DNA of 64,000 nt from the NCBI RefSeq assembly GCF_028416635.1, contig NZ_CP114013.1, positions 1,798,001 to 1,862,000 on the forward strand, in the 5' to 3' direction. Under the pieces are notes generated by a model that was given only the letters and a program-made list of their open reading frames with translations, was not told the origin of the DNA and ran no database searches. Within the stretch, counting starts at the first letter, position 1; each line of letters starts with the position of its first letter. The stretch is from Baekduia alba. GTDB taxonomy: Bacteria > Actinomycetota > Thermoleophilia > Solirubrobacterales > Solirubrobacteraceae. Of this stretch, positions 1 through 64,000 are shown piece by piece. The position numbers and the translations under genes are program-made.

Positions 1-797
1 CAGGCGATCGTCGCCGCTCCCGCGCCGGCCAGCGTGTCGTCCGGGTCGATCTCGCGCGCGACCACCGCGATGCCCACCGCGGCGACGCGCACCATCCCGA
101 CGGCGAGGACGGGGACGAGCATCCGTCGGAGCAACGGCGAGGCGCGGCCGAGGTGGCGCTGCAGCTGGACGAGGACGGCGACCATCAGGCAGAACACCAG
201 GAAGCTGCCGGCGGCGAAGAAGGCCGGCTCGACGAACGCCGGTTGGCGCTCGAAGGCCATCAGGATGCTCCCCGGGCAGTCGCTGATGCAGCTGGTGTAC
301 GGGCTGGGCACCTTGAGCGCGTCCGCGAACACGAGGGTGGGGAGGTCGGCGATGGCGACGACGGCGCACATCGCGCCCGCGAGCCGGCGGTCCGCCGCGT
401 CGGTCAGCCGGCCCGAGGGGAACGCGAGCAGCGCGACGACGACCAGCGCCTCCAGCAGCCATCCGGCGGTCCGGCCGAGCGTGTAGAGCGTGGCGTCCGA
501 CGACTCGGCCAGCGTCGTCACGAAGGCCGTGAGACCGATGATCAGGAGCAGGCGCGCGAACCGGGTGTACTGCCGCGTGGCGCTGGCGTAGAGGCCGACG
601 CCCAGCGGCGCGGCGACCAGGCTCCCCCGCAGCAGCGCAGTGGCGTCGGGGTCGGCGTCGGGGCCTGGAACCATCGCGCCCAGCACCGCGGCGGTCGTCA
701 CGAGCGCCGTCGCACCGGCGCTGGCCGTGATCAGGGCCGCCCGGCGCGGGTCGCGCCAGCGTGAGAGCGCGGGTGCGGTCGGGATCGCGACGCCCAT
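1..797 (-). CDS. Membrane sensor histidine kinase, N-terminal part (cut by window edge)
   Basis: The reading frame opens with ATG at 797 and runs off the left edge, so only about 265 N-terminal residues are visible. They form a multi-pass membrane domain with roughly seven hydrophobic segments. It closely resembles the membrane half of the complete kinase at 15522-17402: both share the block DATLYxxGRxAGW, a FPxGxL turn, and an extracytoplasmic PSPYTSC...DCP motif (here about residues 163-175) with two cysteines. By that similarity the missing part should carry HisKA_3 and HATPase domains, which is inferred and not seen. Upstream, TAACGT ends 8 nt before the ATG, which would suit a leaderless transcript. 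Confidence 0.7.
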   Translation of the reverse strand, partial: MGVAIPTAPALSRWRDPRRAALITASAGATALVTTAAVLGAMVPGPDADPDATALLRGSLVAAPLGVGLYASATRQYTRFARLLLIIGLTAFVTTLAESSDATLYTLGRTAGWLLEALVVVALLAFPSGRLTDAADRRLAGAMCAVVAIADLPTLVFADALKVPSPYTSCISDCPGSILMAFERQPAFVEPAFFAAGSFLVFCLMVAVLVQLQRHLGRASPLLRRMLVPVLAVGMVRVAAVGIAVVAREIDPDDTLAGAGAATIA

Positions 798-887
798 CGC
801 TTACGACGTTAGTCTGGTGCCGGACCTCCGTGGGAATTCCTTGTCCGAACAGGTGAGCAGTAGGGACTGTCGACCATTTACCGGTGT

Positions 888-2534
888 CTATGCAGCGTCG
901 CGGGTGTGGCCAGGCAGCCGGCGCGTGAACCACAGCGACACCGCCGCGAACAGGGCGATCGCGCCCATCGCCCGGCGCAGGCCGTCGAGCTGTGCGTCGC
1001 CGTAGTCGTCGGCGAGCTCCGCGGCCTGCCGTGGGGGGACGCCGGCGTCGCGCGCCGCCTGCTCGACCTCCGCGACGGGCGCGACCGGAATGCCCTTCTG
1101 GGCGACCGCCGCGACCTGCTCCTGCACCGCCGGGCGCAGGGCTGGGTTGGCCTGCACCTTCGCGACGAAGCCCGAGCTCAACGACGCGATCAGCACCGAC
1201 CCGATGAACGCGGTGCCGAGCGACGCGCCGAGGTTCTGAGCGGTGCCCTGGAGCCCGCCCGCCTCGTTGGTCTGGGACGGGTCGACCGACGACATGATGA
1301 CGTTGCCCAGCTGCGACAACAACAAGCCGGCACCGACGCCGAACAGCGCGAGCGACACGGCGAAGCCGGTGTCGTTGAGCTCGACGTCGATGGTCTCCAG
1401 CAGCAGGACCGCGGCGACGACCAGCGCCACCAGGCCGACCTGGGCGACGCGCTTGGGCGCGAAGCCGGCGGCGAGCCGCGGGCCGAGCAGGGCCGCGACG
1501 AACATCGTCACCGACATGGGGAAGAGGCGCTTGCCCGTCTCGAACGCGTCGAGCCCGAGCACGACCTGGAGGTAGACCGGCAGGACGAAGAACGTCCCCA
1601 GCAGGATCAGCTGCTGCATCATCAGCGTGCTCAGGCCGGCGCGCAGGGCCGGGATCTTGAGCAGGGCGCGATCCAGGAGCGTGTCGAGGCCCAGGCGCTC
1701 GCGGCGCTCCTCCCAGACGGCGAAGGCCGCGAGCAGCCCGCCGCCGGCGAGGATGAGGAACGGGACGACGGAGAACCCGAGCGGGGTGATCTCCTGGCCG
1801 CCGATCGTCATCGCGCCGAGCGGCTCGATCCAGCCCCACTCGCTGCTCTTGAGGATCCCGAACACCGTGAGCGCCAGGCCGATCGCCGAGAGCAGCACGC
1901 CGACGACGTCGAGCTTGGGCGGGTGCGCGACGGGCGGGCTCTTGTGCAGTCGGCGGCGCACGACCAGGATGGCGACGACCACCACGACCTCGCCGACGAA
2001 CACGTAGCGCCAGCTGAGCTCGGTGGTGACCCAGCCGCCGATGAGCGGCCCGGCGGCGATCGCCGCGCCGGCGATCCCGCCGACGATCCCGAAGGCCACC
2101 GCGCGTTGATGACCGTCGTAGGTGGCCGCGATGATCGACACGATCGCCGGGACCACGAGGGCCGCGCCGATGCCCTCCACGAGCGACCAGCCGATCAGCA
2201 GGACCGTGAGGTTCGGGCTCAGCGCGGTCGTGAGCGAGCCGACCCCGTAGACCGCGAGCCCGATCGCGAAGCACCGGTCGCGGCCGATGATGTCGCCCAG
2301 GCGCGCGCCGAGCAGCATCAGCGAGGCCATCACCAAGGTGTAGGCCGTGATCGCGAGCTGGACGCCCTGGATCGTGGTGTCGAGGTCGGCGACGATCTGC
2401 GAGATCGACACGTTCATCACACTGCTGTCCAAGACCATCACGAACTGCGCGGCGGCGAGGACCGCGATCGGCAGCCACCCGGCGCGTGCGTCCCCGCCGG
2501 ACCCGAGATCGGCCGATCGGTCGACGGCCGTCAT
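888..2534 (-). CDS. MFS drug-efflux transporter, DHA2 (EmrB/QacA) type
   Basis: 548 residues, the usual length of 14-TM DHA2 proton antiporters. After a short soluble N-terminus the first helix carries the family signature around VLDSSVMNVS, followed by an MFS motif A (LGARLGDIIGRDR, about residues 75-88) and a motif C-like stretch rich in Gly and Pro (GGIAGAAIAAGPLIGG). A soluble tail of about 60 residues precedes a last helix and a basic C-terminus. Such pumps export amphiphilic drugs or metabolites; the substrate here cannot be read from sequence. The start ATG overlaps the TGA of a 38-codon gene (ATGA), and that gene follows a UspA gene, so the pump is probably co-transcribed with a stress module. 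Confidence 0.9.
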   Translation of the reverse strand: MTAVDRSADLGSGGDARAGWLPIAVLAAAQFVMVLDSSVMNVSISQIVADLDTTIQGVQLAITAYTLVMASLMLLGARLGDIIGRDRCFAIGLAVYGVGSLTTALSPNLTVLLIGWSLVEGIGAALVVPAIVSIIAATYDGHQRAVAFGIVGGIAGAAIAAGPLIGGWVTTELSWRYVFVGEVVVVVAILVVRRRLHKSPPVAHPPKLDVVGVLLSAIGLALTVFGILKSSEWGWIEPLGAMTIGGQEITPLGFSVVPFLILAGGGLLAAFAVWEERRERLGLDTLLDRALLKIPALRAGLSTLMMQQLILLGTFFVLPVYLQVVLGLDAFETGKRLFPMSVTMFVAALLGPRLAAGFAPKRVAQVGLVALVVAAVLLLETIDVELNDTGFAVSLALFGVGAGLLLSQLGNVIMSSVDPSQTNEAGGLQGTAQNLGASLGTAFIGSVLIASLSSGFVAKVQANPALRPAVQEQVAAVAQKGIPVAPVAEVEQAARDAGVPPRQAAELADDYGDAQLDGLRRAMGAIALFAAVSLWFTRRLPGHTRDAA

Positions 2535-2647
2535 CGCGGATCAGGACCCGGCCCGGGCCGCCGTCGGCGCGCAGCCGAGCGGTGCCGGACGCGGCCGCCG
2601 ATGCCGGCGAGCACCGCGAACGCGAGCAGCACGGCGAGGACACCCAT
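2531..2647 (-). CDS. Small single-pass membrane protein, coupled to the MFS gene
   Basis: A 38-residue frame between the UspA and MFS genes. It begins with ATG at 2647, four bases past the UspA stop, and ends in a TGA that overlaps the MFS start codon. The first 17 residues are a hydrophobic helix (MGVLAVLLAFAVLAGIGG) and the rest is strongly basic (Arg-rich), the layout of a tiny inner-membrane protein with a cytoplasmic tail. I know no family for it. Its tight packing between two real genes, with no spare bases, is the main evidence that it is translated. Confidence 0.5.
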   Translation of the reverse strand: MGVLAVLLAFAVLAGIGGRVRHRSAARRRRPGPGPDPR

Positions 2648-2650
2648 GCG

Positions 2651-3175
2651 TCAGCGCTCACGAGGTGGGGGCTGCGGATCGAGGCGGCGCGTCGCCTCGC
2701 GAACCACGAGCACCGGCCGGTGGGCGAGGTGCAGGACCCGTCGGCTGGTCGAGCCGAGCAACCGCGCCTTGGCGCCGCCGTGCCCGCGTGACCCGATCAC
2801 GATGGCGGCCGCGTCCGTCCGCTCGGCCAGCGCCACGAGCGCGTCGGCGGCCTTGAGCTCCTCGCGCGTCGCGTCGGCCTCGGCGACCGCGCCGAGCTCG
2901 CGCGCCAGCGCCGCGCCGGCTTCGGCGATCGCCGAGGCATGGTCGTGCTGGGCGTCGTCGACCATCCGGATCTGGTCGACCGACGGGGAGGAGTAGTTGA
3001 AGCCGGTGGTGTCGGCGATCGGCATGATCGCCAGCGCCAGCCCGGGCTCCCACGCGGTGGCGATGATGAGGCGGTGCTCGGGGAAGAGCGCGACAGCGCG
3101 CTCGACGGCCGCTCGCGCCGGTCGGGAGCCGTCGAAGGCCACCACGACCGGCTGATCGGGTCGCCGGTCGCTCAA
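2651..3175 (-). CDS. Universal stress protein (UspA family)
   Basis: 174 residues when begun at TTG 3175, which overlaps the TGA of the upstream SHOCT gene (TTGA). A longer upstream extension in frame is not Usp-like and lies inside the neighbour. The protein opens with the beta-strand PVVVAFDGS and ends with the ATP-binding motif G-2x-G-9x-GS (GSRGHGGAKARLLGST) followed by RPVLVVRE, a single Usp fold of the ATP-binding class. It is the third-from-last gene of a minus-strand run: SHOCT protein, UspA, small membrane protein, MFS pump. A paralogue lies at 17491-17976. A role in stress or dormancy is family knowledge. Confidence 0.85.
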   Translation of the reverse strand: MSDRRPDQPVVVAFDGSRPARAAVERAVALFPEHRLIIATAWEPGLALAIMPIADTTGFNYSSPSVDQIRMVDDAQHDHASAIAEAGAALARELGAVAEADATREELKAADALVALAERTDAAAIVIGSRGHGGAKARLLGSTSRRVLHLAHRPVLVVREATRRLDPQPPPRER

Positions 3176-3579
3176 GCCGCCAGCGCCTGGCGCTTGAGCT
3201 GGTCGTACTCCGCCGCATCGATCGCTCCGTCGTCCAGCAGGCGCTTGGCCTGCGCGATCTGCTCCGCGGAGCCGGTGCCGCCGCCGGTGCTGGCGACGTT
3301 CCGGATGTGGCCGTCGACCAGGGCCTGCTGCTGGGCCGCGGCGGCCATCCGGCGCTCGCCCATGTCCTTGCCGTGAGCGATCAGGTAGATGAGGATCCCG
3401 AGCCACGGAAGGAAGACCAGGAACAACGTCCAGAGGGCCTTCGACCAGCCCGAGAGGTCCTCGCGCCGGAAGACGTCGCCCAGCACGATGATGAGGCACC
3501 AGAACCACATCACCCAGAAGAAAAACACCAACATCGTGCCGACGATGTCGAGGAAGGGGTAGTCCGCCGCGAGGATCAT
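3172..3579 (-). CDS. Membrane protein with SHOCT domain
   Basis: 135 residues. Two hydrophobic helices (about residues 10-35 and 48-68) separated by a short basic loop resemble the PLDc_N (cardiolipin-synthase N-terminal) membrane module. A linker with Ala/Gln and Gly runs is followed by a C-terminal SHOCT domain (about 105-133) with the typical pattern IAQAKRLLDDGAIDAAEYDQLKRQAL. SHOCT domains are short oligomerisation modules. The stop overlaps the TTG start of the UspA gene, so this is probably the first gene of the SHOCT-UspA-small membrane protein-MFS operon. Confidence 0.8.
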   Translation of the reverse strand: MILAADYPFLDIVGTMLVFFFWVMWFWCLIIVLGDVFRREDLSGWSKALWTLFLVFLPWLGILIYLIAHGKDMGERRMAAAAQQQALVDGHIRNVASTGGGTGSAEQIAQAKRLLDDGAIDAAEYDQLKRQALAA

Positions 3580-3799
3580 GGTGCGCAGCGTGCCGCCGGG
3601 TCAGCCGCCGGGCAATGGTGCGCGCATGTCGGCGTGGCGCGTGGGCGCAGCACCTTCGTCGTCGCGCCGGTCGGGTGGTGTGCGCGCGAACGCCGAAGAC
3701 CGGCGTACGCCATTGCCGGCGCGTGACGTCCGCGCGGATGCTTCGGCCTCACGCTCCGTCATCTCGGCGGCGCGCTCCGACACGAGGAGGCGGCCGCCG

Positions 3800-4135
3800 A
3801 TGTTCCTGTTCTTCGTCGGGCCCTTCGGCGAGGCCTATGGCGCCCGGCACGGCGAGCGCGTCACCCGCGCCATGATCGCCGACACGTGCGCTCGGCTGCT
3901 GGAATGCCCCGCCTGCCGCACCCGCTTCGTGTGCCTGGTCGACTGGTCGCCCATCGGCGCCGGCGAGGAGATCCAGGTCCTCCTGCGCTGTGGTCAATGC
4001 GAGGCCTGGCGCCGGGTGACCGTCTCGCAGGCCGTGGCGGAGGGCCTCGATCGTGCGCACGCGGCGGTGCGGACCAAGATGGAGGTCAAGCTCGCACGCC
4101 TGGAGCGTGCGCGGCGCGGGTGCACCCCACCGTGA
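3800..4135 (+). CDS. Zinc-ribbon-like protein, unknown function
   Basis: 111 residues from ATG 3800, chosen because GAGGAGG (3784-3790) sits nine bases before it; a frame open further upstream is low-complexity and has no such site. Two CxxC knuckles, C36-P-A-C39 and C64-G-Q-C67, are spaced like a zinc ribbon. Between them is a beta-rich stretch and after them a basic helix rich in Arg and Lys. I recognise no named family. It stands alone between a minus-strand operon and the next plus-strand gene. Confidence 0.55.
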   Translation: MFLFFVGPFGEAYGARHGERVTRAMIADTCARLLECPACRTRFVCLVDWSPIGAGEEIQVLLRCGQCEAWRRVTVSQAVAEGLDRAHAAVRTKMEVKLARLERARRGCTPP

Positions 4136-4248
4136 CTGTGGTGCGCGCGCGATTGCCGGCGCAGTGCTCCGTGGCCAGGCTTGACCCGTAGGCCGTGGCG
4201 CTCGCGTCAACGCGAGCGTCGACCACTGAGAGTCACCGGAGGTTGGAC

Positions 4249-4704
4249 ATGTCGATGATGGACGCCGGGAGGCAGCAGGCGGGCGCGGGCGGCGCGCGCA
4301 CCGCGTCGGCCGAGGGGATGAGCTCCACCGCCGAGGGCGCGGGCTGGGTGCTGTTCGCCGGGATCATGATGGCCGTCGTCAGCGTGTTGAACATCATCTA
4401 CGGGATCGCTGCGATCGGCAACTCCAGCTTCTTCGTCGCCGACCAGAAGTACATCCTCAGCGACCTCAACACCTGGGGCTGGGTGACGGTCGCCATCGGC
4501 GGGATCCAGATGATCGCCGCGTTCTCGATCTGGAACGGCCGCACGTTCGGGCGCTGGCTCGGCATCATCATGGCCGCCGCGAGCGCGATCGCCGCGCTGC
4601 TGTCGATCCCGGCCTATCCCTTCTGGTCGCTGGCGATCTTCGCGATCGACATCATGATCATCTACGGGTTGGCCGCTTATGGCGGGCAGCGCAACCCGGT
4701 CTGA
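4249..4704 (+). CDS. Four-helix membrane protein (DUF7144-like)
   Basis: 151 residues from ATG 4249, preceded by CCGGAGG at 4236-4242. After a polar N-terminus of about 40 residues there are four hydrophobic helices. The aromatic and Gly-rich connections (WVLFAGIMMAV, YGIAAIGNSSFF, LNTWGWV, GRWLGIIMA) resemble the small DUF7144-type integral membrane proteins common in actinobacteria. No enzymatic motif is visible. The gene is followed after 76 bases by an APC permease on the same strand, so the two may be co-transcribed. Confidence 0.7.
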   Translation: MSMMDAGRQQAGAGGARTASAEGMSSTAEGAGWVLFAGIMMAVVSVLNIIYGIAAIGNSSFFVADQKYILSDLNTWGWVTVAIGGIQMIAAFSIWNGRTFGRWLGIIMAAASAIAALLSIPAYPFWSLAIFAIDIMIIYGLAAYGGQRNPV

Positions 4705-4780
4705 GGCGCCGATGGATCTCCCTGCGCGCCCGTCGGCCGAGGTCGCCAAGGCGAAGGAGGATTGACGGGCGCGTCGAGCG

Positions 4781-6118
4781 ATGGCCGGCGACCAGACACC
4801 TCGCGGCACCATGACCGTGCGCGGCGCCGTCTTCCTCGGCGTCGGCGCGATGGTCGGCGCCGGCATCTTCGCGCTGCTCGGCGAGGCAGGCACGGTCGCC
4901 GGCTCGGCCGTGTGGCTCTCGTTCCTGCTGGCGGGCATCGTCGCCGGCCTGCTCGGCTACACCGTCGTCAAGCTCGGCGTCCGGTACCCGTCCTCGGGCG
5001 GGATCATCGCCTACCTGATGGAGGGGTTCGGCAACGGGCGCCTCGTCGGCATCGCGTCCTGGCTGGGGTACATGTCCGCGATCATCATCGTCTGCTCGAT
5101 GGTGGCGGTGTCGTTCGGCAGCTACGCGTCGTCGCTGTTCATCGGCAACGACGCCGCGCCGGTCTGGGCCCACGTGTTCACGACCGCCGTGATCCTCGGC
5201 GCGTTGGCCATCAACGTCGTGGGCTCGACGATCGTCGATCGCGCGCAGACGCTCATCGTGCTCGCGCTGCTGGCCGTCTTCGCGGTGTTCATCGTCGTGA
5301 CGATCGTCGACGTCGACTGGAGCCTGCTCGCGTTCAGCGGCTACCCGTCGGTGTCCGACATCGTGGCCAGCGTCGCGCTGACGTTCTTCGCCTACCTGGG
5401 CTTCAGCGTCATCAGCTTTGCCGGCGGGGACCTCGCCGACCCCGGGCGCGAGCTCCCGCGCGCGATGTACGCGGCGCTGGGCCTGACCGCCGGGCTCTAC
5501 GTGCTGATCTCGCTCGGCGTCTTCGGGACGCTGGAGGTGGACCAGGTCGTGGGCTACGGCGAGACCGCGATCGCCGAGGCGGCGCGGCCGTCGCTGGGCG
5601 ACGCGGGCTTCGTGATGATGGCCGTCGCGGCGCTGCTGGCGACGTCGTCGTCGGTCAACGCGACGCTGTACGCGTCGGGCGGCCTGACCCGGATGCTCGC
5701 CGCCGCCGGGCAGTTCCCGCCGCTGTTCGGCGCGCGGTCCAAGCTCGGTGAGCACTCAGGGCTCATCATCACCGCGGTGATCGTCGGGATCGTGGCCAAC
5801 CTCGTCGACCTGTCGGCGATCGCCTCGGTCGGCAGCGCGATCGCGCTGGTCGTGTTCCTGCTCGTGGCCCTGGCCGGCTACCGCCGGCGCGCCGACACGG
5901 GCGCGAACGCGGCGATCGTGCTCGCCGCGATCGCCGTGACCGCGATCGTGTTGGTGTTCTTCGTGGTCGACACGCTGCGAAACGACCCCGCGACCTTCGT
6001 CGCGATCGTGGCGATCGCGCTCCTGGCGATCACGCTCGACTTCGTGTGGAAGCGCGCGCGGCCGGCCGCCGACGGGCCGCAGGCAGGCCCGGCCGCCCGC
6101 GCCGATCCCGTCGGCTGA
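4781..6118 (+). CDS. APC-superfamily amino-acid permease
   Basis: 445 residues with about twelve hydrophobic segments. The first helix carries the APC glycine signature (GAMVGAGIFALLGEAG, about residues 23-38) that forms the unwound substrate-binding segment. The later PGRELPRAMYAALG loop and the conserved GG(L/I)TRMLAAAGQFP block are also typical. Such carriers take up amino acids by cation symport or exchange; the substrate is not readable. ATG 4781 lacks a close ribosome-binding site: AAGGAGG lies 20 bases upstream (4754-4760), inside a 17-codon open frame (4712-4765). It converges on the ThrE-like gene, with stops 10 bases apart. Confidence 0.85.
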   Translation: MAGDQTPRGTMTVRGAVFLGVGAMVGAGIFALLGEAGTVAGSAVWLSFLLAGIVAGLLGYTVVKLGVRYPSSGGIIAYLMEGFGNGRLVGIASWLGYMSAIIIVCSMVAVSFGSYASSLFIGNDAAPVWAHVFTTAVILGALAINVVGSTIVDRAQTLIVLALLAVFAVFIVVTIVDVDWSLLAFSGYPSVSDIVASVALTFFAYLGFSVISFAGGDLADPGRELPRAMYAALGLTAGLYVLISLGVFGTLEVDQVVGYGETAIAEAARPSLGDAGFVMMAVAALLATSSSVNATLYASGGLTRMLAAAGQFPPLFGARSKLGEHSGLIITAVIVGIVANLVDLSAIASVGSAIALVVFLLVALAGYRRRADTGANAAIVLAAIAVTAIVLVFFVVDTLRNDPATFVAIVAIALLAITLDFVWKRARPAADGPQAGPAARADPVG

Positions 6119-6128
6119 ACGCGACGGG

Positions 6129-6974
6129 TCACGCGCTGCGCGTCGTCGCCTGCAGCGCGGCACGCGACGCCCGGACGATCATCGTCCCGACCAGGATGCC
6201 GAGCGCCACCGAGCCGGTGGCGACCAGCGCGGTGCCGAAGTTCTCCGACGCGGTCGCGGGGTGCGCCCCGCCGACGAGCTCGGTGATGCCGATCAGCCCG
6301 ATCGTCCCCGGGACCAGCAGCCAGAACGCCGGGAGGAACGTGACGTGCGCCGGCGGGGCGCCGTGGACGCGGGCGACCGCGTGGGCGATCGGCACCATCG
6401 CGGCCGCGCCGACGAAGCCGCTGAGCGCCGGGTCGAGGATCGCCCGGCCGACGAGCTGGCCGCCCCAGGCCGCGAACAGCACGAGCAGCAGCCAGCGCAG
6501 CGAGCCGGCCGGCGCGGAGTTGTGCACGTAGATGCCGATCCCGTAGAGCAGGACGCCGAGCCACGGCGACCAGGAGCCCAGGGTGTCGGCCGCCGACCCG
6601 GCGACCGGTGCGCTGTGCGGGTTGCCGACGAGCTCGGCGCCGACGACGATGCCGATGCCCAGCAGCGTGAGCTGCAGCAGGCCGGCGACGAAGCGACTGG
6701 CCCCCGTGACGGTCTCGCCGAAGGCCAGGTCGACGACCGCCATCGTCAGCAGCGCGCCGGGCAGGAACGTGACGAGCGGCGGGATCGTCAGGCGCAGCGA
6801 GGCCGCCTCGTTGCCGCCGTGCGCGAGGAACGCGAGCGCCGAGACCACGGCCGCGGCGACGATGGCCAGCAGGTAGCCACCGGTCTGGAAGCGGCTGCCC
6901 CACGCCTTCATCGCGCCGACGAGCGCCCCGAGCGCGAGGTAGATCCAGAGGTCCACGGGAGCGGGGCGGATCAC
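6129..6974 (-). CDS. ThrE-like threonine/serine exporter, membrane part only
   Basis: 281 residues, almost entirely hydrophobic. The first half matches the five-helix membrane segment that ends a DUF1212 domain (PPLVTFLPGALLTMAVVDLA) and the second half the ThrE_2 domain (LGVLLYGIGIYVH...FLPAFWLLVPGTIGLIGI). Full ThrE proteins are about 450-490 residues and begin with a cytoplasmic protease-like part; that part is absent here. The GTG start at 6974 overlaps the stop of a 22-codon frame (GTGA), and the next gene upstream is unrelated. It is the last gene of a tightly packed operon with a dipeptidase and a Dcu carrier, which fits export of amino acids released from peptides. Confidence 0.75.
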   Translation of the reverse strand: MIRPAPVDLWIYLALGALVGAMKAWGSRFQTGGYLLAIVAAAVVSALAFLAHGGNEAASLRLTIPPLVTFLPGALLTMAVVDLAFGETVTGASRFVAGLLQLTLLGIGIVVGAELVGNPHSAPVAGSAADTLGSWSPWLGVLLYGIGIYVHNSAPAGSLRWLLLVLFAAWGGQLVGRAILDPALSGFVGAAAMVPIAHAVARVHGAPPAHVTFLPAFWLLVPGTIGLIGITELVGGAHPATASENFGTALVATGSVALGILVGTMIVRASRAALQATTRSA

Positions 6975-7039
6975 CAGCCCGAGGCTGCGCCGAGCGCGAG
7001 CAGCAGCGCCTGCAGGTCGCCGTCCGCGTCGCCGGCCAT
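6971..7039 (-). CDS. 22-residue open frame coupled to the exporter gene
   Basis: Starts with ATG 7039 and ends in a TGA that overlaps the GTG start of the ThrE-like gene. The peptide (MAGDADGDLQALLLALGAASGW) has a short Leu/Ala helix vaguely like the first helix of a ThrE cytoplasmic domain, so it may be a coupling leader or the stump of the missing N-terminus. No good ribosome-binding site precedes it. Confidence 0.3.
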   Translation of the reverse strand: MAGDADGDLQALLLALGAASGW

Positions 7040-7053
7040 AGTCGTCGCCTGGG

Positions 7054-7635
7054 TCAGGTGCCTTCGAACGCGGCCTTGCAGTCGGCCGAGATGCCCTTGA
7101 GCTGCTCGCCGACGGTCGCCGCCTGCGCCTTGACGTCGCTGCCGTCGAACAGGGTCCCGATCGCCGAGATGTAGGCCTTGGCGCAGCCGGACGCGACGTC
7201 GGCCTTGGACTGCGCCGCCTTCGTCTGGGCCTGGGCCTCCGCCGCCTCGGCCTCCGCCTGCTTGGTCTGGTCGTCGGCCTCGTCGGCCTGCTGCTTGGCG
7301 ACCTCGGCTTCCTTCTGAGCCTGGTCGGCCGCGGCGTTCGCGGACGCGACGTCCTGGGTCGTGTCGTCCAGCTGCTCGTTGGTGGCGTCGAGGTCCTTGG
7401 TGAGGTCCTCGTAGGCGCTCTTGACGGTGGTCACCGCCGCGCTGCCCGTCTCGGCCTGCTGGTCGAGCTGGTTCTCGGCGCTGTTGAGGTCCGAGCTCTT
7501 GGCCAGGCCCCACACGAGGAGGCCGATCGCCAGCGCGCCGAGCACAAGCGAGACCCATAGCCACGGGCTGTGGCCGCTGCCCGCGGGGGCGGGGGCGCCC
7601 GGGGCGGTGGCCGGAGGGTCTGCCTCGGCGCTCAA
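7054..7635 (-). CDS. Membrane-anchored coiled-coil protein, unknown function
   Basis: 193 residues from TTG 7635, which overlaps the stop of the Dcu gene (TTGA). A Pro/Ala-rich cytoplasmic N-terminus is followed by one helix (PWLWVSLVLGALAIGLLVWGLA, about 26-47). A long heptad-rich region of Gln, Glu, Ala and Asp (about 55-150) should form an extracytoplasmic coiled coil. The last 40 residues hold two cysteines (SGCAKAY, ADCKAAF) that could form a disulphide. The architecture suggests an accessory or adaptor subunit of the neighbouring transporter, but no named family is recognised. Confidence 0.7.
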   Translation of the reverse strand: MSAEADPPATAPGAPAPAGSGHSPWLWVSLVLGALAIGLLVWGLAKSSDLNSAENQLDQQAETGSAAVTTVKSAYEDLTKDLDATNEQLDDTTQDVASANAAADQAQKEAEVAKQQADEADDQTKQAEAEAAEAQAQTKAAQSKADVASGCAKAYISAIGTLFDGSDVKAQAATVGEQLKGISADCKAAFEGT

Positions 7636-9191
7636 TGGAACACCGCCACGATCCCGATGCCGACCAGGGCCGTGGTGATCCAGGCGATCTGCAGCGGCAG
7701 CTGGAAGGAGTGGTCGATGACGCGCTTGCCCAGCGAGGTGGTGCCCGTCCGGTCGGCCTCGGCCGCCGCGATCTGCGTGCCGTTGGCGGGCAGGAACAGG
7801 ACGCCGACGACCGCCGTCCACATGGCGATCATGTAGCCCGCGCCGATGCCGAGGGCCAGGCCGAGCGGGACCATCGTCCGCGTCGCCGCCGATTGGCTGG
7901 TCGTCAGCCCCGCCACCAGGAAGATCGACACGGCGATCATGAACGGCCACTGGTTGGCCAGGTCGCCGAGCGCCGAGACGATCGCGTCCTCGTTGCTGGC
8001 GATGAAGGTGTCCGCCATCCAGGCGATGCCGAAGAGGGCGATCATCGCGACCATGCCGGAGCGGAAGATCGGCATGCCGGGCACGTCGGCTGCGCGGACC
8101 TTGCAGCTGGCGACGATCAGCGCCGCCGCGGCGAGCATGACCATCTGGATGATCGGCGTGACCGACAGCGGCTCGGTCCCGCCGTCCTCGCTGACGACCG
8201 TCGGGCGGATGTCGTCGATGAAGCCGAAGACGCAGATGACGAGCACGGCGCCGAGGAAGATCGCGACGCTGCGCTTGGCGTAGGTCTTCAACACGATGTC
8301 GCTCGCCGGCTCGGGCGGCTGCACCTCGCCCACCTCGAGCCGGCGCTGGAACTCGCGGTCCTCGCTCAGCTCCGCGCCGTGATGGCTCATCACGAACGAC
8401 ATCACGATGATCGCCACGATGCTCGACGGGATCGTGATCAGCAGCACGTCGACGAGGTCGAAGCCCTTGGCCTCGACCAGCGGCAGCAGCGTGGCCATCG
8501 CCGCGGCGACCGGGCTGGAGGTGATGCCCAGGGCCGACGCGACGGTCGAGCTGGCGAGCGGCCGCTCGGGCCGGATCTCGTTGGCGTAGGAGACCTCGTT
8601 GATGACCGGGACGATCGAGTAGAACGTGTTGCTGGTGCCGGTGAGGATGCACAGCAGGTAGGACACGAACGGCGCCACGTAGTTGATCGAACGCGGCCGC
8701 GCGCGCAGCGCCCGGCTGGCGAGCATGACCATGTAGTCGATCCCGCCCGCCGCCTCCATCGCCGCGGCGGCGGCGATCACGGCGACGATGATCAGGATCG
8801 CGTCGACCGGCGGGTCGCCGGGATCGAGGCCGAAGCCGAAGACGAGGACGAGCGTTCCGACGCCGCCCCACAGGCCGAGGCCGATGCCGCCGGTGCGGAC
8901 GCCGAGCGCGATGAAGGCGATGACGAGCAGGCCCTCGATCGCGATCTTGACCCAGTCGTAGTCGGGCTCCTTCGGCTTGGCCTCCGAGGAGGTGCTCTGG
9001 GCCGGCTGGGTCTTGGGCGCCGCGGCGGCGGGCGTGCTGGTCGTGCCCGTGCTCGTCGTGCTCGTGGCCGTGGTCGACGTCGCGGCGACCGCGATCGCGG
9101 GCCCGCTCACCACGCCGGGCAGCACGGTCGTCGCCGCGCCGCCACAGGCGAGCGCCACGACGACGGCCAACAGGACGCTCAACCGTCTCAT
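7632..9191 (-). CDS. DcuA/DcuB-type C4-dicarboxylate transporter
   Basis: 519 residues from ATG 9191, preceded by AGAGGAG. It begins with a signal-like helix and a Thr/Ser/Pro/Ala-rich linker (to about residue 75) not found in enteric Dcu proteins, followed by the Dcu core. That core has RTGGIGLGLWGGVG, FGFGLDPGDPPVDAILII, MEAAGGIDYMV, and SYLLCILTGTSNTFYSIVPVI, all close to the Dcu consensus (ARLGGIGLG, PGxPPID, LTILAGTGHTAYS). Dcu carriers exchange aspartate, fumarate or succinate. Its place behind a peptidase and in front of an amino-acid exporter suggests aspartate/dicarboxylate handling from peptides. It overlaps both neighbours by 4 nt. Confidence 0.8.
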   Translation of the reverse strand: MRRLSVLLAVVVALACGGAATTVLPGVVSGPAIAVAATSTTATSTTSTGTTSTPAAAAPKTQPAQSTSSEAKPKEPDYDWVKIAIEGLLVIAFIALGVRTGGIGLGLWGGVGTLVLVFGFGLDPGDPPVDAILIIVAVIAAAAAMEAAGGIDYMVMLASRALRARPRSINYVAPFVSYLLCILTGTSNTFYSIVPVINEVSYANEIRPERPLASSTVASALGITSSPVAAAMATLLPLVEAKGFDLVDVLLITIPSSIVAIIVMSFVMSHHGAELSEDREFQRRLEVGEVQPPEPASDIVLKTYAKRSVAIFLGAVLVICVFGFIDDIRPTVVSEDGGTEPLSVTPIIQMVMLAAAALIVASCKVRAADVPGMPIFRSGMVAMIALFGIAWMADTFIASNEDAIVSALGDLANQWPFMIAVSIFLVAGLTTSQSAATRTMVPLGLALGIGAGYMIAMWTAVVGVLFLPANGTQIAAAEADRTGTTSLGKRVIDHSFQLPLQIAWITTALVGIGIVAVFH

Positions 9192-9793
9192 GCCGTTCTC
9201 CTCTGCAGCCGGCGGCAGGTGTTGCTGTCTTGGAACGCCTGGGCCAGCTCGGGATCGGTCGTGCCGATCCGCTGGAGCGTGGTGCGCCCGTCGAGGACCG
9301 ACCGCGTGAGCGCGGTGATCGGGACCGCGAGCGTCTGCAGCGCCGCGCCGGCGATGCTGTCGGCGGCCGGCTCGCGCTTCAGCCGCGCCTGGGCGAGGAG
9401 GAGGTTGTCCTCGGTGCGCGTCGCCCACGCGCGCAGGGTCGCCGCGGACGCCCCGCCCTGGGGCGAGTCCGGGATGCCCGCCTGCTCGAGGCCGAGCGTC
9501 AGGTGCTCGTCGGTCGCGACGACCGCGCGATCGACCGCCTCCCGCACCGTGACGTTGCCCTCGACGCCGTCGCCGGAGCCGCCGTCGGCGTTGCGGGCGC
9601 CGTAGCTGTTCTTCTGGAGCTCCTTGCGGATGTCCTTCAGCGAGCCCTCCCACGTCGCGACGGTCCGGCAGACGTCGCTGGCCCAGGCCTGGGCGCGCAC
9701 CGTGTCGCCGGTGTTGTCGCGGCCGGTGCCGGTCGCCACGAAGATCAGCAGCAGGCCGACGGCGAGCAGTCCTCCGATGAGCCAGCCCTTCAT
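9188..9793 (-). CDS. Membrane-anchored protein of unknown function
   Basis: 201 residues. An N-terminal helix (about 4-20) anchors a polar, mostly helical domain; a cysteine at about residue 42 and another near the C-terminus (SNTCRRLQ) could pair. The start overlaps the pepD stop (ATGA) and its stop overlaps the Dcu start, so it is translated within the peptidase-transporter operon. No family is recognised. A helper or periplasmic-type subunit for the transporter is a guess from position only. Confidence 0.65.
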   Translation of the reverse strand: MKGWLIGGLLAVGLLLIFVATGTGRDNTGDTVRAQAWASDVCRTVATWEGSLKDIRKELQKNSYGARNADGGSGDGVEGNVTVREAVDRAVVATDEHLTLGLEQAGIPDSPQGGASAATLRAWATRTEDNLLLAQARLKREPAADSIAGAALQTLAVPITALTRSVLDGRTTLQRIGTTDPELAQAFQDSNTCRRLQRRTA

Positions 9794-11259
9794 CGCGCGT
9801 GGCCGTTCGTCGGCTGGGAGAGCTCGTCGACGAAGCCGACGAGCAGCGTCCAGAATCGCTCAACGGTCGGGATGCTCACGCGTTCGTCGGGCGAGTGCGG
9901 CGACTCGATCTGCGGCCCGAAGGAGATCATGTCGAGGTTGGCGACCTTGTCGCCGATCACGGCCGTCTCCAGGCCGGCGTGGACCGCGGTGACGATCGGG
10001 GTGTCGTCGAACGACCGGTCGTAGGCGACGCGCAGCGCGGCCAGCGCGGGGGAGTCGAGGTTCGGCCGCCAGCCGCCGTAGTTGTGCTTGAACTCGACCT
10101 CGCCGCCGGCGCGGCGGGCCGCGGCCTCGAGCGTCCCCAGGACGCCGGGCATCGCGGCGTCGTTGGACGAGCGGGTGAGGCTGTGCAGCGTGAGCACGTC
10201 GCCCTCGGTGATGGCCTCGCCGAGCGACGTGCTCGTCTCCACGAGGCCGTCGAAGTCCGGGCTCAGCGCGAGCGGTCCGGTCGGGATCAAGGCCACCACG
10301 TCGAGCAGCTCGTCGGTCGCCGCGGCGGTCCACGCGTCGGCGGGCGGCTCGGAGTCGGCGGCGACGAGGCTGACGTCGGGGTCGGTCTTGGCGTACTCGT
10401 CGCGGATCGTGGCCTCGCTCTGGGCCAACAGCTCGCGTACGCGCTCCGCGTCGCCGGCCGCCACCGCGATGACCGCGGTCGCGTCACGCGGGATCGCGTT
10501 GCGGCTCTTGCCGCCGTCCAGCGAGGCCAGGCGCAGTGGCACCTGGGCGCCGACCTCGCGCAGCGCGCGCCCGAGGTACTTGATGGCGTTGGCCCGCCCG
10601 AGCTGGATCTGCATCCCCGAATGGCCGCCCAGCCCGCCCTCGGCCGTGACGCTCAGCGCGACCGACGACGGGTCGAGCGGCGCGCGGCTGGCCGGCGCGC
10701 GCACCCACGAGTCCGTGCTCCCCGCGCAGCCGACCGTGAGCTTACGATCCTCCTCGCTGTCGAGGTTGACGAGGATCTTGCCGTCCAGCAGCGAGCCGTC
10801 GAGGCCGTTGGCCCCTTCCAGGCCCACCTCCTCGGCGACGGTCATCAACAGCTGCAGCGGGCCGTGCGGTGCCTGCTCGTCCTCGACCAGCGCCATCATC
10901 GCGGCGATGGCCACGCCGTCGTCGGCGCCGAGCGTCGTGCCGTCGGCGGTGAGCCAGTCGCCGTCGCGGAGCAGCTCGATTCGGCCCTCGGTCGGATCGT
11001 TCGGGCTGTCGGGCTGGCGCTCGCAGACCATGTCGAGGTGGCCCTGCAGGACCACCATGGGCGCGTCCTCGCGCCCCGGCGTGGCGGGAACGTCGATCAC
11101 GAGGTTGCGCGTGCTGTCGGAGCGCAGGCGCAGCCCGCGCTCGGCCGCCCACGCGGTGACGTGGGCGATGACCGGCTCCTCGTGACGGGACGGCCGCGCG
11201 ATCTTCGTCAACTGCGTGAAATGCGCCCAGAAGGGCTCCGGCTCCAGATGCTCGACCAT
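9790..11259 (-). CDS. pepD: Cytosol non-specific (Xaa-His) dipeptidase, M20C
   Basis: 489 residues from ATG 11259, matching the 485 of E. coli PepD; a frame open 15 codons further upstream adds residues not typical of the family. Metal-ligand and catalytic motifs of M20C are present: QGHLDMVCER (zinc His and catalytic Asp), GADDGVA (bridging Asp), TVAEEVGLEGA (catalytic and zinc Glu), LNLDSEE-like (VNLDSEE), and a late YGGWRPN and FGP block. The enzyme hydrolyses dipeptides in the cytoplasm using two zinc ions. It is first in a minus-strand operon reaching to 6129. No clear Shine-Dalgarno precedes it. Confidence 0.9.
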   Translation of the reverse strand: MVEHLEPEPFWAHFTQLTKIARPSRHEEPVIAHVTAWAAERGLRLRSDSTRNLVIDVPATPGREDAPMVVLQGHLDMVCERQPDSPNDPTEGRIELLRDGDWLTADGTTLGADDGVAIAAMMALVEDEQAPHGPLQLLMTVAEEVGLEGANGLDGSLLDGKILVNLDSEEDRKLTVGCAGSTDSWVRAPASRAPLDPSSVALSVTAEGGLGGHSGMQIQLGRANAIKYLGRALREVGAQVPLRLASLDGGKSRNAIPRDATAVIAVAAGDAERVRELLAQSEATIRDEYAKTDPDVSLVAADSEPPADAWTAAATDELLDVVALIPTGPLALSPDFDGLVETSTSLGEAITEGDVLTLHSLTRSSNDAAMPGVLGTLEAAARRAGGEVEFKHNYGGWRPNLDSPALAALRVAYDRSFDDTPIVTAVHAGLETAVIGDKVANLDMISFGPQIESPHSPDERVSIPTVERFWTLLVGFVDELSQPTNGHAR

Positions 11260-11446
11260 GGCGGGATCGTCACGGCACGGGCCGGACCCGACGAGGGTGA
11301 CCACCAGTCAGGCAGGTTCGTGCGTGCCCCTCGCGCGTGCGTGCGGGCGCCACGCGCGCTGCGTGACCTCATGCGCCCGATCCCGCGCTCGTCGGCATGC
11401 ACCGCGGCCCGCGGGGATCGGGGTGTCGCCGGCGGGCGGGGAGTGA

Positions 11447-11983
11447 TCAGGCGGCGGGCGGAGGCTCCGGCGCGTGGTGCCGGTGCCGCCATCCGACGAT
11501 CGCTCCGACGCCCAGGGCGCCGACGGCCGCGCCCAGCAGCGCGGCGAGCCACGCCGGGAGCCCCTCGGTGTCGTCATCGGTGCTCGTGGCCTCCGGCGCG
11601 CCGAGCTCCGGCGCCGGAGAGGCGGCGGCGGTGACGGTCCGGACGACGGTCGTGGTGCCGGTGTCGTCCGCCGCGAGCGCTCCGGCCGCGGCGCCGACGG
11701 CGGCTGGAGCGACCTTGGAGTCGGAGTCGGCCTCGGTGGTCACGGTCTTCGCCGGCGCGGTCACGGTCTTCGTGACGGTCTCGGTCTTCGTCTTGGCCGG
11801 CGCCGTCACGGTCTTGGTCTCGGCCGGCGCGGTCACGGTCCGCGGTGCTGCGGCCACCGTGGACAGCGCCTGCGTGACCGCGTTGGAAGCCTCACCGCCG
11901 CGCTCGCCATCGCCGCAGCCACCGATCAGCAGCGCGCCCGCGATCAGCATGACGGGAACGGGCCGGAGGGCGACGGCGACCAT
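11447..11983 (-). CDS. Putative lipoprotein with Thr-Val-Thr repeats and C-terminal helix
   Basis: 178 residues from ATG 11983. The N-terminus has a lipobox (LLIGGC, Cys23) after a hydrophobic stretch, so signal peptidase II processing and lipid anchoring are expected. Residues about 45-90 are a repeat of TVTAPAKT/TETVTK units, encoded by an imperfect tandem repeat at 11740-11850. A final helix (LPAWLAALLGAAVGALGVGAIVG) and a His/Pro tail suggest a second, C-terminal membrane anchor. No domain is recognised. A surface or wall-spanning stalk would suit the composition. Confidence 0.55.
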   Translation of the reverse strand: MVAVALRPVPVMLIAGALLIGGCGDGERGGEASNAVTQALSTVAAAPRTVTAPAETKTVTAPAKTKTETVTKTVTAPAKTVTTEADSDSKVAPAAVGAAAGALAADDTGTTTVVRTVTAAASPAPELGAPEATSTDDDTEGLPAWLAALLGAAVGALGVGAIVGWRHRHHAPEPPPAA

Positions 11984-12182
11984 GCGCGGAGCATCGGCGG
12001 CCGACGGGCCGGATGCGAGACGGCGCGCACGAGACGATCGGACCGGTGTGCACCCCGTCGAACGGCGGCGAGAGCGAGGAGGCGGCGCGTTGACGTCGTC
12101 GCGCGTCATACGGATAGGACGATGTGGACGACCTCCGCCCGGACCTACGGTTGCCGCGACCACCGACGAAGGGAAGCGTGCC

Positions 12183-12632
12183 ATGGGCGACGATGTCGAA
12201 CTGGAGGAGATGGGCCCGGTCGACTGGATCGTGCTCGGCTGGCCGGGCAAGCGGCCCGACGGAGCGGACATCGCGCCGCTGATCGTGGACCTGTCCGATC
12301 GCGGCATCATCCGCGTGCTCGACATCGCGTTCGTGTCCAAGGACGCCGACGGGACGACGACCGCGTTGGACCTCGACCACCTCGGCGCCGACAGCCCTTT
12401 CGCGGTCTTCGAGGGCGCGTCCTCGGGCCTGGTCAGCAACGCCGACCTCGAGGAGGCGGCTGCGTCGCTCGACCCTGGCGACTCGGCCGCGATCCTCGTG
12501 TATGAGAACCGGTGGGCGGCGCCGCTGGCGATCGCCCTGCGGCGCTCGGGCGGCCTCCTGCTGGCCGACGGGCGCATCGAGATCCAGGCCCTGATCGCGG
12601 CGCTCGACGCGCTCGACGCGGCCGCGAGCTAG
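12183..12632 (+). CDS. DUF6325-family protein
   Basis: 149 residues from ATG 12183 with AAGGGAAG a few bases upstream. It opens with the pattern MGPVDWIVLGWPGKRPDGADIAPLIVDLSDRGIIRVLDIAFV, typical of a small actinobacterial family (DUF1269/DUF6325-like) with two alternating alpha/beta units. The second unit is Leu/Ala-rich and ends in SAAILVYENRWAAPLA. These proteins are usually encoded next to SHOCT-domain genes, as here (12646-12921, 13 bases downstream). The function is unknown. Confidence 0.7.
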   Translation: MGDDVELEEMGPVDWIVLGWPGKRPDGADIAPLIVDLSDRGIIRVLDIAFVSKDADGTTTALDLDHLGADSPFAVFEGASSGLVSNADLEEAAASLDPGDSAAILVYENRWAAPLAIALRRSGGLLLADGRIEIQALIAALDALDAAAS

Positions 12633-12645
12633 GAGGAGAAGACGA

Positions 12646-12921
12646 ATGCCAGGACTGCTTCGCGGCATGGCGCGCACGGCCGTCGTGGCCGGCACGGCGA
12701 CCGCTGTCAGCAACCGCGTCTCACGCCGGCAGGGCAACCGCTGGGCGCAGCAGGGCGGCTACGAGCAGGCGCCCGAACCCGCCTACGAGCCGCCGCCTCC
12801 GCCGCCGCCCGCGGTCGACCCGATCGAGCAGCTGCAGAAGCTCGCCGCGCTGCACGAGCAGGGCGTGCTCACCGATGAGGAGTTCGCGATCCAGAAGAAC
12901 AAGATCCTGAACGCGACCTGA
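12646..12921 (+). CDS. SHOCT-domain protein
   Basis: 91 residues with a strong ribosome-binding site (TAGGAGGAGAAG) before ATG 12646. A short hydrophobic/basic N-terminus (MPGLLRGMARTAVVAGTATAV) and a proline run (PPPPPPPA) precede a C-terminal SHOCT domain (IEQLQKLAALHEQGVLTDEEFAIQKNKIL). It follows the DUF6325 gene closely and is followed by a ten-base-pair hairpin, so the two genes form a short operon. A partner or oligomerisation role is inferred from the domain. Confidence 0.75.
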   Translation: MPGLLRGMARTAVVAGTATAVSNRVSRRQGNRWAQQGGYEQAPEPAYEPPPPPPPAVDPIEQLQKLAALHEQGVLTDEEFAIQKNKILNAT

Positions 12922-12930
12922 CGCCGTCGT

Positions 12931-12954
12931 GCCCGCCTCCACCCGGAGGCGGGC
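12931..12954 (+). terminator. Hairpin terminator after the SHOCT gene
   Basis: A perfect 10-bp stem (GCCCGCCTCC/GGAGGCGGGC) with a 4-base loop, starting 9 bases after the stop codon. There is no U-run, so termination strength is uncertain. Confidence 0.6.
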
Positions 12955-12990
12955 CTACGCCCTTGCTCGTCTGCGCCGGCACGGGAATCG

Positions 12991-15087
12991 TTGATCGCGT
13001 CCGTGCCCGCCTCCGCGACACTGCCGCTGCACGCAGCCCCCGCGCCTCCGCGCGCCGGGGAGATCCCGCGCGATCGACTGACGCGCCGGTTGCTCGGTGC
13101 CCGCGAGTCGGTCGTCGTGGTGCGCGCACCGGCCGGCTACGGCAAGTCCACGCTCTTGGCGGCATGGGCGCGACAGGACCCACGCGCGTTCGCCTGGCTG
13201 CCGCCGGGCGGGGTCGTCACGGACGCGCGCGACCGCGTCTTCGTCATCGACGGCGGGCCGGCCGGAGCCCGTGACCTGACCGTGCTCGTCCGGCGCCTGG
13301 GTCCGGGCTCTCGACTCGTGGTGGCCTCGCGCACGACGCCGCCGCTCGGCCGGCTTCGCGCCCAGCGCGACGTCCTCGAGATCGGCCCGGCCGACCTCGC
13401 GATGACCCGCGGGGAGGTCGCCCGGCTGCTCGACGAGGCGAACGCGCCGGTTGGGGCTGCGCCGCTCGACGCGCTGCAGCGCACGACCGAGGGCTGGCCC
13501 GCGGTGCTCTCACTCGCCGCCCAGTCGCTTGGGCGCTCCAACGACCACGCGGGCGCCGCCCAGCGCTTCAGCGCCTCGGATCCCTACGTCGCCGACTACC
13601 TCGCCGGCGACGTGCTGGCGGCGGTGCCGGCTCGGATCGTGGCGTTCCTGCGCCGCTGCTCGCTGTTGGACGTCTTGGACGTCGATCGCTGCGACGACCT
13701 GCTGAGCGGCCACGACGCGGCCGCGCGACTCGACGAGGTCTCGCGTTCCGGGCTGCCCGTCGCGACCGTCGGGCATGGCGACCCGGTGCGGCTGCGTCTG
13801 CATCCGCTCGTCGGGCAGTTCCTGCGCGACGAGCTGCGCCGGCGCGAGCCGGCGAGCGAGCGCCTGCTTCGACGGCGTGCCAGCCGGTTGTACGAGGCGC
13901 GGGGCGATGTCGAGGCGGCGGTCGCGCACGCGGTCGCCGGTCGTGACGTCGCGCGTGCCGGCGACCTGCTGTGGCGGCGCGCGGCGACGTATGCGTGGGA
14001 CGGCCGCTCGACCGAGCTGGGGCGGTGGCTCGACGCGTTGCCCCCGGCCGCGGCCGAGCGCCACGCGTCCGTCGCGCTGACCGTCGCGATGCACGCCGCA
14101 CCGCGTCTGGCGTTGGGGCGGGTGGATCGGGCGCTGGCGGCGGCGGAGGCCACGCTGGACGACGCGCCCGCGCGGCAGGCGCGGTCGCTGCGCGCCGGGG
14201 CGTGCGCGCTGCGGGCGTTCACCACGGGAGACGGCGGCGCCGGGACGTTGCGCGCCGCCGCTGCCGAGGGGCGCGCGGCCGGCGAGCCGGTGGGCGCGCT
14301 GTCCTGCCTGCTCGACGGCGCGGGCCGGATGCTCGCGGGCGACGTGGCCGGCGCGATCGATCCCTTGGAGGCCGGCGTCCGGCGCGCGTTCGTCGTCGCT
14401 CCCGCGATCGCCGCGCTGTGCGAGGCCGACCTCGCGCTCGTCGCGCTCTGCGGCGGCGACCCCGACGAGGGCCTGCGTCGTGTCGAGCGCGCGCGGGCCC
14501 GCGTGGCCGCGCACGGCCTCGGCGACCGAGCGACGATGGGCGTGATCGTGGCCGTGGCGGCCTTCGCGGGTGCCGTCGCCGGCCGCTTCAAGCAAGCGAG
14601 CGCCGACGTCCAGGCGACCACGGCGATGCTGGCGGGTCGTGACGCGGTTCCGCCCTGGCTCCAGGTGCAGGTCAGCTTCGCGCTCGCGCGTGCGCTGCTC
14701 CGGCTCAGCGACGTGCCGGGCGCACGGGCATGGCTGTCCGACGCGCGGCGCCTCACGACGCGCATGCCCGACGCCCATGGGCTCGCCGCGTGGGTCGGCG
14801 AGGCCGAGGTGGCGCTGGCGACGACGGCGCGCCGGGCGGAGCAGGAACGCGTCGGCGTGCTCACGCCCGCCGAGCTTCGCGTGCTGCGCCATCTGCCGAG
14901 CCACCTGTCGTGCCGCGAGATCGCCGTGGTCGAGCAGGTGTCGGCGAACACCATCAAGTCCCAGGTGCACGCGGTCTACCAGAAGCTCGGCGTCGCCACG
15001 CGCTCGGCGGCGGTCGGCCGGGCGGTCGAGCTGGGGCTGATCGAGGCGGCCCCGCGGACTCCGGCGTCGGCTCAGGAGGCGGGCTGA
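12991..15087 (+). CDS. MalT-like LuxR-family ATP-binding regulator
   Basis: 698 residues from TTG 12991; GTG at 13003 is an equally possible start. A Walker A motif (APAGYGKST, about 46-54) and a Walker B-like strand (RVFVIDG) mark a STAND-type NTPase. The arrangement after LHAAPAPPRAGEIPRDRL is that of MalT-like regulators. The middle is an Ala-rich helical (TPR-like) region, and residues about 635-690 are a LuxR helix-turn-helix (LTPAELRVLRHL...CREIAVVEQVSANTIKSQVHAVYQKLGV). MalT relatives bind ATP and an inducer and activate transcription. At 698 residues it is shorter than the usual 850-900. A pseudo-receiver gene follows. Confidence 0.85.
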   Translation: MIASVPASATLPLHAAPAPPRAGEIPRDRLTRRLLGARESVVVVRAPAGYGKSTLLAAWARQDPRAFAWLPPGGVVTDARDRVFVIDGGPAGARDLTVLVRRLGPGSRLVVASRTTPPLGRLRAQRDVLEIGPADLAMTRGEVARLLDEANAPVGAAPLDALQRTTEGWPAVLSLAAQSLGRSNDHAGAAQRFSASDPYVADYLAGDVLAAVPARIVAFLRRCSLLDVLDVDRCDDLLSGHDAAARLDEVSRSGLPVATVGHGDPVRLRLHPLVGQFLRDELRRREPASERLLRRRASRLYEARGDVEAAVAHAVAGRDVARAGDLLWRRAATYAWDGRSTELGRWLDALPPAAAERHASVALTVAMHAAPRLALGRVDRALAAAEATLDDAPARQARSLRAGACALRAFTTGDGGAGTLRAAAAEGRAAGEPVGALSCLLDGAGRMLAGDVAGAIDPLEAGVRRAFVVAPAIAALCEADLALVALCGGDPDEGLRRVERARARVAAHGLGDRATMGVIVAVAAFAGAVAGRFKQASADVQATTAMLAGRDAVPPWLQVQVSFALARALLRLSDVPGARAWLSDARRLTTRMPDAHGLAAWVGEAEVALATTARRAEQERVGVLTPAELRVLRHLPSHLSCREIAVVEQVSANTIKSQVHAVYQKLGVATRSAAVGRAVELGLIEAAPRTPASAQEAG

Positions 15088-15170
15088 CCGGACGTCGTGC
15101 CGGCACGACCCGCGCGCGGTGGTCCATGCCCTTGTCGTGCCGGCGGCGGTCACGGACCCTTGTGCGAGCG

Positions 15171-15605
15171 ATGTGCCCACCCCTCGACCCAGGCCGCCCA
15201 GCGGTGACGGTCCTGGCGGTCGACGACCAGCCGGTGTTCCGCCACACGGCGCGCGAGCTCATCGCGGCGACCGACGGGTTCCAGCAGCTCGCCGAGGCCA
15301 GCTCCGGCGAGCAGGCGCTGGCGCTGGCCGCCGAGCTCCACCCGGACCTCGTGCTCGTCGAGGTCCGGATGCCGGGGATGGACGGCATCGAGACGACCCG
15401 TCGCCTCATCGAGCAGGAACCGGGCGCGGTGGTGATCCTGGTGTCGTTGGAGGCGGTGATCGACCTGCCCGAGGCCGTCACCCAGGTCGGCGCGGCCGCG
15501 CACATCCGCAAGCAGGAGCTCTCACCCCGCGCGCTGCGAGCGCTGTGGCGGGCCCATGGGCACCGGCGCGCGACCGAACACGCACGTGCCGACCCCGGGG
15601 TGTGA
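15171..15605 (+). CDS. Stand-alone receiver domain with Asp-to-Glu at the phosphosite
   Basis: 144 residues from ATG 15171; GTG 15204 (start VTVLAVDDQ) is possible. The fold markers of a CheY-like receiver are all present: acidic pair D18-D19, conserved Ser92 (ILVSLEA) and Lys114 (HIRKQ). The phosphoacceptor position, normally the last residue of LVLLD, is Glu64 (LVLVEVRMPGMDG). Such D-to-E changes often mimic the phosphorylated state. No output domain follows. The last 84 bases overlap, tail to tail, the 3' end of the histidine-kinase gene at 15522-17402. It is probably co-transcribed with the MalT-like gene. Confidence 0.75.
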   Translation: MCPPLDPGRPAVTVLAVDDQPVFRHTARELIAATDGFQQLAEASSGEQALALAAELHPDLVLVEVRMPGMDGIETTRRLIEQEPGAVVILVSLEAVIDLPEAVTQVGAAAHIRKQELSPRALRALWRAHGHRRATEHARADPGV

Positions 15606-17402
15606 CACGACGTGCAGCACCCCGTCGATGGCCGCGAGACGGTCGCGCATGTTGGTCATCCCCGCGCCACCCTCCAGGGCCGCGTCGTCGGCGGCGCCGC
15701 TGCCGTCGTCGCGGACGTCGAACCAGACTTCTCCACGCGTGTCGCCGTCGACGCGCACGCGGACGTGGCGGGCTCCGCTCGCGTGCTTGGCGACGTTCTG
15801 CAGCGCTTCCAGGATGCAGAAGTAGATGGCGCTCTCGATCTCGGGTGGATAGCGCCCGACGCTCTCGTCGGTCATCTTCACCGGCAGGCCCGAGCGGGCC
15901 ATGGCTGAGTGCAGCGCCTCGACCAGCCCGCGGTCGGCCAGCAGTGGCGGGCGCACCCCGTGGGCCAGCGCCCGCAGCTCTTCCAGCGCTTCCTCGGCCG
16001 AAGCCTCGAGCTCGCGGATCCGGGCGGTCGCACCTGCGGGATCGTCGTTGAGCATGTCGTGGACGAGGCTGAGCTCGATGCGCAGCGCGACGAGCCGTTG
16101 CTGGGCGCCGTCGTGGAGGTCGCGCTCGATGCGCCGCCGCTCGGTGTCCGCGGTGGCGGCGATCCGCGCGCGTGACTCACGGACGGCCACGGCGGCCGCC
16201 GCGGCCTCCGCCTCGAGCCGTCGGTTCTCGAGCGCGATCGCGACGAGCGCCGCCGCGGCTTCGAGCAGCTCGGGTCGGTCGGCCAGGGCAGCGTCGGCGG
16301 TGAGCGCGCCAACGGCCTGCCCGCGCCCGTCGCGGACCAGCTGGACGCAGCGCTGCGTCGTCGCCGACGGCGTCTGGGTCGGCTCGAGGTGCACGTCCAG
16401 CCATGGGCCCGCGATGGGGTCGGCGGGGAGGGAGAGGACGGCGAGGCGGAGGGTCGCGTCGTCGAGCGCCTCGGCGACGGTGCGCTGAAGCGCCGGGAGC
16501 CCGGTCGCGCTGCGAACGGACGCCGCCAGCGTTCGCAGTGAGCGCTCAGCGGCCAGGCGCATGCGGACCAACCCCACCAGGAACGCGATCGCGATCGCGG
16601 GCGTCGCCCAAGCGATCAGCGTCGCGCCGGCCTCTACGACGGCTTCGGCGGCGCCGGCTTGGCGGGCGACGATCAGCGAGCCGACGAGCGCCTCGCGCAC
16701 CACGCCGATCAGCAGGACCGGCACGAGCGCCTGCCGTTGGACCGCGCTCGCCAGCGTGATCCGCTCGCGCAGGCGGACGAGGACGAGGCACATGACGGTG
16801 AACACCAGGACGCTGCCCACACCGAGGAACCCCGACTTGGCGAAGGCCAGCTCGTGCCCGGAGGCGAAGAAGACGTTGCGCGGGCAGTCGTGGGTGCAGC
16901 TCGTGTACGGGCTGGGGACCTGGAAGCTCTCGGTCAGCAGCAGCGTCGGGAGGTAGAAGACGCCGACGACCGCCGCCATCGCGCCGGCCAGCCGTCGGTC
17001 GGCTGCCGCGCGCAGCGGGCCGTCGGGGAAGGCGAGCAAGAGGATCACGAGCAGGATCTCGAGCGTCCACCCGGCGGCACGCCCGACGCTGTAGAGGGTC
17101 GCGTCGCCGGACTCGGCCAGCGTCGTGACGAACGACACCAAGCCGACGAGCATGAGCAGACGCGCGAATCGTTCGAACGGCTTGACGCCCCAGGCGTAGA
17201 GCCCGGCCGCCAGGGGGGCGGCGACCATCGTCGCGCGCAGCAGCCCCGTGATGTGCTCGCCGGTTCGGGCGGATCCGCCGAGCACGGCGGCGGTCGCCAC
17301 CAGGACGAAGGCGCCGGCGATGCCCAGCACCGCCCGCGTGACGTGCAGGCGCGCGTACGTGCCGAGCTCGCGGGCGTAGGCTTGGGCTTGGGCGCCGTTC
17401 AT
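15522..17402 (-). CDS. Sensor histidine kinase, NarL/DegS (HisKA_3) type
   Basis: 626 residues from ATG 17402. An N-terminal membrane domain of about seven helices carries an extracytoplasmic PSPYTSC...DCP motif with two cysteines. A GAF-like segment follows, then a dimerisation helix with the phospho-acceptor in ERDLHDGAQQRLVAL. The HATPase domain has an N-box EALQNVAKHA, G1 box DVRDDGSG and G2 box GAGMTNMRDRLAAI. The enzyme should autophosphorylate on His and pass phosphate to a NarL-type regulator; none with an intact Asp lies next to it. A paralogous membrane domain is encoded at 1-797. Its 3' end overlaps the pseudo-receiver gene by 84 nt on the other strand. Confidence 0.88.
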   Translation of the reverse strand: MNGAQAQAYARELGTYARLHVTRAVLGIAGAFVLVATAAVLGGSARTGEHITGLLRATMVAAPLAAGLYAWGVKPFERFARLLMLVGLVSFVTTLAESGDATLYSVGRAAGWTLEILLVILLLAFPDGPLRAAADRRLAGAMAAVVGVFYLPTLLLTESFQVPSPYTSCTHDCPRNVFFASGHELAFAKSGFLGVGSVLVFTVMCLVLVRLRERITLASAVQRQALVPVLLIGVVREALVGSLIVARQAGAAEAVVEAGATLIAWATPAIAIAFLVGLVRMRLAAERSLRTLAASVRSATGLPALQRTVAEALDDATLRLAVLSLPADPIAGPWLDVHLEPTQTPSATTQRCVQLVRDGRGQAVGALTADAALADRPELLEAAAALVAIALENRRLEAEAAAAAVAVRESRARIAATADTERRRIERDLHDGAQQRLVALRIELSLVHDMLNDDPAGATARIRELEASAEEALEELRALAHGVRPPLLADRGLVEALHSAMARSGLPVKMTDESVGRYPPEIESAIYFCILEALQNVAKHASGARHVRVRVDGDTRGEVWFDVRDDGSGAADDAALEGGAGMTNMRDRLAAIDGVLHVVSHPGVGTCVFGRAPVPMGPPQRSQRAG

Positions 17403-17490
17403 GGCAAGGCCTGCACCGTCGCCTGAAGGTGCGTGTCGCGCAGTGTGCCCGAGTGCCGACCGTCTGGCCAAGACACCGGATTCCGCCGCC

Positions 17491-17976
17491 TTAAGCGTCC
17501 CCGTTGCGGACGACGAGGACCGGCCGACGCGACTCGTGGAGCAGGCGACGGGTGGTCGAGCCCAGCAGGCGCGCCTTGACGGCGCCCAGCCCGCGCGAGC
17601 CCACGACGATCAACGCCGCGTCGCAGCGTTCGGCGACGGCCATGACGATCTCGGCCACGCTCGCGTCGTCGCGGGCGGGCACCGCTTCCGCGGTGGCGCC
17701 GAGCCGCTGGGCCATCGCGACGCCCGCCTCGGCGACGGCGGTCGCGTGGTCGCGCTGCAGGCGGTCGACCGTCGCGACTTGGGCCGGGTCGGGAACCGCG
17801 AACGACAACCCGGCCGTGTCGGTGGGGCTGAGCATCGCGGTCGTGAACCCGGGCTCCCACACGCTGACGATCACCAGGTGGCGGGCGGGCAGCTCCGCGA
17901 CGGCCGCCCGCAGCGCGGTGGCCGACGGCACCGAGCCGTCGAACGACACCACGACCGGACGAGCATCCTCAGCCAT
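17491..17976 (-). CDS. Universal stress protein (UspA family)
   Basis: 161 residues from ATG 17976. It is a single Usp domain: first strand PVVVSFDGS, middle helices rich in Ala, and the ATP-binding signature GSRGLGAVKARLLGSTTRRLLH near the C-terminus followed by RPVLVVRN. It is similar to the UspA at 2651-3175, sharing the insert DTAG/DTTG...S(F/P)(A/S)VP(D)P, so the two are paralogues. It lies 88 bases upstream of the histidine-kinase gene on the same strand and may be co-transcribed with it. Confidence 0.85.
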   Translation of the reverse strand: MAEDARPVVVSFDGSVPSATALRAAVAELPARHLVIVSVWEPGFTTAMLSPTDTAGLSFAVPDPAQVATVDRLQRDHATAVAEAGVAMAQRLGATAEAVPARDDASVAEIVMAVAERCDAALIVVGSRGLGAVKARLLGSTTRRLLHESRRPVLVVRNGDA

Positions 17977-18260
17977 GACGGGCGAAGGTCGCGGCTTCGG
18001 TCGTGGTCCAGCCGCTGGCGTCCTGCCAGGGAGAGAAGGGGTAGCCGGCCGCGACGACCATCCGGTCAGGCTCGTGCGGTCGCCCTGCGGCGGCAAGGGC
18101 GTACGCACGGCACCGCACTGGGGTGCGGGCGCGTCAGTGCAGGGCGGCCTTGGCCGCGATCCACGCGCTGCGAGCAGGCCAACGGCGACAGGTCCACCAC
18201 CAACTCCGCCGCGACGCCCCGGAACGACGAAAGCCCCGCAAGTGCGGAGCTTCCGTTCCA
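17977..18260. other. Intergenic, no gene seen
   Basis: No convincing coding frame. The last 35 bases or so (from about 18228) match the sequence that lies just 3' of the intact tRNA-Leu at 39009-39045, including a weak GCCCCGCA/TGCGGAGC hairpin, so the homology to the tRNA locus extends past the tRNA end. Confidence 0.5.
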
Positions 18261-18314
18261 TGCGCCGAAGAGGACTCGAACCTCCACGGGGCAATTGCCC
18301 CACAAGGCCCTCAA
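18261..18314 (-). repeat. 54-bp tRNA-Leu 3'-part copy (att site, left end of element L1)
   Basis: Identical over 54 bases to 39046-39099, the anticodon loop-to-3'-end part of tRNA-Leu(GAG). The 5' half of the tRNA is absent, so it is not a functional tRNA. Tyrosine recombinases leave exactly such 3'-end duplications at the far end of an inserted element. Two tandem 12-base repeats follow at 18399-18422. Confidence 0.8.
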
Positions 18315-18398
18315 CGATGGCGAAAGGAGTCGGCCTCGCTCGAAACCAGGGAATCGCCGCTGGCCAGCGGGGTTCGGATGGGTGCTCACCGGGGCTGT

Positions 18399-18422
18399 GT
18401 GTGGGGCACGGTGTGGGGGCAC
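18399..18422 (+). repeat. Tandem 12-bp repeat, candidate integrase arm site (L1 left)
   Basis: GTGTGGGGCACG followed directly by GTGTGGGGGCAC, 85 bases inside the 54-bp core copy. The same 12-mer pair occurs at the same distance from the second core copy (22738-22761). Position and tandem layout fit arm-type recombinase sites; this is inference. Confidence 0.5.
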
Positions 18423-18520
18423 AGACACCTGAGGGGCGAATCTGGGGCTCGTCGACCTAGGGAGGAGATGAGCGATGACATCCGGTGCCCCTTCGAGTTC
18501 GAAACCGGGGTGGCGGCCCT

Positions 18521-18643
18521 GTGATCTTCGCCCGCTGGCGCGATGACGACGGCGCCCAGGTCGAGCCTTCCCTTGGTCCTGGATGGCTGGTGAAGGACGG
18601 CGACGTTGACGCCAAGTCGCGCGGCAAGAGCATCGGCGGGTGA
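18521..18643 (+). pseudogene. Tyrosine integrase N-terminal remnant
   Basis: A 40-codon frame (GTG 18521 to TGA 18643) reading IFARWRDDDGAQVEPSLGPGW and then LVKDGD...SIGG. This resembles the N-terminal strand region of actinobacterial tyrosine integrases, where a (K/R)WRD-G-RQ...LGPAW pattern is common. The catalytic domain is absent. A 19-aa frame (18468-18524) overlaps its start and may be the earlier part in a shifted frame. It lies just inside the left end of element L1, where an integrase gene is expected. Confidence 0.45.
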
Positions 18644-18699
18644 GCCGACAAGCGGGGCAGGCCTCCCGATGGCGTGCTGACCTGCGCGCCGCCCGGCGG

Positions 18700-19182
18700 C
18701 GCTTGCGCTCGCGCTGCTCGGCGGTCACCGCCGCCCCGGCCGCTGCCGCGGTGCCCGGCGACTCCGATCCAGCGTTCGGCGACGCGGGGCAGACCGCGAT
18801 CCCGGGCTTCACCTTCAACCTGATGGCCCCGACCACCTTGGATTGCACCTTCGCCGGTCGGTCTGGCCCTCGTCGCGGCCCTCGGCTACGGACTGGTCCA
18901 GCATCGCCCGGCGAGCTTCGCGCGACCCGAGGTGGCGGTCGCCGCGGGCCTCGTCTCGGCGGGCGCGGCGCCGGTCGCGCTGCGCGGCATCGACGTCCGC
19001 AACGTCTGGATCCGCGCCGACGGGACGCAACTCGAGCTGCTGTCGGGGCTCGCCGCCAACGGGCACCTGCCGAGCCGCGTGGCCGATGTCCTGTCGCTCT
19101 CCCGGGTCGCGGACGCGCACGAGCGCCTCGCGGCTGGCGGCCTGCGGGGGGGCGGATCGTGCTCCTGCCGACTGCATGAGCG
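18700..19182 (+). pseudogene. Remnants: delta-60-type fragment and quinone oxidoreductase C-terminus
   Basis: Around 18745-18830 one frame reads PGDSDPAFGDAGQTAIPGF, like the start of a delta-60 repeat protein. From about 18860 another frame reads a hydrophobic stretch and then GIDVRNVWIRADGTQLELL...SRVADVLSLSRVADAHERLAAGGLRG, the C-terminus of a zinc-type alcohol dehydrogenase/quinone oxidoreductase. Its last residues (GRIVLLP) are shifted into another frame at a run of seven G at 19146-19152. At least two unrelated gene ends are joined here and neither is complete. Confidence 0.5.
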
Positions 19183-19258
19183 CCGGCGGGGCTGGAGATC
19201 GCCGGCGCCCCTGAAGCGCGTTCGCCACCGTGGGGCCGCGTCGGCCGCCTCGAGCCCG

Positions 19259-19978
19259 TCAGACGATCACGCTCACGAGCGCCGCCGCCGCAGCGACGAA
19301 CAGCAGCGCGGTGACGAGGCGCTCATCGATGCGAGACGCGAGCCGGCGCGCGGCGTGGACGCCCACGAGCGCGCCCGCGGCTGTCGCGGCGGCCAGCGTC
19401 GGCAGGACGTCCGGCGGGCGGAGCTGCCCTCCGACCGCGAGCGTGGCCACGCCGAGCGTGCCGAGCGCCAAGAAGAGCACCGCGAGCGTGTGCCGACGAG
19501 CGCTCGGCGTCGTGTCCTCCCCGGTCAGGCGCAGGACGAGCGGCGGGCCGTTGAGGCCCGTCGACGTCGTCAGGGCTCCGGCGAGCAAGCCCGCGGCCGC
19601 CGCCGGGATCCGCCACGCGACCGGACCGGCGAGGTGGCGCTGGCGCAGCGCCGCGAGCACCAGCGCGGCGATCCCGATCCGTACGACATCGGCGGGCACC
19701 CGCGCGAGCGCGAGCGCGCCGATCGGCAGGCCGACGACCGCCCAGCCCAGCAGCACGCCGGTCTCACGGCGGAGCCCGGCAGGGGCGCGCCGGGCGGCGA
19801 GCACCATCGTGGCGTTGACGACGAGGCCGAGCAGCCCCACGGCGCTGACGGCGGGTTGCGGCGCCAGCAGGGCCACCAACATCGGGGCGGCCAGGAGGGC
19901 GAAGCCGAAGCCGGTCAGCGCTTGGGCGAACGCCGCGAGGCTCACGGTCACCGTGAGCACGACGTCGGTGACGCTCAC
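19259..19978 (-). CDS. TSUP-family (TauE/SafE) membrane transporter
   Basis: 239 residues from GTG 19978, which overlaps the stop of the upstream hexapeptide-repeat gene (GTGA). About seven or eight hydrophobic helices in two similar halves, with the TSUP-like GFGFALLAAPMLVALLAP near the N-terminus and TGLNGPPLVLRL near the middle. Family members export sulfite, sulfoacetate or other small organosulfur anions. Coupling to a carbonic-anhydrase-like protein and an adjacent divergent IclR gene suggests one regulated unit, but the substrate is unknown. Confidence 0.8.
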   Translation of the reverse strand: MSVTDVVLTVTVSLAAFAQALTGFGFALLAAPMLVALLAPQPAVSAVGLLGLVVNATMVLAARRAPAGLRRETGVLLGWAVVGLPIGALALARVPADVVRIGIAALVLAALRQRHLAGPVAWRIPAAAAGLLAGALTTSTGLNGPPLVLRLTGEDTTPSARRHTLAVLFLALGTLGVATLAVGGQLRPPDVLPTLAAATAAGALVGVHAARRLASRIDERLVTALLFVAAAAALVSVIV

Positions 19979-20568
19979 TCCACGACGCGGTCCGCGCGGT
20001 GCGCCCCGTAGAAGCTCGACTGCCGCCGCATGAGCTCGGACGCCGGCGTGCCGCGCTGGACGCCGTAGACCGTCTGAGGGAAGTCCAGGTCGCGCTGCAC
20101 GGCCCAGATCTCGTCGTGGCGGTTGGGCGGGAGGACGTGCGCGGGATCTCCGACCGCGATCCAGCCGATGGGAACGGTCGTGTCGGGCTCGAGCACGGTG
20201 TTGACGTGGACCACGCCGTTGATGCGCACCTCGCTGCCCGTGCCGATGACCGAGCCGGGGAACACCGCGGCGCCGGTCGCGAGGAAGCAGCCCGTCTCGA
20301 CCTGGGCGCCGTTGACGTGCGCGTGCGGGCCGACGAGGACGTCGTCGCCGAGGCGAGCGTCGTGGCCGGCTCGACCGCGGATCAACGCGTGCTCCATCAC
20401 GACGCAGGACCGACCGATGGAGACCGCTCCATCTTCGGCGGTCACCACCGCTCCGAAGAGGATGCGCGAGTCGGCGCCGACCTCGACGTCGCCGCACAGG
20501 ACGGCGTTCGGGGCGACATAGGCGGTGGGATGGACGCGCGGCTCACATCCGCGGTGCTCGATCAGCAT
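19975..20568 (-). CDS. Gamma-carbonic-anhydrase-like hexapeptide-repeat protein
   Basis: 197 residues from ATG 20568. The first 140 or so residues are left-handed beta-helix repeats (HPTAYVAPNAVLCGDVEVGADS, IGRSCVVMEHALIRG, LGDDVLVGPHAHVNGAQVETGCFL), and a C-terminal helix packs after VGDPAHVLPPN. This is the layout of the gamma-CA/YrdA/PaaY group. His residues occur at zinc-ligand-like places (GHDARL, GPHAHVNG), though the usual GHGAVLHG is altered, so activity is uncertain. It is coupled to the TSUP gene and divergent from the IclR regulator, with 39 bases between the start codons. Confidence 0.75.
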   Translation of the reverse strand: MLIEHRGCEPRVHPTAYVAPNAVLCGDVEVGADSRILFGAVVTAEDGAVSIGRSCVVMEHALIRGRAGHDARLGDDVLVGPHAHVNGAQVETGCFLATGAAVFPGSVIGTGSEVRINGVVHVNTVLEPDTTVPIGWIAVGDPAHVLPPNRHDEIWAVQRDLDFPQTVYGVQRGTPASELMRRQSSFYGAHRADRVVE

Positions 20569-20607
20569 GCACCCACGATCGCCGAGGGCTAGGCTCCCGG
20601 CAACCTC

Positions 20608-21345
20608 ATGCGTCCCACGAGCCGGGACACCGTGACCGCACGCATGCTGCGGGTGTTGGAGGCCGCCACCGAGTCGGCGCGCCCCTTGAGCGTGCGCGAG
20701 CTCGCCGAACGCGCCGACGTGCCGCGGTCGACGGCGCATCGGCTTGCGAACGAGCTCGTCGCCTGGGGCGGTCTCGAGCGCGGCCCTACGGGGTTGCGTC
20801 CAGCCCTCAAGCTGTTCGAGCTGGGTCAGCGCGTGCCGCGCCAGCGCCGGTTGCGCGACGTCGCGCTGCCGGTCATGCACGACCTCCACGCGGCCACGGG
20901 CCGCCTCGTGCAGCTCGCGATCCTCGACGGAGCGGACACCGTGTGCCTCGAGCAGCTCGCGCCACGGGGTGGACGGCCGATCCCTTCCCGGCCGGGCGGC
21001 CGTATGCCGGCGCACGCGACGGCCATGGGGAAGGTACTGCTGGCCCACGCGCCCGCGGCAGCTCGCGAGGGTGTGGTGCGCGCGCCGCTGTCGGCCGTGA
21101 CGCCTCAGACGATCACGACCCCGCCGCGCTTGCGCGCCGAGCTCGCGCGCATCCGCCGACGTGGCTACGCGACCAACCACGAGGAGAGCCAACGCGGGCT
21201 GCATGGTGTTGCGGTCCCCGTGCGAGCCGGCGAGGACGTCGTCGCCGCGCTTGCCGTGTCGGTGCGCACCGCCGCCGAGCTCCCGCGCGTGACCGTCGCG
21301 CTGCAGGCCACAGGGCCTGCGATCACCCGGGCGCTCGGCGCCTAG
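20608..21345 (+). CDS. IclR-family transcriptional regulator
   Basis: 245 residues. An N-terminal winged helix-turn-helix (about 10-70: MLRVLEAATESARPLSVRELAERADVPRSTAHRLANELV) is followed by an IclR effector domain with PAHATAMGKVLLA and RGYATNHEES...GVAVPV. Such proteins bind a small molecule and usually repress the divergent operon, here the hexapeptide and TSUP genes. TAGGCT at 20590-20595 is a likely -10 element, 12 bases before the ATG and overlapping the short shared promoter region, so autoregulation is plausible. Confidence 0.85.
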   Translation: MRPTSRDTVTARMLRVLEAATESARPLSVRELAERADVPRSTAHRLANELVAWGGLERGPTGLRPALKLFELGQRVPRQRRLRDVALPVMHDLHAATGRLVQLAILDGADTVCLEQLAPRGGRPIPSRPGGRMPAHATAMGKVLLAHAPAAAREGVVRAPLSAVTPQTITTPPRLRAELARIRRRGYATNHEESQRGLHGVAVPVRAGEDVVAALAVSVRTAAELPRVTVALQATGPAITRALGA

Positions 21346-21399
21346 ATGAGTTATTCCACGGGCGGTTGGTCGTGGCGTGGACCCCGTCGGCGTTGTCGG

Positions 21400-22027
21400 T
21401 TAGGCCGCTGGGATTGACTGGTCGATGGGATCCTGCCGGGTGGCGGCGACGGCCGCCGGGGTCTTGTAGCCGAGGCCTGAGTGGGGTCGGTCGTGGTAGT
21501 TGTTGGCGTAGGTGTTGATCTTGGTGCGGGCCTCGTCGAGGGTCTCGAACTCTTCGCGCCAGACGCAGCGCTGCTTGAGCTTGGAAAACCAGGACTTCGA
21601 TGAAGGCCTGGGATTCGCCGGCGCGACGATGGGCGATCCCAAGCTCTGAGAGCCGCGCCCGGAACGGCCTGGAGGTGTAGGCGGTGCCGTTGTCGGTCCC
21701 CAACGTCAGCGTGCCTGGACTGATCCCGCGCTCGGCGACCGCGGCATCGACGACGGCCAACGCCTCGCTGGCGCGGCAGCGAACGTCGATCGCCCAGCCG
21801 CAGATCGCGGCGATCGCGGCGACCATCCGACTGCCGTCGGTCGGGTTCTCGCGGGCGACCTGCAGAACCGCAAGGTCAACATCATCAAGTGGCCGGCGCT
21901 GCCCGGCCGGCGTCCGGGCAGGGCGTCGGTAGATCGCCTGGCGACTGATCCCAGCGACCCGCGCGACGACCGCTGCAGGACGTCCTTGCGCGACCAGATC
22001 GCAGGACCGGGCGACGCGCTGTCTCAC
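21400..22027 (-). pseudogene. IS3 OrfB transposase, deleted and frameshifted
   Basis: The start (MRQRVARSCDLVAQGRP...GISRQAIYRRP) and DVDLAVLQVARENPTDGSRMVAAI are the HTH_21 part of OrfB. This is followed directly by EALAVVDAAVAERG...LTLGTDNGTAYTSR, so about 100 residues that would hold the first catalytic Asp are missing. Near 21600 the frame shifts, and the end (FETLDEARTKINTYANNYHDRPHSGLGYKTP) lies in another frame down to 21400. It cannot be active. Confidence 0.7.
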
Positions 22028-22368
22028 TCCCAGCCCCGCAAGAGTTCCCCCGCGATCTCGACCTCCATCGTCTTGCGCCCCAACGCCCGCTCAAAGCGGC
22101 TGATCTGGCGACGCAGCTCGTCAGCCTCGGTCCGTTCGGCCTTGCCCTGCAACCGCTCAGCGCCGGCCGCGAGGAACTGCTCGCGCCACTTCCTGAGCAG
22201 GCTGTCGGCGATGTCGTGCTCGCGGCAGAGCTCGGCCATCGTCTTGGGGCCGCGCAACGACGCCAGCACGATCTCGGTCTTCTGCTGGGCGCTGAACTTC
22301 CGGTACTTCCTCGTCTCGCTCAACTCGATGCTCCGTTGATGTTGAGCGGCCGATCCTGGGCTCTGCAC
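22024..22368 (-). CDS. IS3 OrfA, helix-turn-helix subunit
   Basis: Up to 114 residues; translation may begin later, near RKYRKFSAQQKTEIV. It has the HTH_Tnp_1 pattern KTEIVLASLRGPKTMAELCREHDIADSLLRKWREQFL followed by a C-terminal leucine-rich coiled coil (ELRRQISRFERALGRKTMEVEI). In IS3 elements this protein binds the ends and is fused to OrfB by frameshifting. OrfB is broken here, so OrfA is probably non-functional as a transposase. It overlaps orfB by 4 nt. Confidence 0.7.
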   Translation of the reverse strand: MQSPGSAAQHQRSIELSETRKYRKFSAQQKTEIVLASLRGPKTMAELCREHDIADSLLRKWREQFLAAGAERLQGKAERTEADELRRQISRFERALGRKTMEVEIAGELLRGWE

Positions 22369-22495
22369 CGGACGCGAGTCAGAACACTCACGCGCTCAAA
22401 ACAGAGAACAGGAACTGTCTACGCAAACACGGGGTCCACGCCACCCTCGACGGCGTACTCGTCGCTCTTCCGAGACGACATCTCGGGGCTGGTTT

Positions 22496-22518
22496 GTGGG
22501 ATGAATACGTGGGATGAA
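22496..22518 (+). repeat. Tandem repeat, candidate arm site (L1 right end)
   Basis: GTGGGATGAA repeated with a 13-base period (22496 and 22509), about 80 bases left of the 54-bp core copy at 22601. A related pair (GTGGGACAAA, GTGGGACACG) lies at the same relative place left of the intact tRNA-Leu (38942-38966). Confidence 0.45.
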
Positions 22519-22568
22519 CCCCCAGAATCGGGTTCCAATCCACACTTCGGTCTGGTCTCTAGAACGAA

Positions 22569-22594
22569 GAAAGCCCCGCATTTGCGGGGCTTTC
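22569..22594 (-). terminator. Hairpin next to the tRNA-Leu 3' copy
   Basis: Perfect 11-bp stem GAAAGCCCCGC/GCGGGGCTTTC with loop ATTT. In the minus-strand sense it follows the tRNA 3' end, with a run ending CTTTC. Equivalent but weaker hairpins follow the copies at 18261 and 39046. Confidence 0.55.
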
Positions 22595-22600
22595 ATCTTA

Positions 22601-22654
22601 TGCGCCGAAGAGGACTCGAACCTCCACGGGGCAATTGCCCCACAAGGCCCTCAA
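22601..22654 (-). repeat. 54-bp tRNA-Leu 3'-part copy (junction of elements L1 and L2)
   Basis: Identical to 39046-39099 and 18261-18314. Repeat pairs lie on both sides (22496-22518 and 22738-22761), one of each type, as expected where the right end of one integrated element meets the left end of the next. Confidence 0.8.
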
Positions 22655-22737
22655 TCTTTGAGAACGGGGTGGGCGCCCCATGGCTAGGCGAAGTTGCGCC
22701 CGTGCAGGCGGTTGAGACCGGTCCTCGTCGGTCGAGT

Positions 22738-22761
22738 GTGTGGGGCACGGTGTGGGGCACG
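22738..22761 (+). repeat. Tandem 12-bp repeat, candidate arm site (L2 left)
   Basis: Two perfect copies of GTGTGGGGCACG, 84 bases right of the core copy at 22601-22654; this is the same sequence and spacing as at 18399-18422. Confidence 0.5.
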
Positions 22762-22782
22762 GGCCCTGCCGGTTGAGTATCA

Positions 22783-23850
22783 CTATCCGTCCCGGCGCCT
22801 CGCAACAACGCCTCGCCAGCTCGAACGAAGCGAATGGATGGTCTGGATCGCCGGGGCGGTCGTGTCGGCGCCCGACCGAATCGGCCACGTGAAGCCCAGT
22901 CCTGTTGCCTTCTTCCCACCGGTGCTGCCGTCGACGAGGAACGGAGCGAAGTCCGCGGGTTGCTCCGGTACCTCGACGAGGATGAGCTCGCGATCGCGAA
23001 GGGGCGTGATATCGATTCGCACGCCGACAGGCGGCGGATGGATGACCTGAGACACCACGTGCCGATATTCCCGCTGATTGACCGCGCCCGAGACACAGCC
23101 ATTGAGCTTCACGATCTCCTCGCCACCTCCCGGGCGCCGCTTGGTCACAGCGCCGAGGACAAGGAGCCCGCCTCCGGCGTTCGCCATCGCGGCGACGTCC
23201 TTACCGAGTTCGAGCTGCTCGGGGACTTCGTCAAGCCGGTAGGGCACGCTCTTTGCTGCGAGCCACTGTCCTTCGTACTCGCCCAGCAGGATCTCGGGAG
23301 CGCCGGTTCGAATCAGGGCGGCAACGTTGCTCGCGTCGAGGTCACCGGCAAGGATCGCAGCAACGATCGCGCGTGCTCGTTCGCCGACCTCAATCAGCTC
23401 ACCGACCGTCTGGCCTCGCCACGGAAGCCACGTCGTGAACGTTCCTCCGGACCCCGAGCGAGTGACGTACCACTCGATGTCGCCCGCGGCTCCATCGAGT
23501 CGGGTTGCGGCAGCTTCGACTGCTCGCTCGACCTCCTCCTCCGACGTCCTCGGCGACGCTTCGATCTGGCACTCCACCACCAGCTCGCCGCCGGCCCAGA
23601 CAAGCCCGACCGGCCGATAGGGGGTGAACAAATCGATGCTGAAGTCTTCTGGCAGTAGAGGGCTAAGCCGGAAGGTGATGACCTGGTCGATCCTCGTGAA
23701 GGCATCTAAGCGTCGTAGAGCAGCGCGAAGCGATGCGACGCTCGCGGGGGCGAGGACATTTGACGCGGTCAAGAAATAGGTGTCGTCGGCCTTGACGACA
23801 CCGTGCCCTTCGACGACCGAGCGTCCAGTGCTCCGAATCGAACCGAACAC
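22783..23850 (-). CDS. AlbA_2/Schlafen-type putative DNA-binding protein
   Basis: 355 residues from GTG 23850. The N-terminal 190 residues have no recognised domain but look folded (IDQVITFRLSPLLPEDFSIDLFTPYRPVGLVW, then a helix-rich segment). The C-terminal part (about 205-330) has the AlbA_2/Schlafen pattern: YEGQWLAAKSVPYRLDE, GKDVAAMANAGGGLLVLGAVTKR, YRHVVSQVIHPPP, LILVEVPEQP. Such domains occur in regulators and in phage or element-borne defence proteins. It lies just inside the left end of element L2, next to ABC-3C-like remnants, which favours a defence or element-maintenance role (inference). The end of the frame is low-complexity. Confidence 0.65.
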   Translation of the reverse strand: MFGSIRSTGRSVVEGHGVVKADDTYFLTASNVLAPASVASLRAALRRLDAFTRIDQVITFRLSPLLPEDFSIDLFTPYRPVGLVWAGGELVVECQIEASPRTSEEEVERAVEAAATRLDGAAGDIEWYVTRSGSGGTFTTWLPWRGQTVGELIEVGERARAIVAAILAGDLDASNVAALIRTGAPEILLGEYEGQWLAAKSVPYRLDEVPEQLELGKDVAAMANAGGGLLVLGAVTKRRPGGGEEIVKLNGCVSGAVNQREYRHVVSQVIHPPPVGVRIDITPLRDRELILVEVPEQPADFAPFLVDGSTGGKKATGLGFTWPIRSGADTTAPAIQTIHSLRSSWRGVVARRRDG

Positions 23851-23875
23851 GAGCTCCGGCCATGAAGGCAGTGCC

Positions 23876-24546
23876 TAGTCGCTTTCGGAGGCGGTGTCGG
23901 GGTCGTCGCTTTCTCGGTCTCGGACTTGCGGTACGGGACTAATGGTGGATGAGTCGGGTCGTCCAGGCTCATCTCGCGTGCGACCAGCACGATGTTGTTT
24001 GGCGGCGCTTCGAGCACGCTGTCGATGAGCACGACCTGGACATCCTTCATCGGCCCTTCGAGCAACTTGTATAAGTAGCGGAAGAACCCGTGGATCACCG
24101 CTGAAGCGTGGCGTCGGAGCTCCGTCTGTTCCGCGGCACACGAAGGGGTGTCAGGCCAGCGAGTACGAAGAGGTGATCGCTCAGCGTCACGGGAACCGCG
24201 GGATCCTGATCCCCGCCGCTGGCTTGGAGCGGGACGGTCTCGTTGTGTGGTTCCTCGTCTTCCTCCGACCAGCTGAGCACGACGTTCGACTTGTCCGCAC
24301 GGTTGCGGGCGACGCGAACGTCGTGATCTCCCACTCTCAGGCGGAGCACGGCCGAGACAAGCTCACGTCCTGGAGGGCGGGAGTGAACTCCGTGACGTCG
24401 TCGCCGAGGCACCAGTCGACCAGCCGGGCGATCGACGACTTCCCAGCTCCGACTTGGCCGTGGATGAACGTCAGCTGAGGCGAAAACGAGACAACCACTC
24501 GGGCATCCTTGAAGGTGATCTCGAGTGAGTGGAGGTGGACCTTCAC
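23876..24546 (-). pseudogene. DUF3732/ABC-3C-type ATPase, internally deleted
   Basis: The GTG at 24546 overlaps the stop of the upstream fragment. It reads VHLHSLEITFKDARVVVSFSP then LTFIHGQVGAGKSSIARLVDWCLGDDVTEF, a Walker A region like that of DUF3732 ATPases. Near 24375 the frame shifts (ALQ|RELVSAVLRLRVGDHDVRVARN), and the middle, including Walker B, is missing. From about 24090 a third frame gives the family's C-terminus (FFRYLYKLLEGPMKDVQVVLIDSVLEAP...DDPTHPPLVPY). Intact members are about 600 residues or more. It is a dead remnant of a probable conflict system. Confidence 0.55.
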
Positions 24547-24905
24547 GGTGTGATCTCCTCCCGCAACCGCATGTCCGCGATCTCGGGGAACGTGTCGTAG
24601 ACGAATCGCATCAACGCCGTAGCCGATTGGTTGAAAGTTCGTCTTGAGCAGCTTCGCGCGCCGTGCGAGGTCGGTGTACGCCGGGTCGCCACGAAGAGTG
24701 CGGGCGGCGTTCAACCCCGCGTCGGCCACGCCGATGTGCACCGTGGTACCTCTCACGGTGACGTGGACAAGGCCGAGCCCGACCAGCTCGTTCAACAGCT
24801 CGCGATAACGGCCGTCCCACGGTCCGTAGCGATAACGCACCATGCGCGACTCGACGCTCAAGCGTTCCTCGTCGCGTACCTCCACACGTTCCGGGTGAGC
24901 CTTCC
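24543..24905 (-). pseudogene. ABC-3C middle-component-like fragment, frameshifted
   Basis: Reads VEVRDEERLSVESRMVRYRY then GPWDGRYRELLNELVGLGLVHV and later LARRAKLLKTNF. After a one-base shift near 24640 it continues SATALMRFVYDTFPEIADMR to a TGA at 24543 that overlaps the ATPase start. Short winged-helix-like middle components with a MVRYRYGPWDxRY motif precede such ATPases in ABC three-component systems. Its 5' part was replaced at about 24905 by the inverted dehydrogenase fragment. Family assignment is from memory of the motif and is moderate. Confidence 0.45.
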
Positions 24906-25440
24906 GGTTGGCGTTGTCGGCTTCGGCGCGATCGGCCAGACCGTCGCGCGCAAGGCCCAGGGGCTCGACATGAAGGTCATCGCCCACGTCGCCGACGAGG
25001 GCCGCGTCCGCGACGCGGGGGTCGAGCCGGTCTCGCTGGATGAGCTGGCGCGCCGCGCCGACGCCATCTCCGTGCACGTGCCGCTGATCGATAGCACGCG
25101 CCACCTGGTCGACGCGGAGTTCTTGAAGGCCATGAAGCCGACCGCCTACCTGCTCAACGCGGCGCGGGGCGCGATCGTCGACCTCGACGCGCTCGCGCAG
25201 GCGCTGGCCGACGGCACGGTCGCGGGCGCGGGGATCGACGTCTTCGAGCCCGAGCGGCTGCCGGCCGACCACCCGCTCCTGCACCAGAACCGGTTGCTCG
25301 CCACGCCGCACACGGCGTTCTACTCCGAAGAGTCCATGCGCGACCTCGCGCGGCAGGCGGCCGAGAACGTCGCGGCCGTCCTGCGCGGCGAGCAGCCCGC
25401 GGCGACCGTCAACCGCGCGGCCCTGGCCGCCGCCGGCTGA
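24900..25440 (+). pseudogene. 2-hydroxyacid (3-phosphoglycerate-type) dehydrogenase, 5'-truncated
   Basis: About 180 residues of the nucleotide-binding and C-terminal parts: VGVVGFGAIGQTVARKAQGLDMKV (Rossmann motif), VHVPLIDSTRHLVDAEF, NAARGAIVDLDALAQAL, AGIDVFEPERLPADHPL and ATPHTAFYSEES with the catalytic His. The N-terminal catalytic segment is absent; the sequence to the left belongs to an inverted, unrelated fragment. No own start codon is evident, so it is a truncated pseudogene. Its TGA overlaps the ATG of the next fragment. Confidence 0.7.
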
Positions 25441-25654
25441 TGCGCTTCGACCATGTTGGGGTTGTCGTCGCCGATCTGGACGCAGCCTGCGCCTTCGCCC
25501 GCGACGTGCGCGGGCTCGGGGGCCCGGCGACCGAGGCGTGCGCTTCCAGGAGCCGGTCCGGCCGGTGGAAGTCGCCGGGCGGCATCACCTCTGGACGGTG
25601 CCCGAGACCTCCGGCGGCTTCATGGTGCAGTTGACCGAGGCGCCGGCGCCGTGA
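25440..25654 (+). pseudogene. VOC (glyoxalase-like) protein, internally deleted
   Basis: Starts MRFDHVGVVVADLDAACAFARD, a typical VOC first strand and helix with the metal-ligand His. It then jumps into a different frame ending VRFQEPVRPVEVAGRHHLWTVPETSGGFMVQL to a TGA at 25654. The central part is missing, so it is broken. ATG 25440 overlaps the dehydrogenase stop, which suggests an ancestral two-gene operon. Confidence 0.5.
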
Positions 25655-26435
25655 CGGCCAGCAGCTCCCGGAGGTCGACGGCGTCGTCGGCCACGTCCGC
25701 GGCGCACGGGGAGAAACCGGCGGCGAGGAGCTTGCGCGCGGCCAGGTGGTCGCGCAGGCGGTTGATCGACTCGACCGTGACGAGGCGCTCACCGCAGTAG
25801 CAGAAGACGGAGTGGCCGTCGGCGTCGGGGTCGCCGCGCAGGACCATCCGGTCGTGGCCGTCGAGGAGGCCCGCGATCTGGAGCTTGGCGTCGTGCTGAT
25901 CGGTCCAGAACCAGGGGACGGCGTCGTGGGGCGCCGGCTCGCCGGTGATCGCCGCGGCGACGGCGCGCGCCTGGTCGGTGGCGTTCTGCACCGACTCGAG
26001 GCGTACAGGTTGCCCGGACGGCAGCGGGAAGCGGCAGCAGTCGCCGATCGCCCAGATGTGCGGGTCCTCGGTGCGCAGGGTGGCATCGACGAGCACGCCG
26101 TCGTCGACGGGTAGTCCGGCCCGCTCGGCGAGCTCGGTCGCCGGCGCGACGCCGACGCCGACGACGACCAGGTCGGCCGGCAGCACCTCCCCGCCGGCGA
26201 AGAGGACGCCGGCCGCGCGGCCGTGGCCGTCATCGACGATGCGCTCGATCAGGACCCCGGTCCGGACCGAGGTCCCGGCGCGCTCGTGCCGACCGACGAG
26301 GTGGGCGGCCGACGCTTCCGACAGGGCGCGGCCCATGACGCGGGGCGCGACCTCGAGCACGGTGATCTCGGCGCCGTGCTTGCGCGCGCCGGCGGCGACC
26401 TCCAGGCCGATGAAGCCGGCGCCGGCGTCGCCCGA
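25620..26435 (-). pseudogene. FAD/NAD(P)-dependent oxidoreductase, N-terminus missing
   Basis: About 270 residues in one frame: GAGFIGLEVAAGARKHGAEITVLEVAPRVMGR (NAD-binding motif), DLVVVGVGVAPATELAERAGL, and THE FAD-contact strand PHIWAIGDC, followed by a reductase C-terminal domain (VPWFWTDQHDAKLQIAGL). This is the ferredoxin/rubredoxin-reductase group. The first 140 or so residues with the FAD GxGxxG motif are absent; at about 26435 the sequence joins an inverted LysR fragment. It is unlikely to be functional. Confidence 0.65.
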
Positions 26436-26439
26436 GCAT

Positions 26440-26814
26440 CCGTTGTCGGAGCGTGAGTCCGTGACCGTGACCGAGATCGCGCCCCACCCGATGATCATGC
26501 TCGACGTCCCGCCGAGCAAGGACTACTACAACGACCTCTTCCGCATCGCGGGCGCCGAACCCAACGTCCGCCACTACGCCTCCAGCTACGAGCTGGTCCG
26601 CGCGCTGGTCGGCCGCAACCTCGGCTGGGCTCCGCTCCTGAGCCGGCCGCAGGTCGACCGCAGCTACGAGGGACGGCCGCTGGTCCAGGTGCCGTTCAGC
26701 GATGAGCCGCTGGCCAACCAGTTGGTGCTCGCGTGGCCCGCCGGCATCCGCCTGACGCGGCGGGCGCAGGCGTTCGCGGAGCTGTGCCGGCGGGTGGTAC
26801 CGGCCGCTGGGTGA
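26440..26814 (+). pseudogene. LysR-type regulator, C-terminal fragment
   Basis: About 120 residues (PMIMLDVPPSKDYYNDLFRI, SYELVRALVGRNLGWAPL, RPLVQVPFSDEP) match the second half of a LysR substrate-binding domain and end at TGA 26814. The DNA-binding half is missing and the left border coincides with the truncated oxidoreductase. This is evidence of an inversion or deletion junction inside the element. Confidence 0.6.
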
Positions 26815-26897
26815 CGCTGCTCTGTCGCGTAGAGACCGGGGCGTTGCTACGAGAAGGCTCTGGGCGCGTGCGGCGACGACACGAGGAGCGGACCGAC

Positions 26898-27302
26898 ATG
26901 ACGGCAACGGATCTCATACCAGCGCCACCGCTGACGCCCCCGCGACCTCACGCCTCGCCCGCACGGAGGACGCGTCACGTCGGCAGCTTCCGGCAGCGGC
27001 GTGCCGCTGTCGGCGACGCCAGGGAGATCGACGGTGTCTACAACGTCGACGATCAGCTCGAAGTGCGGCTGCTCGACGACCTGCGCCGCGACGACGCCGA
27101 CATCCGCGGCATCGTCCTGCAGATCCTGATGTGGGACGTCGAGGTCCCCGCCGACCTGATCGACGTGAAGGTCACGGACGGGTGGGTGACGCTCAAGGGC
27201 GACGTCAGCTACCAGTTCGAGAGCGACGCTGCGTTCGAGGACGTCGCGGGCCTGCTCGGCGTGGTCGGCGTCACGAACCAGATCCGGGTCACCACGCCCT
27301 GA
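26898..27302 (+). CDS. BON-domain protein, possibly N-terminally shortened
   Basis: 134 residues from ATG 26898 with GAGGAG about ten bases upstream. Residues about 80-133 form a complete BON domain (VEVPADLIDVKVTDGWVTLKGDVSY...EDVAGLLGVVGVTNQIRV). Before it, DGVYNVDDQLEVRLLDDLRRDD looks like the tail of a first BON domain that has otherwise been replaced by a Pro/Arg-rich stretch. BON domains bind membranes or polymers in stress and periplasmic proteins. It is probably an intact gene, but the N-terminus may be a splice from a deletion. Confidence 0.6.
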   Translation: MTATDLIPAPPLTPPRPHASPARRTRHVGSFRQRRAAVGDAREIDGVYNVDDQLEVRLLDDLRRDDADIRGIVLQILMWDVEVPADLIDVKVTDGWVTLKGDVSYQFESDAAFEDVAGLLGVVGVTNQIRVTTP

Positions 27303-27542
27303 TGCGGCACGCCGGCGTGGGTCTCGTACGGGCCCACGCCGGCACACAACCCCAGGGAGTGCTCCGTCGTGAAGAAGCTCATCGGTCAGGAACGCGGTCA
27401 CCGCTGTGTACCGCGCAGGGCGATCGACCCAGGCCGACCACTCCAGCTGACGGAGATGGCGCGCGCGACTGTGCCCGGCCCAGGAACCGCGCGGCGTTGT
27501 CGCCTGCTTGTGGTCGACGGGCGGTGCGGCCATGCTGAGACG

Positions 27543-28301
27543 ATGAGCGATGGACCGGCCGCCGAGGCTGGGGAGCGCAAGCGCCACGCCTTGCAGCTGT
27601 TCTCCGGCCTGCCGCGCCATTACGACCGCGTCGGAGCGGCATTGAGCTTCGGACAGGATCCGCGCTGGCGCCGTGCGATGGTGGCCGCGGTGCGCGCCGG
27701 TTCGCGAGACCGCGTGCTGGACGTCGCGACCGGGACCGGCATGGTGGCTGACGCGCTCGTGCGCCGATACGGGTGCACGGTCGTCGGGCTCGACCAGAGC
27801 GAGGCGATGCTCGGCCGGGCACGAGCGCGCGTGCAGGCCGATGACCTTCTGCGGCCACGCGTCTCGCTGGTCGTCGGCGAGGCCGAGCGCCTGCCGTTCG
27901 CCGACGGGGAGTTCGACCACCTGACCTTCACCTACCTGCTGCGCTACGTCGACGATCCCGCCGCGACGGTTTGCGAGCTCGCGCGCGTCGTACGGCCGGG
28001 CGGGCGTATCGCCTCGCTGGAGTTCGGGGTTCCGTCCGCGCCCCTCTGGCGCGCGCTCTGGAAAGCCTACGCGCGCGTCGGGCTGCCGGCGCTCGGGCGG
28101 CTGGTGTCGCGCGAGTGGCGCGACACCGGAACGTTCCTGTCGCGCAGCATCCCTGACTTCTACGCGCACCGGTCGCTGGCCGACCTCGCGGCGCTGTGGG
28201 AGCGGGCGGGGATCGCCGACGTGGACGTCCGGCCGATGAGCCTCGGCGCCGGCGTGGTGATGTGGGGCACTCGGGTCGATGAGCGCACGCCGACCGCCTG
28301 A
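27543..28301 (+). CDS. UbiE/MenG-like SAM methyltransferase
   Basis: 252 residues from ATG 27543. The SAM motifs are clear: VLDVATGTGMVADAL (motif I), VVGLDQSEAML (post I), and a UbiE-like N-terminus with LFSGLPRHYDRVGAALSFGQDPRWRR. The IASLEFGVPSAPLWRALWKAY...RLVS block and the DFYAHRSLADLAALW tail also match demethylmenaquinone methyltransferase relatives. Whether it acts on menaquinone or another quinone-like lipid is not certain. It overlaps the next gene by 23 nt, and that gene resembles a UbiA-like membrane protein, so a prenyl-lipid pathway is plausible. Confidence 0.8.
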   Translation: MSDGPAAEAGERKRHALQLFSGLPRHYDRVGAALSFGQDPRWRRAMVAAVRAGSRDRVLDVATGTGMVADALVRRYGCTVVGLDQSEAMLGRARARVQADDLLRPRVSLVVGEAERLPFADGEFDHLTFTYLLRYVDDPAATVCELARVVRPGGRIASLEFGVPSAPLWRALWKAYARVGLPALGRLVSREWRDTGTFLSRSIPDFYAHRSLADLAALWERAGIADVDVRPMSLGAGVVMWGTRVDERTPTA

Positions 28302-29016
28302 CCGACCAGCGTTCTACGCGCTGCGACCCGGAGGCTGGCGCGATCTGGTCACGCTCCTTCACCCGCCGTACACGGCGTGGCATCTGAGCTACGTCGCGTT
28401 CGGTGCTGCCGCGGCGCCGACCGTGCACGACGACCGCTTGGCCGCCACGCTGCTGGCGTTCTTCCTCGGCGTAGGCGTGAGCGCCCACGCGCTGGACGAG
28501 CTGACGGGCCGGCCGCTGGCGACGCGGCTGTCTGACGGCGTGCTCGTCGCGCTGGCGGTCGCCGGCCTCGTGGGCGCGGTGGCCATCGGCGTCGCGGGCA
28601 CGATCATCGTGTCGGCCGGTCTGGCGGTCTTCGTGGTGGCCGGCGCGTTCATCCTGATGGCCTACAACCTCGAGCTGTTCGGCGGTCGCTTCCACTCAGG
28701 TGTCTGGTTCGCCCTGGCGTGGGGCGCCTTCCCGGCCCTGACCAGCTACTGGATCAACGCCCAGCAGCTGCGCATCCAAGGACTCCTGGTCGCGGCGGGA
28801 TGCTTCGGGCTCAGCGTGGCGCAGCGCCGGCTGAGCTCCCCGGTGCGCGAGCTGCGCCGACGTACCGTCGGGCTCACCGGCACGCAAGAGCTGGCCGACG
28901 GCACCCGGCGCGAGCTTGACGTCGCGGCGCTCGCGGCGCCCCTGGACGGTGCGTTGCGCGCGTCCGCGGCGGCCCTGGTCCTGCTCAGCGTGGGGCTGTT
29001 GATCCCTCGGCTCTGA
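28279..29016 (+). CDS. UbiA-like multi-pass membrane protein
   Basis: 245 residues. Five to seven hydrophobic helices, beginning GGWRDLVTLLHPPYTAWHLSYVAFGAAAAP, with a Lys-free AHALDELTGRPLATRLSD motif that sits where UbiA enzymes have NDxxD. A polar C-terminal segment (RELRRRTVGLTG) precedes a last helix. It looks like a divergent UbiA-superfamily protein lacking a canonical Asp-rich motif. Coupling to the methyltransferase gene suggests quinone or polyprenyl metabolism, which is inference. Confidence 0.6.
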   Translation: MSARRPPDRPAFYALRPGGWRDLVTLLHPPYTAWHLSYVAFGAAAAPTVHDDRLAATLLAFFLGVGVSAHALDELTGRPLATRLSDGVLVALAVAGLVGAVAIGVAGTIIVSAGLAVFVVAGAFILMAYNLELFGGRFHSGVWFALAWGAFPALTSYWINAQQLRIQGLLVAAGCFGLSVAQRRLSSPVRELRRRTVGLTGTQELADGTRRELDVAALAAPLDGALRASAAALVLLSVGLLIPRL

Positions 29017-29539
29017 CCGCCCGCGGCACAGCGAGGGTCAGTGGCTCGGCCGCGACCAGGCCTTGGAACGCGGCGATGAGCGGCCCGAACCTGCGCAGGT
29101 ACAGGCGAGCACGGCGGTCGACGGCGTGGATACGGACCTCGCTGATCAGCGACGCTCCCCGTTCGCTCGCCTGCACCCAATTGGCGAAGAGCACCCGCAC
29201 CGCTCCGGGCTCGCGCCAGCCCAGGAACGCTTCGGGGTCGGCCAGCGGCGCGAACTGGCCCCGCGGGCTCCAGATCCGCCCGCACAAAGCCGACAGCCGG
29301 AACGTCGGACCGCGGTCGAGCACGGTGAACGGCGCGGTGGCGAAGAGCTCGTCGAACGACGCTCCAGACGCGACACCCGCGATCCGGGCCGGGATCAGCC
29401 GACCCAAGACCCGGCAATCCTTGACCCGCACGCCGCCGGCGGCCGCCCACAGCGCCCGTTCGCCGACCGGTGCGTCGCGCCGATGACGCGTGCGAACCAG
29501 CGGTGCGCTGATCCAACGATCGAGATCAGGGACGATCAT
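28985..29539 (-). CDS. Unknown protein, SRPBCC-like
   Basis: 184 residues from ATG 29539, which overlaps the end of a small membrane-protein frame. Alternating strands and a long C-terminal helix (LYLRRFGPLIAAFQGLVAAEPLTLA), together with FTVLDRGPTFRLSALCGRIW and SLISEVRIHAVDRRAR, resemble SRPBCC-fold hypothetical proteins that follow this pattern. No catalytic motif is visible. It converges on and overlaps the UbiA-like gene by 32 nt. Confidence 0.55.
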   Translation of the reverse strand: MIVPDLDRWISAPLVRTRHRRDAPVGERALWAAAGGVRVKDCRVLGRLIPARIAGVASGASFDELFATAPFTVLDRGPTFRLSALCGRIWSPRGQFAPLADPEAFLGWREPGAVRVLFANWVQASERGASLISEVRIHAVDRRARLYLRRFGPLIAAFQGLVAAEPLTLAVPRAVRAEGSTAPR

Positions 29540-29693
29540 TGCGCGCCGATGTCCGGGCGCGTCGGGTGTTGCGGCCGGCGCGCAGAGAGGCCAGCACGGC
29601 CAGTGCGATCGCGATGGTGATGTAGAAGACCCCCGGCCAGGACGCCCACTCGGTGAGCGACGAACGCCGATGAGGCGAAAGCAGCAAGGCCAT
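29526..29693 (-). CDS. Small single-pass membrane protein
   Basis: 55 residues from ATG 29693 (an upstream in-frame extension to 29768 is possible). One hydrophobic helix (WPGVFYITIAIALAVLASL) is flanked by a basic tail (RAGRNTRRARTSARN). Its stop lies 14 bases inside the next gene, giving translational coupling. No ribosome-binding site or family is recognised. Confidence 0.4.
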   Translation of the reverse strand: MALLLSPHRRSSLTEWASWPGVFYITIAIALAVLASLRAGRNTRRARTSARNDRP

Positions 29694-29881
29694 CGTGAGA
29701 GCTTTGTGGTCGCACGCCAGATCCTTATACCGCCGCCACATCCGCGGCAGACATTGATGGTCATGCACAACGCAGATGACCCTGCTCCCCGCACGTGGGC
29801 GACCACCACTTCGAGCACCCGACCGTCGCGCCCGTGACGCGCCCCGTGCCCGCCGCGAACGGAGCGTGGTGACGCGGCTGG

Positions 29882-30028
29882 TCAGCCCTCGACACGCGAG
29901 CCCATCGTGATCGTGCGGTCGCTGGGCAGGCCGAAGGAGGCGGCCGCGGCCGGATCGATCAGCCGCAGGTCGTGCAGGCGCAAGCTCGGGGAGTGTTGTT
30001 CGCGAGATCTGGGCGGAAGCGCGATCAT
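29882..30028 (-). pseudogene. Short C-terminal fragment, family unknown
   Basis: A 48-codon frame whose end (LRLHDLRLIDPAAAASFGLP, then SDRTITMGSRVEG) looks like the C-terminus of a larger conserved protein rather than a complete gene. The sequence upstream does not continue it in any frame. I could not name the family. Confidence 0.25.
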
Positions 30029-30071
30029 CGCCAACGGAGCCAGTCGGAACCCTTGGCAGTCGCCAACGTGC

Positions 30072-30440
30072 TCAGCGCGCGGATCGGGAGGGCGTGACCC
30101 GCGCGACGATCCGGGGGTAGAGCTTCGGGATCAGGCGTACGAGCTTGTCGATGGCCTTGGCGTCGTTGCCGACCAGGACGCGGGGCTGGGCGGCGGCGAC
30201 GCCGTCGAGGATGGTCTTGGCGGCGGCGTCGGGGCTGAGGCGCAGGAAGCGCTGCTCGTAGTCGCGGGCGCGCTTGACGTCGGCGGCGCTGAGCTCGACG
30301 CCGGAGGCGCGTGCCGAGGCCATCGCGTTGTTGGTGATGTTGGTTTTCACACCGCCGGGGTGCGCGACCGTCACGCCGACCGGGACGCCGTCCTGGAGCA
30401 TCTCGATGCGCAGCGCCTCGGTGAAGCCGCGCACGGCGAA
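30072..30440 (-). pseudogene. Short-chain dehydrogenase, C-terminal fragment
   Basis: Reads FAVRGFTEALRIEMLQDGVP then VGVTVAHPGGVKTNI, the region right after the catalytic YxxSK of SDR enzymes, and ends with a basic C-terminus at 30072. The Rossmann GxxxGxG and the catalytic Tyr/Lys are missing: the residues before FAVRGF are GPR instead of SK. It is a truncated remnant fused to unrelated sequence at about 30440. Confidence 0.6.
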
Positions 30441-30957
30441 CCGAGGTCCTGGATCGTGAGGTCGAGCTTGGAGGACAGCGCGGGCGAGGCGGGCAAGTCC
30501 ACCAGGTTGGTCGCGGTCAGCTTGTAGGTCGCGGCGAGATCGCCCGCGCGCGCGTTGCTCGCGGCGATCACATCGACGTCGCCTTCTAGGACAGGGAGGC
30601 CGTGCTTCAACACAGCGAGCGTGAACACGCGCCGGTAGAGGGTCACGGTCCACGGGCGGCTGGCGCCGAGCGGCTCCGGCGGTAGACGGCGGGGCAGGTG
30701 AAGCCAGTACGTGCGGCTGTATCGTGATGCGATCGCCGCCATCGCGTCTCTAGGCGATCGAGGTAGCAGCGCATCTCGGCAGCAGTGTCGGCGCAGTCCA
30801 GACCCTTGCCGATGCGTTCGAGCACATCGCGATGGAGCGGCCCGGTCGGGGCGACGATGCGCTCGGCAAGATCTCCCAGGCCGGCCTCGATCTTGGCGAT
30901 CCGGGCGGTGACCGGATCCGGACCGACGGTCGGCACCTCGCCGTGCTCACGCGACAT
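30440..30957 (-). pseudogene. Unidentified gene remnant in shifted frames
   Basis: Two frames look protein-like. One, from 30957, reads VTARIAKIEAGLGDLAERIV then LHRDVLERIGKGLDCADTAAEMRCYLDRLETRW. The other reads LYRRVFTLAVLKHGLPVLEGDVDVI then NARAGDLAATYKLTATNLVDL and ends at the dehydrogenase junction. They could be one frameshifted gene. No family is recognised, and the 3' end is lost. Confidence 0.35.
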
Positions 30958-31023
30958 CGGCAGGGTCTACCACGCCATGTGGTTGCGCAGGAGGCCTAAG
31001 TCGCCGCAAACGGCTGTACGCTC

Positions 31024-31172
31024 CCCGCACGACCCGAGTTTCGGCCAACGTTTCGGCCAAAGCAGGGGATTTGCTGTTCTCGGTCGCGGAGCCACGAACG
31101 ACGGAAGGCCCCGCCGTGTAGAGCCTTCCAGGATGGGTGCGGCGGGTTTCGAACCTGGACCTCTCCGTGTGA
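31024..31172 (-). repeat. About 150-bp repeat with degenerate Val-type tRNA 3' half (copy A)
   Basis: A direct repeat of 38715-38872, roughly 88% identical by eye. It holds a tandem 12-mer (GTTTCGGCCAAC/GTTTCGGCCAAA, 31038-31061), a GGAAGGCCCCGC hairpin with a disrupted right arm, and from 31134 a tRNA-like T-arm (AGGTTCGAAACCC in the minus sense) and a TTCACAC anticodon loop. There is no D-arm, so it is not a functional tRNA. Confidence 0.65.
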
Positions 31173-31396
31173 AGCGCGATCAAGACCCTCGGGAGCAGAC
31201 GCCGGAGGGCCGTTTGTTCTGATTTCCCCGGCGATTCTCGCTCGCGGGATGCCGGCGGCAGATCTGCGCAGTTCGCGGTCGATTCGCGGCGATTTGGGGA
31301 CTGCTGCCCATACGGCCTTCACCGCCTTTGAGCCCTCGGTCTCCGTCGAAGCAGCGGCTTGGGCCTGACCGAACGTGGTGTCGTCGTCACCATTCG
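31173..31396. other. Non-coding stretch right of repeat copy A
   Basis: No convincing gene. It contains a tandem pair TTCGCGGTCGA/TTCGCGGCGA at 31272-31292, about 100 bases right of the tRNA-like end, which could be the left arm sites of a third element. The rest is unremarkable. Confidence 0.35.
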
Positions 31397-34162
31397 CTAG
31401 CGCGCCCGGCCCGGGGCGACCGTGCGTGACACGTCCAGCGCCCCCGCTGGAGCAGCCCGTCGCCGGAGCAGCGACTTGTTGCCCTCGATGACGATCGGGA
31501 GCAGCGCGGCGAGACCGAGGCAGGCGAACCACTGCCGGGCCGACAGACTCTCGGTCTGCAGCGCGTCCTGAAGGGTGGGGAGCTGGGTGGCGAGCAGGAT
31601 CATCACCGCCGGAACGAACGAGATGGCCAGCGCGCGGAGGATCGGGGGCGCAAGCCCGCTCGCCGGGTCGCGGCGGTTGGTCAGCGCGTTGAAGATCGTG
31701 CCAAGTCCCATGACGGCGAAGGTCATGGTCATCGAGACGCTGGGCGCGTTGACCTTCGGGTCGTCAGGCCCGATGACGAGGGGCAGCAGCGCGGCGACGA
31801 ACAGCGCGAAGGCGTAAATCACCCATGAGGTGATCGCCGCCCGGTTCGCGATCGGCAGCTTCGGGTCGCGCGGAGGCCGGCTCATGACGTCCGGGTCCCC
31901 CGGATCGACGGCGATGACGACGACGCCGGCTGCCGTCACGAAGAAGAGCAGGTAGAGCACCATCAGCGGGTTGAGCGCGACTCCGTCGTTGATGTCGAAG
32001 GCCGTGGCGGCGATGAAGAGCATGACCAGGGCCAGCAGCTGGGTCATCTGGTAGCGGACGTAGGCGACGACCTTGTCGTAGACCCTGCGCCCGAGCTCGA
32101 CGGCGCGCACGAGCGTGCCGAAATTGTCGTCGGTGAGGATCATCCGCGCGGCCTGCTTGGTGACCTCGCTACCGCTGCCCATGGCCACGCCGATGTCGGC
32201 CTGCTTGAGCGCGACGGCGTCGTTGACCGCGTCGCCGGTGGCGGCGACGATCTGCCCCTCGCGCTGCATGATCTGTGCGAGGCGCAGCTTGTCCTCCGGG
32301 GTCACGCGCCCGAAGACGTGCAGCTGGCTCAGCTTCTGCGAGACCTCCTCGTCGGTGAGCGCCTGGAACTCGGTGCCGCTGATTGCCCCCGGCCCGAGCC
32401 CGAGCGACGCCCCGATCGCCCCGGCCGTGATCGCGTTGTCGCCGGTGATCATCCGCACGCTGATCCCGGCGTGCAGCGCGGTCGTCACCGCGTCCTTGGC
32501 CTCGGGGCGCAGCGGGTCGATCATCCCCGCCATCCCGACGAAGGCCAGCTCGCGCGTCAGGGACATGGGGTCGCTCGTCATGGCCTCCATCTCGCCAGGG
32601 GTGATGAGCCGCGCGGCGAAGGCGAGCACTCGCAGTCCCTGCTCGCCCATGCGTGCGTTGGCCGCGTCGAGGTCGGACCGGACATCGGCGATCGGCACCT
32701 GCGAGCCGCTCAGCGGCCCGCCGGCCATGGTGCAGCGGTCGAGGACCACGTCGGTGCCGCCCTTGACCAGCTCGATCACGTGCTCGGTCCTTTCGAGCGT
32801 GACCCGGTGGAAGGTGGCCATGAACTTGTAGTCGGAGTCGAAGGGCACCGCGGCGAGGCGCGGGTAGGCCCGCCGGGTCTCCTCGGCGTTGACGCCGAGC
32901 TTGGCCGCCAGTACGACCAGGGCGGCCTCGGTCGGGTCCCCGACCACAGTGCCGTCGTCGGAGACGGTGGCGTCGCTGTCGAGCACGAGCCCGAGCGCGA
33001 GCCGCGTGAAGTCCGGGACGGGCACGCCGGCGACGGACTCGATCGCGCCGGTCTTCCCGTAGCCGCTCCCGCCGACGTTGAACCAGGCGCCGTTCGCGTA
33101 GATGGTCGAGACCATCATCTCGTTCATCGTCAGCGTGCCGGTCTTGTCGGTGTTGATCGCGCTCGTCGCCCCCAGCGTCTCGACGTCGGTGAGGTTCTTG
33201 ACGACGGCGCGCGCCTCGGCGAGCTGCTTGGCTCCGAGGGCGAGCAGCCCGGAGACGAAGGCTGGCATGCCGGTCGGGATCGCCGAGATGGCCATCGCCG
33301 TGCCGAGCAGGACCAGGTCGTCGAAGTCGAGCCCGCGGAACAGGCCGACGACGACGATGAAGGCGACCGCCGTCCAGGCGATCAGGCCGAGGACTTTGGT
33401 CAGAGAGTCGAGCTCCTTCTGAAGCGGCGACCGGACCCGCGTCACCGAGGTGAGCATCGTGGCGATGCGGCCCATCTCGGTCTCCATCCCGGTGGCCGTG
33501 ACGACCATCGCGGCGGTGCCCCGCGTCACCGACGTGTTCTGGAAGAGCATGTCGGTGCGGTCGCCGAGCGCGGCGTCGCCGGCGACGGGCGTCGCGTCCT
33601 TGGCCACCGGCGCGCTCTCCCCGGTCAGCGCGGCCTCCTGCGTCTCCAGGGTCGCCGAGCGGATGATCCGGCCGTCCGCCGGGAGGATGTCGCCGGCCTC
33701 GACCTCGACCAGGTCGCCGGGCACGATTTCGGCCGCGGGGACCTGCGCCACAATCCCGTCGCGCACGACCCGCGTCTGCGGCACCTGCATCTTCGAGAGA
33801 GCATCGACGCTCTCGCGGGCCTTGAGCTCCTGGCGCGTCCCGAGCGCGATGTTGAAGAGGATCAGCAGCCCGACGAGGATCCCGGTCGGGACCTCGCCGA
33901 TGACGAAGCTCACAACTGTGACGGCGATGAGCATGATGTTCATCGGCTCGCGCAGCTGCTCGAGCGCGACCGCCCACGCCGAGGGTTGTACCTCGCCACG
34001 GATCTCGTTGGCGCCGTGGCGCGCCAGCCGGCTCGCGGCCTCGGCCTGGCTCAGGCCGCGGTCGGCGTCGCCCCCCAGGGCGGCGACGACGGCGACCTGG
34101 TCCTGCGCGAACCACTGGCCCTCCTGGCCCGGCGCGGCGGGCGGGTTCTCCAACCCGGTCAT
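31397..34162 (-). CDS. P2-type cation-transporting ATPase, variant motifs
   Basis: 921 residues with the full P-type plan: cation_ATPase_N, TM1-2, actuator (TGES in LTGESAPVA), TM3-4, phosphorylation site DKTGTLT, nucleotide domain, hinge and six C-terminal helices. Length and order fit Ca2+/Mg2+/Na+ P2 pumps. Three usually conserved places differ: TM4 reads AIPTGMPAF where Ca2+ pumps have IPEGLP (the ligand Glu is Thr), the site is preceded by INT rather than CSD-type, and the hinge is GDAVNDAVAL instead of GDGVNDAPAL. The ion is therefore unknown. AAGGAT and GGAGGTGA precede the ATG. It is the first intact cargo gene of the 31-39 kb segment. Confidence 0.88.
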   Translation of the reverse strand: MTGLENPPAAPGQEGQWFAQDQVAVVAALGGDADRGLSQAEAASRLARHGANEIRGEVQPSAWAVALEQLREPMNIMLIAVTVVSFVIGEVPTGILVGLLILFNIALGTRQELKARESVDALSKMQVPQTRVVRDGIVAQVPAAEIVPGDLVEVEAGDILPADGRIIRSATLETQEAALTGESAPVAKDATPVAGDAALGDRTDMLFQNTSVTRGTAAMVVTATGMETEMGRIATMLTSVTRVRSPLQKELDSLTKVLGLIAWTAVAFIVVVGLFRGLDFDDLVLLGTAMAISAIPTGMPAFVSGLLALGAKQLAEARAVVKNLTDVETLGATSAINTDKTGTLTMNEMMVSTIYANGAWFNVGGSGYGKTGAIESVAGVPVPDFTRLALGLVLDSDATVSDDGTVVGDPTEAALVVLAAKLGVNAEETRRAYPRLAAVPFDSDYKFMATFHRVTLERTEHVIELVKGGTDVVLDRCTMAGGPLSGSQVPIADVRSDLDAANARMGEQGLRVLAFAARLITPGEMEAMTSDPMSLTRELAFVGMAGMIDPLRPEAKDAVTTALHAGISVRMITGDNAITAGAIGASLGLGPGAISGTEFQALTDEEVSQKLSQLHVFGRVTPEDKLRLAQIMQREGQIVAATGDAVNDAVALKQADIGVAMGSGSEVTKQAARMILTDDNFGTLVRAVELGRRVYDKVVAYVRYQMTQLLALVMLFIAATAFDINDGVALNPLMVLYLLFFVTAAGVVVIAVDPGDPDVMSRPPRDPKLPIANRAAITSWVIYAFALFVAALLPLVIGPDDPKVNAPSVSMTMTFAVMGLGTIFNALTNRRDPASGLAPPILRALAISFVPAVMILLATQLPTLQDALQTESLSARQWFACLGLAALLPIVIEGNKSLLRRRAAPAGALDVSRTVAPGRAR

Positions 34163-34248
34163 GCTGGCGATCCTTCACCTCCCACGGGCGGCCCGCATCA
34201 TCCTCTGAGGGTGATGTCGGCCCGCGGGCAGGGCGGGAGGCTTCCGGC

Positions 34249-35175
34249 ATGCCGAGCACGCGCCGGGCCAGGCTCATCCAGCAACTCACGGTCGAGCCCG
34301 GTCGCCCGGCCGCGCTCGCCCAACGGGACACTGTGCGCCTCGACGACCCCGAGTACGAAGCGCTCACACACGACGAGGTCGAGGCCGAGGCGCAGGCGAT
34401 CCTCGCCCGTGACCGCGAGCAGCTCTCGCGCGCTCAGGAGCAGCTGTGGGCCAGCGGCGACCGCGCGCTCCTCGTCGTCTTCCAGGCGATGGACGCCGCC
34501 GGCAAGGACAGCGCGATCGGGCACGTGATGTCCGGCGTGAACCCCCAGGGCGTTCAGGTCGTGTCGTTCAGGAGGCCGTCGTCGGAGGAGCTCGACCACG
34601 CGTTCTTGTGGCGCATCGCGCAGGCGACGCCGGCGCGCGGCCGGATCGGGATCTTCAACCGCTCGCACTACGAGGAGGTCGTCGCGCTGCGCGTGCATCC
34701 CGAGTGGCTGGCCGCCCAGCGCCTGCCGGACGGTCCCGAGAGCCCCGGCTTCTGGGAGGGGCGCTGCGAGGACATCAACGCGTTCGAGCGCCACCTCGAC
34801 CGCTGCGGCACCAAGGTGGTGAAGTTCTTCCTCCAGGTCTCCAGGGCCGAGCAGAAGAAGCGCTTCCTCGCGCGGCTCGAGGACCCCCACCGGGAGTGGA
34901 CGTTCAACGCGGCGGACGTCACCGAGCGCGGCCGCTTCGACGAGTACATGGCCGCCTACGAGCAGGCGCTGACCGCCACGTCGACCCCGTGGGCGCCGTG
35001 GTACGTGATCCCCGCCGACCACAAGTCGCTGACGCAGGCGCTCGTCGCGGCGATCCTCGTCGACACGGTCGAGGGGCTCGACCTGCGCTGGCCGACGGTC
35101 TCGCCGGACCAGCACGAGGCCAACGTCGCCGCCCGGCGCGAGCTCGAGGCGGAGACCCTCACCCCGCCGCGCTGA
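34249..35175 (+). CDS. ppk2: Polyphosphate kinase 2 family
   Basis: 308 residues with GGGAGG before ATG 34249. The Walker A-like motif FQAMDAAGKDSAI (about 82-94), the lid motif FNRSHYEEVV (about 141-150) and DVTERGRFDEYMAAYEQAL with WYVIPADHK are typical of class I PPK2, which transfers phosphate between polyphosphate and NDPs or NMPs. It is soluble. It converges on the SulP gene with a 17-nt overlap of the 3' ends, and a CYTH-like gene sits beyond; CYTH proteins bind polyphosphate-like ligands, so a polyphosphate/anion module is suggested. Confidence 0.88.
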   Translation: MPSTRRARLIQQLTVEPGRPAALAQRDTVRLDDPEYEALTHDEVEAEAQAILARDREQLSRAQEQLWASGDRALLVVFQAMDAAGKDSAIGHVMSGVNPQGVQVVSFRRPSSEELDHAFLWRIAQATPARGRIGIFNRSHYEEVVALRVHPEWLAAQRLPDGPESPGFWEGRCEDINAFERHLDRCGTKVVKFFLQVSRAEQKKRFLARLEDPHREWTFNAADVTERGRFDEYMAAYEQALTATSTPWAPWYVIPADHKSLTQALVAAILVDTVEGLDLRWPTVSPDQHEANVAARRELEAETLTPPR

Positions 35176-36817
35176 CCGCGGCTCGCACGTCGGAGTGGAT
35201 GTGGCCGGCGCCGATGCGCTCGACGACGCCGTCCGCCTCCAGCACCGCGCGGACGGCGGCCTTGACGGCGGCCAGGCGGATCGTGACGCCGTGAGCGTCG
35301 GCGAGCGTCCGCAGCTCGGCCAGCTTCGCCGTCCCCTGCGAGTCGACGAAGTCCACGCCTTCGAAGTCGAGGACAACCGTGCGCGGCGGCGGATCGCTGT
35401 GCTCGACGATCTCGCGGAGCCGGTCATGCAGCGCATCGGCGGTGGCGAAGAACAGCCCGCCGTCGAGGCGCACGATCGCCAGGCGGGGGAAGGTCTCGTC
35501 GCTCGGGTGCCCGTCGACCTCCCGGAAGCCCCCGGTCCCGGGGTCGCGCCCGAGCAGGGGCATGGCTGGCGCCGTCGCCACGTACACGAGCCACGCCAGC
35601 GAGAGCGCGACGCCCACCACCACGCCGGCGAGAACGCCGACGGAGAGCACGCCGACGATGGCGGCGCAGGCGATGAGGAAGTCGAACCGCTTGACCCGGT
35701 GGAGGCGGCGCAGCTCGGGGATGTCGATCATGCCCATGACCACCGCGTCGATGATGAGCGCCGCCAGCACCGGTTTGGGCAGATCGGAAAACACCGGGGC
35801 GAGGACGAGCAGCGTCAGTAGGACCAGGCCGCCGGTCGTCAGCGAGGCCAGCTGCGTGCGCGCCCCGGCGGACTCGTTGAGCGAGCTCGCCGACAGGCTG
35901 GTCGAGACCGGCATCCCCTGGAAGGCGCCCGCGCCGATGTTCGCCATGCCCTGCGCGAGCGTGTCCTGGTTGACGTCGACGCGATAGCCGTGTCGTGTGG
36001 CGAAGGCGCGCGCGTCGCCGGCGGTCTGCGAGAAGCCGACGAGCAGCAGCCCGAACGCCGCCGTGCCGATGGTGGCGAGGTGGTCGGCGATCAAATCGCC
36101 GTTGGGCAGCGCCGGCGCGGGCAGGCCGCTCGGCACGTCGCCGACCAGGGCCACGCCGTGGGAGCCGAGGTCGAACAGCCCCGAGGCCACCAGGCCGCCG
36201 ACCAGGAGGACGAGCGCGCCGGGTACCTTGGGCGCCACGATCCGCAGGCCGAAGACGACGGCCAGCGCGGCGAGCCCGACGACGACCGTCGTCGAGTCGC
36301 GCTGGTCGAGGCCCTCGACCCACGACGAGAGCTCCCGCCACGCGCTGTCGCCTTCGGCGTCGCTGCCGGTCAGCTTGGGCAGTTCGCCGATCACCACGTC
36401 GACGGCGGCCCCCGCCAGGAAACCGGTGACTACGGCCTTGGAGAGGAAGTTGGCGATCCGGCCCAGCTTGAGCGCCCACATGACGAGGAAGAGCGCCCCG
36501 GTGACCAGCGTCATCGCCGCCACCAACTCGGCGGCCTGTCCGCCCGTCACGCCGGTGGCGAGTACGGCGCCGCCGGCGATCGCGGCCAGGCCCGAGCTCG
36601 GCCCGGTCGAGATCTGCCGGCACGTGCCGAACAGCGCGTAGACGATCGCCCCGGCCGCGGCGGCGTAGAGGCCGTTCTCGACCGGGATCCCCGCGATGCC
36701 GGCGTAGCCCAGGTTCTTCGGGACGATCAGCGCCGTCACCGCGATCCCGGCCGTGACGTCGCCGCGCAGCAGCCGGCGGTCGTAGTGCGGCAGCCAGTCG
36801 CGGATCGGGAGCAGCAT
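35159..36817 (-). CDS. SulP-family anion transporter with STAS domain
   Basis: 552 residues. About a dozen hydrophobic segments begin with the SulP signature region (DVTAGIAVTALIVPKNLGYAGIAGIPVENGLYAA) and GTCRQISTGPSSGLAAI. A C-terminal STAS domain (about 440-545) has VVLDFEGVDFVDSQGTAKL, where the Ser of DSQG is the usual phosphorylation or contact site. Substrates in the family include sulfate, bicarbonate, C4-dicarboxylates and others; this one is unknown. It starts four bases after the CYTH-like gene ends, so the two are one operon. Confidence 0.87.
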   Translation of the reverse strand: MLLPIRDWLPHYDRRLLRGDVTAGIAVTALIVPKNLGYAGIAGIPVENGLYAAAAGAIVYALFGTCRQISTGPSSGLAAIAGGAVLATGVTGGQAAELVAAMTLVTGALFLVMWALKLGRIANFLSKAVVTGFLAGAAVDVVIGELPKLTGSDAEGDSAWRELSSWVEGLDQRDSTTVVVGLAALAVVFGLRIVAPKVPGALVLLVGGLVASGLFDLGSHGVALVGDVPSGLPAPALPNGDLIADHLATIGTAAFGLLLVGFSQTAGDARAFATRHGYRVDVNQDTLAQGMANIGAGAFQGMPVSTSLSASSLNESAGARTQLASLTTGGLVLLTLLVLAPVFSDLPKPVLAALIIDAVVMGMIDIPELRRLHRVKRFDFLIACAAIVGVLSVGVLAGVVVGVALSLAWLVYVATAPAMPLLGRDPGTGGFREVDGHPSDETFPRLAIVRLDGGLFFATADALHDRLREIVEHSDPPPRTVVLDFEGVDFVDSQGTAKLAELRTLADAHGVTIRLAAVKAAVRAVLEADGVVERIGAGHIHSDVRAAVSAAG

Positions 36818-36821
36818 CGGC

Positions 36822-37412
36822 TCAGGCGATGCCGGCGAGCACCTTGAGCTCGCGCGGCAGGCTGACGTTCGCCCGCGCGTCGAAGCCGAGCTCGCGCACC
36901 GTCGCTCGCACGAGTTCGCCGTCCTCGGACTCGAGCGCGATCGTCCGCTGTGCGCCGTGCTCGCTGCGCACCGCGGAGCGCTCGGCCATGCAGCCGCCGA
37001 GGCTGTAGTGCGTGCGGTGCTTGTGCACGCGGACGGGGAGGAGCTCGGGGTGCGGCCTGATCAGCTCCTCGACGAGCTGTTCGCGCGTGTACTCGTCGCG
37101 CTGGAGCGGCAGGAACGTGACGCCGAGCGCGTGCGCCACCACGTCGACGGCGTCGCCGGACAGTGGGTAGGGCGCTTTCAGGACCGGCTTCCAGCGCTGG
37201 AGGGCGTCATCGCTGAGCTCGACGACCGTCTTGATGTCGACCAGCCCCGCGCGGACCTTGACCGAGGCGTCGCTGTGCGGCGACACGAGGTAGGTCTCGT
37301 CGCTCTCGTCCACCTGCTCGGCCGGGAGGGCGTCGAACCGGCGGTCGACATCGGCGTCGAATCGCGCCGCGAAGGTGCGCCACTCCCAGCGCGGGACGAT
37401 GGGGGTGGTCAC
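36822..37412 (-). CDS. CYTH-like (polyphosphate/triphosphate-binding) protein
   Basis: 196 residues from GTG 37412, chosen because AAAGGAGA lies about ten bases upstream; a frame open to 37592 lacks a site. It begins PRWEWRTFAARFD, resembling the ExExK start of CYTH tunnels with the Lys replaced. Strands follow with charged pairs pointing to one side (SVKVRAGLVDIKTVVE, PVRVHKHRTHYSLGGCMAERSAV, RTIALESEDGELVRATVREL), as in triphosphate tunnel enzymes and VTC-like domains. The match is by pattern, not certain. Its operon with SulP and closeness to PPK2 support a phosphate-polymer link. Confidence 0.55.
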   Translation of the reverse strand: MTTPIVPRWEWRTFAARFDADVDRRFDALPAEQVDESDETYLVSPHSDASVKVRAGLVDIKTVVELSDDALQRWKPVLKAPYPLSGDAVDVVAHALGVTFLPLQRDEYTREQLVEELIRPHPELLPVRVHKHRTHYSLGGCMAERSAVRSEHGAQRTIALESEDGELVRATVRELGFDARANVSLPRELKVLAGIA

Positions 37413-37581
37413 GCGCGGTCTCCTTTCCCGCCCGGCGGGCGTTTCTCGGGTCCAATCCTGCACTCTCCCTAGCTGACGGGCAAGGCGACACGCACGCCAA
37501 CCCGGGTGGTGCAGCCGCCCGGGATCGGAGGACGCGCCGCGCGGCGGGCACTTGGCGTCGTGACATGGCCTCCTGAGCCAG

Positions 37582-37713
37582 ATGATGCGCACCGGTCTCG
37601 AGGTGCGCGACGGCCGCCTGCACGTGCCGGCCGAGCCGGGCGTGGGCCTGCGGTGGGACGAGCGCGGTCGCCCGCGGGCTCGCCTGAACCGTCAGGCCGC
37701 CTGCGCGCCGTAG
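37582..37713 (+). pseudogene. Mandelate racemase/enolase-superfamily C-terminal remnant
   Basis: A 43-residue frame (MRTGLEVRDGRLHVPAEPGV then GLRWDERGRPRARL) that reads like the last beta-strand and tail of mandelate-racemase relatives (LxVxDGxxxVPxxPGLGVxxDE). No upstream continuation exists. It overlaps the end of the inverted symporter remnant. Confidence 0.4.
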
Positions 37714-38511
37714 CCGGTCTCGCTGCGGAACACCATCTCGGCGAAGCCGGGGCGGCCGGCCTGCTCCACCTCGCGGCCGCCCACCAGCGTTCCCGGCCAT
37801 CAGGCCAGGAACCCGAGCGGTACGGCGATGATGGTCGGGGTTGGTCAGCGACAGCGGCGAGCCGTGCGAGTCAGCGCCCGGCCACACAGGCGGGCTGAGC
37901 ATGATCAGGGTCAGCGACGCGAGCAGCCCGACCGCCACGCCGGCGACCGCGCCCGTCGTGTTGAACCGCCGCCAAGTGAAGGCCAGCAGCCGCGCCGGGA
38001 AGTTCGCCGCGGCGGACACCGACAGCGCGAGCCCGACCGAGAAGGCCACGTTGAAGCCCGACCCGGCGAGGGCCGAGAGCACGACGGCGACGACGGCGAT
38101 CGCCCCCGCGCCGTGATGCGCCCGCGGCGCATGATGCGCGTCCGCAGGTCGTGGGCCACCGCGCCGGACGTGGAGATCACGATCCCCGAGACCACCGTGA
38201 GGTTCGTCGCGACCGCGACGGCGCTGACGACCGCCAGCAGCAGGGCGCCGCCGAACGTCCCGCGCCCGCCGCCGAGCACCTCGGCCATCAACGGCACGGC
38301 CAGGTTGCCGCCGCTCTTGGTGGCGAGCAGCGCCTCCGGGCTGGTGGCCCGAGCACGTAGCGGGCGCCGAAGCCCAAGAGCGACAGGAGCGCGAAGAACC
38401 CGCCGATGAGCCCGACGGCCCACCGCATCGACCGCCGCGCCGCTGTGGCATCCGGAACGGTGAAGAACCGCACGAGGATGTGCGGCAAGCTCCGGAACGT
38501 CTCGAAGTTGC
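37692..38511 (-). pseudogene. Sodium:solute (ActP-like) symporter, frameshifted remnant
   Basis: Pieces in three frames give, in order: RSLPHILVRFFTVPDATAAR, AVGLIGGFFALLSLLGFGAR, LLATKSGGNLAVPLMAEVLGG, ALLLAVVSAVAVATNLTVVS, GSGFNVAFSVGLALSVSAAA, RRFNTTGAVAGVAVGLLASL and finally EVEQAGRPGFAEMVFRSETG before TGA 37692. These are the second half of an acetate/cation symporter. At least three frameshifts and loss of the N-terminal half make it non-functional. Confidence 0.7.
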
Positions 38512-38683
38512 TGACCAGCCGAGCACGCGCCACGTGCCGGCACATGTCCTCGAACTCGTGGGCGGCATTGCGCGCGCTGAGCTCGGACACCGCGGACCGA
38601 GTTAGACCCGCAAGTTGCTCGTCGTTCACGGCTCCGCAGGCTGAGTCCTGCGACCGGCGCCGGCCCTTCAGTCGATGCGTCAT
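38510..38683 (-). pseudogene. Restriction/defence-type gene, N-terminal remnant
   Basis: Reads VNDEQLAGLTRSAVSELSAR then NAAHEFEDMCRHVARARLVSN before joining the symporter remnant. A start with xARNxxHxFExxCRHxARxRxxSN is typical of large element-borne NTPase or nuclease proteins (usually followed by GPVGAGGDQG, absent here). Only the first 50 or so residues survive. Confidence 0.4.
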
Positions 38684-38714
38684 GTCGGCCATCTGCCGCG
38701 GTCTCGACACTCTC

Positions 38715-38872
38715 GCCGCACGACCCGAGTTTCGGCCAACGTTTTGGCCAAAGCAGGGGATTTGCTGTTCTCGGTCGCGGAGCCCCGAACGACGGAAGGC
38801 CCCGCTTTGCGGGGCCTTCCGGGATGGGCGCGGCGGGTTTCGAACCTGCGACCTCTCGCGTGTGACGCGAGA
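38715..38872 (-). repeat. About 150-bp repeat with Val(CAC)-type tRNA 3' half (copy B)
   Basis: Second copy of the 31024-31172 repeat. It holds the tandem 12-mer at 38729-38752, a perfect terminator hairpin at 38794-38820, and from 38825 to 38872 a tRNA 3' half. In the minus sense that half has an anticodon arm with loop GTCACAC (anticodon CAC), a T-loop TTCGAAA and acceptor GCGCCCA. No D-arm is present, so this is an att-type fragment and not a gene. Confidence 0.7.
38794..38820 (-). terminator. Strong hairpin beside the Val-type tRNA fragment
   Basis: Perfect 12-bp stem GGAAGGCCCCGC/GCGGGGCCTTCC with a 3-base loop, placed where a tRNA terminator would be in the minus sense. Confidence 0.6.
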
Positions 38873-38941
38873 AAACCAATCGCCCTGGGTCCCTGGCAGG
38901 CGCCTGGTGCGTCTGCTTCGCGCTCTTGAGGGGTGGCGTTT

Positions 38942-38966
38942 GTGGGACAAACCAGTGGGACACGAG
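38942..38966 (+). repeat. Tandem repeat, candidate arm site (L2 right end)
   Basis: GTGGGACAAACCA followed by GTGGGACACGAG, about 80 bases left of the tRNA-Leu 3' end. It resembles the pair at 22496-22518 in sequence, period and position. Confidence 0.45.
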
Positions 38967-39045
38967 CCGCGCGCGCTCTACCGGCTGGCGCCGCGCCGTT
39001 GCCCCAAAACGACGAAAGCCCCGCAAAGGCGGAGCTTCCGTTCCA

Positions 39046-39131
<86 letters not shown>

Positions 39132-39213
39132 GTGACAGGCGAGGGTCAGCATAGCGAGAGGGGTCGCTCAGCGACGGTCGCCTTGATTCCGTCTGCACGC
39201 CCCTCTATCTTCA

Positions 39214-39227
39214 CGAACACATGTTCG
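39214..39227 (+). promoter_or_regulatory. LexA (SOS) box of lexA
   Basis: CGAACACATGTTCG, a perfect CGAAC-N4-GTTCG operator, 31 bases before the chosen lexA start. A TATCTT (39206-39211) just upstream is a possible -10 element, so LexA would block its own promoter. Confidence 0.9.
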
Positions 39228-39258
39228 ACCGAGACGCGAGTGGCGAAAGGTGACCCCG

Positions 39259-39903
39259 GTGGATCTGACCAAGCGCCAGCAGGAGATCTTCGACTTCATC
39301 AAGCGGTATTCGGCCAAGCACGGGTACCCGCCGACAGTGCGGGACATCGGCAAGGCCGTGGGGCTCGCTTCGTCGTCGACGGTGCACGCGCACCTGGCCA
39401 ACCTCGAGAAGCTCGGGCTGCTGCGACGGGACCCGTCGAAGCCTCGAGCGCTCGAGTTGTTGGACAAGGCGTCGTCCGCCGTCGGCTCCGCGGTGCAGGA
39501 CGCCGTGGACAACGTGAGCTCGCTCGTCCGGCCCACCGGCCTGCCGCTGGTCGGCTCGGTCGCCGCGGGTCAGCCGATCCTGGCCGAGGAGAACATCGAG
39601 GAGTACGTGGAGGTGCCGCCGGTCGCCGGCGGTGAGCAGGGCGAGTACGTCCTGCGCATCCGCGGCGAGTCGATGAAGGACGCCGGGATCCTGGAGGGCG
39701 ACTACGTCGTCGTCCACAAGCAGGAGAACGCCGCCGACGGTGACATCGTCGTGGCGTTGGTGGGGGAGGAGGCGACGGTCAAGCGGTTCTTCCGCGAGGA
39801 CGACCACATTCGCCTTCAGCCCGAGAACGCGACGATGGAGCCGATCCGCTCGAAGGACGTGCGGATCATGGGGCGCGTCGTCGGCCTCTTCCGGAGCGTG
39901 TGA
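39259..39903 (+). CDS. lexA: LexA repressor
   Basis: 214 residues from GTG 39259 (VDLTKRQQEIFDFI), which has GAAAGG eight bases upstream; GTG 39250 is an alternative. An N-terminal winged helix (PPTVRDIGKAVGLASSSTVHAHLANLEKLGLLRRDP) is followed by the S24 autoprotease. That domain has the Ala-Gly cleavage site in SVAAGQP, the catalytic Ser in RGESMKDAGI and the Lys in EEATVKRFF. It represses SOS genes until RecA filaments trigger self-cleavage. Boxes identical in core occur before lexA itself, imuB and dnaE2 in this window. The next gene starts one base after its stop. Confidence 0.95.
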   Translation: MDLTKRQQEIFDFIKRYSAKHGYPPTVRDIGKAVGLASSSTVHAHLANLEKLGLLRRDPSKPRALELLDKASSAVGSAVQDAVDNVSSLVRPTGLPLVGSVAAGQPILAEENIEEYVEVPPVAGGEQGEYVLRIRGESMKDAGILEGDYVVVHKQENAADGDIVVALVGEEATVKRFFREDDHIRLQPENATMEPIRSKDVRIMGRVVGLFRSV

Positions 39904-39904
39904 C

Positions 39905-40183
39905 ATGACCGCAACGCTGACCCTGTTCCGTCCATCGATCCTCGACCCGGTCGAGGAGCCCGAGCAGCTGCGGGCGGCGCGCATCGCCGCTCCGCGCCCG
40001 TTGGCCCCTGCCGTGAGCGGCGGCCCGACGCTCGATGAGTTGCTGGTCGGGGTCTGGGAGGACCTGACCGCTCACCGCACCGTCGCGTGCTTGGCCTGTG
40101 GCGAGGCGATGACGCCGCGCTACAGCGCCGGGCCCGCGCCGGTCGGCGGCCGCTGCACGTCCTGCGAGACGACCATCGCCTAG
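39905..40183 (+). CDS. Small zinc-ribbon protein co-transcribed with lexA
   Basis: 92 residues; ATG 39905 follows the lexA stop by one base, so it shares the SOS-controlled message. A disordered Pro/Ala-rich N-terminus precedes a helix (LDELLVGVWEDLTAHRTV) and a C-terminal zinc ribbon with C-L-A-C-G...C-T-S-C. No named family is recognised. Its position implies induction by DNA damage; a role with LexA or in DNA repair is inference. Confidence 0.75.
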   Translation: MTATLTLFRPSILDPVEEPEQLRAARIAAPRPLAPAVSGGPTLDELLVGVWEDLTAHRTVACLACGEAMTPRYSAGPAPVGGRCTSCETTIA

Positions 40184-40252
40184 ATCACCGCGCGTCCCCA
40201 CGCGCAGCCGGCGGCGGGGATGACGCCGGCTCGACGAACCCTCACCTCCTCC

Positions 40253-40274
40253 GGCGCCCGCCTTCCTCGGCGGG
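40253..40274 (+). terminator. Terminator of the lexA operon
   Basis: 8-bp stem CGCCCGCC/GGCGGGCG with loop TTCCTC, followed by TTCGTCGTT. It lies 70 bases after the zinc-ribbon gene. Confidence 0.6.
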
Positions 40275-40491
40275 CGTTCGTCGTTCCAGGGCCGAGGATG
40301 CGATGCGGTCGTCGCCGAACCGTCCGCGACCCAGCCTCGGCATCAGGCGCCGGGTGGCCAGGGGCCTGTTCCGACACCGAGATCGACTGCGTCACGCCGC
40401 GGTCTGGGCGACGGCGAGCCAACTCCGCGACGCGAGCGCCCCGCGGGCCCGCGGCGCGACAACCCCGCGCGCCCGCGGCCCGCGGCACGCC
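40275..40491. other. Non-coding GC-rich stretch
   Basis: No gene seen. At about 40439-40492 there are overlapping palindromes built of GCGGGCCCGCGG-like units next to the stop of the minus-strand methyltransferase. They may serve as its terminator. Confidence 0.35.
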
Positions 40492-41127
40492 CTACGCCGC
40501 GCCCGCCGCCTCCGGCTTCACGCTCAGCAGCACCGCCAGGTCCCGCTCCGCCCAAGCCACCGACGCCGTCAACCCCGCGTCGCGCAGCCACCCCAGCTGC
40601 TCCTCGATCGTGCTCGGCTGGTCGAACACCCCGTCGATCGGGGTCACGACGTCGCGGGCGTCCGTCGGCACGATCAAGTCCCCCAACACGAACCGCCCAC
40701 CCGGCGCCAGCACGTCCGCGACGCGCGCGAACAGCTCTGCCTTCTCCGGCCCGTCCAGGTGATGCACCGCCAGCGCCGAGAACACCACTGCGAACCCGCC
40801 CCCGCCGGCGCCGCCGCCCTCACCGGGCTCCGGCAGCTCGTCCTGGAGGCGCGCCACCCGCAGATCCGCGCCGGGCAGCCGCACCGCCGCCCGCGCCAGC
40901 ATCGCCTCGCTCGCATCCACGCCGATCAGCGTCGCGCCCGGATGCGCGGCCAGGACGTGCACCGCCGTCTCACCCGTGCCGGTCCCGAGCTCCAGCAGCG
41001 GCACATCGGCGCCAACCCGCGAGCCACACGCTTCGGCGACCGCCCGCTGCAACCGCGCGTAGGCCGGGACGTCCGACGCCATCAGCGCGTCGTAGGTGTC
41101 CGGATCGAAGTGGAACTGAGCGCACAT
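40492..41127 (-). CDS. Class I SAM-dependent methyltransferase
   Basis: 211 residues. Motif I is VPLLELGTGTGETAVHVL, post I LIGVDASEAML, and motif II-III AVVFSALAVHHLDGPEKAEL and LAPGGRFVLGDLI. After FHFDPDTYDALM the N-terminus is short, as in the Methyltransf_25/12 group. The small-molecule or tRNA target is not readable. The gene points away from rnpB, with about 57 bases between them for divergent promoters. Confidence 0.8.
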   Translation of the reverse strand: MCAQFHFDPDTYDALMASDVPAYARLQRAVAEACGSRVGADVPLLELGTGTGETAVHVLAAHPGATLIGVDASEAMLARAAVRLPGADLRVARLQDELPEPGEGGGAGGGGFAVVFSALAVHHLDGPEKAELFARVADVLAPGGRFVLGDLIVPTDARDVVTPIDGVFDQPSTIEEQLGWLRDAGLTASVAWAERDLAVLLSVKPEAAGAA

Positions 41128-41184
41128 CGCCGCAACGCTACCGGCGCCCCTTCCGCCGGCCCGCCGGCGGCGCTAGGCTCGGAC

Positions 41185-41516
41185 ATGCACGCTGGACGGC
41201 TGCGGCGGGAGAGACATCCCGTCGAGGAAAGTCCGGACACCACAGGGCGCGGTGGTCGGCGCAAGTCGACCCGGCGAAAGCCGCGGGATAGTGCCACAGA
41301 GACATACCGCCGATGGCGGGGCCGCACGTGCGCCCCGCACAGGCAAGGGTGAAAAGGTGCGGTAAGAGCGCACCGGCGTCATGGCGACATGGCGGCCAGG
41401 CAAACCCCACCGGGTGCAAGGCCAAGCAGGACCGTTCGTAGGCTGCCCGCCGAGGTCCAGGTCGGCCGCTCAGATGGATGGTCGTTCACGACAAGATCCG
41501 GCTTACAGGCGTGCTA
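41185..41516 (+). ncRNA. rnpB: RNase P RNA, bacterial class A
   Basis: All conserved blocks appear in order: GAGGAAAGTCCGGAC (41223 region, P4 5' side), ACAGAGACATACCGCC, GGTGCGGTAAGAGCGCACCGG (P10-P12), GGCAAACCCCACC...GCAAGGCCAAG (J11/12 to L15 region) and AGATGGATGGTCG...ACAAGATCCGGCTTACAGG (P4 3' side and 3' end). The ends pair as P1 (GCACGC 41187-41192 with GCGTGC 41509-41514). TAGGCT at 41174-41179 is a likely -10. This RNA matures tRNA 5' ends with RnpA. Confidence 0.93.
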
Positions 41517-41518
41517 CA

Positions 41519-41552
41519 GCGAGGGCCCTTCCGACACCGGGAGGGCCCTCGC
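41519..41552 (+). terminator. Terminator of rnpB
   Basis: Perfect 11-bp stem GCGAGGGCCCT/AGGGCCCTCGC with a 12-base loop, directly after the RNase P RNA and 20 bases before the next start codon. Confidence 0.75.
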
Positions 41553-41571
41553 CATAGGCTGCCCCGCAGCG

Positions 41572-43332
41572 ATGCGCTTCTCGATCTTCTACGAGCACCA
41601 GGTGCCGCGACCATGGGAGGCCGACGGCGAGCATCGACTCCTACAAGAAGCGCTCGAGCAGGTCGAGCTGGCCGACCGCCTCGGCTTCGACACCGTCTGG
41701 GCGGCGGAGCACCACTTCCTGGAGGAGCACTCGCACTCGTCGGCGCCCGGCGTCTTCCTGGCCGCCGCTTCGCAGCGGACCACCACGATCCGGTTGGGCT
41801 TCGGGACCGTGCCGCTGGCGCCGGGCTACCAGCATCCGGCGCGGGTCGCCGAAGCCGCCGCGACGCTCGACCTCCTCTCCGACGGGCGCGTCGAGCTCGG
41901 GACGGGGGAGACGTCGTCCGGGGCCGAGCTCGCTGGCTTCGGCGTCGATCGTGAGACGCAAACTGCACAGTGGAGCGAAGCGATCGAGATCGTTGCGCGG
42001 ATGATGGTCGAGACGCCGTTCGCCGGCGCCGACACCGACCACATCAAGATGCCTCCGCGCAACGTGGTGCCCAAGCCGCTGCAGAAGCCGCACCCGCCGC
42101 TGTGGGTCGCCTGCCCACGTCAGGAGACGATCCGCCGCGCTGCCGAGAAGGGACTCGGAGCGCTGAGCTTCGCGTTCGTCGAGCCCGAGGACGTGCGCTC
42201 CTGGGTCGACGAGTACTACACCATCATCTCGTCGGACCGCTGCGTCCCGGCTGGGTTCGCCGTCAACCCCAACTTCGCGGCCGCGCTGCCGATGATGGTG
42301 CACGCCGACGAGGCGGAGGCGATCGAGCGCGGCATCGACGGCGCCCACTTCCTCGGCTACGCGCTCGGCCATTACAATGCCTTCGGCGAGCACGCGCCCG
42401 GCCGGACGTCGATCTGGGAGGAGTTCCAGGCCCGCCGGGACGACGTCGGCTTCGCGCGCTCCGCGATCTCCGCCGACGGCGCGCCGCTGAGCGTCAAGGT
42501 CCTCCAGCGCGGCCTTGGCTCCGTGCGCGGCGCGATCGGGACGCCCGCCCAGCTGCGCGAGCTGATCGGCCGCTACGAGGACGCGGGCGTCGACGAGCTG
42601 CTGTTCTGCCTGCAAACGGGCAAGACCCAGCACAAGCACATCATGGAGGCCTTGGAGCTGTTCGCCGCCGAGGTGATGCCGGCGTTCGCGCAACGGCGTC
42701 CCGCGCGGGCGCGGGACAAGGCCGAGCGGCTGGGCGACGCGGCGGAGCGCGCGCTGGAGCGGCGGGCGCCGCGCCGGACGGTCGCGCGCGGGTACGCGTT
42801 CAAGGCCGGCGACAGCGGGGTCGACGCGGCGGCGGTCGCGATCCCGGAGGAGCCTGCTGCCCCGTCGGCGCGGCGCGCCCCCGGCGCTGCGGTCACCTCG
42901 CTGCGGCGCCAGCTCGAGACCCACGGCGAGCGCGCGTTCCAGGCGTTCGTCGGGCGCTCGGACGACGCGCGCCTCGCGCGCACCGCCGGCTCCGGCGCCG
43001 GCCTCAGGGTCATCTTCGGCGCGATGGAGCGCCAGTTCGTGCCGGAGCGCGCAGCGGGCTTCACCGGTGACATCCAGTACAACCTGCGCGCGGTGGACGG
43101 GTCGGTGCGCGCGTGGACGGTCGCGATCGACCGGGAGCGCGCCCGCGCACGGCCCGGCGCCGCCGACGACGCCGAGCTCACGATCACGCTCGCGGTCGCC
43201 GACTTCATCCGCATCGCTGGTCGCGACCTCGATCCGGTCAAGGCCGTCCTGACCGGCCGGATGGAGCTCGCGGGCGACTTCGGCGTCGCGCTCAAGCTGG
43301 GCGAGATGTTCGGCCAGCCGGGCGGGTTCTGA
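41572..43332 (+). CDS. LLM-class flavin/F420 oxidoreductase fused to an SCP2 domain
   Basis: 586 residues from ATG 41572. Residues 1-380 are a bacterial-luciferase-like barrel: FYEHQVPRPW, LGFDTVWAAEHHF, FGTVPLAPGYQHPARVAEAAATLDLLSDGRVELGTG and GTPAQLRELIGRYEDAGVDELL. A basic, Ala-rich linker (about 385-470) leads to an SCP2 sterol-carrier-like domain (about 480-586: GDIQYNLRAVDG, ELTITLAVADFIRIAGRDLDP, KAVLTGRMELAGD). LLM enzymes alone are about 350-400 residues; the SCP2 domain may present a hydrophobic substrate. No Shine-Dalgarno is evident, and the start follows the rnpB terminator by 20 bases. Confidence 0.85.
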   Translation: MRFSIFYEHQVPRPWEADGEHRLLQEALEQVELADRLGFDTVWAAEHHFLEEHSHSSAPGVFLAAASQRTTTIRLGFGTVPLAPGYQHPARVAEAAATLDLLSDGRVELGTGETSSGAELAGFGVDRETQTAQWSEAIEIVARMMVETPFAGADTDHIKMPPRNVVPKPLQKPHPPLWVACPRQETIRRAAEKGLGALSFAFVEPEDVRSWVDEYYTIISSDRCVPAGFAVNPNFAAALPMMVHADEAEAIERGIDGAHFLGYALGHYNAFGEHAPGRTSIWEEFQARRDDVGFARSAISADGAPLSVKVLQRGLGSVRGAIGTPAQLRELIGRYEDAGVDELLFCLQTGKTQHKHIMEALELFAAEVMPAFAQRRPARARDKAERLGDAAERALERRAPRRTVARGYAFKAGDSGVDAAAVAIPEEPAAPSARRAPGAAVTSLRRQLETHGERAFQAFVGRSDDARLARTAGSGAGLRVIFGAMERQFVPERAAGFTGDIQYNLRAVDGSVRAWTVAIDRERARARPGAADDAELTITLAVADFIRIAGRDLDPVKAVLTGRMELAGDFGVALKLGEMFGQPGGF

Positions 43333-43342
43333 GGCGGATCGC

Positions 43343-43360
43343 CCCCTGAGCAGGGGTTTT
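43343..43360 (+). terminator. Terminator of the LLM-SCP2 gene
   Basis: CCCCT/AGGGG stem, 4-base loop and a TTTT run, ten bases after the stop codon; a classical rho-independent signal. Confidence 0.75.
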
Positions 43361-43414
43361 CGTTCGCGCCCGAACGCGGCGCGTGCGGAGGCTTGCTGGC
43401 GTCCGACGACCGTG

Positions 43415-43428
43415 CGAACATGTGTTCG
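43415..43428 (+). promoter_or_regulatory. LexA (SOS) box of imuB
   Basis: CGAACATGTGTTCG, a perfect CGAAC-N4-GTTCG operator ending six bases before the imuB start at 43435, so it covers the expected transcription start. Confidence 0.88.
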
Positions 43429-43434
43429 CATCAG

Positions 43435-44673
43435 ATGGTCGTCGCCGTTCTCCTTCCACGTTTCGAGCTCGTCATCGCCGCCGGTGGGCGCGAGGTCCTC
43501 GCGCGCGGCCCCGCGGCCCTCGCGCCGGAGCCGGGGCGGGAGCAACGTGTAGGAGAAGTGTCGTCCTCGGCGGAGGCGTTCGGGGTCCACGCGGGGATGC
43601 GCTTGGGCGAGGCGCTGGCGCGCTGCCCGTCGCTGGCGCTGATCCCGCCAGATCCGATGGGCGTCGCCGACGCGTGGGACAAGGTGCTCGCGCGGCTGGA
43701 GTCGGCGGGCGCGGCGGTGGAGAGCGAGGCGCCGGGGCTGGCGTTCTTCGACGCGGCCGCGCTGGCGCGGCTGCACGGCGGGCGCGCGGCGGATGACCCG
43801 GCGGCGGCGCTGCGGGCGCGGATGTCGGCCGGCGGCGCGCCGCCGTGGCTGGCGGGGGTCGTGACGGCCGTGCGCGCCGCGCTGCGCCTGCCCGCGCGGA
43901 TCGGCGCCGGGCCGTCGCGGTTCTGCGCGCTGGCAGGGGCGGTGCGGGCACGGTCGCGGCGGGCCGAGCTGGTCGACGGCGCGGCCGCGCTGGCCGGCGA
44001 GCCGGTCGCGCTGCTGCGGCGCCGGCCGGAGGTCGAGGCGCTCGTGCGGCCCTTGGAGCGCCTGGGGATCGGGACGCTCGGCCAGCTCGCGGCGCTGGAA
44101 CGGCCGGTGGTCGCCGACCGCTTCGGGCGCGCGGGGGAGTTGGCCTATGACCTGGCTCTCGGGCGCGACAGCGAGCTGAAGCCGCGACAGCCGGGGGAAG
44201 TGCTGGAAGAAGTCCTGGAGCTGCCGGAGTCGGCGTCGGGGGTGCAGCTGGGGCGCGCGCTGGTGTTGTTGGTGGACAAGCTGTTGGCGCGGCGGGAGCG
44301 CGACGGGCGGACGCTGCGGGCGGTCGTCCTGGGCGCGCGCCTGGTCGAGGGCGGGACGTGGCGCGAGCGCGTCGTGTTCCGCGAGCCGCTGGCGGACGCG
44401 ACGCGGATGCGGCTGGCGCTCGGGCAGAAGCTGGTGATGCTGCCGGCGCCGGCGGAGTCGCTGCGGCTGACCGTCGAGCGCTTCGGCGCGGTCAGCGCGG
44501 GGGCGCACGCGCTGTTCGACGACGGCTCGGCCCAGCGCACGGCCCGGATGCGCGAGGCGATCCGCCAGGCCCGCGCGGTCGCGGGCCCGGAGGCGGCGCT
44601 GCGCGTGCTGGAGGTGGATCCGGACTCGCGGGTACCGGAGCGCCAGGCGGTCCTGGCACCGTACGAGCTGTGA
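43435..44673 (+). CDS. imuB: ImuB-like Y-family polymerase homologue
   Basis: 412 residues from ATG 43435. It begins VVAVLLPRFELVIAAGG, where true Y-family polymerases have the catalytic DMDAFYASVE, so the active-site acidic residues are missing as in ImuB. IMS-type features follow: GVHAGMRLGEALARCPSLALIPPDP, LPARIGAGPSRFCALAGA, LLRRRPEVEALVRPLERLGIGTLGQLAAL (HhH), FGRAGELAYDLALGRD and a little-finger-like C-terminus. ImuB bridges DnaE2 and the beta clamp in SOS mutagenesis. It is shorter than most ImuB proteins (about 500). No imuA is seen. A LexA box lies immediately before it. Confidence 0.85.
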   Translation: MVVAVLLPRFELVIAAGGREVLARGPAALAPEPGREQRVGEVSSSAEAFGVHAGMRLGEALARCPSLALIPPDPMGVADAWDKVLARLESAGAAVESEAPGLAFFDAAALARLHGGRAADDPAAALRARMSAGGAPPWLAGVVTAVRAALRLPARIGAGPSRFCALAGAVRARSRRAELVDGAAALAGEPVALLRRRPEVEALVRPLERLGIGTLGQLAALERPVVADRFGRAGELAYDLALGRDSELKPRQPGEVLEEVLELPESASGVQLGRALVLLVDKLLARRERDGRTLRAVVLGARLVEGGTWRERVVFREPLADATRMRLALGQKLVMLPAPAESLRLTVERFGAVSAGAHALFDDGSAQRTARMREAIRQARAVAGPEAALRVLEVDPDSRVPERQAVLAPYEL

Positions 44674-44868
44674 TCTGCGGGCCGCCTCGCCGCGCCTGGA
44701 GCCACCCGGCGGAGCTTGACGGGCTGGCGCCCGCCGGCGCTCGCCGTGCGATCTGCGGGCCGTCTCGCCGCGCCTGGAGCCACCCGGCGGAGCTTGACGG
44801 GCTGGCGCCCGCCGGCGCTCGCCGGGTGGCCCCAGCCGCGACGATCCGGGCCGCAGATTCCCGAGGGC
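44673..44868 (+). repeat. Long intergenic hairpin repeat, 1.5 units, after imuB
   Basis: Left arm plus loop occurs twice (44673-44751 and 44752-44825 or so), and a right arm once (44816-44868). Paired blocks are ATCTGCGG/CCGCAGAT, CGCG/CGCG and GCCACCCGGCG/CGCCGGGTGGC, around a loop containing TTGACGGGCTGGCGCCC. The same loop with different but again self-complementary arms occurs at 50606-50838. The unit begins inside the imuB stop region and ends at the ribosome-binding site of the next gene. Confidence 0.7.
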
Positions 44869-44875
44869 GGCAGCG

Positions 44876-45121
44876 GTGACCAGCCCGCGCCGGCTCAACG
44901 TCCCGCTGCCCGCGACCGTCCGGGCCGATCCGCGCGGCCGGCCGCTGGCCGTCGACGGCCGCGCGGTGGACGCGGTGCGCGAGTCGTGGGTCGTGGAGGA
45001 CCGCTGGTGGACCGACGCGCCGCTGCGCCGGCGCTACTGGGAGGTCGTGACGACGCGCGGCGACTTGTTGGTGTTGTTCCGCGAGCTGGACCAGGTGGGT
45101 GGGTGGTACCGGCAGCGCTGA
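44876..45121 (+). CDS. DUF6504-family protein
   Basis: 81 residues from GTG 44876 with GAGGG eight bases upstream. Reads RLNVPLPATVRADPRGRPLA then AVDAVRESWVVEDRWWTDAP and LRRRYWEVVTTRGDLLVLFRELDQVGGWYRQR, a small beta-rich domain. DUF6504 genes usually lie next to Y-family polymerase or dnaE2 genes in actinobacteria, as here. The function is unknown. Read-through from imuB past the hairpin repeat would place it under SOS control. Confidence 0.75.
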   Translation: MTSPRRLNVPLPATVRADPRGRPLAVDGRAVDAVRESWVVEDRWWTDAPLRRRYWEVVTTRGDLLVLFRELDQVGGWYRQR

Positions 45122-45191
45122 CGCTCCTGCGCGGTTCCGTGACATATGCGTCTGGTTCCTGCGCAGGTCGCTCGGCAGGGTCGGTGGCCAC

Positions 45192-46427
45192 ATGGCGTGG
45201 CATGGCGGCGGGACATCCGGGCAGGGATCGGTGGAGTGGGTGGCGGTCGTCGCCCTCGTCGCGGTCCTGCTCGGGACGACCGGCGCCGCGCTCGCGCAGG
45301 CCGGGTTCCTGGGCCGGCGCGTCACGCGCGAGCTGGCGCGGGCGGTCTGCGTCGTCTCGGCCGGCGACTGCTGGCGCGACCGGGAGCCGTGCGTGGTCGG
45401 GTCGTCCTCCGACGCCGCGTTCTGGAAGGTGGGGATCGCGATCGTCCGGGTGGGCAAGGACCGGCTCGCGCTCGTCGAGCGGCGGTCGGACGGCACGGTG
45501 GCCGTGACGCTCGAGGGCGCGTGGCGGGGTGGGGCGGAGGCGTCGGTGGGCACGCCGCGCGTGGCCGTCAAGCTCAAGGGCATCGACTTCTCGGCCGGCG
45601 GCGAGCTGACCGCGTCGCTGCTCGCGCGGCTCGGCGACGGCCGGACGTGGATCGTCGGCTCCGAGGCCGAGGCCCGCGCGCTGGTCGCGGCCGGCGGGTC
45701 GGCGCGGCCGCCCGACGTCACCTACGGCGATCGCGCGTGGCTCTCCACGCTGAGCGCGACGCTCGGGGCCGATGTCATGGGCACCGGCGAGGGCCTTGAC
45801 GTGGCGAGCGCGCAGGTCGCGTTCGACCAGCACTGGGGCACGGCGACCGACCACCGCACGGGCCATCGCACGACGTCGATCCACGCGTCCTGGTCGGGGT
45901 CGGTCGCGCTGCTGCGCGACGTGCTCGGGGCCACCGGCGGCGACGACGGGCCGGTCGTCGCGGTCGAGGCCGACGCCGCCGGCCGGCCGCTGGACCTGCG
46001 CATCACGACGACCGGGACCTTCGGCGGGTCGCGCGACCTCCCGGGTGCCGTGCAGCCGGTTGCGGGGCTGCTGGCGGCGCGCGCGGGGGCCGGCGCCGAC
46101 CGGCGCTACGAGGTCACCGCGCACCTCGACCTCACCGATCCGCGCGACCTCGCCGCGGCGCGCGAGCTCCTCGCCGCGATCGACGGCAAGCACGCGCGCA
46201 CGACACCCGGACCGGAGCTGCGGCGGCTCCTCGACGCGCGCGCGACGATCGAGGCGCGGGTGCTGGCGGAGCGGTCGACGGGCCACGACGCCGAGCTGTC
46301 GGGCGGGACCGGCGGCGCGCAGCTCGGCTACTCCGAGCACTCCGAGCACCATGACCGGGAGCTGCTCGCGGCGTCCTCGCGCGGCCTGGACGGGCAGTGG
46401 ATCACGCGGACGGATTGCGTCGCATGA
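45192..46427 (+). CDS. Unrecognised 411-aa protein with TadE/Flp-like N-terminus
   Basis: ATG 45192 opens MAWHGGGTSGQGSVEWVAVV followed by ALVAVLLGTTGAALA. A short Gly-rich leader, then Gly-Gln-Gly-Ser-Val-Glu and a hydrophobic helix, is the pattern of TadE/Flp-type pilin proteins cut by a prepilin peptidase. The remaining 370 residues are a soluble, beta-rich domain with two early cysteines (RAVCVVSAGDCW, EPCVVG), a regular VTLEGAWRGGAEA...VKLKGIDFSAGGELTASLL part and a late ALLAARAGAGADRRYEVTAH part. No family is recognised. It sits between DUF6504 and dnaE2, ending 28 bases before dnaE2. Confidence 0.7.
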   Translation: MAWHGGGTSGQGSVEWVAVVALVAVLLGTTGAALAQAGFLGRRVTRELARAVCVVSAGDCWRDREPCVVGSSSDAAFWKVGIAIVRVGKDRLALVERRSDGTVAVTLEGAWRGGAEASVGTPRVAVKLKGIDFSAGGELTASLLARLGDGRTWIVGSEAEARALVAAGGSARPPDVTYGDRAWLSTLSATLGADVMGTGEGLDVASAQVAFDQHWGTATDHRTGHRTTSIHASWSGSVALLRDVLGATGGDDGPVVAVEADAAGRPLDLRITTTGTFGGSRDLPGAVQPVAGLLAARAGAGADRRYEVTAHLDLTDPRDLAAARELLAAIDGKHARTTPGPELRRLLDARATIEARVLAERSTGHDAELSGGTGGAQLGYSEHSEHHDRELLAASSRGLDGQWITRTDCVA

Positions 46428-46442
46428 CGTCCGCGATCTGTG

Positions 46443-46456
46443 CGAACATGTGTTCG
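46443..46456 (+). promoter_or_regulatory. LexA (SOS) box touching the dnaE2 start codon
   Basis: CGAACATGTGTTCG, identical to the imuB box. Its last base is the first base of the GTG start codon at 46456, so bound LexA would cover the initiation region of a leaderless or near-leaderless message. Confidence 0.85.
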
Positions 46457-49400
46457 TGCCGTACGTCGAGCTCCACTGCCATTCGGCCTTCTCGTTCCTG
46501 GACGGCGCCTCGCTGCCCGAGGAGCTGGTGGTGACGGCGCTGGAGCGCGGACATCGGGCCCTCGCGCTGACCGACCACAACACGGTCTCGGGCTCGATGG
46601 AGTTCGCGCAGGCGGCGTCGTCGCTGGGGCTGAAGGCGATCCACGGGGCGGAGGTGGACGTCGTCGATCCGGGGTCGGCGCGCGAGCAGCGCGAGGGCGC
46701 GCTGCTCTCCGACGACGAGGCGGCCGGTCGCTGGAAGCGGCACGTGACGCTGCTCGTGCGCGACGCGACCGGCTGGCGCAACCTGTGCCGGCTGCTCACG
46801 CGAGCGCACGCGCACACGCGGGAGTCGCCGGGGCGGCGACGGGTGCTGGCGCCGCTGCTGACGGTCGCCGACCTGGCCGAGCTCTCCGAGGGGCTGGTGT
46901 GCCTCTCGGGCTGCGCGGACCACGGCGTCCACGACGAGCCGACGGCCCGCGCGCTGCTGGCGGCGTTCGGGCGCGACGCGTTCCGGGTCGAGCTCCAGCG
47001 GCCGTTCGGGCGTCACGACCGCGGCCGCAACCGCATGTTGATGGACTTGGCGCGGCGGCTGGGCGTGCCGTGCGTGGCGACGGGCAACGTCCACGCCCAC
47101 GCGCCGGAGCGCGCGCGGCTGCAGGACGCGTTCGTGGCGATCCGCGAGCACACGACGCTGGACGCGTCCGAGCCGCTGCGGCGTGGCAACCACACGCACA
47201 TGCTCACGTCGCCGGAGGCGATGGCCGCGCGCTTCGACGACCATCCCGAGGCGGTGGCCGAGACGCTGCGGCTGGCCGAGACGCTGCGCTTCGACCTCAC
47301 GGCCGACCTCGGCTACCGCTACCCGGGGGCGGAGGACGACGGCGCCGACCGCAAGCTGGCCGAGGTCTGCGACGCGCTGTTCGACGCACGCTACGGCCCG
47401 GGGACCGACGGCCACGGACATCGCGCGGCGGCGACGGCGCGGCTGGACCAGGAGCTGGCGCTGATCCGCGACCTCGGGTTGTCGGGGTTCTTCCTCCTGC
47501 ACCACGAGATGCTCGAGCTGGCGCGCGAGGTCGCCGCCGAGGTGCGTGGCGGCGCGGCCGCCCGGTCGCTGCTGCCGCCGGGGCGCGGCCGCGGCTCCTC
47601 GGTGTCGTCGATCGTCTGCTACCTCACCGGCCTCTCGCACGTCGACCCGATCGCCAACGACCTCCTCCTCGGGCGCTTCCTCAACGAGGAGATCACGTCG
47701 CTGCCCGACATCGACCTCGACTTCCCACGCGACGTGCGCGCGGTCCTGATCCCGCGCGTGCACGAGCGCTTCGGGTCCGATCACTCGGCGCTGGTCGCGG
47801 CGTTCCCGACCTACCGGGCCCGCGGCGCGATCCGCGAGCTGGGCAAGGCCTTGGGGTTGCCGCCGGGGGAGATCGAGCGGGTCGCGCGATCGTCGGAGGC
47901 GTTCTCGGCCCAGAGCGTGGACCGCGACATCGCGGTCGCGCTCGGCGAGGGGCGCGAGGCCGAGGGGCGCTGGCGCTGGCTGCACGAGCTGGCGTCGGAG
48001 GCGCACGGCCTGCCGCGCCACCTCAGCCAGCACTCCGGCGGCATGATCGTCGCGACGCGCCCGCTGATCGACTGCTGCCCGGTCGTGCCCGCCGCGATGG
48101 AGGGCCGGCAGATGGTGATGTGGGACAAGGACTCCTGCTCGGACGCCGGCTTCCTGAAGATCGACCTGCTCGGGCTCGGGATGCTGTCCGCGGTCGAGCG
48201 CTGCGTGGAGGCGGTCCACGCGCGGCGCGGCGAGCGGATCGACCTGTCGCGGATCCCGATGGACGACGACGCGACGTTCGAGTGCATCCAGAACGCCGAG
48301 ACCACGGGCGTCTTCCAGATCGAGAGCCGGGCGCAGATGGGCTCGCTGCGGCGCACGCGGCCGGCGACGCTGCAGGACCTCACGATCCAGGTGGCGATCG
48401 TGCGCCCCGGGCCGATCGTGGGCGGTGCGGTCAACCCCTACATCGACCGGCTCCAGAAGCTGCGGGTCGACCCGACGTACGAGATCCCCTACGACCACCC
48501 GTCGTTGAAGGACGTCCTGGAGGACACGCTCGGGACGATCATCTTCCAGGACCAGGTCATCGAGGTCGCGATGGCGTTCTCGGGGTTGTCGCCGGGGGAG
48601 GCCGAGGGGCTGCGGCGGGCGATGAGCCGCAAGCGGTCGACGGCGGCGATCGAGGCCTACCACGAGCGCTTCGTCGCGCGGGCGATGGCGAAGTGGGACG
48701 ACGTCGACGAGGAGCTCGGCGAGCGCGTGTGGACGATGGTCAAGGGCTTCTCGGGGTTCGGCTTCCCCAAGGCCCACGGCGCCGCGTTCGGGCTGCTGGC
48801 CTACCAGTCGACGTGGCTGCGCGTGCACTACGGCACCGAGTTCCTGGCCGCGCTGCTCGACGAGCAGCCGATGGGCTTCTACCCACCGGACGCGCTGGTG
48901 CACGAGGCGCAGCGGCGGGGGATCGGCGTGCTGCCGCCCGACGTCAACGCGTCGGAGGCGGGATGCATGGTGGTGGACGTCGACGACGAGGGCACGTCCG
49001 GAGTTCGCATAGGCCTTGGGTACGTGCTGGGCGTGCGGGCCGACGACGTCGAGGCGCTGGTCGCGGCGCGCGCGGCGGCGGGGCCGTTCGCCACGATCGA
49101 GGACCTGGCGTCGCGCGCGGGCGCGGGGCGGGGCGCGCTGGAGCAGCTGGCCTGGTCGGGCGCGTGCGACGCGCTGGCGGGCGGCTCGCGCCGGCGCGCG
49201 CTGTGGGAGCTGGGCGTGGCGGCGCCGGGCCGGCGGCTGCTGACATCGGTCGTGGGCGCGTCGGGGCGGCGCGTGCGCGCCGAGATGGGAACGCAGCTGG
49301 CGCTGCCGCTCGGCGTGGGGCAGGCGCCGGCGCTGCCGGGCCTCTCGGGTTGGGAGGCGATGATCGCCGACTACACGACGACCGGGCTGACGACGGCGCA

Positions 49401-49992
49401 GCATCCGCTCGGGCTCCTGCGCGACGAGCTGCGCGCCAAGCGCATGGTCTCCAGCGGCGACCTGGAGCGGCTGCGGCACGGGACGGCGGTGAAGGTCGGC
49501 GGGCTGGTCGTCGCGCGGCAGCGACCGGGGACGGCGAAGGGCGTGGTCTTCATGCTGCTGGAGGACGAGGCGGGGACGGTCAACCTCGTCGTGCCGCCCG
49601 ACGTCTACGAACGCGACCGGACCGTCGTGCGCGCCGAGCCGCTCGTCGTGGCCGAGGGCGTGCTGGAGCGCCACGCGTCCGGCGGCGGCGCGATCAACAT
49701 CGTGTGCCGACGCCTGGCGCGCCTGGACGCCAGCGGTCACCTCCAGGCCGCGCCGGCCGCCGACGTCGGCGTCCACCACGTGACCTCCGTGACCGGCGGC
49801 ACGGCCGAGCGGATGGGTGGGGACGTCATCCAGGTCAAGGACTTCTCGATGCTCGACGCGATCGAGCTCGCCCGCCAGGACGCTCGCCGCGCCGCCGAGT
49901 CCGAGCCCGACGACCTCGCCGCCACCGGCACCGACGACTTCCGCGCCATCGCACCACCGGTCCAGAGCTTCGCGGCGGGACGCCGCCGGTGA
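46456..49992 (+). CDS. dnaE2: Error-prone DNA polymerase DnaE2
   Basis: 1178 residues from GTG 46456 (PYVELHCHSAFSFLDGAS); GTG 46450 is also possible. An N-terminal PHP domain (LHCHS, LALTDHNTVSGSMEF), the palm with PDIDLDFPRD (about 416-425), the SQHSGGMIVATRPL finger region, FGFPKAHGAAFGLLAYQSTWLRVHY, an HhH region and a C-terminal OB domain (VKVGGLVVARQRPGTAKGVVFMLLEDEAG) are all in order. DnaE2 performs mutagenic translesion synthesis with ImuB. It is its own SOS unit, separated from imuB by 1.8 kb. Confidence 0.95.
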   Translation: MPYVELHCHSAFSFLDGASLPEELVVTALERGHRALALTDHNTVSGSMEFAQAASSLGLKAIHGAEVDVVDPGSAREQREGALLSDDEAAGRWKRHVTLLVRDATGWRNLCRLLTRAHAHTRESPGRRRVLAPLLTVADLAELSEGLVCLSGCADHGVHDEPTARALLAAFGRDAFRVELQRPFGRHDRGRNRMLMDLARRLGVPCVATGNVHAHAPERARLQDAFVAIREHTTLDASEPLRRGNHTHMLTSPEAMAARFDDHPEAVAETLRLAETLRFDLTADLGYRYPGAEDDGADRKLAEVCDALFDARYGPGTDGHGHRAAATARLDQELALIRDLGLSGFFLLHHEMLELAREVAAEVRGGAAARSLLPPGRGRGSSVSSIVCYLTGLSHVDPIANDLLLGRFLNEEITSLPDIDLDFPRDVRAVLIPRVHERFGSDHSALVAAFPTYRARGAIRELGKALGLPPGEIERVARSSEAFSAQSVDRDIAVALGEGREAEGRWRWLHELASEAHGLPRHLSQHSGGMIVATRPLIDCCPVVPAAMEGRQMVMWDKDSCSDAGFLKIDLLGLGMLSAVERCVEAVHARRGERIDLSRIPMDDDATFECIQNAETTGVFQIESRAQMGSLRRTRPATLQDLTIQVAIVRPGPIVGGAVNPYIDRLQKLRVDPTYEIPYDHPSLKDVLEDTLGTIIFQDQVIEVAMAFSGLSPGEAEGLRRAMSRKRSTAAIEAYHERFVARAMAKWDDVDEELGERVWTMVKGFSGFGFPKAHGAAFGLLAYQSTWLRVHYGTEFLAALLDEQPMGFYPPDALVHEAQRRGIGVLPPDVNASEAGCMVVDVDDEGTSGVRIGLGYVLGVRADDVEALVAARAAAGPFATIEDLASRAGAGRGALEQLAWSGACDALAGGSRRRALWELGVAAPGRRLLTSVVGASGRRVRAEMGTQLALPLGVGQAPALPGLSGWEAMIADYTTTGLTTAQHPLGLLRDELRAKRMVSSGDLERLRHGTAVKVGGLVVARQRPGTAKGVVFMLLEDEAGTVNLVVPPDVYERDRTVVRAEPLVVAEGVLERHASGGGAINIVCRRLARLDASGHLQAAPAADVGVHHVTSVTGGTAERMGGDVIQVKDFSMLDAIELARQDARRAAESEPDDLAATGTDDFRAIAPPVQSFAAGRRR

Positions 49993-50094
49993 CGTCTCAC
50001 CGCACGCTCGCCGCGGGGCCTCTCTGCCCCGCTCGCGGCCCTCTCGCGGTCCGTCGTCAGGGTCAGGACTTGCGCTGGGGGCCGGGTCACCGGA

Positions 50095-50100
50095 TAGGGT
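50095..50100 (+). promoter_or_regulatory. -10 element (leaderless) of the cytochrome c gene
   Basis: TAGGGT, seven bases before GTG 50108, with TTGCGC at 50070-50075 as a poor -35. The same TAGGGTCCCG precedes the glnA start (53053), suggesting a shared leaderless promoter type. Confidence 0.4.
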
Positions 50101-50107
50101 CCCGCTC

Positions 50108-50605
50108 GTGATCGGGACCCTGGTCTTTGTCCTCATCTTCCTCGCCATCGGCCTGTCGGTCGTGTTGGCGGCGATGCGCAGCGGGCGGCCCCCCGCCGGC
50201 TCCAAGCCCGAGTCCCGTGGCGCCCGCCGCGCGTGGGGCGTCGGCCTCGCGCTCGTGATCGTCGTCCTCGGCGTCGGGCTGCCCGTGCTCATCCTGGTCA
50301 CCAACAGCGACGACCACGCCTCCCACGGCGCCGGCGGAACCGAGCTCAACGCCGCCGCCACCAACGGCCGGGAGCTGTTCGCGCGCAACTGCGCGACCTG
50401 CCACACGCTCGACGGCTCCAACGCGGTCGGCCGCGTCGGCCCCAACCTCGACACGCTCAACGGCGGCAACCTCAAGCCCGCCTTCATCCTCGACGCCATC
50501 AAGAACGGCCGCGCCCGCGGCGCCGGCCAGATGCCGGCCGGCCTGCTCGTCGGGCAGGACGCGCAGGACGTCGCGGAGTACATCGCAACAGTCTCCGGCC
50601 GCTAG
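50108..50605 (+). CDS. Membrane-anchored c-type cytochrome
   Basis: 165 residues from GTG 50108. Two hydrophobic helices (about 2-22 and 44-64) precede an extracytoplasmic cytochrome c domain with the haem site C95-A-T-C98-H99, a GPNLDTLNGG turn and the likely axial Met142 (GAGQMPAGLL). Class I cytochromes of this size shuttle electrons near terminal oxidases or other redox partners; no partner is encoded nearby. The start lies seven bases after a TAGGGT -10. A pair of long intergenic hairpins begins at the stop codon. Confidence 0.85.
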   Translation: MIGTLVFVLIFLAIGLSVVLAAMRSGRPPAGSKPESRGARRAWGVGLALVIVVLGVGLPVLILVTNSDDHASHGAGGTELNAAATNGRELFARNCATCHTLDGSNAVGRVGPNLDTLNGGNLKPAFILDAIKNGRARGAGQMPAGLLVGQDAQDVAEYIATVSGR

Positions 50606-50838
50606 CCCGGCGCGTCTGCGCGCCGCCTCGTCGCGCCTGAGCGCACCGACCGGTTTGACGGGCTGGCGCCCGCCTGCACTCGCCCGGCGCGCTCAGCCAC
50701 GACGATGCGGGGCGCAGACGCGCCGGGCGCCGCCTCGCCGCGGCTGAGCGCACCGATCGGCTTGATGGGCTGGCGCCCACCGGCGCTCGCCCGGCGCGCT
50801 CAGCCACGACGATGCGGGGCGCAGACGCGCCGGGCGCC
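50606..50838 (+). repeat. Two long intergenic hairpin repeats after the cytochrome gene
   Basis: Unit 1 (50606-50727) has a 16-bp outer stem (CCCGGCGCGTCTGCGC with its complement at 50712-50727), then a CCGC-TCGTCG/CGACGA-GCGG stem and an 8-bp CTGAGCGC/GCGCTCAG stem, around a TTGACGGGCTGGCGCCC loop. Unit 2 (about 50720-50838) repeats it with TTGATGGGCTGGCGCCC. A third right-arm piece is at 50856-50872. The loop matches the repeat after imuB, but the arm sequences differ. Confidence 0.7.
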
Positions 50839-50881
50839 GGGCGTTTCGGCGCCGCGGCGCAGACGCGCCGGGGACGTCGAG

Positions 50882-50931
50882 GCGGGCTGGCCTCGCTCGC
50901 GGGCGGCTGCGCCGCCCGGCACCCAGCCCGC
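50882..50931 (+). repeat. Nested hairpin, separate from the repeat family
   Basis: Outer stem GCGGGCTGG/CCAGCCCGC and inner stem GGGCGGC-TGC-GCCGCCC (50901-50917). It is a likely terminator or cruciform downstream of the repeat pair. From here to about 51120 I see no gene. Confidence 0.45.
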
Positions 50932-51126
50932 GTGCGGACCTGTCAAGAGGCAATTCGCACGACCTTGTTAAGTCGTGCGTGGCGTGCTCCGGAGATGTCA
51001 AGTGGGCGTTTTCCGCAGGTTGCGGGGTCATTCCGTCCGACGCACCCCTGACTATGCCGTCAGTTGGCGCTTGCCATAACTCTGCGATCTAGCAGGGATT
51101 TTCGACGTTGCTACGATGCCGCCGTT

Positions 51127-51256
51127 CACTACCGCTGAATCCTCCTCCGGGCACGCCCGGCTGGGGAGCGGGGGACCCACGTTGCATCGGGGCGAATCGC
51201 CTTGTGCGTAGCGCCGCTCTTTCGGCGCGAGCCCGTCAGCTAACCCCGTAAGCCCA
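51127..51256 (+). promoter_or_regulatory. Cyclic di-AMP riboswitch (ydaO/yuaA type)
   Basis: Consensus blocks appear in order: ACCGCTGAAT, GGGGACCCAC (51171-51180), GGGGCGAAT (51188 region), a variable GCGCCG-TCTTT-CGGCGC hairpin, and GAGCCCGTCAGCTAACCCCG followed by TAAGC. This is the ydaO/yuaA element, which binds c-di-AMP and usually turns expression off. It ends 24 bases before the start of the 218-aa membrane-protein gene and is followed by GAGGA at the ribosome-binding site. In actinobacteria the class typically controls wall-remodelling or ion-transport genes. Confidence 0.92.
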
Positions 51257-51279
51257 AGGAAGAGACTGAGGACACTTCG

Positions 51280-51936
51280 ATGCCATCGACGGACGCGCCC
51301 AACTGGTGGGCCGATGTGCAGCAGGAACGTGAGGATCTCGCTGGGCCGGGCAGCCGCCGCCCCGCCGACGACTGGCTGGGCGAGGACATCGACTTCGTGC
51401 CGCGCAGGCGCATGACGAGCCGTGCGCCGATCGAGGAGCGCGTGGAGGCCGCCGACGACCGCGACCGTGACGGCGCGAGCCATCCGCTCCACGGCGTCTT
51501 CGTCCCGGCCGCCGACGAGCCCGCCGGCCGCACGATCGAGCTGACGATGGCCGACGACGTCGTCGTCGCCGAGGCGCCCGCCGGCGTCGCCCACGAGCTC
51601 GCGCACCTCAGCGCCGCCGACGATCCCTTCGCGTCGCCCCCGCCGCCCGCCGGCGCGCGCCGCACCGTCCAGATCAAGGGCCGTCCGACCGACCTGCGGA
51701 TGCCGTCGATGGCCCAGCGCCACCGCGGCCGCACCGCGTCTGACCGCGTCGGCGCCCGCCCGGACCGCATCGCCCTCTGGGCCGTCGCCCTCGGCGCGAT
51801 CCTGATCCTGCTCGCCGCGATGACCTCCTCGTCGCAGGCCGCGGTGCCTCACGCCGCTCCCGCGCCCGCAGTCCACGCGAAGGTGACGCACGTCGCGCCC
51901 CACGCGCCGCTGCGGACCTTCCAACGCCACTCCTGA
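51280..51936 (+). CDS. Riboswitch-controlled single-pass membrane protein, unknown
   Basis: 218 residues from ATG 51280 with GAGG eight bases upstream. Residues 1-160 are acidic, Asp/Pro-rich and probably disordered (WWADVQQEREDLAG, DDWLGEDIDFVPRR, HPLHGVFVPAADEPAGRTIEL). One helix (about 166-188: IALWAVALGAILILLAAMTSS) is followed by a short Ala/Pro/His tail. No family is recognised. Control by a c-di-AMP riboswitch suggests a part in turgor, potassium or cell-wall homeostasis, by analogy with other genes of this regulon. Confidence 0.75.
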   Translation: MPSTDAPNWWADVQQEREDLAGPGSRRPADDWLGEDIDFVPRRRMTSRAPIEERVEAADDRDRDGASHPLHGVFVPAADEPAGRTIELTMADDVVVAEAPAGVAHELAHLSAADDPFASPPPPAGARRTVQIKGRPTDLRMPSMAQRHRGRTASDRVGARPDRIALWAVALGAILILLAAMTSSSQAAVPHAAPAPAVHAKVTHVAPHAPLRTFQRHS

Positions 51937-51981
51937 GACTCCGGGCCGCCGCCGCGCCGGCGTCGGCCCCTCGGCCACAGA

Positions 51982-52021
51982 GGGACGACCCGACCGCGCA
52001 CCCCGCGCGGTCGTGCGTCCC
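51982..52021 (+). terminator. Terminator after the riboswitch-controlled gene
   Basis: Two-part stem GGGACG...CGTCCC and CGACCGCGC/GCGCGGTCG with loop ACCCC, 45 bases after the stop. No U-run follows. Confidence 0.55.
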
Positions 52022-52088
52022 TGCGCTCACGAGCCTCACGAGCCTCGCGGACCGTCGTCCGCGACGCCCCAACTCGGCGCAGAACGCG

Positions 52089-52115
52089 TTGACACCCTTC
52101 CTACACTTTTATCTT
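52089..52115 (+). promoter_or_regulatory. Sigma-70-like promoter of the AhpD-like gene
   Basis: TTGACA at 52089-52094 and TATCTT at 52110-52115 with 15-base spacing, slightly short. It is one of the few AT-rich spots in the window and lies 75 bases before the start codon. Confidence 0.45.
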
Positions 52116-52189
52116 GGGTAAGGACCCCCGGCGACACAGCCGGCAAGGACGGCCGGCGTACCCCTCATCCCCACCTCAGGACGCCTGCC

Positions 52190-52753
52190 ATGAAGACCCG
52201 GATCAGTCGGTTCACCGTCCACGACGACCTCTCCGCGCCGGAGGCGTCGGTTCCCATCCTCAAGGGCGCCCGGTCCTCCGCCGGGCAGCTGCCGAACTTC
52301 CTCGGCGTCCTCGCCGGATCGCCGGCGGCGCTGCGCGGCTACACCCGGTTCCGCGCGGAGCTGCGGCACGGCTCGCTGCCGCCGCAGACGCTGGAGCGGA
52401 TCTCGCTGGCCGTCGCCGAGCACTTCGGCTCCGAGCCCGGGCTGGACCTGCACCGCCGCGTCGCGCGCCAGGCGGGCCTCGCCCTCGACGACATCGCGCT
52501 CGCCCGCGAATGGGACGCCCGCGCGCCACAGGACGCGATCCTGCTGCGCTACCTCCGCGACCTGGTCGTCGACCACGCCACCCCGCCCGCCCACCTCCAC
52601 GAGGAGGCCCGTGAGTCCGGCTGGAGCGAGGAGCAGCTGCTGGAGGCGATCGCCTTCGCGTCGCTGGAGGCCCTGACCGCGATGGTCAACATCGCCGGCG
52701 ACGTCCCGCTCGACGGCTCCGTCGAGACGGCGCGCCAGCTTCGGGCCGCCTAG
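52190..52753 (+). CDS. AhpD/carboxymuconolactone-decarboxylase-like protein without cysteines
   Basis: 187 residues from ATG 52190. The all-helical CMD fold is recognisable: LPNFLGVLAGSPAALRGYTRFRAELRHGSLPPQTLERISLAVAEHFGSEPGLDLHRRVARQAGL and LEAIAFASLEALTAMVNIAGDVPLD. AhpD enzymes use a CxxC in NGCxYCxxAH; here that place reads FGSEPGLDLH, so both cysteines are gone though the His remains. It cannot act as a thiol peroxidase. It is a stand-alone gene with its own promoter. Confidence 0.8.
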   Translation: MKTRISRFTVHDDLSAPEASVPILKGARSSAGQLPNFLGVLAGSPAALRGYTRFRAELRHGSLPPQTLERISLAVAEHFGSEPGLDLHRRVARQAGLALDDIALAREWDARAPQDAILLRYLRDLVVDHATPPAHLHEEARESGWSEEQLLEAIAFASLEALTAMVNIAGDVPLDGSVETARQLRAA

Positions 52754-53066
52754 TGGGCCGCCCGGGAACGTTTCGCCGGAAATCCCGGCCGGCGATCACC
52801 GCCCGGCGGCGTCCTCAGACCTCGATGTGCCAGAGGCACACCTTCGGTCCTGCGTCCTTGCCGGATCGGCGCCGCCGGACGGGATTTCGAGCTCCCCTCG
52901 GAGCCGATCAGCACGGAACGTTCCCCGGCGACCCTCTAGCGGACCCACCCGACGATGCCGCGGGCGCCGGCACTCCAGGACGACGACGATGGGCGCCGGT
53001 GGCTCGACACATCGGCGCCCAGCTTCCGACCGGCGTGACAGCGCCGATCCTCTAGGGTCCCGAGCC
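52754..53066. other. glnA upstream region, no gene seen
   Basis: 313 bases without a convincing gene. TAGGGT at 53053-53058 lies 8 bases before the glnA ATG and is a likely -10 of a leaderless message. Inverted pieces GGGCGCCGG...CATCGGCGCCC occur at about 52990-53020. Confidence 0.4.
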
Positions 53067-54404
53067 ATGAGCGACCAGCCGCGCACCGTCGAGGACGTCA
53101 AGGCGATCGTGGATGAGCACCGGCTGCGCTTCATCCGCCTCTGGTTCACCGACATCCTCGGGCAGCTCAAGTCGTTCAGCATCAACGCCGGCGAGCTCGA
53201 CGACGCGTTCGAGAACGGGATGGGCTTCGACGGCTCCTCGATCACCGGCTTCAACGCCATCGAGGAGTCCGACATGGTCGCCATGCCGGACCCGTCGACC
53301 TTCGCGATCCTCCCGTGGCGCCCCGAGGAGCAGGGCGTCGGTCGCGTCTTCTGCGACGTCCTCACGCCCGAGCGCACGCCCTACGAGGGCGACCCGCGCC
53401 ACGTCCTGCGCCGCGCGCTGGAGCGAATGAACACCATGGGCTTCGACACGTTCAACGTCGGCCCCGAGCTGGAGTACTTCCTCTTCCGCGACAAGAACGG
53501 CACCGAGGTCCTCGACGAGGGCGGCTACTTCGACCTCACGACGCTCGACGCCGGCTCCGACGTCCGCCGCGAGACCGTCATCGCGCTCGAGCAGCTCGGC
53601 ATCCACGTGGAGTACTCCCATCACGAGGTCGGCCCGTCCCAGCACGAGGTCGACATGCGCTACGCGCCCGCCCTCAAGATGGCCGACGACTGCATGACCT
53701 ACCGGATCACGGTCAAGGAGTACGCCATGAAGTACGGCTGGCATGCCACGTTCATGCCCAAGCCGCTCTTCGGCGAGAACGGCTCCGGCATGCACACGCA
53801 CATGAGCCTGTTCAAGGACGGGTCCAACGCGATGTTCGACGCCGACGACCCGTACTTCCTGTCCGACATCGGCAAGGCCTTCATCGCCGGCCAGCTCAAG
53901 CACGCGCGCGAGCTCAGCTCGATCTTCGCCCAGTGGGTCAACTCCTACAAGCGTCTGGTGCCCGGCTACGAGGCGCCGGTCTACGTGGCCTGGAGCCGCC
54001 GCAATCGCTCAGCGCTCGTGCGCGTTCCGCTCTACCACCCCGGCAAGGAGCGCGGCACCCGGATGGAGCTGCGCTGCCCGGACCCCGCGTGCAACCCCTA
54101 CCTGACCTTCGCCGCCCTGCTGCAGGCGGGCCTGGAGGGCATCGAGAAGGGCTACGAGCTGCCCGAGCCGATGGAGAAGAACCTGTACCACTTGTCTCCG
54201 GACGAGCGCAAGCGGCTCGGGATCGAGCAGCTGCCGGAGACGCTGGGGGAGGCGGTCGAGCTGACCGCCGAGTCCGAGCTCGTCCTCCGCACCCTCGGCG
54301 AGCACATGTTCAACCGCTTCATCGAGATCAAGCGCCAGGAGTGGGAGGACTACCGTGTGCAGGTCACGCAGTGGGAACTCGATCGCTACCTGCCGGTGCT
54401 CTAG
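53067..54404 (+). CDS. glnA: Glutamine synthetase type I
   Basis: 445 residues from ATG 53067. Landmarks: the beta-grasp Asp loop GFDGSSITGF, the metal-site region VGPELEYFLFRDKNG and HHEVGPSQHEVD, the ammonia/ATP region HATFMPKPLFGENGSGMHTHMSL, NSYKRLVPGYEAPVYVAWSRRNRSALVRVP and ELRCPDPACNPYLTFAALLQAG. The enzyme makes glutamine from glutamate, ammonia and ATP as a dodecamer. The length (about 445) is that of GSI-alpha; the region of the adenylylated Tyr reads KNLYHLSPDERKRLG, so adenylylation is uncertain. The last 41 bases overlap the convergent MMPL gene. Confidence 0.95.
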   Translation: MSDQPRTVEDVKAIVDEHRLRFIRLWFTDILGQLKSFSINAGELDDAFENGMGFDGSSITGFNAIEESDMVAMPDPSTFAILPWRPEEQGVGRVFCDVLTPERTPYEGDPRHVLRRALERMNTMGFDTFNVGPELEYFLFRDKNGTEVLDEGGYFDLTTLDAGSDVRRETVIALEQLGIHVEYSHHEVGPSQHEVDMRYAPALKMADDCMTYRITVKEYAMKYGWHATFMPKPLFGENGSGMHTHMSLFKDGSNAMFDADDPYFLSDIGKAFIAGQLKHARELSSIFAQWVNSYKRLVPGYEAPVYVAWSRRNRSALVRVPLYHPGKERGTRMELRCPDPACNPYLTFAALLQAGLEGIEKGYELPEPMEKNLYHLSPDERKRLGIEQLPETLGEAVELTAESELVLRTLGEHMFNRFIEIKRQEWEDYRVQVTQWELDRYLPVL

Positions 54405-56447
54405 TCAGCCGCGACGGCCACCACACCTTCGGCCCGAGGCCGAACACCAGCGCGGGGACCAGCACGGAGCGCACGATCAAGGTGTCCAACAAGACGCCGA
54501 AGGCGATCGTGAACCCGAGCTCGGTCAGGAACACCAGCGGCAGCACGGCCAGGACGCTGAACGTACCCGCCAGCACCACGCCGGCCGACGTGATCACCCC
54601 GCCGGTCACCGCGAGCCCGCGCAGCATGCCCTCGTGGGTCCCGCAGCGCTGCGCCTCCTCCCGCACGCGCGCCATCAGGAAGATGTTGTAGTCGACCCCC
54701 AGCGCCACGAGGAAGATGAAGGCGAACAGCGGGAACGCCGGGTCGCTGCCCGGGAAGTGGAAGATCAGGTCGAAGACGACGACCGAGAACCCGAGCGCCG
54801 CGGCGTAGCTGAGCACCACCGTCCCGATGAGCATCACCGGCGCGACCATCGCCCGCAGCAGCAGCGCGAGGATCACGAAGACGATCACCAGCGTCAACGG
54901 CACGAGCAGCCGCGTGTCCGACGCCGACGCCTCGCGCAGGTCGTGCTCCACCGCGCTGGGCCCGCCGACCAGCGCGCGCGGGTCCGCCGACCGCGCCGCC
55001 GTCCGGATCTCCGGTATCAGGTCATAGGCCTCGGTCGAGTACGGGTCGACCTTCAGGTCGGCGGCCAGCAGCGTGCCCTCCGGCCCGCTCTGCCCGGTCG
55101 GCCGCACCGCCGCGACGCCGTCGACCTTCGCCACCGCCGCGGCGACGGCTCGCGCGCGGGCCGGGTCGACCGCGATCACGTCGGTCGGCGCGCTCGTGCC
55201 CTGCGGGAACGCGGCGGCGATCAGCTTCTGGCCGTCGACCGACTCCACGCGATCCCGGAAGGAGTTGGACTGCGTCAGCCCGTCGGAGTAGTTCAGGAGC
55301 CCGACGGCCATCACGGCCAGCAGCGCGACGGTCCCGCCGGCGACGCGCAGCGGGTGGCGCGCGACGCGCTCGCCCACCCGGCGCCAGAACCCGTGCGTGG
55401 AGTCCGTGCCCGTGTCGCCGACGTGCGGCACGTAGGGCCAGAAGGGCCGGCGCCCGACGATCACCAGCAGCGCCGGCAGGAACGTCATCTGCGACAGCAG
55501 CGCCACGAGGATGCCCATCGCCCCGATCGGGCCGAGGCCCGAGGTGCCGTTGACCTTGGCCAGCGACAGCGCCAGCAGCGCGATCGACACGGTCAGCGCC
55601 GAGGCCACGATCGCGGGGCCGGCGGTGCGCAGCGCGCGGTCCATCGCCTCGTGCTTGTCCTCGGTGCGTCTCAGCTCCTCGCGGTAGCGGGCCACCAGCA
55701 GCAGCGCGTAGTCGGTCCCGGCCCCGAGCACGAGCACCGAGAGGATCGACGACGACTGCCCGTTGACGGTCACGCCCGCCTCCGTCAGCGCGTAGCCCAG
55801 GCCGCGCGAGGCGACCTCGCCGAAGATCACCGCCAGCAGCGGGAAGAACCAGAAGAACGGGCTGCGGTAGATGATGATCAACAGGATCAGCACCAACAAC
55901 CCGGCCGCGAGGAGCAGCGTCCCGTTGATCCCCTCGAAGACCTTGATCGCGTCCGCGCTGAAGCCCGCCGGCCCGGTCACCTTGACCTGGAGCCCGTCCC
56001 GGTCTCCGCTGACCACCGACCGGTACGCCTTGACCGGGTCGAGGATCCGCGAGCCCTTGCCGTTGCCCTCGATGGTGTTGACCACCAGCGCGGTGCTGCC
56101 GTCGGGCGACAGCTGCGGGCGGGAGAACCGCGAGGTCCCCGCGAAGGTGAGCGCGTCGAGCTTGGCGGTGTCGGCCGCGATCGTCGCCTTGTCGGCGGCC
56201 GTCAGCCCGCCGGGCCGGCGGTAGACGATGACCGTCGCCGCCTTCTCGCCGCCCTGGAGCTGCTTGGTGACGGCCAGGGCCTTGGTCGACTCCGCGTCGC
56301 CGGGCAGGAACGACGTCGCCTCGTTCTTCTCGGCGTCGGAGAACTTGCCAGGCAGGTTGGCGGCGCCGATCCCGAGGATCACGACGATCCAGACGCCGAA
56401 GACGACCCACTTGGCGCGTCGGCCGGCGGGGAAGGCGAGGAAGCGGC

Positions 56448-56451
<4 letters not shown>
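54364..56451 (-). CDS. MMPL/RND-family membrane transporter
   Basis: 695 residues, about twelve helices in two MMPL halves. The first helix follows MSRFLAFPAGRRAKWVVFG. The conserved loops are GAGTDYALLLVARYREELR (first Asp-Tyr pair, about residue 245) and ALGVDYNIFLMARVREE (second, about 595), which mark proton relay sites in RND pumps. Two extracytoplasmic domains lie after TM1 and TM7. Actinobacterial MMPL proteins export lipids or wall components. Its ATG overlaps the stop of the DUF255 gene (ATGA), and its 3' end overlaps glnA by 41 nt. Confidence 0.88.
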
Positions 56452-58487
<2,036 letters not shown>

Positions 58488-58513
58488 GGGCCAACGCTAC
58501 CCGGCGGGCGCCG

Positions 58514-60451
58514 CTAGCCCAGCGCGGGCTTCAGCGACTTCAGGATCTGCTTCTGCGTCGGCAGCGACGACGTCAGCGACGCAGCCGCGCCGATCGTCAC
58601 CTTCTTGCCGCCCAGCCGGCCGCTGACCGCGCCGTTGGCCGAGAGCTTCAGCGAGCCGCGCAGCGCGCCGCCGCCGTGGATCGTGATGGTCGCGTTGCGC
58701 GAGGCGTCGACCTTGCCGGAGACCACGACGCCCTTGACGTACTGGTACTTGTTCAACTTGAACGAGCCGTCCGCGTTGACGGTGGCGTTGCCGGCGCGCA
58801 GGCCGCCGACGTGCTTGGGCAGCGCGCTCAGCGCGAGCGCGTCGCCGACGATCTGGCGCGCCGCGTCGGTCACGCTCGCCGACGCCGCGATGATCGTCCG
58901 CAGCCGGGTCGAGCTCGCCTTGATCGTCTTCAGCGACGTGGGCGGGCGCTTGGTCGGCGCGTAGGGGTTGGTCCCGGGCGTGCACGGGCCCGGCACGCCG
59001 CCGGCGAAGAACGCCGCCAGCGCGCCCTTGGTGCAGGAGCTGTCCTGCGTCATGTCGGAGCTGACCGTCGAGTGCCCGGTGAACGGCACCTGGACGATCG
59101 CCGCGCCGGGGATGCGCTGGCCGATCTGGACCGCGTCCTCGTAGGGCGTGCGCAGGTCCATCTGGCCGTCGAGCACGAGCGTGCGGACCGCGGGCAGCGC
59201 GGCCGACGGGGTCGGTGCCGGCGAGGCGTCCGGCCAGCCGATGCACAGCGGGATCGGGCCGCCGCCGACCGCCGCGGCGGGCGAGAACGGGCCGAGCTGG
59301 GCCTTCGGGATCGCCTTGGCGGCCGCGGTGACCTCGTCGTAGCGCTGGTCGACGGCGGCGGTGCGCGTCCAGGCGAACGGCGCCTCCTCGCACGTCGTGG
59401 CGAGGAAGAGCGCGTCGCTGTCGGCGCTGTCGCTCTGGTGGCCGACGAGCGGCTTGCCGGTCAGCCTCAGCCCCGTGGTCAGGCCCTCGGAGCGGACGGC
59501 CAGGCGCAGCAGCGGCGCGCTGTCGCCGCGCAGCGCGGCGCGCATCGAGCCGGGCAGCTCGGCGCGCAGCGTCGGGTTGAGGTCGCCGGCCAGCAGGATC
59601 GCCAGCAGGTCGCTCTGGCCCATCGACAGGCGCACGCGGCTGCCGCTGGACAGGACGACCTTGCCTCTCAGCGCGCTGCTGCGCAGCTTCTTGGCCGTGC
59701 TGCCGAGGTCGCGCGTGACGTTGTCGGTCGCGCCCTTGCACGCGTCGCCGCCGCACAGGTTGCTGAGCACGCGCGGGGCGCTGGTCAGCGTCGAGCGCTG
59801 GAACGGGTCCGGGCCCTCGGGCAGCACCACGCTGTCGAGGACCAGCGCCTCGACGTTCTGCGGGTAGGCGGCCGCGTACTCCTCGGCGACCTTCGTCCCG
59901 TAGGACACGCCGAAGAGCACCAACTTGGTGTAGCCGCCGGCGACGCGCAGCGCCTCGATGTCCTGCACGGAGTCCGCGGTGCGGTAGCTGCCGCGCCCGG
60001 CGCCCAGCTCGGTGGCGCAGCTCGCGGCGAGCTTGACGACCGTGCCGCGCTGGCGCAGCGAGGAGCAGCTCAGCGCGCCGGAGGAGCCGGTGCCGCGCTG
60101 GTCGTAGATCAGGAGGTCGCGGTCCTGGATCGCGGGCGCGAGGACCGACGCGAAGGTCTCGGTCAGCGGCAGCGCGGCCTGGCCCGGCCCGCCGGCCAGC
60201 GGCACGACCGCGACCTTGTTGGGGTTGGTGGCCGCCGCGACGCGCGAGACGGCGAGCGAGACCGTGCCCGGCACGGCGCCAGAGCGGTCCAGCGGCACGT
60301 CGACGCGGGCGCATTGATAACCCGCCGTCGGGCAGGCGGCCCACGGGATGTCGGCGGACGCGGTGGAGGACAGCACACCACTGAGGACGGTGAGCGCGCC
60401 GACGGCGAGGAGCAGGGTGCGGGCGGGGAGGGGGAGGCGGCGGGCGGACAT
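58514..60451 (-). CDS. Secreted alpha/beta hydrolase with TAP-like C-terminus
   Basis: 645 residues. A signal peptide (about 1-33, ending near TASA|DIPW) targets it outside the cell. The hydrolase core has the oxyanion region VVPLAGGPGQAALPL, YDQRGTGSSG, and the nucleophile elbow GVSYGTKVAEEYAAAYP. The TAP-like C-terminal part gives the catalytic Asp region (LDGQMDLRTPYEDAV) and the His (VPFTGHSTVSS). These enzymes release di- or tripeptides or cleave esters in actinobacteria. The last 100 residues (NATVNADGSFKLNKYQYVKG...GGGALRGSLKLS) form an extra beta-rich domain. Confidence 0.85.
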   Translation of the reverse strand: MSARRLPLPARTLLLAVGALTVLSGVLSSTASADIPWAACPTAGYQCARVDVPLDRSGAVPGTVSLAVSRVAAATNPNKVAVVPLAGGPGQAALPLTETFASVLAPAIQDRDLLIYDQRGTGSSGALSCSSLRQRGTVVKLAASCATELGAGRGSYRTADSVQDIEALRVAGGYTKLVLFGVSYGTKVAEEYAAAYPQNVEALVLDSVVLPEGPDPFQRSTLTSAPRVLSNLCGGDACKGATDNVTRDLGSTAKKLRSSALRGKVVLSSGSRVRLSMGQSDLLAILLAGDLNPTLRAELPGSMRAALRGDSAPLLRLAVRSEGLTTGLRLTGKPLVGHQSDSADSDALFLATTCEEAPFAWTRTAAVDQRYDEVTAAAKAIPKAQLGPFSPAAAVGGGPIPLCIGWPDASPAPTPSAALPAVRTLVLDGQMDLRTPYEDAVQIGQRIPGAAIVQVPFTGHSTVSSDMTQDSSCTKGALAAFFAGGVPGPCTPGTNPYAPTKRPPTSLKTIKASSTRLRTIIAASASVTDAARQIVGDALALSALPKHVGGLRAGNATVNADGSFKLNKYQYVKGVVVSGKVDASRNATITIHGGGALRGSLKLSANGAVSGRLGGKKVTIGAAASLTSSLPTQKQILKSLKPALG

Positions 60452-60506
60452 GAGGCGCGGACGGTAGCGTCACTACCTGAACAGCGTCGAAGGGAAACCG
60501 AACCAG

Positions 60507-60899
60507 ATGTCCGTAGATCGCCAGCCCGTCACCGCGAGTGACGCCCCCGCCGCCGCCGGCCCGTACAGCCATGCGGTGCGCTCCGGCGGCTTCCTCTTCC
60601 TCTCCGGCCAGACGCCGGTGGACCCGGCGGCGGGCAAGCTCGTCGACGGCGACATCGGCGAGCACACGCGCCAGTGCCTGCGCAACCTGCAGACCGTGTG
60701 CGCGGAGGCGGGCGCGTCGCTGGCCGACGCCGTGCGCTGCGGCATCTACGTGACCGACATCGGCACGTTCGGCGAGGTCAACGCCGCCTACGCCGAGTTC
60801 TTCCCCGAGAACCCGCCGGCGCGCTCGACGATCGGCGTCGCGTCGCTGCCCCTCGGCGCCCAGGTCGAGATCGACGCGATCGTGGCGCTGGGGTCCTGA
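60507..60899 (+). CDS. Rid-family (RidA/YjgF) deaminase
   Basis: 130 residues. RidA features are complete: AGPYSHAVRSGGFLFLSGQTPVDPAAGKLV, HTRQCLRNLQTVCAEAGASL, VRCGIYVTDIGTFGEVNAAYAEFF and the catalytic Arg in PPARSTIGVASLPLGAQVEIDAI. RidA hydrolyses the enamine/imine intermediates released by PLP enzymes such as threonine ammonia-lyase, which is encoded immediately downstream with a 4-nt overlap (CTGA). The pairing is thus a detoxification couple. Confidence 0.9.
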   Translation: MSVDRQPVTASDAPAAAGPYSHAVRSGGFLFLSGQTPVDPAAGKLVDGDIGEHTRQCLRNLQTVCAEAGASLADAVRCGIYVTDIGTFGEVNAAYAEFFPENPPARSTIGVASLPLGAQVEIDAIVALGS

Positions 60900-62125
60900 C
60901 CGCCTCGCCCGTCACCGCTGAGGACGTCGCCCGTGCGCGCGAGGCGATCGGTGACGTCGCGCGCAAGACGCCGGTCCTGCCGTCGGCGACGCTGACCGAG
61001 CGGGCCGGCGGCGACATCGTGCTCAAGGCCGAGTCGCTGCAGCGGACGGGCGCGTTCAAGATCAGGGGCGCGCTGAACAAGCTCCACGCGCTCGGCGACA
61101 GCTGCGCGACGGGCGTCGTGTGCGGCAGCGCGGGCAACCACGCCCAGGCGCTGGCCTTCGCCGCGCAGGCGCGCGGCGTGCCGTGCGAGGTCTTCATGCC
61201 CGACGGCGCGCCGATCGCGAAGCTCGAGGCGACGGAGGCGCTGGGCGCGCGCGTCATCCTCGGCGGCTCGTCGGTCGACGACTGCCTGGTCGCCGCGCGG
61301 GCGCGCGCGGACGAGGCCGGGATGGCGTTCGTCCACCCGTTCGACGACCCGGACGTCGTCGCAGGGCAGGGCACGCTGGGGCTCGAGCTGCTCGACGACC
61401 TGGACGACCTCGCCACGATCGTCGTCCCGGTCGGCGGCGGCGGGCTGGCGAGCGGGATCGCGATCGCCGTCAAGTCGGCGCGCCCGGACGTGCGCGTCGT
61501 CGGCGTGCAGGTCGAGACCGTGGCGGCGTACCCGGCGTCGCTGAAGGCCGGTCGGCCGATCGCGGTCGACATCGCGTTGACGATCGCCGACGGCATCGCG
61601 GTCAAGAAGCCGGGCGAGCTGACGCTGGGTCTGATCGAGCGCTGGCTCGACGACGTCGTCGTGGTCAGCGAGGACGCGGTCGCCGAGGCGATGGTGCTGC
61701 TGCTGGAGAAGGCCAAGCTCGTGGTCGAGGGCGCCGGCGCGGTCGGCGTCGCGGCGCTGCTGGGCGGGCAGGTCACGCCGGCGGCGTCCGGGACGACCTG
61801 CGCGGTCCTGAGCGGCGGCAACGTGGACGCCGGCCTGCTCGCCGCGGTCGCGCGCCGCAACGAGACCGAGGCCGGCCGGCGGATGGTGCTGCTGACCCGC
61901 GTCCCGGACCGCCCGGGCGCGCTGGCGAGCCTGCTGGACTGCGTCGCCGCCCAGGGCGCGAACATCGTCGAGGTCTCCCACCTGCGCGAGGGCATCGGCC
62001 TCCACGTCCGCGAGACGGGCGTCCAGCTGACGATCGAGACCCGCTCGCGCGAGCACGCCGAGGCGGTCGTCCGGGCGGTCCGCGCCGAGGGCTACGGCGT
62101 GTCGCAGCACCCCGACGCCGGCTGA
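60896..62125 (+). CDS. ilvA: Threonine ammonia-lyase with ACT domain
   Basis: 409 residues if begun at CTG 60896; no in-frame ATG, GTG or TTG exists between the middle of the Rid gene and well inside the conserved part. The fold begins VTAEDVARAREAIGDVARKTPVLPS. PLP-Lys is in QRTGAFKIRGALNK (Lys55), and the phosphate loop is VPVGGGGLASGIA. A C-terminal ACT domain (about 335-405: LLTRVPDRPGALASLLDCVAAQGANIVEVSH) suggests allosteric control. It makes 2-oxobutanoate and ammonia from threonine. Coupling to RidA is functional. The symbol could equally be tdcB. Confidence 0.85.
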   Translation: MTASPVTAEDVARAREAIGDVARKTPVLPSATLTERAGGDIVLKAESLQRTGAFKIRGALNKLHALGDSCATGVVCGSAGNHAQALAFAAQARGVPCEVFMPDGAPIAKLEATEALGARVILGGSSVDDCLVAARARADEAGMAFVHPFDDPDVVAGQGTLGLELLDDLDDLATIVVPVGGGGLASGIAIAVKSARPDVRVVGVQVETVAAYPASLKAGRPIAVDIALTIADGIAVKKPGELTLGLIERWLDDVVVVSEDAVAEAMVLLLEKAKLVVEGAGAVGVAALLGGQVTPAASGTTCAVLSGGNVDAGLLAAVARRNETEAGRRMVLLTRVPDRPGALASLLDCVAAQGANIVEVSHLREGIGLHVRETGVQLTIETRSREHAEAVVRAVRAEGYGVSQHPDAG

Positions 62126-62197
62126 CCGACGACTTCCCGCTGATTGCGGGGAAGGCCGGCCGGTGCCGCCGGGCGGTGTGCTTGCATCCACCGGCCA

Positions 62198-63445
62198 ATG
62201 TCCCAGGTCGACAAGCTCCAAGACGCCGAAGAACAGGTCGCGCAGATGCGCGAGGAGGCCGCGACGACGGCGCGGGAGGAGGCCACGGCCGATCTCCGCA
62301 AGGCGCCGCTGAGCGACACCGCGACGAAGGCGCACACGACCGTCACGGCGCCGCTCACGCAGGTCCGCACGATGGTCAACATGCGCGTCGGCGCGCTGCC
62401 GGACCTGCACGAGCTCGCGGTCTCGATCAAGGAGACCGGGCTGCTGCACCCGCCGCTGGTCCGCGCCACGGGCGAGGACGACGTGCCCTACGAGCTGCTG
62501 GCCGGGCGCCGGCGCTTCGCCGCGATGACGCTGCTCGACGAGGCCGAGGGCGCGCGCGAGGACTGGCGCTTCACGGTCGTCGACGGCATCTCCAAGCGCG
62601 AGGCGCTGACGATGCAGTTCGCCGAGAACTTCCACCAGTCCAAGCCCGAGCCGGTGCAGTTCGCGCGGGCCGCGCGGGCGATCATGGCCGAGGACCCGTC
62701 GCTCAGCGCGGCGGAGGTCTCGCGCCTGGTCGGCGCGCCGCTGGCCTGGACGCGCAAGTCGCTGAAGCTGCTCGACCTGCCCGAGGCGGTCGTCCAGCGC
62801 GTCGAGGAGGGCGACCTGTCGTTCACGGTCGCCGACATCGTCCGGCGCGGCATCGCCCGCGGCGACGTCTCCGCCGAGGAGGCGACGGAGCTGGTCGAGC
62901 AGGCGACCAAGGGCGAGATCTCGACCGCGGGCCTCAAGCTCGGCGTCGGCTACGTGCCGCCCAAGCCCAAGAACTACGACGAGGAGTCGCGCAAGCTCGA
63001 CGAGGCGCGCTGGGCGGCGAGCCGGGAGCAGGGGCTGGGCAAGGACCAGGACGCCGAGCAGCGCGACTGGGACGGCGGCGGTTCCTCGAGCGGGAACGGC
63101 TCTCAGGGCGGCCCGATCCGCGACGGCGGCGAGATGGGCGGGGATTCCCGGCGCATCGTCGCGTCCTTCGGCCCCGATCGCGACGGCGCCGACGGCGCGC
63201 CGATCGAGGTCGACGTCACCGACCTCGACGCCTACGTCCTGGGTCTGGTCCTCTCGCGCGTGGCGACCGCCGACCACCGCTCGCACGTCGGCGTCGAAGG
63301 CGGCCACGAGGCCACGCAGGAGTACGCGTTCTCGCTGCCCCCGGACCGCCGCCTGGAGGTCCTGCGCGCGCTGAGCGCCGAGATCCTGGCGTCGGACCCG
63401 CTGCCGCCCAAGGCGCTGCGCGCCGTCCTGCCGGCGACCGCCTAG
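62198..63445 (+). CDS. ParB-like nuclease/DNA-binding protein
   Basis: 415 residues from ATG 62198. A charged helical N-terminus precedes a ParB/Sulfiredoxin core: DLHELAVSIKETGLLHPPLV, YELLAGRRRFAAMTLLDE, QFAENFHQSKPEPVQFARAA. An HTH follows (LSAAEVSRLVGAPLAWTRKSLKLLDLPEAV). The C-terminal half is Gly/Ser/Asp-rich with a final folded piece. It is unlike chromosomal ParB, which sits next to parA; here no parA or gidB is near. KorB/plasmid-type regulators or an orphan ParB are possibilities. Confidence 0.75.
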   Translation: MSQVDKLQDAEEQVAQMREEAATTAREEATADLRKAPLSDTATKAHTTVTAPLTQVRTMVNMRVGALPDLHELAVSIKETGLLHPPLVRATGEDDVPYELLAGRRRFAAMTLLDEAEGAREDWRFTVVDGISKREALTMQFAENFHQSKPEPVQFARAARAIMAEDPSLSAAEVSRLVGAPLAWTRKSLKLLDLPEAVVQRVEEGDLSFTVADIVRRGIARGDVSAEEATELVEQATKGEISTAGLKLGVGYVPPKPKNYDEESRKLDEARWAASREQGLGKDQDAEQRDWDGGGSSSGNGSQGGPIRDGGEMGGDSRRIVASFGPDRDGADGAPIEVDVTDLDAYVLGLVLSRVATADHRSHVGVEGGHEATQEYAFSLPPDRRLEVLRALSAEILASDPLPPKALRAVLPATA

Positions 63446-63456
63446 GTGTAGTTCTC

Positions 63457-64000
63457 CTAGACCGGCGGCACGGCCCGCAGGACCGACGGCGGCCGCGGCA
63501 CGCCGTCGTCGTCGAGCGTGTCGGTCGCGCCGGTGACCAGGCGGCCGTAGGCCTTCGCGACGTGCTCGGCGTACTGCGCGCGGGCGGTGCTGCCGAACGC
63601 GTAGGGCGGCGCCTGGGCGCCCGCCGCGATCCGCTCCTCGTAGGTCCGGGCCAGCGGGACGGGCTCGTCGAAGGCGTCCTGGAACTGGCCGAGCACGCGC
63701 TCGATCAGGCCCATCGTCGTGCGCAGGCGCGTGAAGCGGTGGTCGTCCCACTGCTGCGCGTACTCGTCGCCCTCGCTCGGCTGTGCGAACTGCTCCACGA
63801 GCCGCTCGCCCGCGCACGTCCCGCGCTCGTTGAGCGCCGTGATCTTGTCGCCCTTCATCGTGAGGTTCAGGCCGCCCTCGCCGGAGCTGAGCTTGATGTG
63901 GACGATGCGGTCGCGGAAGCCCGGCAGCTGGGACTGCGCGTTGTCGCGCCAGTTCTGCATCGCGTCCTTGATGGCCACGAAGAAGCTGCCGAGGCGCTCG
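63457..64000 (-). CDS. Patatin-like phospholipase-type protein, C-terminal part (cut by window edge)
   Basis: About 180 residues ending at 63457; the frame is open through the right edge (GSFF before VAIKDAMQNWRDN), so the gene continues beyond the window. The visible part, DAMQNWRDNAQSQLPGFRDR then IVHIKLSSGEGGLNLTM and DHRFTRLRTTMGLIERVL, matches the C-terminal region of large actinobacterial patatin-like (RpoH-suppressor-type) proteins. The catalytic Ser-Asp dyad would lie outside the window. It converges on the ParB-like gene, with stops 11 bases apart. Confidence 0.6.
   Translation of the reverse strand, partial: ERLGSFFVAIKDAMQNWRDNAQSQLPGFRDRIVHIKLSSGEGGLNLTMKGDKITALNERGTCAGERLVEQFAQPSEGDEYAQQWDDHRFTRLRTTMGLIERVLGQFQDAFDEPVPLARTYEERIAAGAQAPPYAFGSTARAQYAEHVAKAYGRLVTGATDTLDDDGVPRPPSVLRAVPPV

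Follow-up and report, generated by a model that had tools for sequence, protein, structure and literature searches.

The long hairpins behind two genes of the analysed window, a stretch of 64,000 nucleotides from Baekduia alba, are probably copies of a dispersed, non-autonomous palindromic mobile repeat of the REP/MITE-like kind, which folds into a single long, imperfect hairpin and is inserted at a (C/G)TAG stop codon or beside it. A REP-like repeat was among the options of the original prediction, and it is this option that the comparative analysis favours, based on about 37 dispersed copies in the genome, a patchy distribution, empty orthologous sites, the placement at stop codons and between convergent genes, and the presence of a RAYT-type gene. 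Further evidence comes from the covariation of the arms, the enrichment of TAG and the strand asymmetry of folding. Such long palindromic repeats are fairly classified as a new family of the general REP/ERIC/RUP-like kind.

Hairpin units in the 64-kb window

The organization of the two loci is listed below. The designations imuB and cytochrome follow the original prediction, which drew on the sequence alone.

44671 to 44673, + strand: stop TGA (imuB-like ORF, 43393-44673), with the A shared by the first unit as its initial base
44673 to 44746, + strand: truncated first copy comprising the left arm, the loop and a portion of the right arm; repeats in tandem with the unit that follows it over 78 bp at 97% identity
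44751 to 44858, + strand: full unit after the imuB-like ORF; arms 44751-44789 and 44820-44858 (85% complementary), loop motif 44794-44810
50603 to 50605, + strand: stop TAG (cytochrome-c-like ORF, 49817-50605), located immediately at the hairpin base
50605 to 50728, + strand: full unit after the cytochrome-c-like ORF; arms 50605-50648 and 50685-50728 (89% complementary), loop motif 50655-50671
50727 to 50836, + strand: second unit without a matching left outer arm of its own; 107-bp tandem duplicate, 93% identical, loop motif 50762-50778
50853 to 50872, + strand: extra piece of the right outer arm (GCGCAGACGCGCCGGG)

Hairpins had been proposed at both loci and are present there as units with tandem and partly truncated copies (44673-44858 and 50606-50836). 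The units 44751-44858 and 50605-50728 are full, whereas 44673-44746 is a truncated first copy with a partial query match (query positions 1-63). The proposal that each unit starts at a stop codon holds for the first unit of each locus, whose first base overlaps the TGA of imuB or which is preceded by the TAG of the cytochrome gene, but the second unit results at both loci from a tandem duplication. The unit 50605-50728 is the top match of the genome to the covariance model described below (116.1 bits), with a minimum free energy (MFE) of -99.0 kcal/mol and a z-score of -9.2 against dinucleotide shuffles. The respective values are 99.9 bits, -82.9 kcal/mol and -6.3 for 44751-44858, and 95.9 bits, -71.1 kcal/mol and only -2.4 for the second unit 50727-50836. 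The conserved loop TTGAYGGGCTGGCGCCC is present at exactly four positions of the window. Its pattern was matched 11 times across the 5.86 Mb of the genome, compared with no match for the reversed pattern, which confirms the predicted conservation of the loop.

An intrinsic terminator, i.e., a hairpin followed by a U-tract, was considered and rejected, as no U-tract was found at the units. A c-di-AMP (ydaO/yuaA) riboswitch is located at 51123-51269, shortly 3' of the tandem hairpins and before the ORF 51280-51936.

Family size and distribution

The source genome (Solirubrobacteraceae; G000) was compared with relatives that are labelled from G001 onward, with G001 to G006 representing same-genus comparisons. 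A DNA query retrieved 34 matches in the source genome, and a covariance model built from 25 of its copies detected about 37 loci plus tandem fragments at 1745612 and 5412171-5412425. A search of related genomes, which had been proposed as a check for further copies, revealed relatives of the hairpins in 28 of the 146 Solirubrobacteraceae genomes, and the model is now available for a repeat family of a little-studied actinobacterial class. Two loop subtypes, TTGAYGGGCTGGCGCCC and TTCACGTGCTGGCGCACGCTG, can be distinguished. The unit length amounts to 110-125 nt within the source genus and reaches about 190 nt in relatives, many of whose copies are longer palindromes with their own ends (e.g., G009, G011, G031 and G155). 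A conserved 20-mer led to relatives in Conexibacter MAGs, Solirubrobacter soli and Solirubrobacter phytolaccae.

The copy number varies strongly within the genus, ranging from zero in the complete genome G001 and two in the complete genome G005 to seven in the partial G003, 12 in G006 and about 37 in the source genome. Two identical 113-nt copies are located at different sites of G031, and three near-identical copies are present in G009. Rfam searches with gathering and relaxed thresholds returned no family match, only miRNA-type noise, and nothing relevant was found in the literature on Conexibacter or Thermoleophilia repeats. The hairpins belong to an uncatalogued family of palindromic repeats of about 110-190 bases, which has apparently spread through Conexibacter-type soil bacteria and settled immediately after stop codons, similar to REP and ERIC repeats elsewhere. 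At 5412171-5412575 of the source genome, four copies are arranged in tandem with a spacing of 101 bp, and three of them have a different left part.

Covariation and folding strand

The arms had been described as different between loci yet complementary, and this is well supported by the 25 copies of the model: standard pairs account for 93.8% of the cells compared with 80.7% after shuffling and 30-45% when slid, and 19 of the 36 pairs exhibit two-sided changes. The latter comprise 103 cells versus 33.5 in the shuffled data, a value that was reached in none of 500 shuffles and that exceeded all slides, whereas one-sided changes are few (nine cells). Three mismatches on the + strand (C.A, C.A and C.C) are nearly invariant and persist across genera. 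The retention of pairing alongside these conserved mismatches supports the postulated selection on structure.

The complementarity might alternatively be kept by a DNA mechanism, namely, template switching or quasi-palindrome correction in a cruciform or hairpin whose fold is without function. The scarcity of one-sided changes, several copies with tandem duplication or internal deletion, and arms that extend into coding sequence (e.g., GTGGCGTAGTCA/TGACTACGCCAC at L177) would fit this scenario, which we nevertheless regard as quite improbable: correction would erase mismatches, yet the same C.A, C.A and C.C persist across genera, and a strong strand bias applies to the non-Watson-Crick pairs that are tolerated. 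Specifically, A.C exceeds G.U at paired columns by 36:23 in the source genome and by 21:0 in the other members of the genus (overall 57:23, p 0.0002, with p-values that are merely indicative since the copies are related). This ratio provides a clear strand test, documenting which strand of a covarying hairpin is selected. In 63 of 66 copies, the opposite strand folds more stably (by 13-22 kcal/mol under RNA and 6-10 kcal/mol under DNA parameters), because the conserved C.A mismatches turn into G.T or G.U there. Selection of the fold, if it takes place, acts on the complement of the strand that was folded in the original prediction. This bias speaks against a sense 3'-UTR element as well as against simple palindrome correction.

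At a locus common to G046 and G048, two species of the genus g18, three base pairs are changed two-sidedly (T-A to C-G, G-C to A-T and G-C to C-G). In the copies L177 and L180 of these two genomes, the palindrome extends into the last codons of the upstream gene (GTGGCGTAGTCA/TGACTACGCCAC), and a single coding base and its partner on the other side of the hairpin have changed jointly.

Placement at stop codons and empty sites

The copies of the source genome are located at gene 3' ends, with 20 of 36 between convergent and 12 between co-directional genes according to automated gene calls. TAG represents 20 of the 25 stops at the 5' base (p 0.0005) and 33 of the 44 stops at both bases (p 0.0003), compared with a background of 17 of 47 in the window. 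Most copies have CTAG or GTAG at the 5' base, CTAG being commoner; several begin at TGA, and some genes read into the element and end at its internal TGA. The orientation toward the upstream gene applies to nearly all copies by eye and is weaker in the automated calls (12:3 in the source genome, 15:4 in the genus and 6:5 elsewhere). A replication-strand bias is seen only roughly, the position of the origin not having been located. Copies at the stop codon of secG are found in two genera (1745506 in the source genome, L003, and L176 in G049), and perhaps they represent independent insertions.

Across ten loci and the genomes G001 to G006, all 32 comparisons that could be read, with an aligned flanking gene, showed an empty orthologous site. 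These loci comprise the positions downstream of mraY, a relA-like ACT gene, glmS, corA, trxB and gltD as well as four more. glmS has the TAG whether or not the element follows. At locus 1278593, a single CTAG is common to two convergent stops in G006 and G001, and the source genome has the arrangement CTAG-element-CTAG, which fits a TA/CTAG duplication or an insertion at CT^AG. This site shows the target duplication clearly. A second one is likely at 1369150, which fits a duplicated TA if the ancestor was GGCTAAGACGG, while at trxB and 4479082 both stops pre-existed and a duplication is thus not readable. The only locus found to be shared within the genus is guaA, where three Conexibacter species have copies whose arms differ; common descent and repeated insertion are indistinguishable here, and some copies persist or recur.

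The nearly exclusive position at 3' ends with 20 of 36 copies between convergent genes (automated calls), the strong covariation, the two-sided changes in the copy common to G046 and G048, and the guaA copy in three species might point to a functional structured RNA or DNA that is selected in place at gene ends, for instance as a bidirectional terminator, a stabilizer of the mRNA 3' end or an RNase target. However, the units lack a U-tract, the element is missing at nearly all orthologous genes, and in 63 of 66 copies the strand on the mRNA side folds less stably. Together with the excess of A.C over G.U on it (21:0 in the other members of the genus), this is the reverse of the expectation under sense-RNA selection. 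This explanation is hence hardly convincing, and the suggested class of 3'-UTR RNAs, terminators or attenuators is not supported, given the missing U-tract, the near-absence of conservation at orthologous genes and the opposite position of the better-pairing strand. The result is a warning that compensatory change in intergenic hairpins need not imply a regulatory RNA.

Candidate enzymes and relation to known repeats

The source genome contains one Y1_Tnp gene above the Pfam cut-off (C1:1466926-1467258), which scores 63.6 bits with the NCBIfam model REP_Tyr_transpos, i.e., below the cut-off of 80. RAYT-type genes co-occur with the hairpins, as they are present in 12 of 28 carriers versus 10 of 118 non-carriers (p 5e-5, with phylogeny and genome size ignored). 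The RAYT-type gene that had been proposed as a check thus exists, but no hairpin flanks it: a covariance-model search of ten RAYT-type loci, the genome's own and nine in six relatives, detected no copy (none better than E 0.13). Several near-complete genomes, such as G059, contain hairpins but no Y1 transposase. A search of the source genome and G006 with the arm pattern (up to three mismatches) retrieved hairpins, deletion derivatives and chance-level matches only, and no autonomous element sharing these ends; a parent with diverged ends may still exist. The mover may be either a DDE transposase that targets TA or a HUH enzyme of the RAYT type supplied in trans.

The hairpins resemble REP/GTAG palindromes and the RAYT-associated REPINs (PMC3733652, PMC8266576, PMC3116915) as dispersed imperfect palindromes with (G/C)TAG at the base of most copies, often as a stop codon, with stem mismatches conserved on the tagged strand, with a position just after the stop codons of convergent or co-directional genes, and with a RAYT-type gene in the genome, but they differ in having CTAG besides GTAG. 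GTAG REPs are placed after stop codons in uni- and convergent gene settings, with the TAG stop provided by the REP ends (PMC3733652), and conserved stem mismatches on the tagged strand are known from E. coli REPs (PMC8266576). These parallels and the co-occurrence with RAYT-type genes would be compatible with a true REP/REPIN of two inverted GTAG-tagged REPs that is moved by the product of C1:1466926-1467258, an explanation that overlaps with the preferred one. It is nevertheless unlikely, given a length of 110-190 nt versus 20-40 nt for REPs, the lack of copies beside any RAYT locus examined (no REPtron) and the presence of copies in genomes without RAYT genes. Moreover, the 5' arm alone folds no better than shuffles (mean z -0.12), and the hairpin is therefore not composed of two REPs. 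The REPIN architecture, in which each arm is a palindrome, was rejected, as the z-scores of the 5' arm centre on 0.

Small bacterial MITEs such as ERIC/IRU/RU-1, RUP and Correia/NEMIS (PMC2229807) are likewise non-coding elements of 100-200 nt with palindromic ends, TA at the termini, an intergenic position or sometimes one in gene ends, and a patchy copy number. The hairpins differ from them by another, G+C-rich sequence, by the lack of a detectable parent IS and by a TA duplication at only one or two sites. Yersinia YPAL/RU-2 (PMC2229807) is also a long repeat with inverted repeats that is not A+T-rich and is located at or beside dyad-symmetric target sites, but it has no TA ends, shows duplications of 3-26 bp and is unrelated in sequence.

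The preferred reading of a non-autonomous mobile repeat implies that the element would fold while the DNA is single-stranded, and that a transposase acting in trans might recognize this fold by its conserved loop, mismatches and TAG-tagged base and move or copy the element to another TAG. Copies would survive where this TAG is the stop codon of a gene, which may account for their location at 3' ends and between convergent genes, and the arms could drift yet stay complementary through selection for the folded form. The transposition itself, the recognition of single strands and the type of enzyme (a DDE transposase targeting TA, or a HUH enzyme of the RAYT type) are what we infer. It is rather doubtful, but somewhat less so than the alternatives above, that the hairpins even represent a separate class of long mobile repeats that fold as single strands and would be recognized through their bottom strand (antisense to the upstream gene), with an insertion at TAG stops that would depend on an enzyme other than a classical RAYT and with arms that would be diversified by a self-correcting palindrome mechanism.

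Deletion derivatives

Internal-deletion derivatives that have lost the inner part and retained the outer arms are located at 907100 and 2679017 of the source genome and at 865487 of G006. At 2679017 (L257), nothing but the outer arms is left, as a mini-hairpin of 30 nt (TAGGGCGATCCTGCG-tgc-CGCAGGATC) that is located immediately at a TAG stop. The end motif of the longer G031 variant, used as a query, retrieved more hairpin copies, one unrelated match and a 42-bp mini-copy (L197 in G031), which resembles the mini-hairpin at 2679017.
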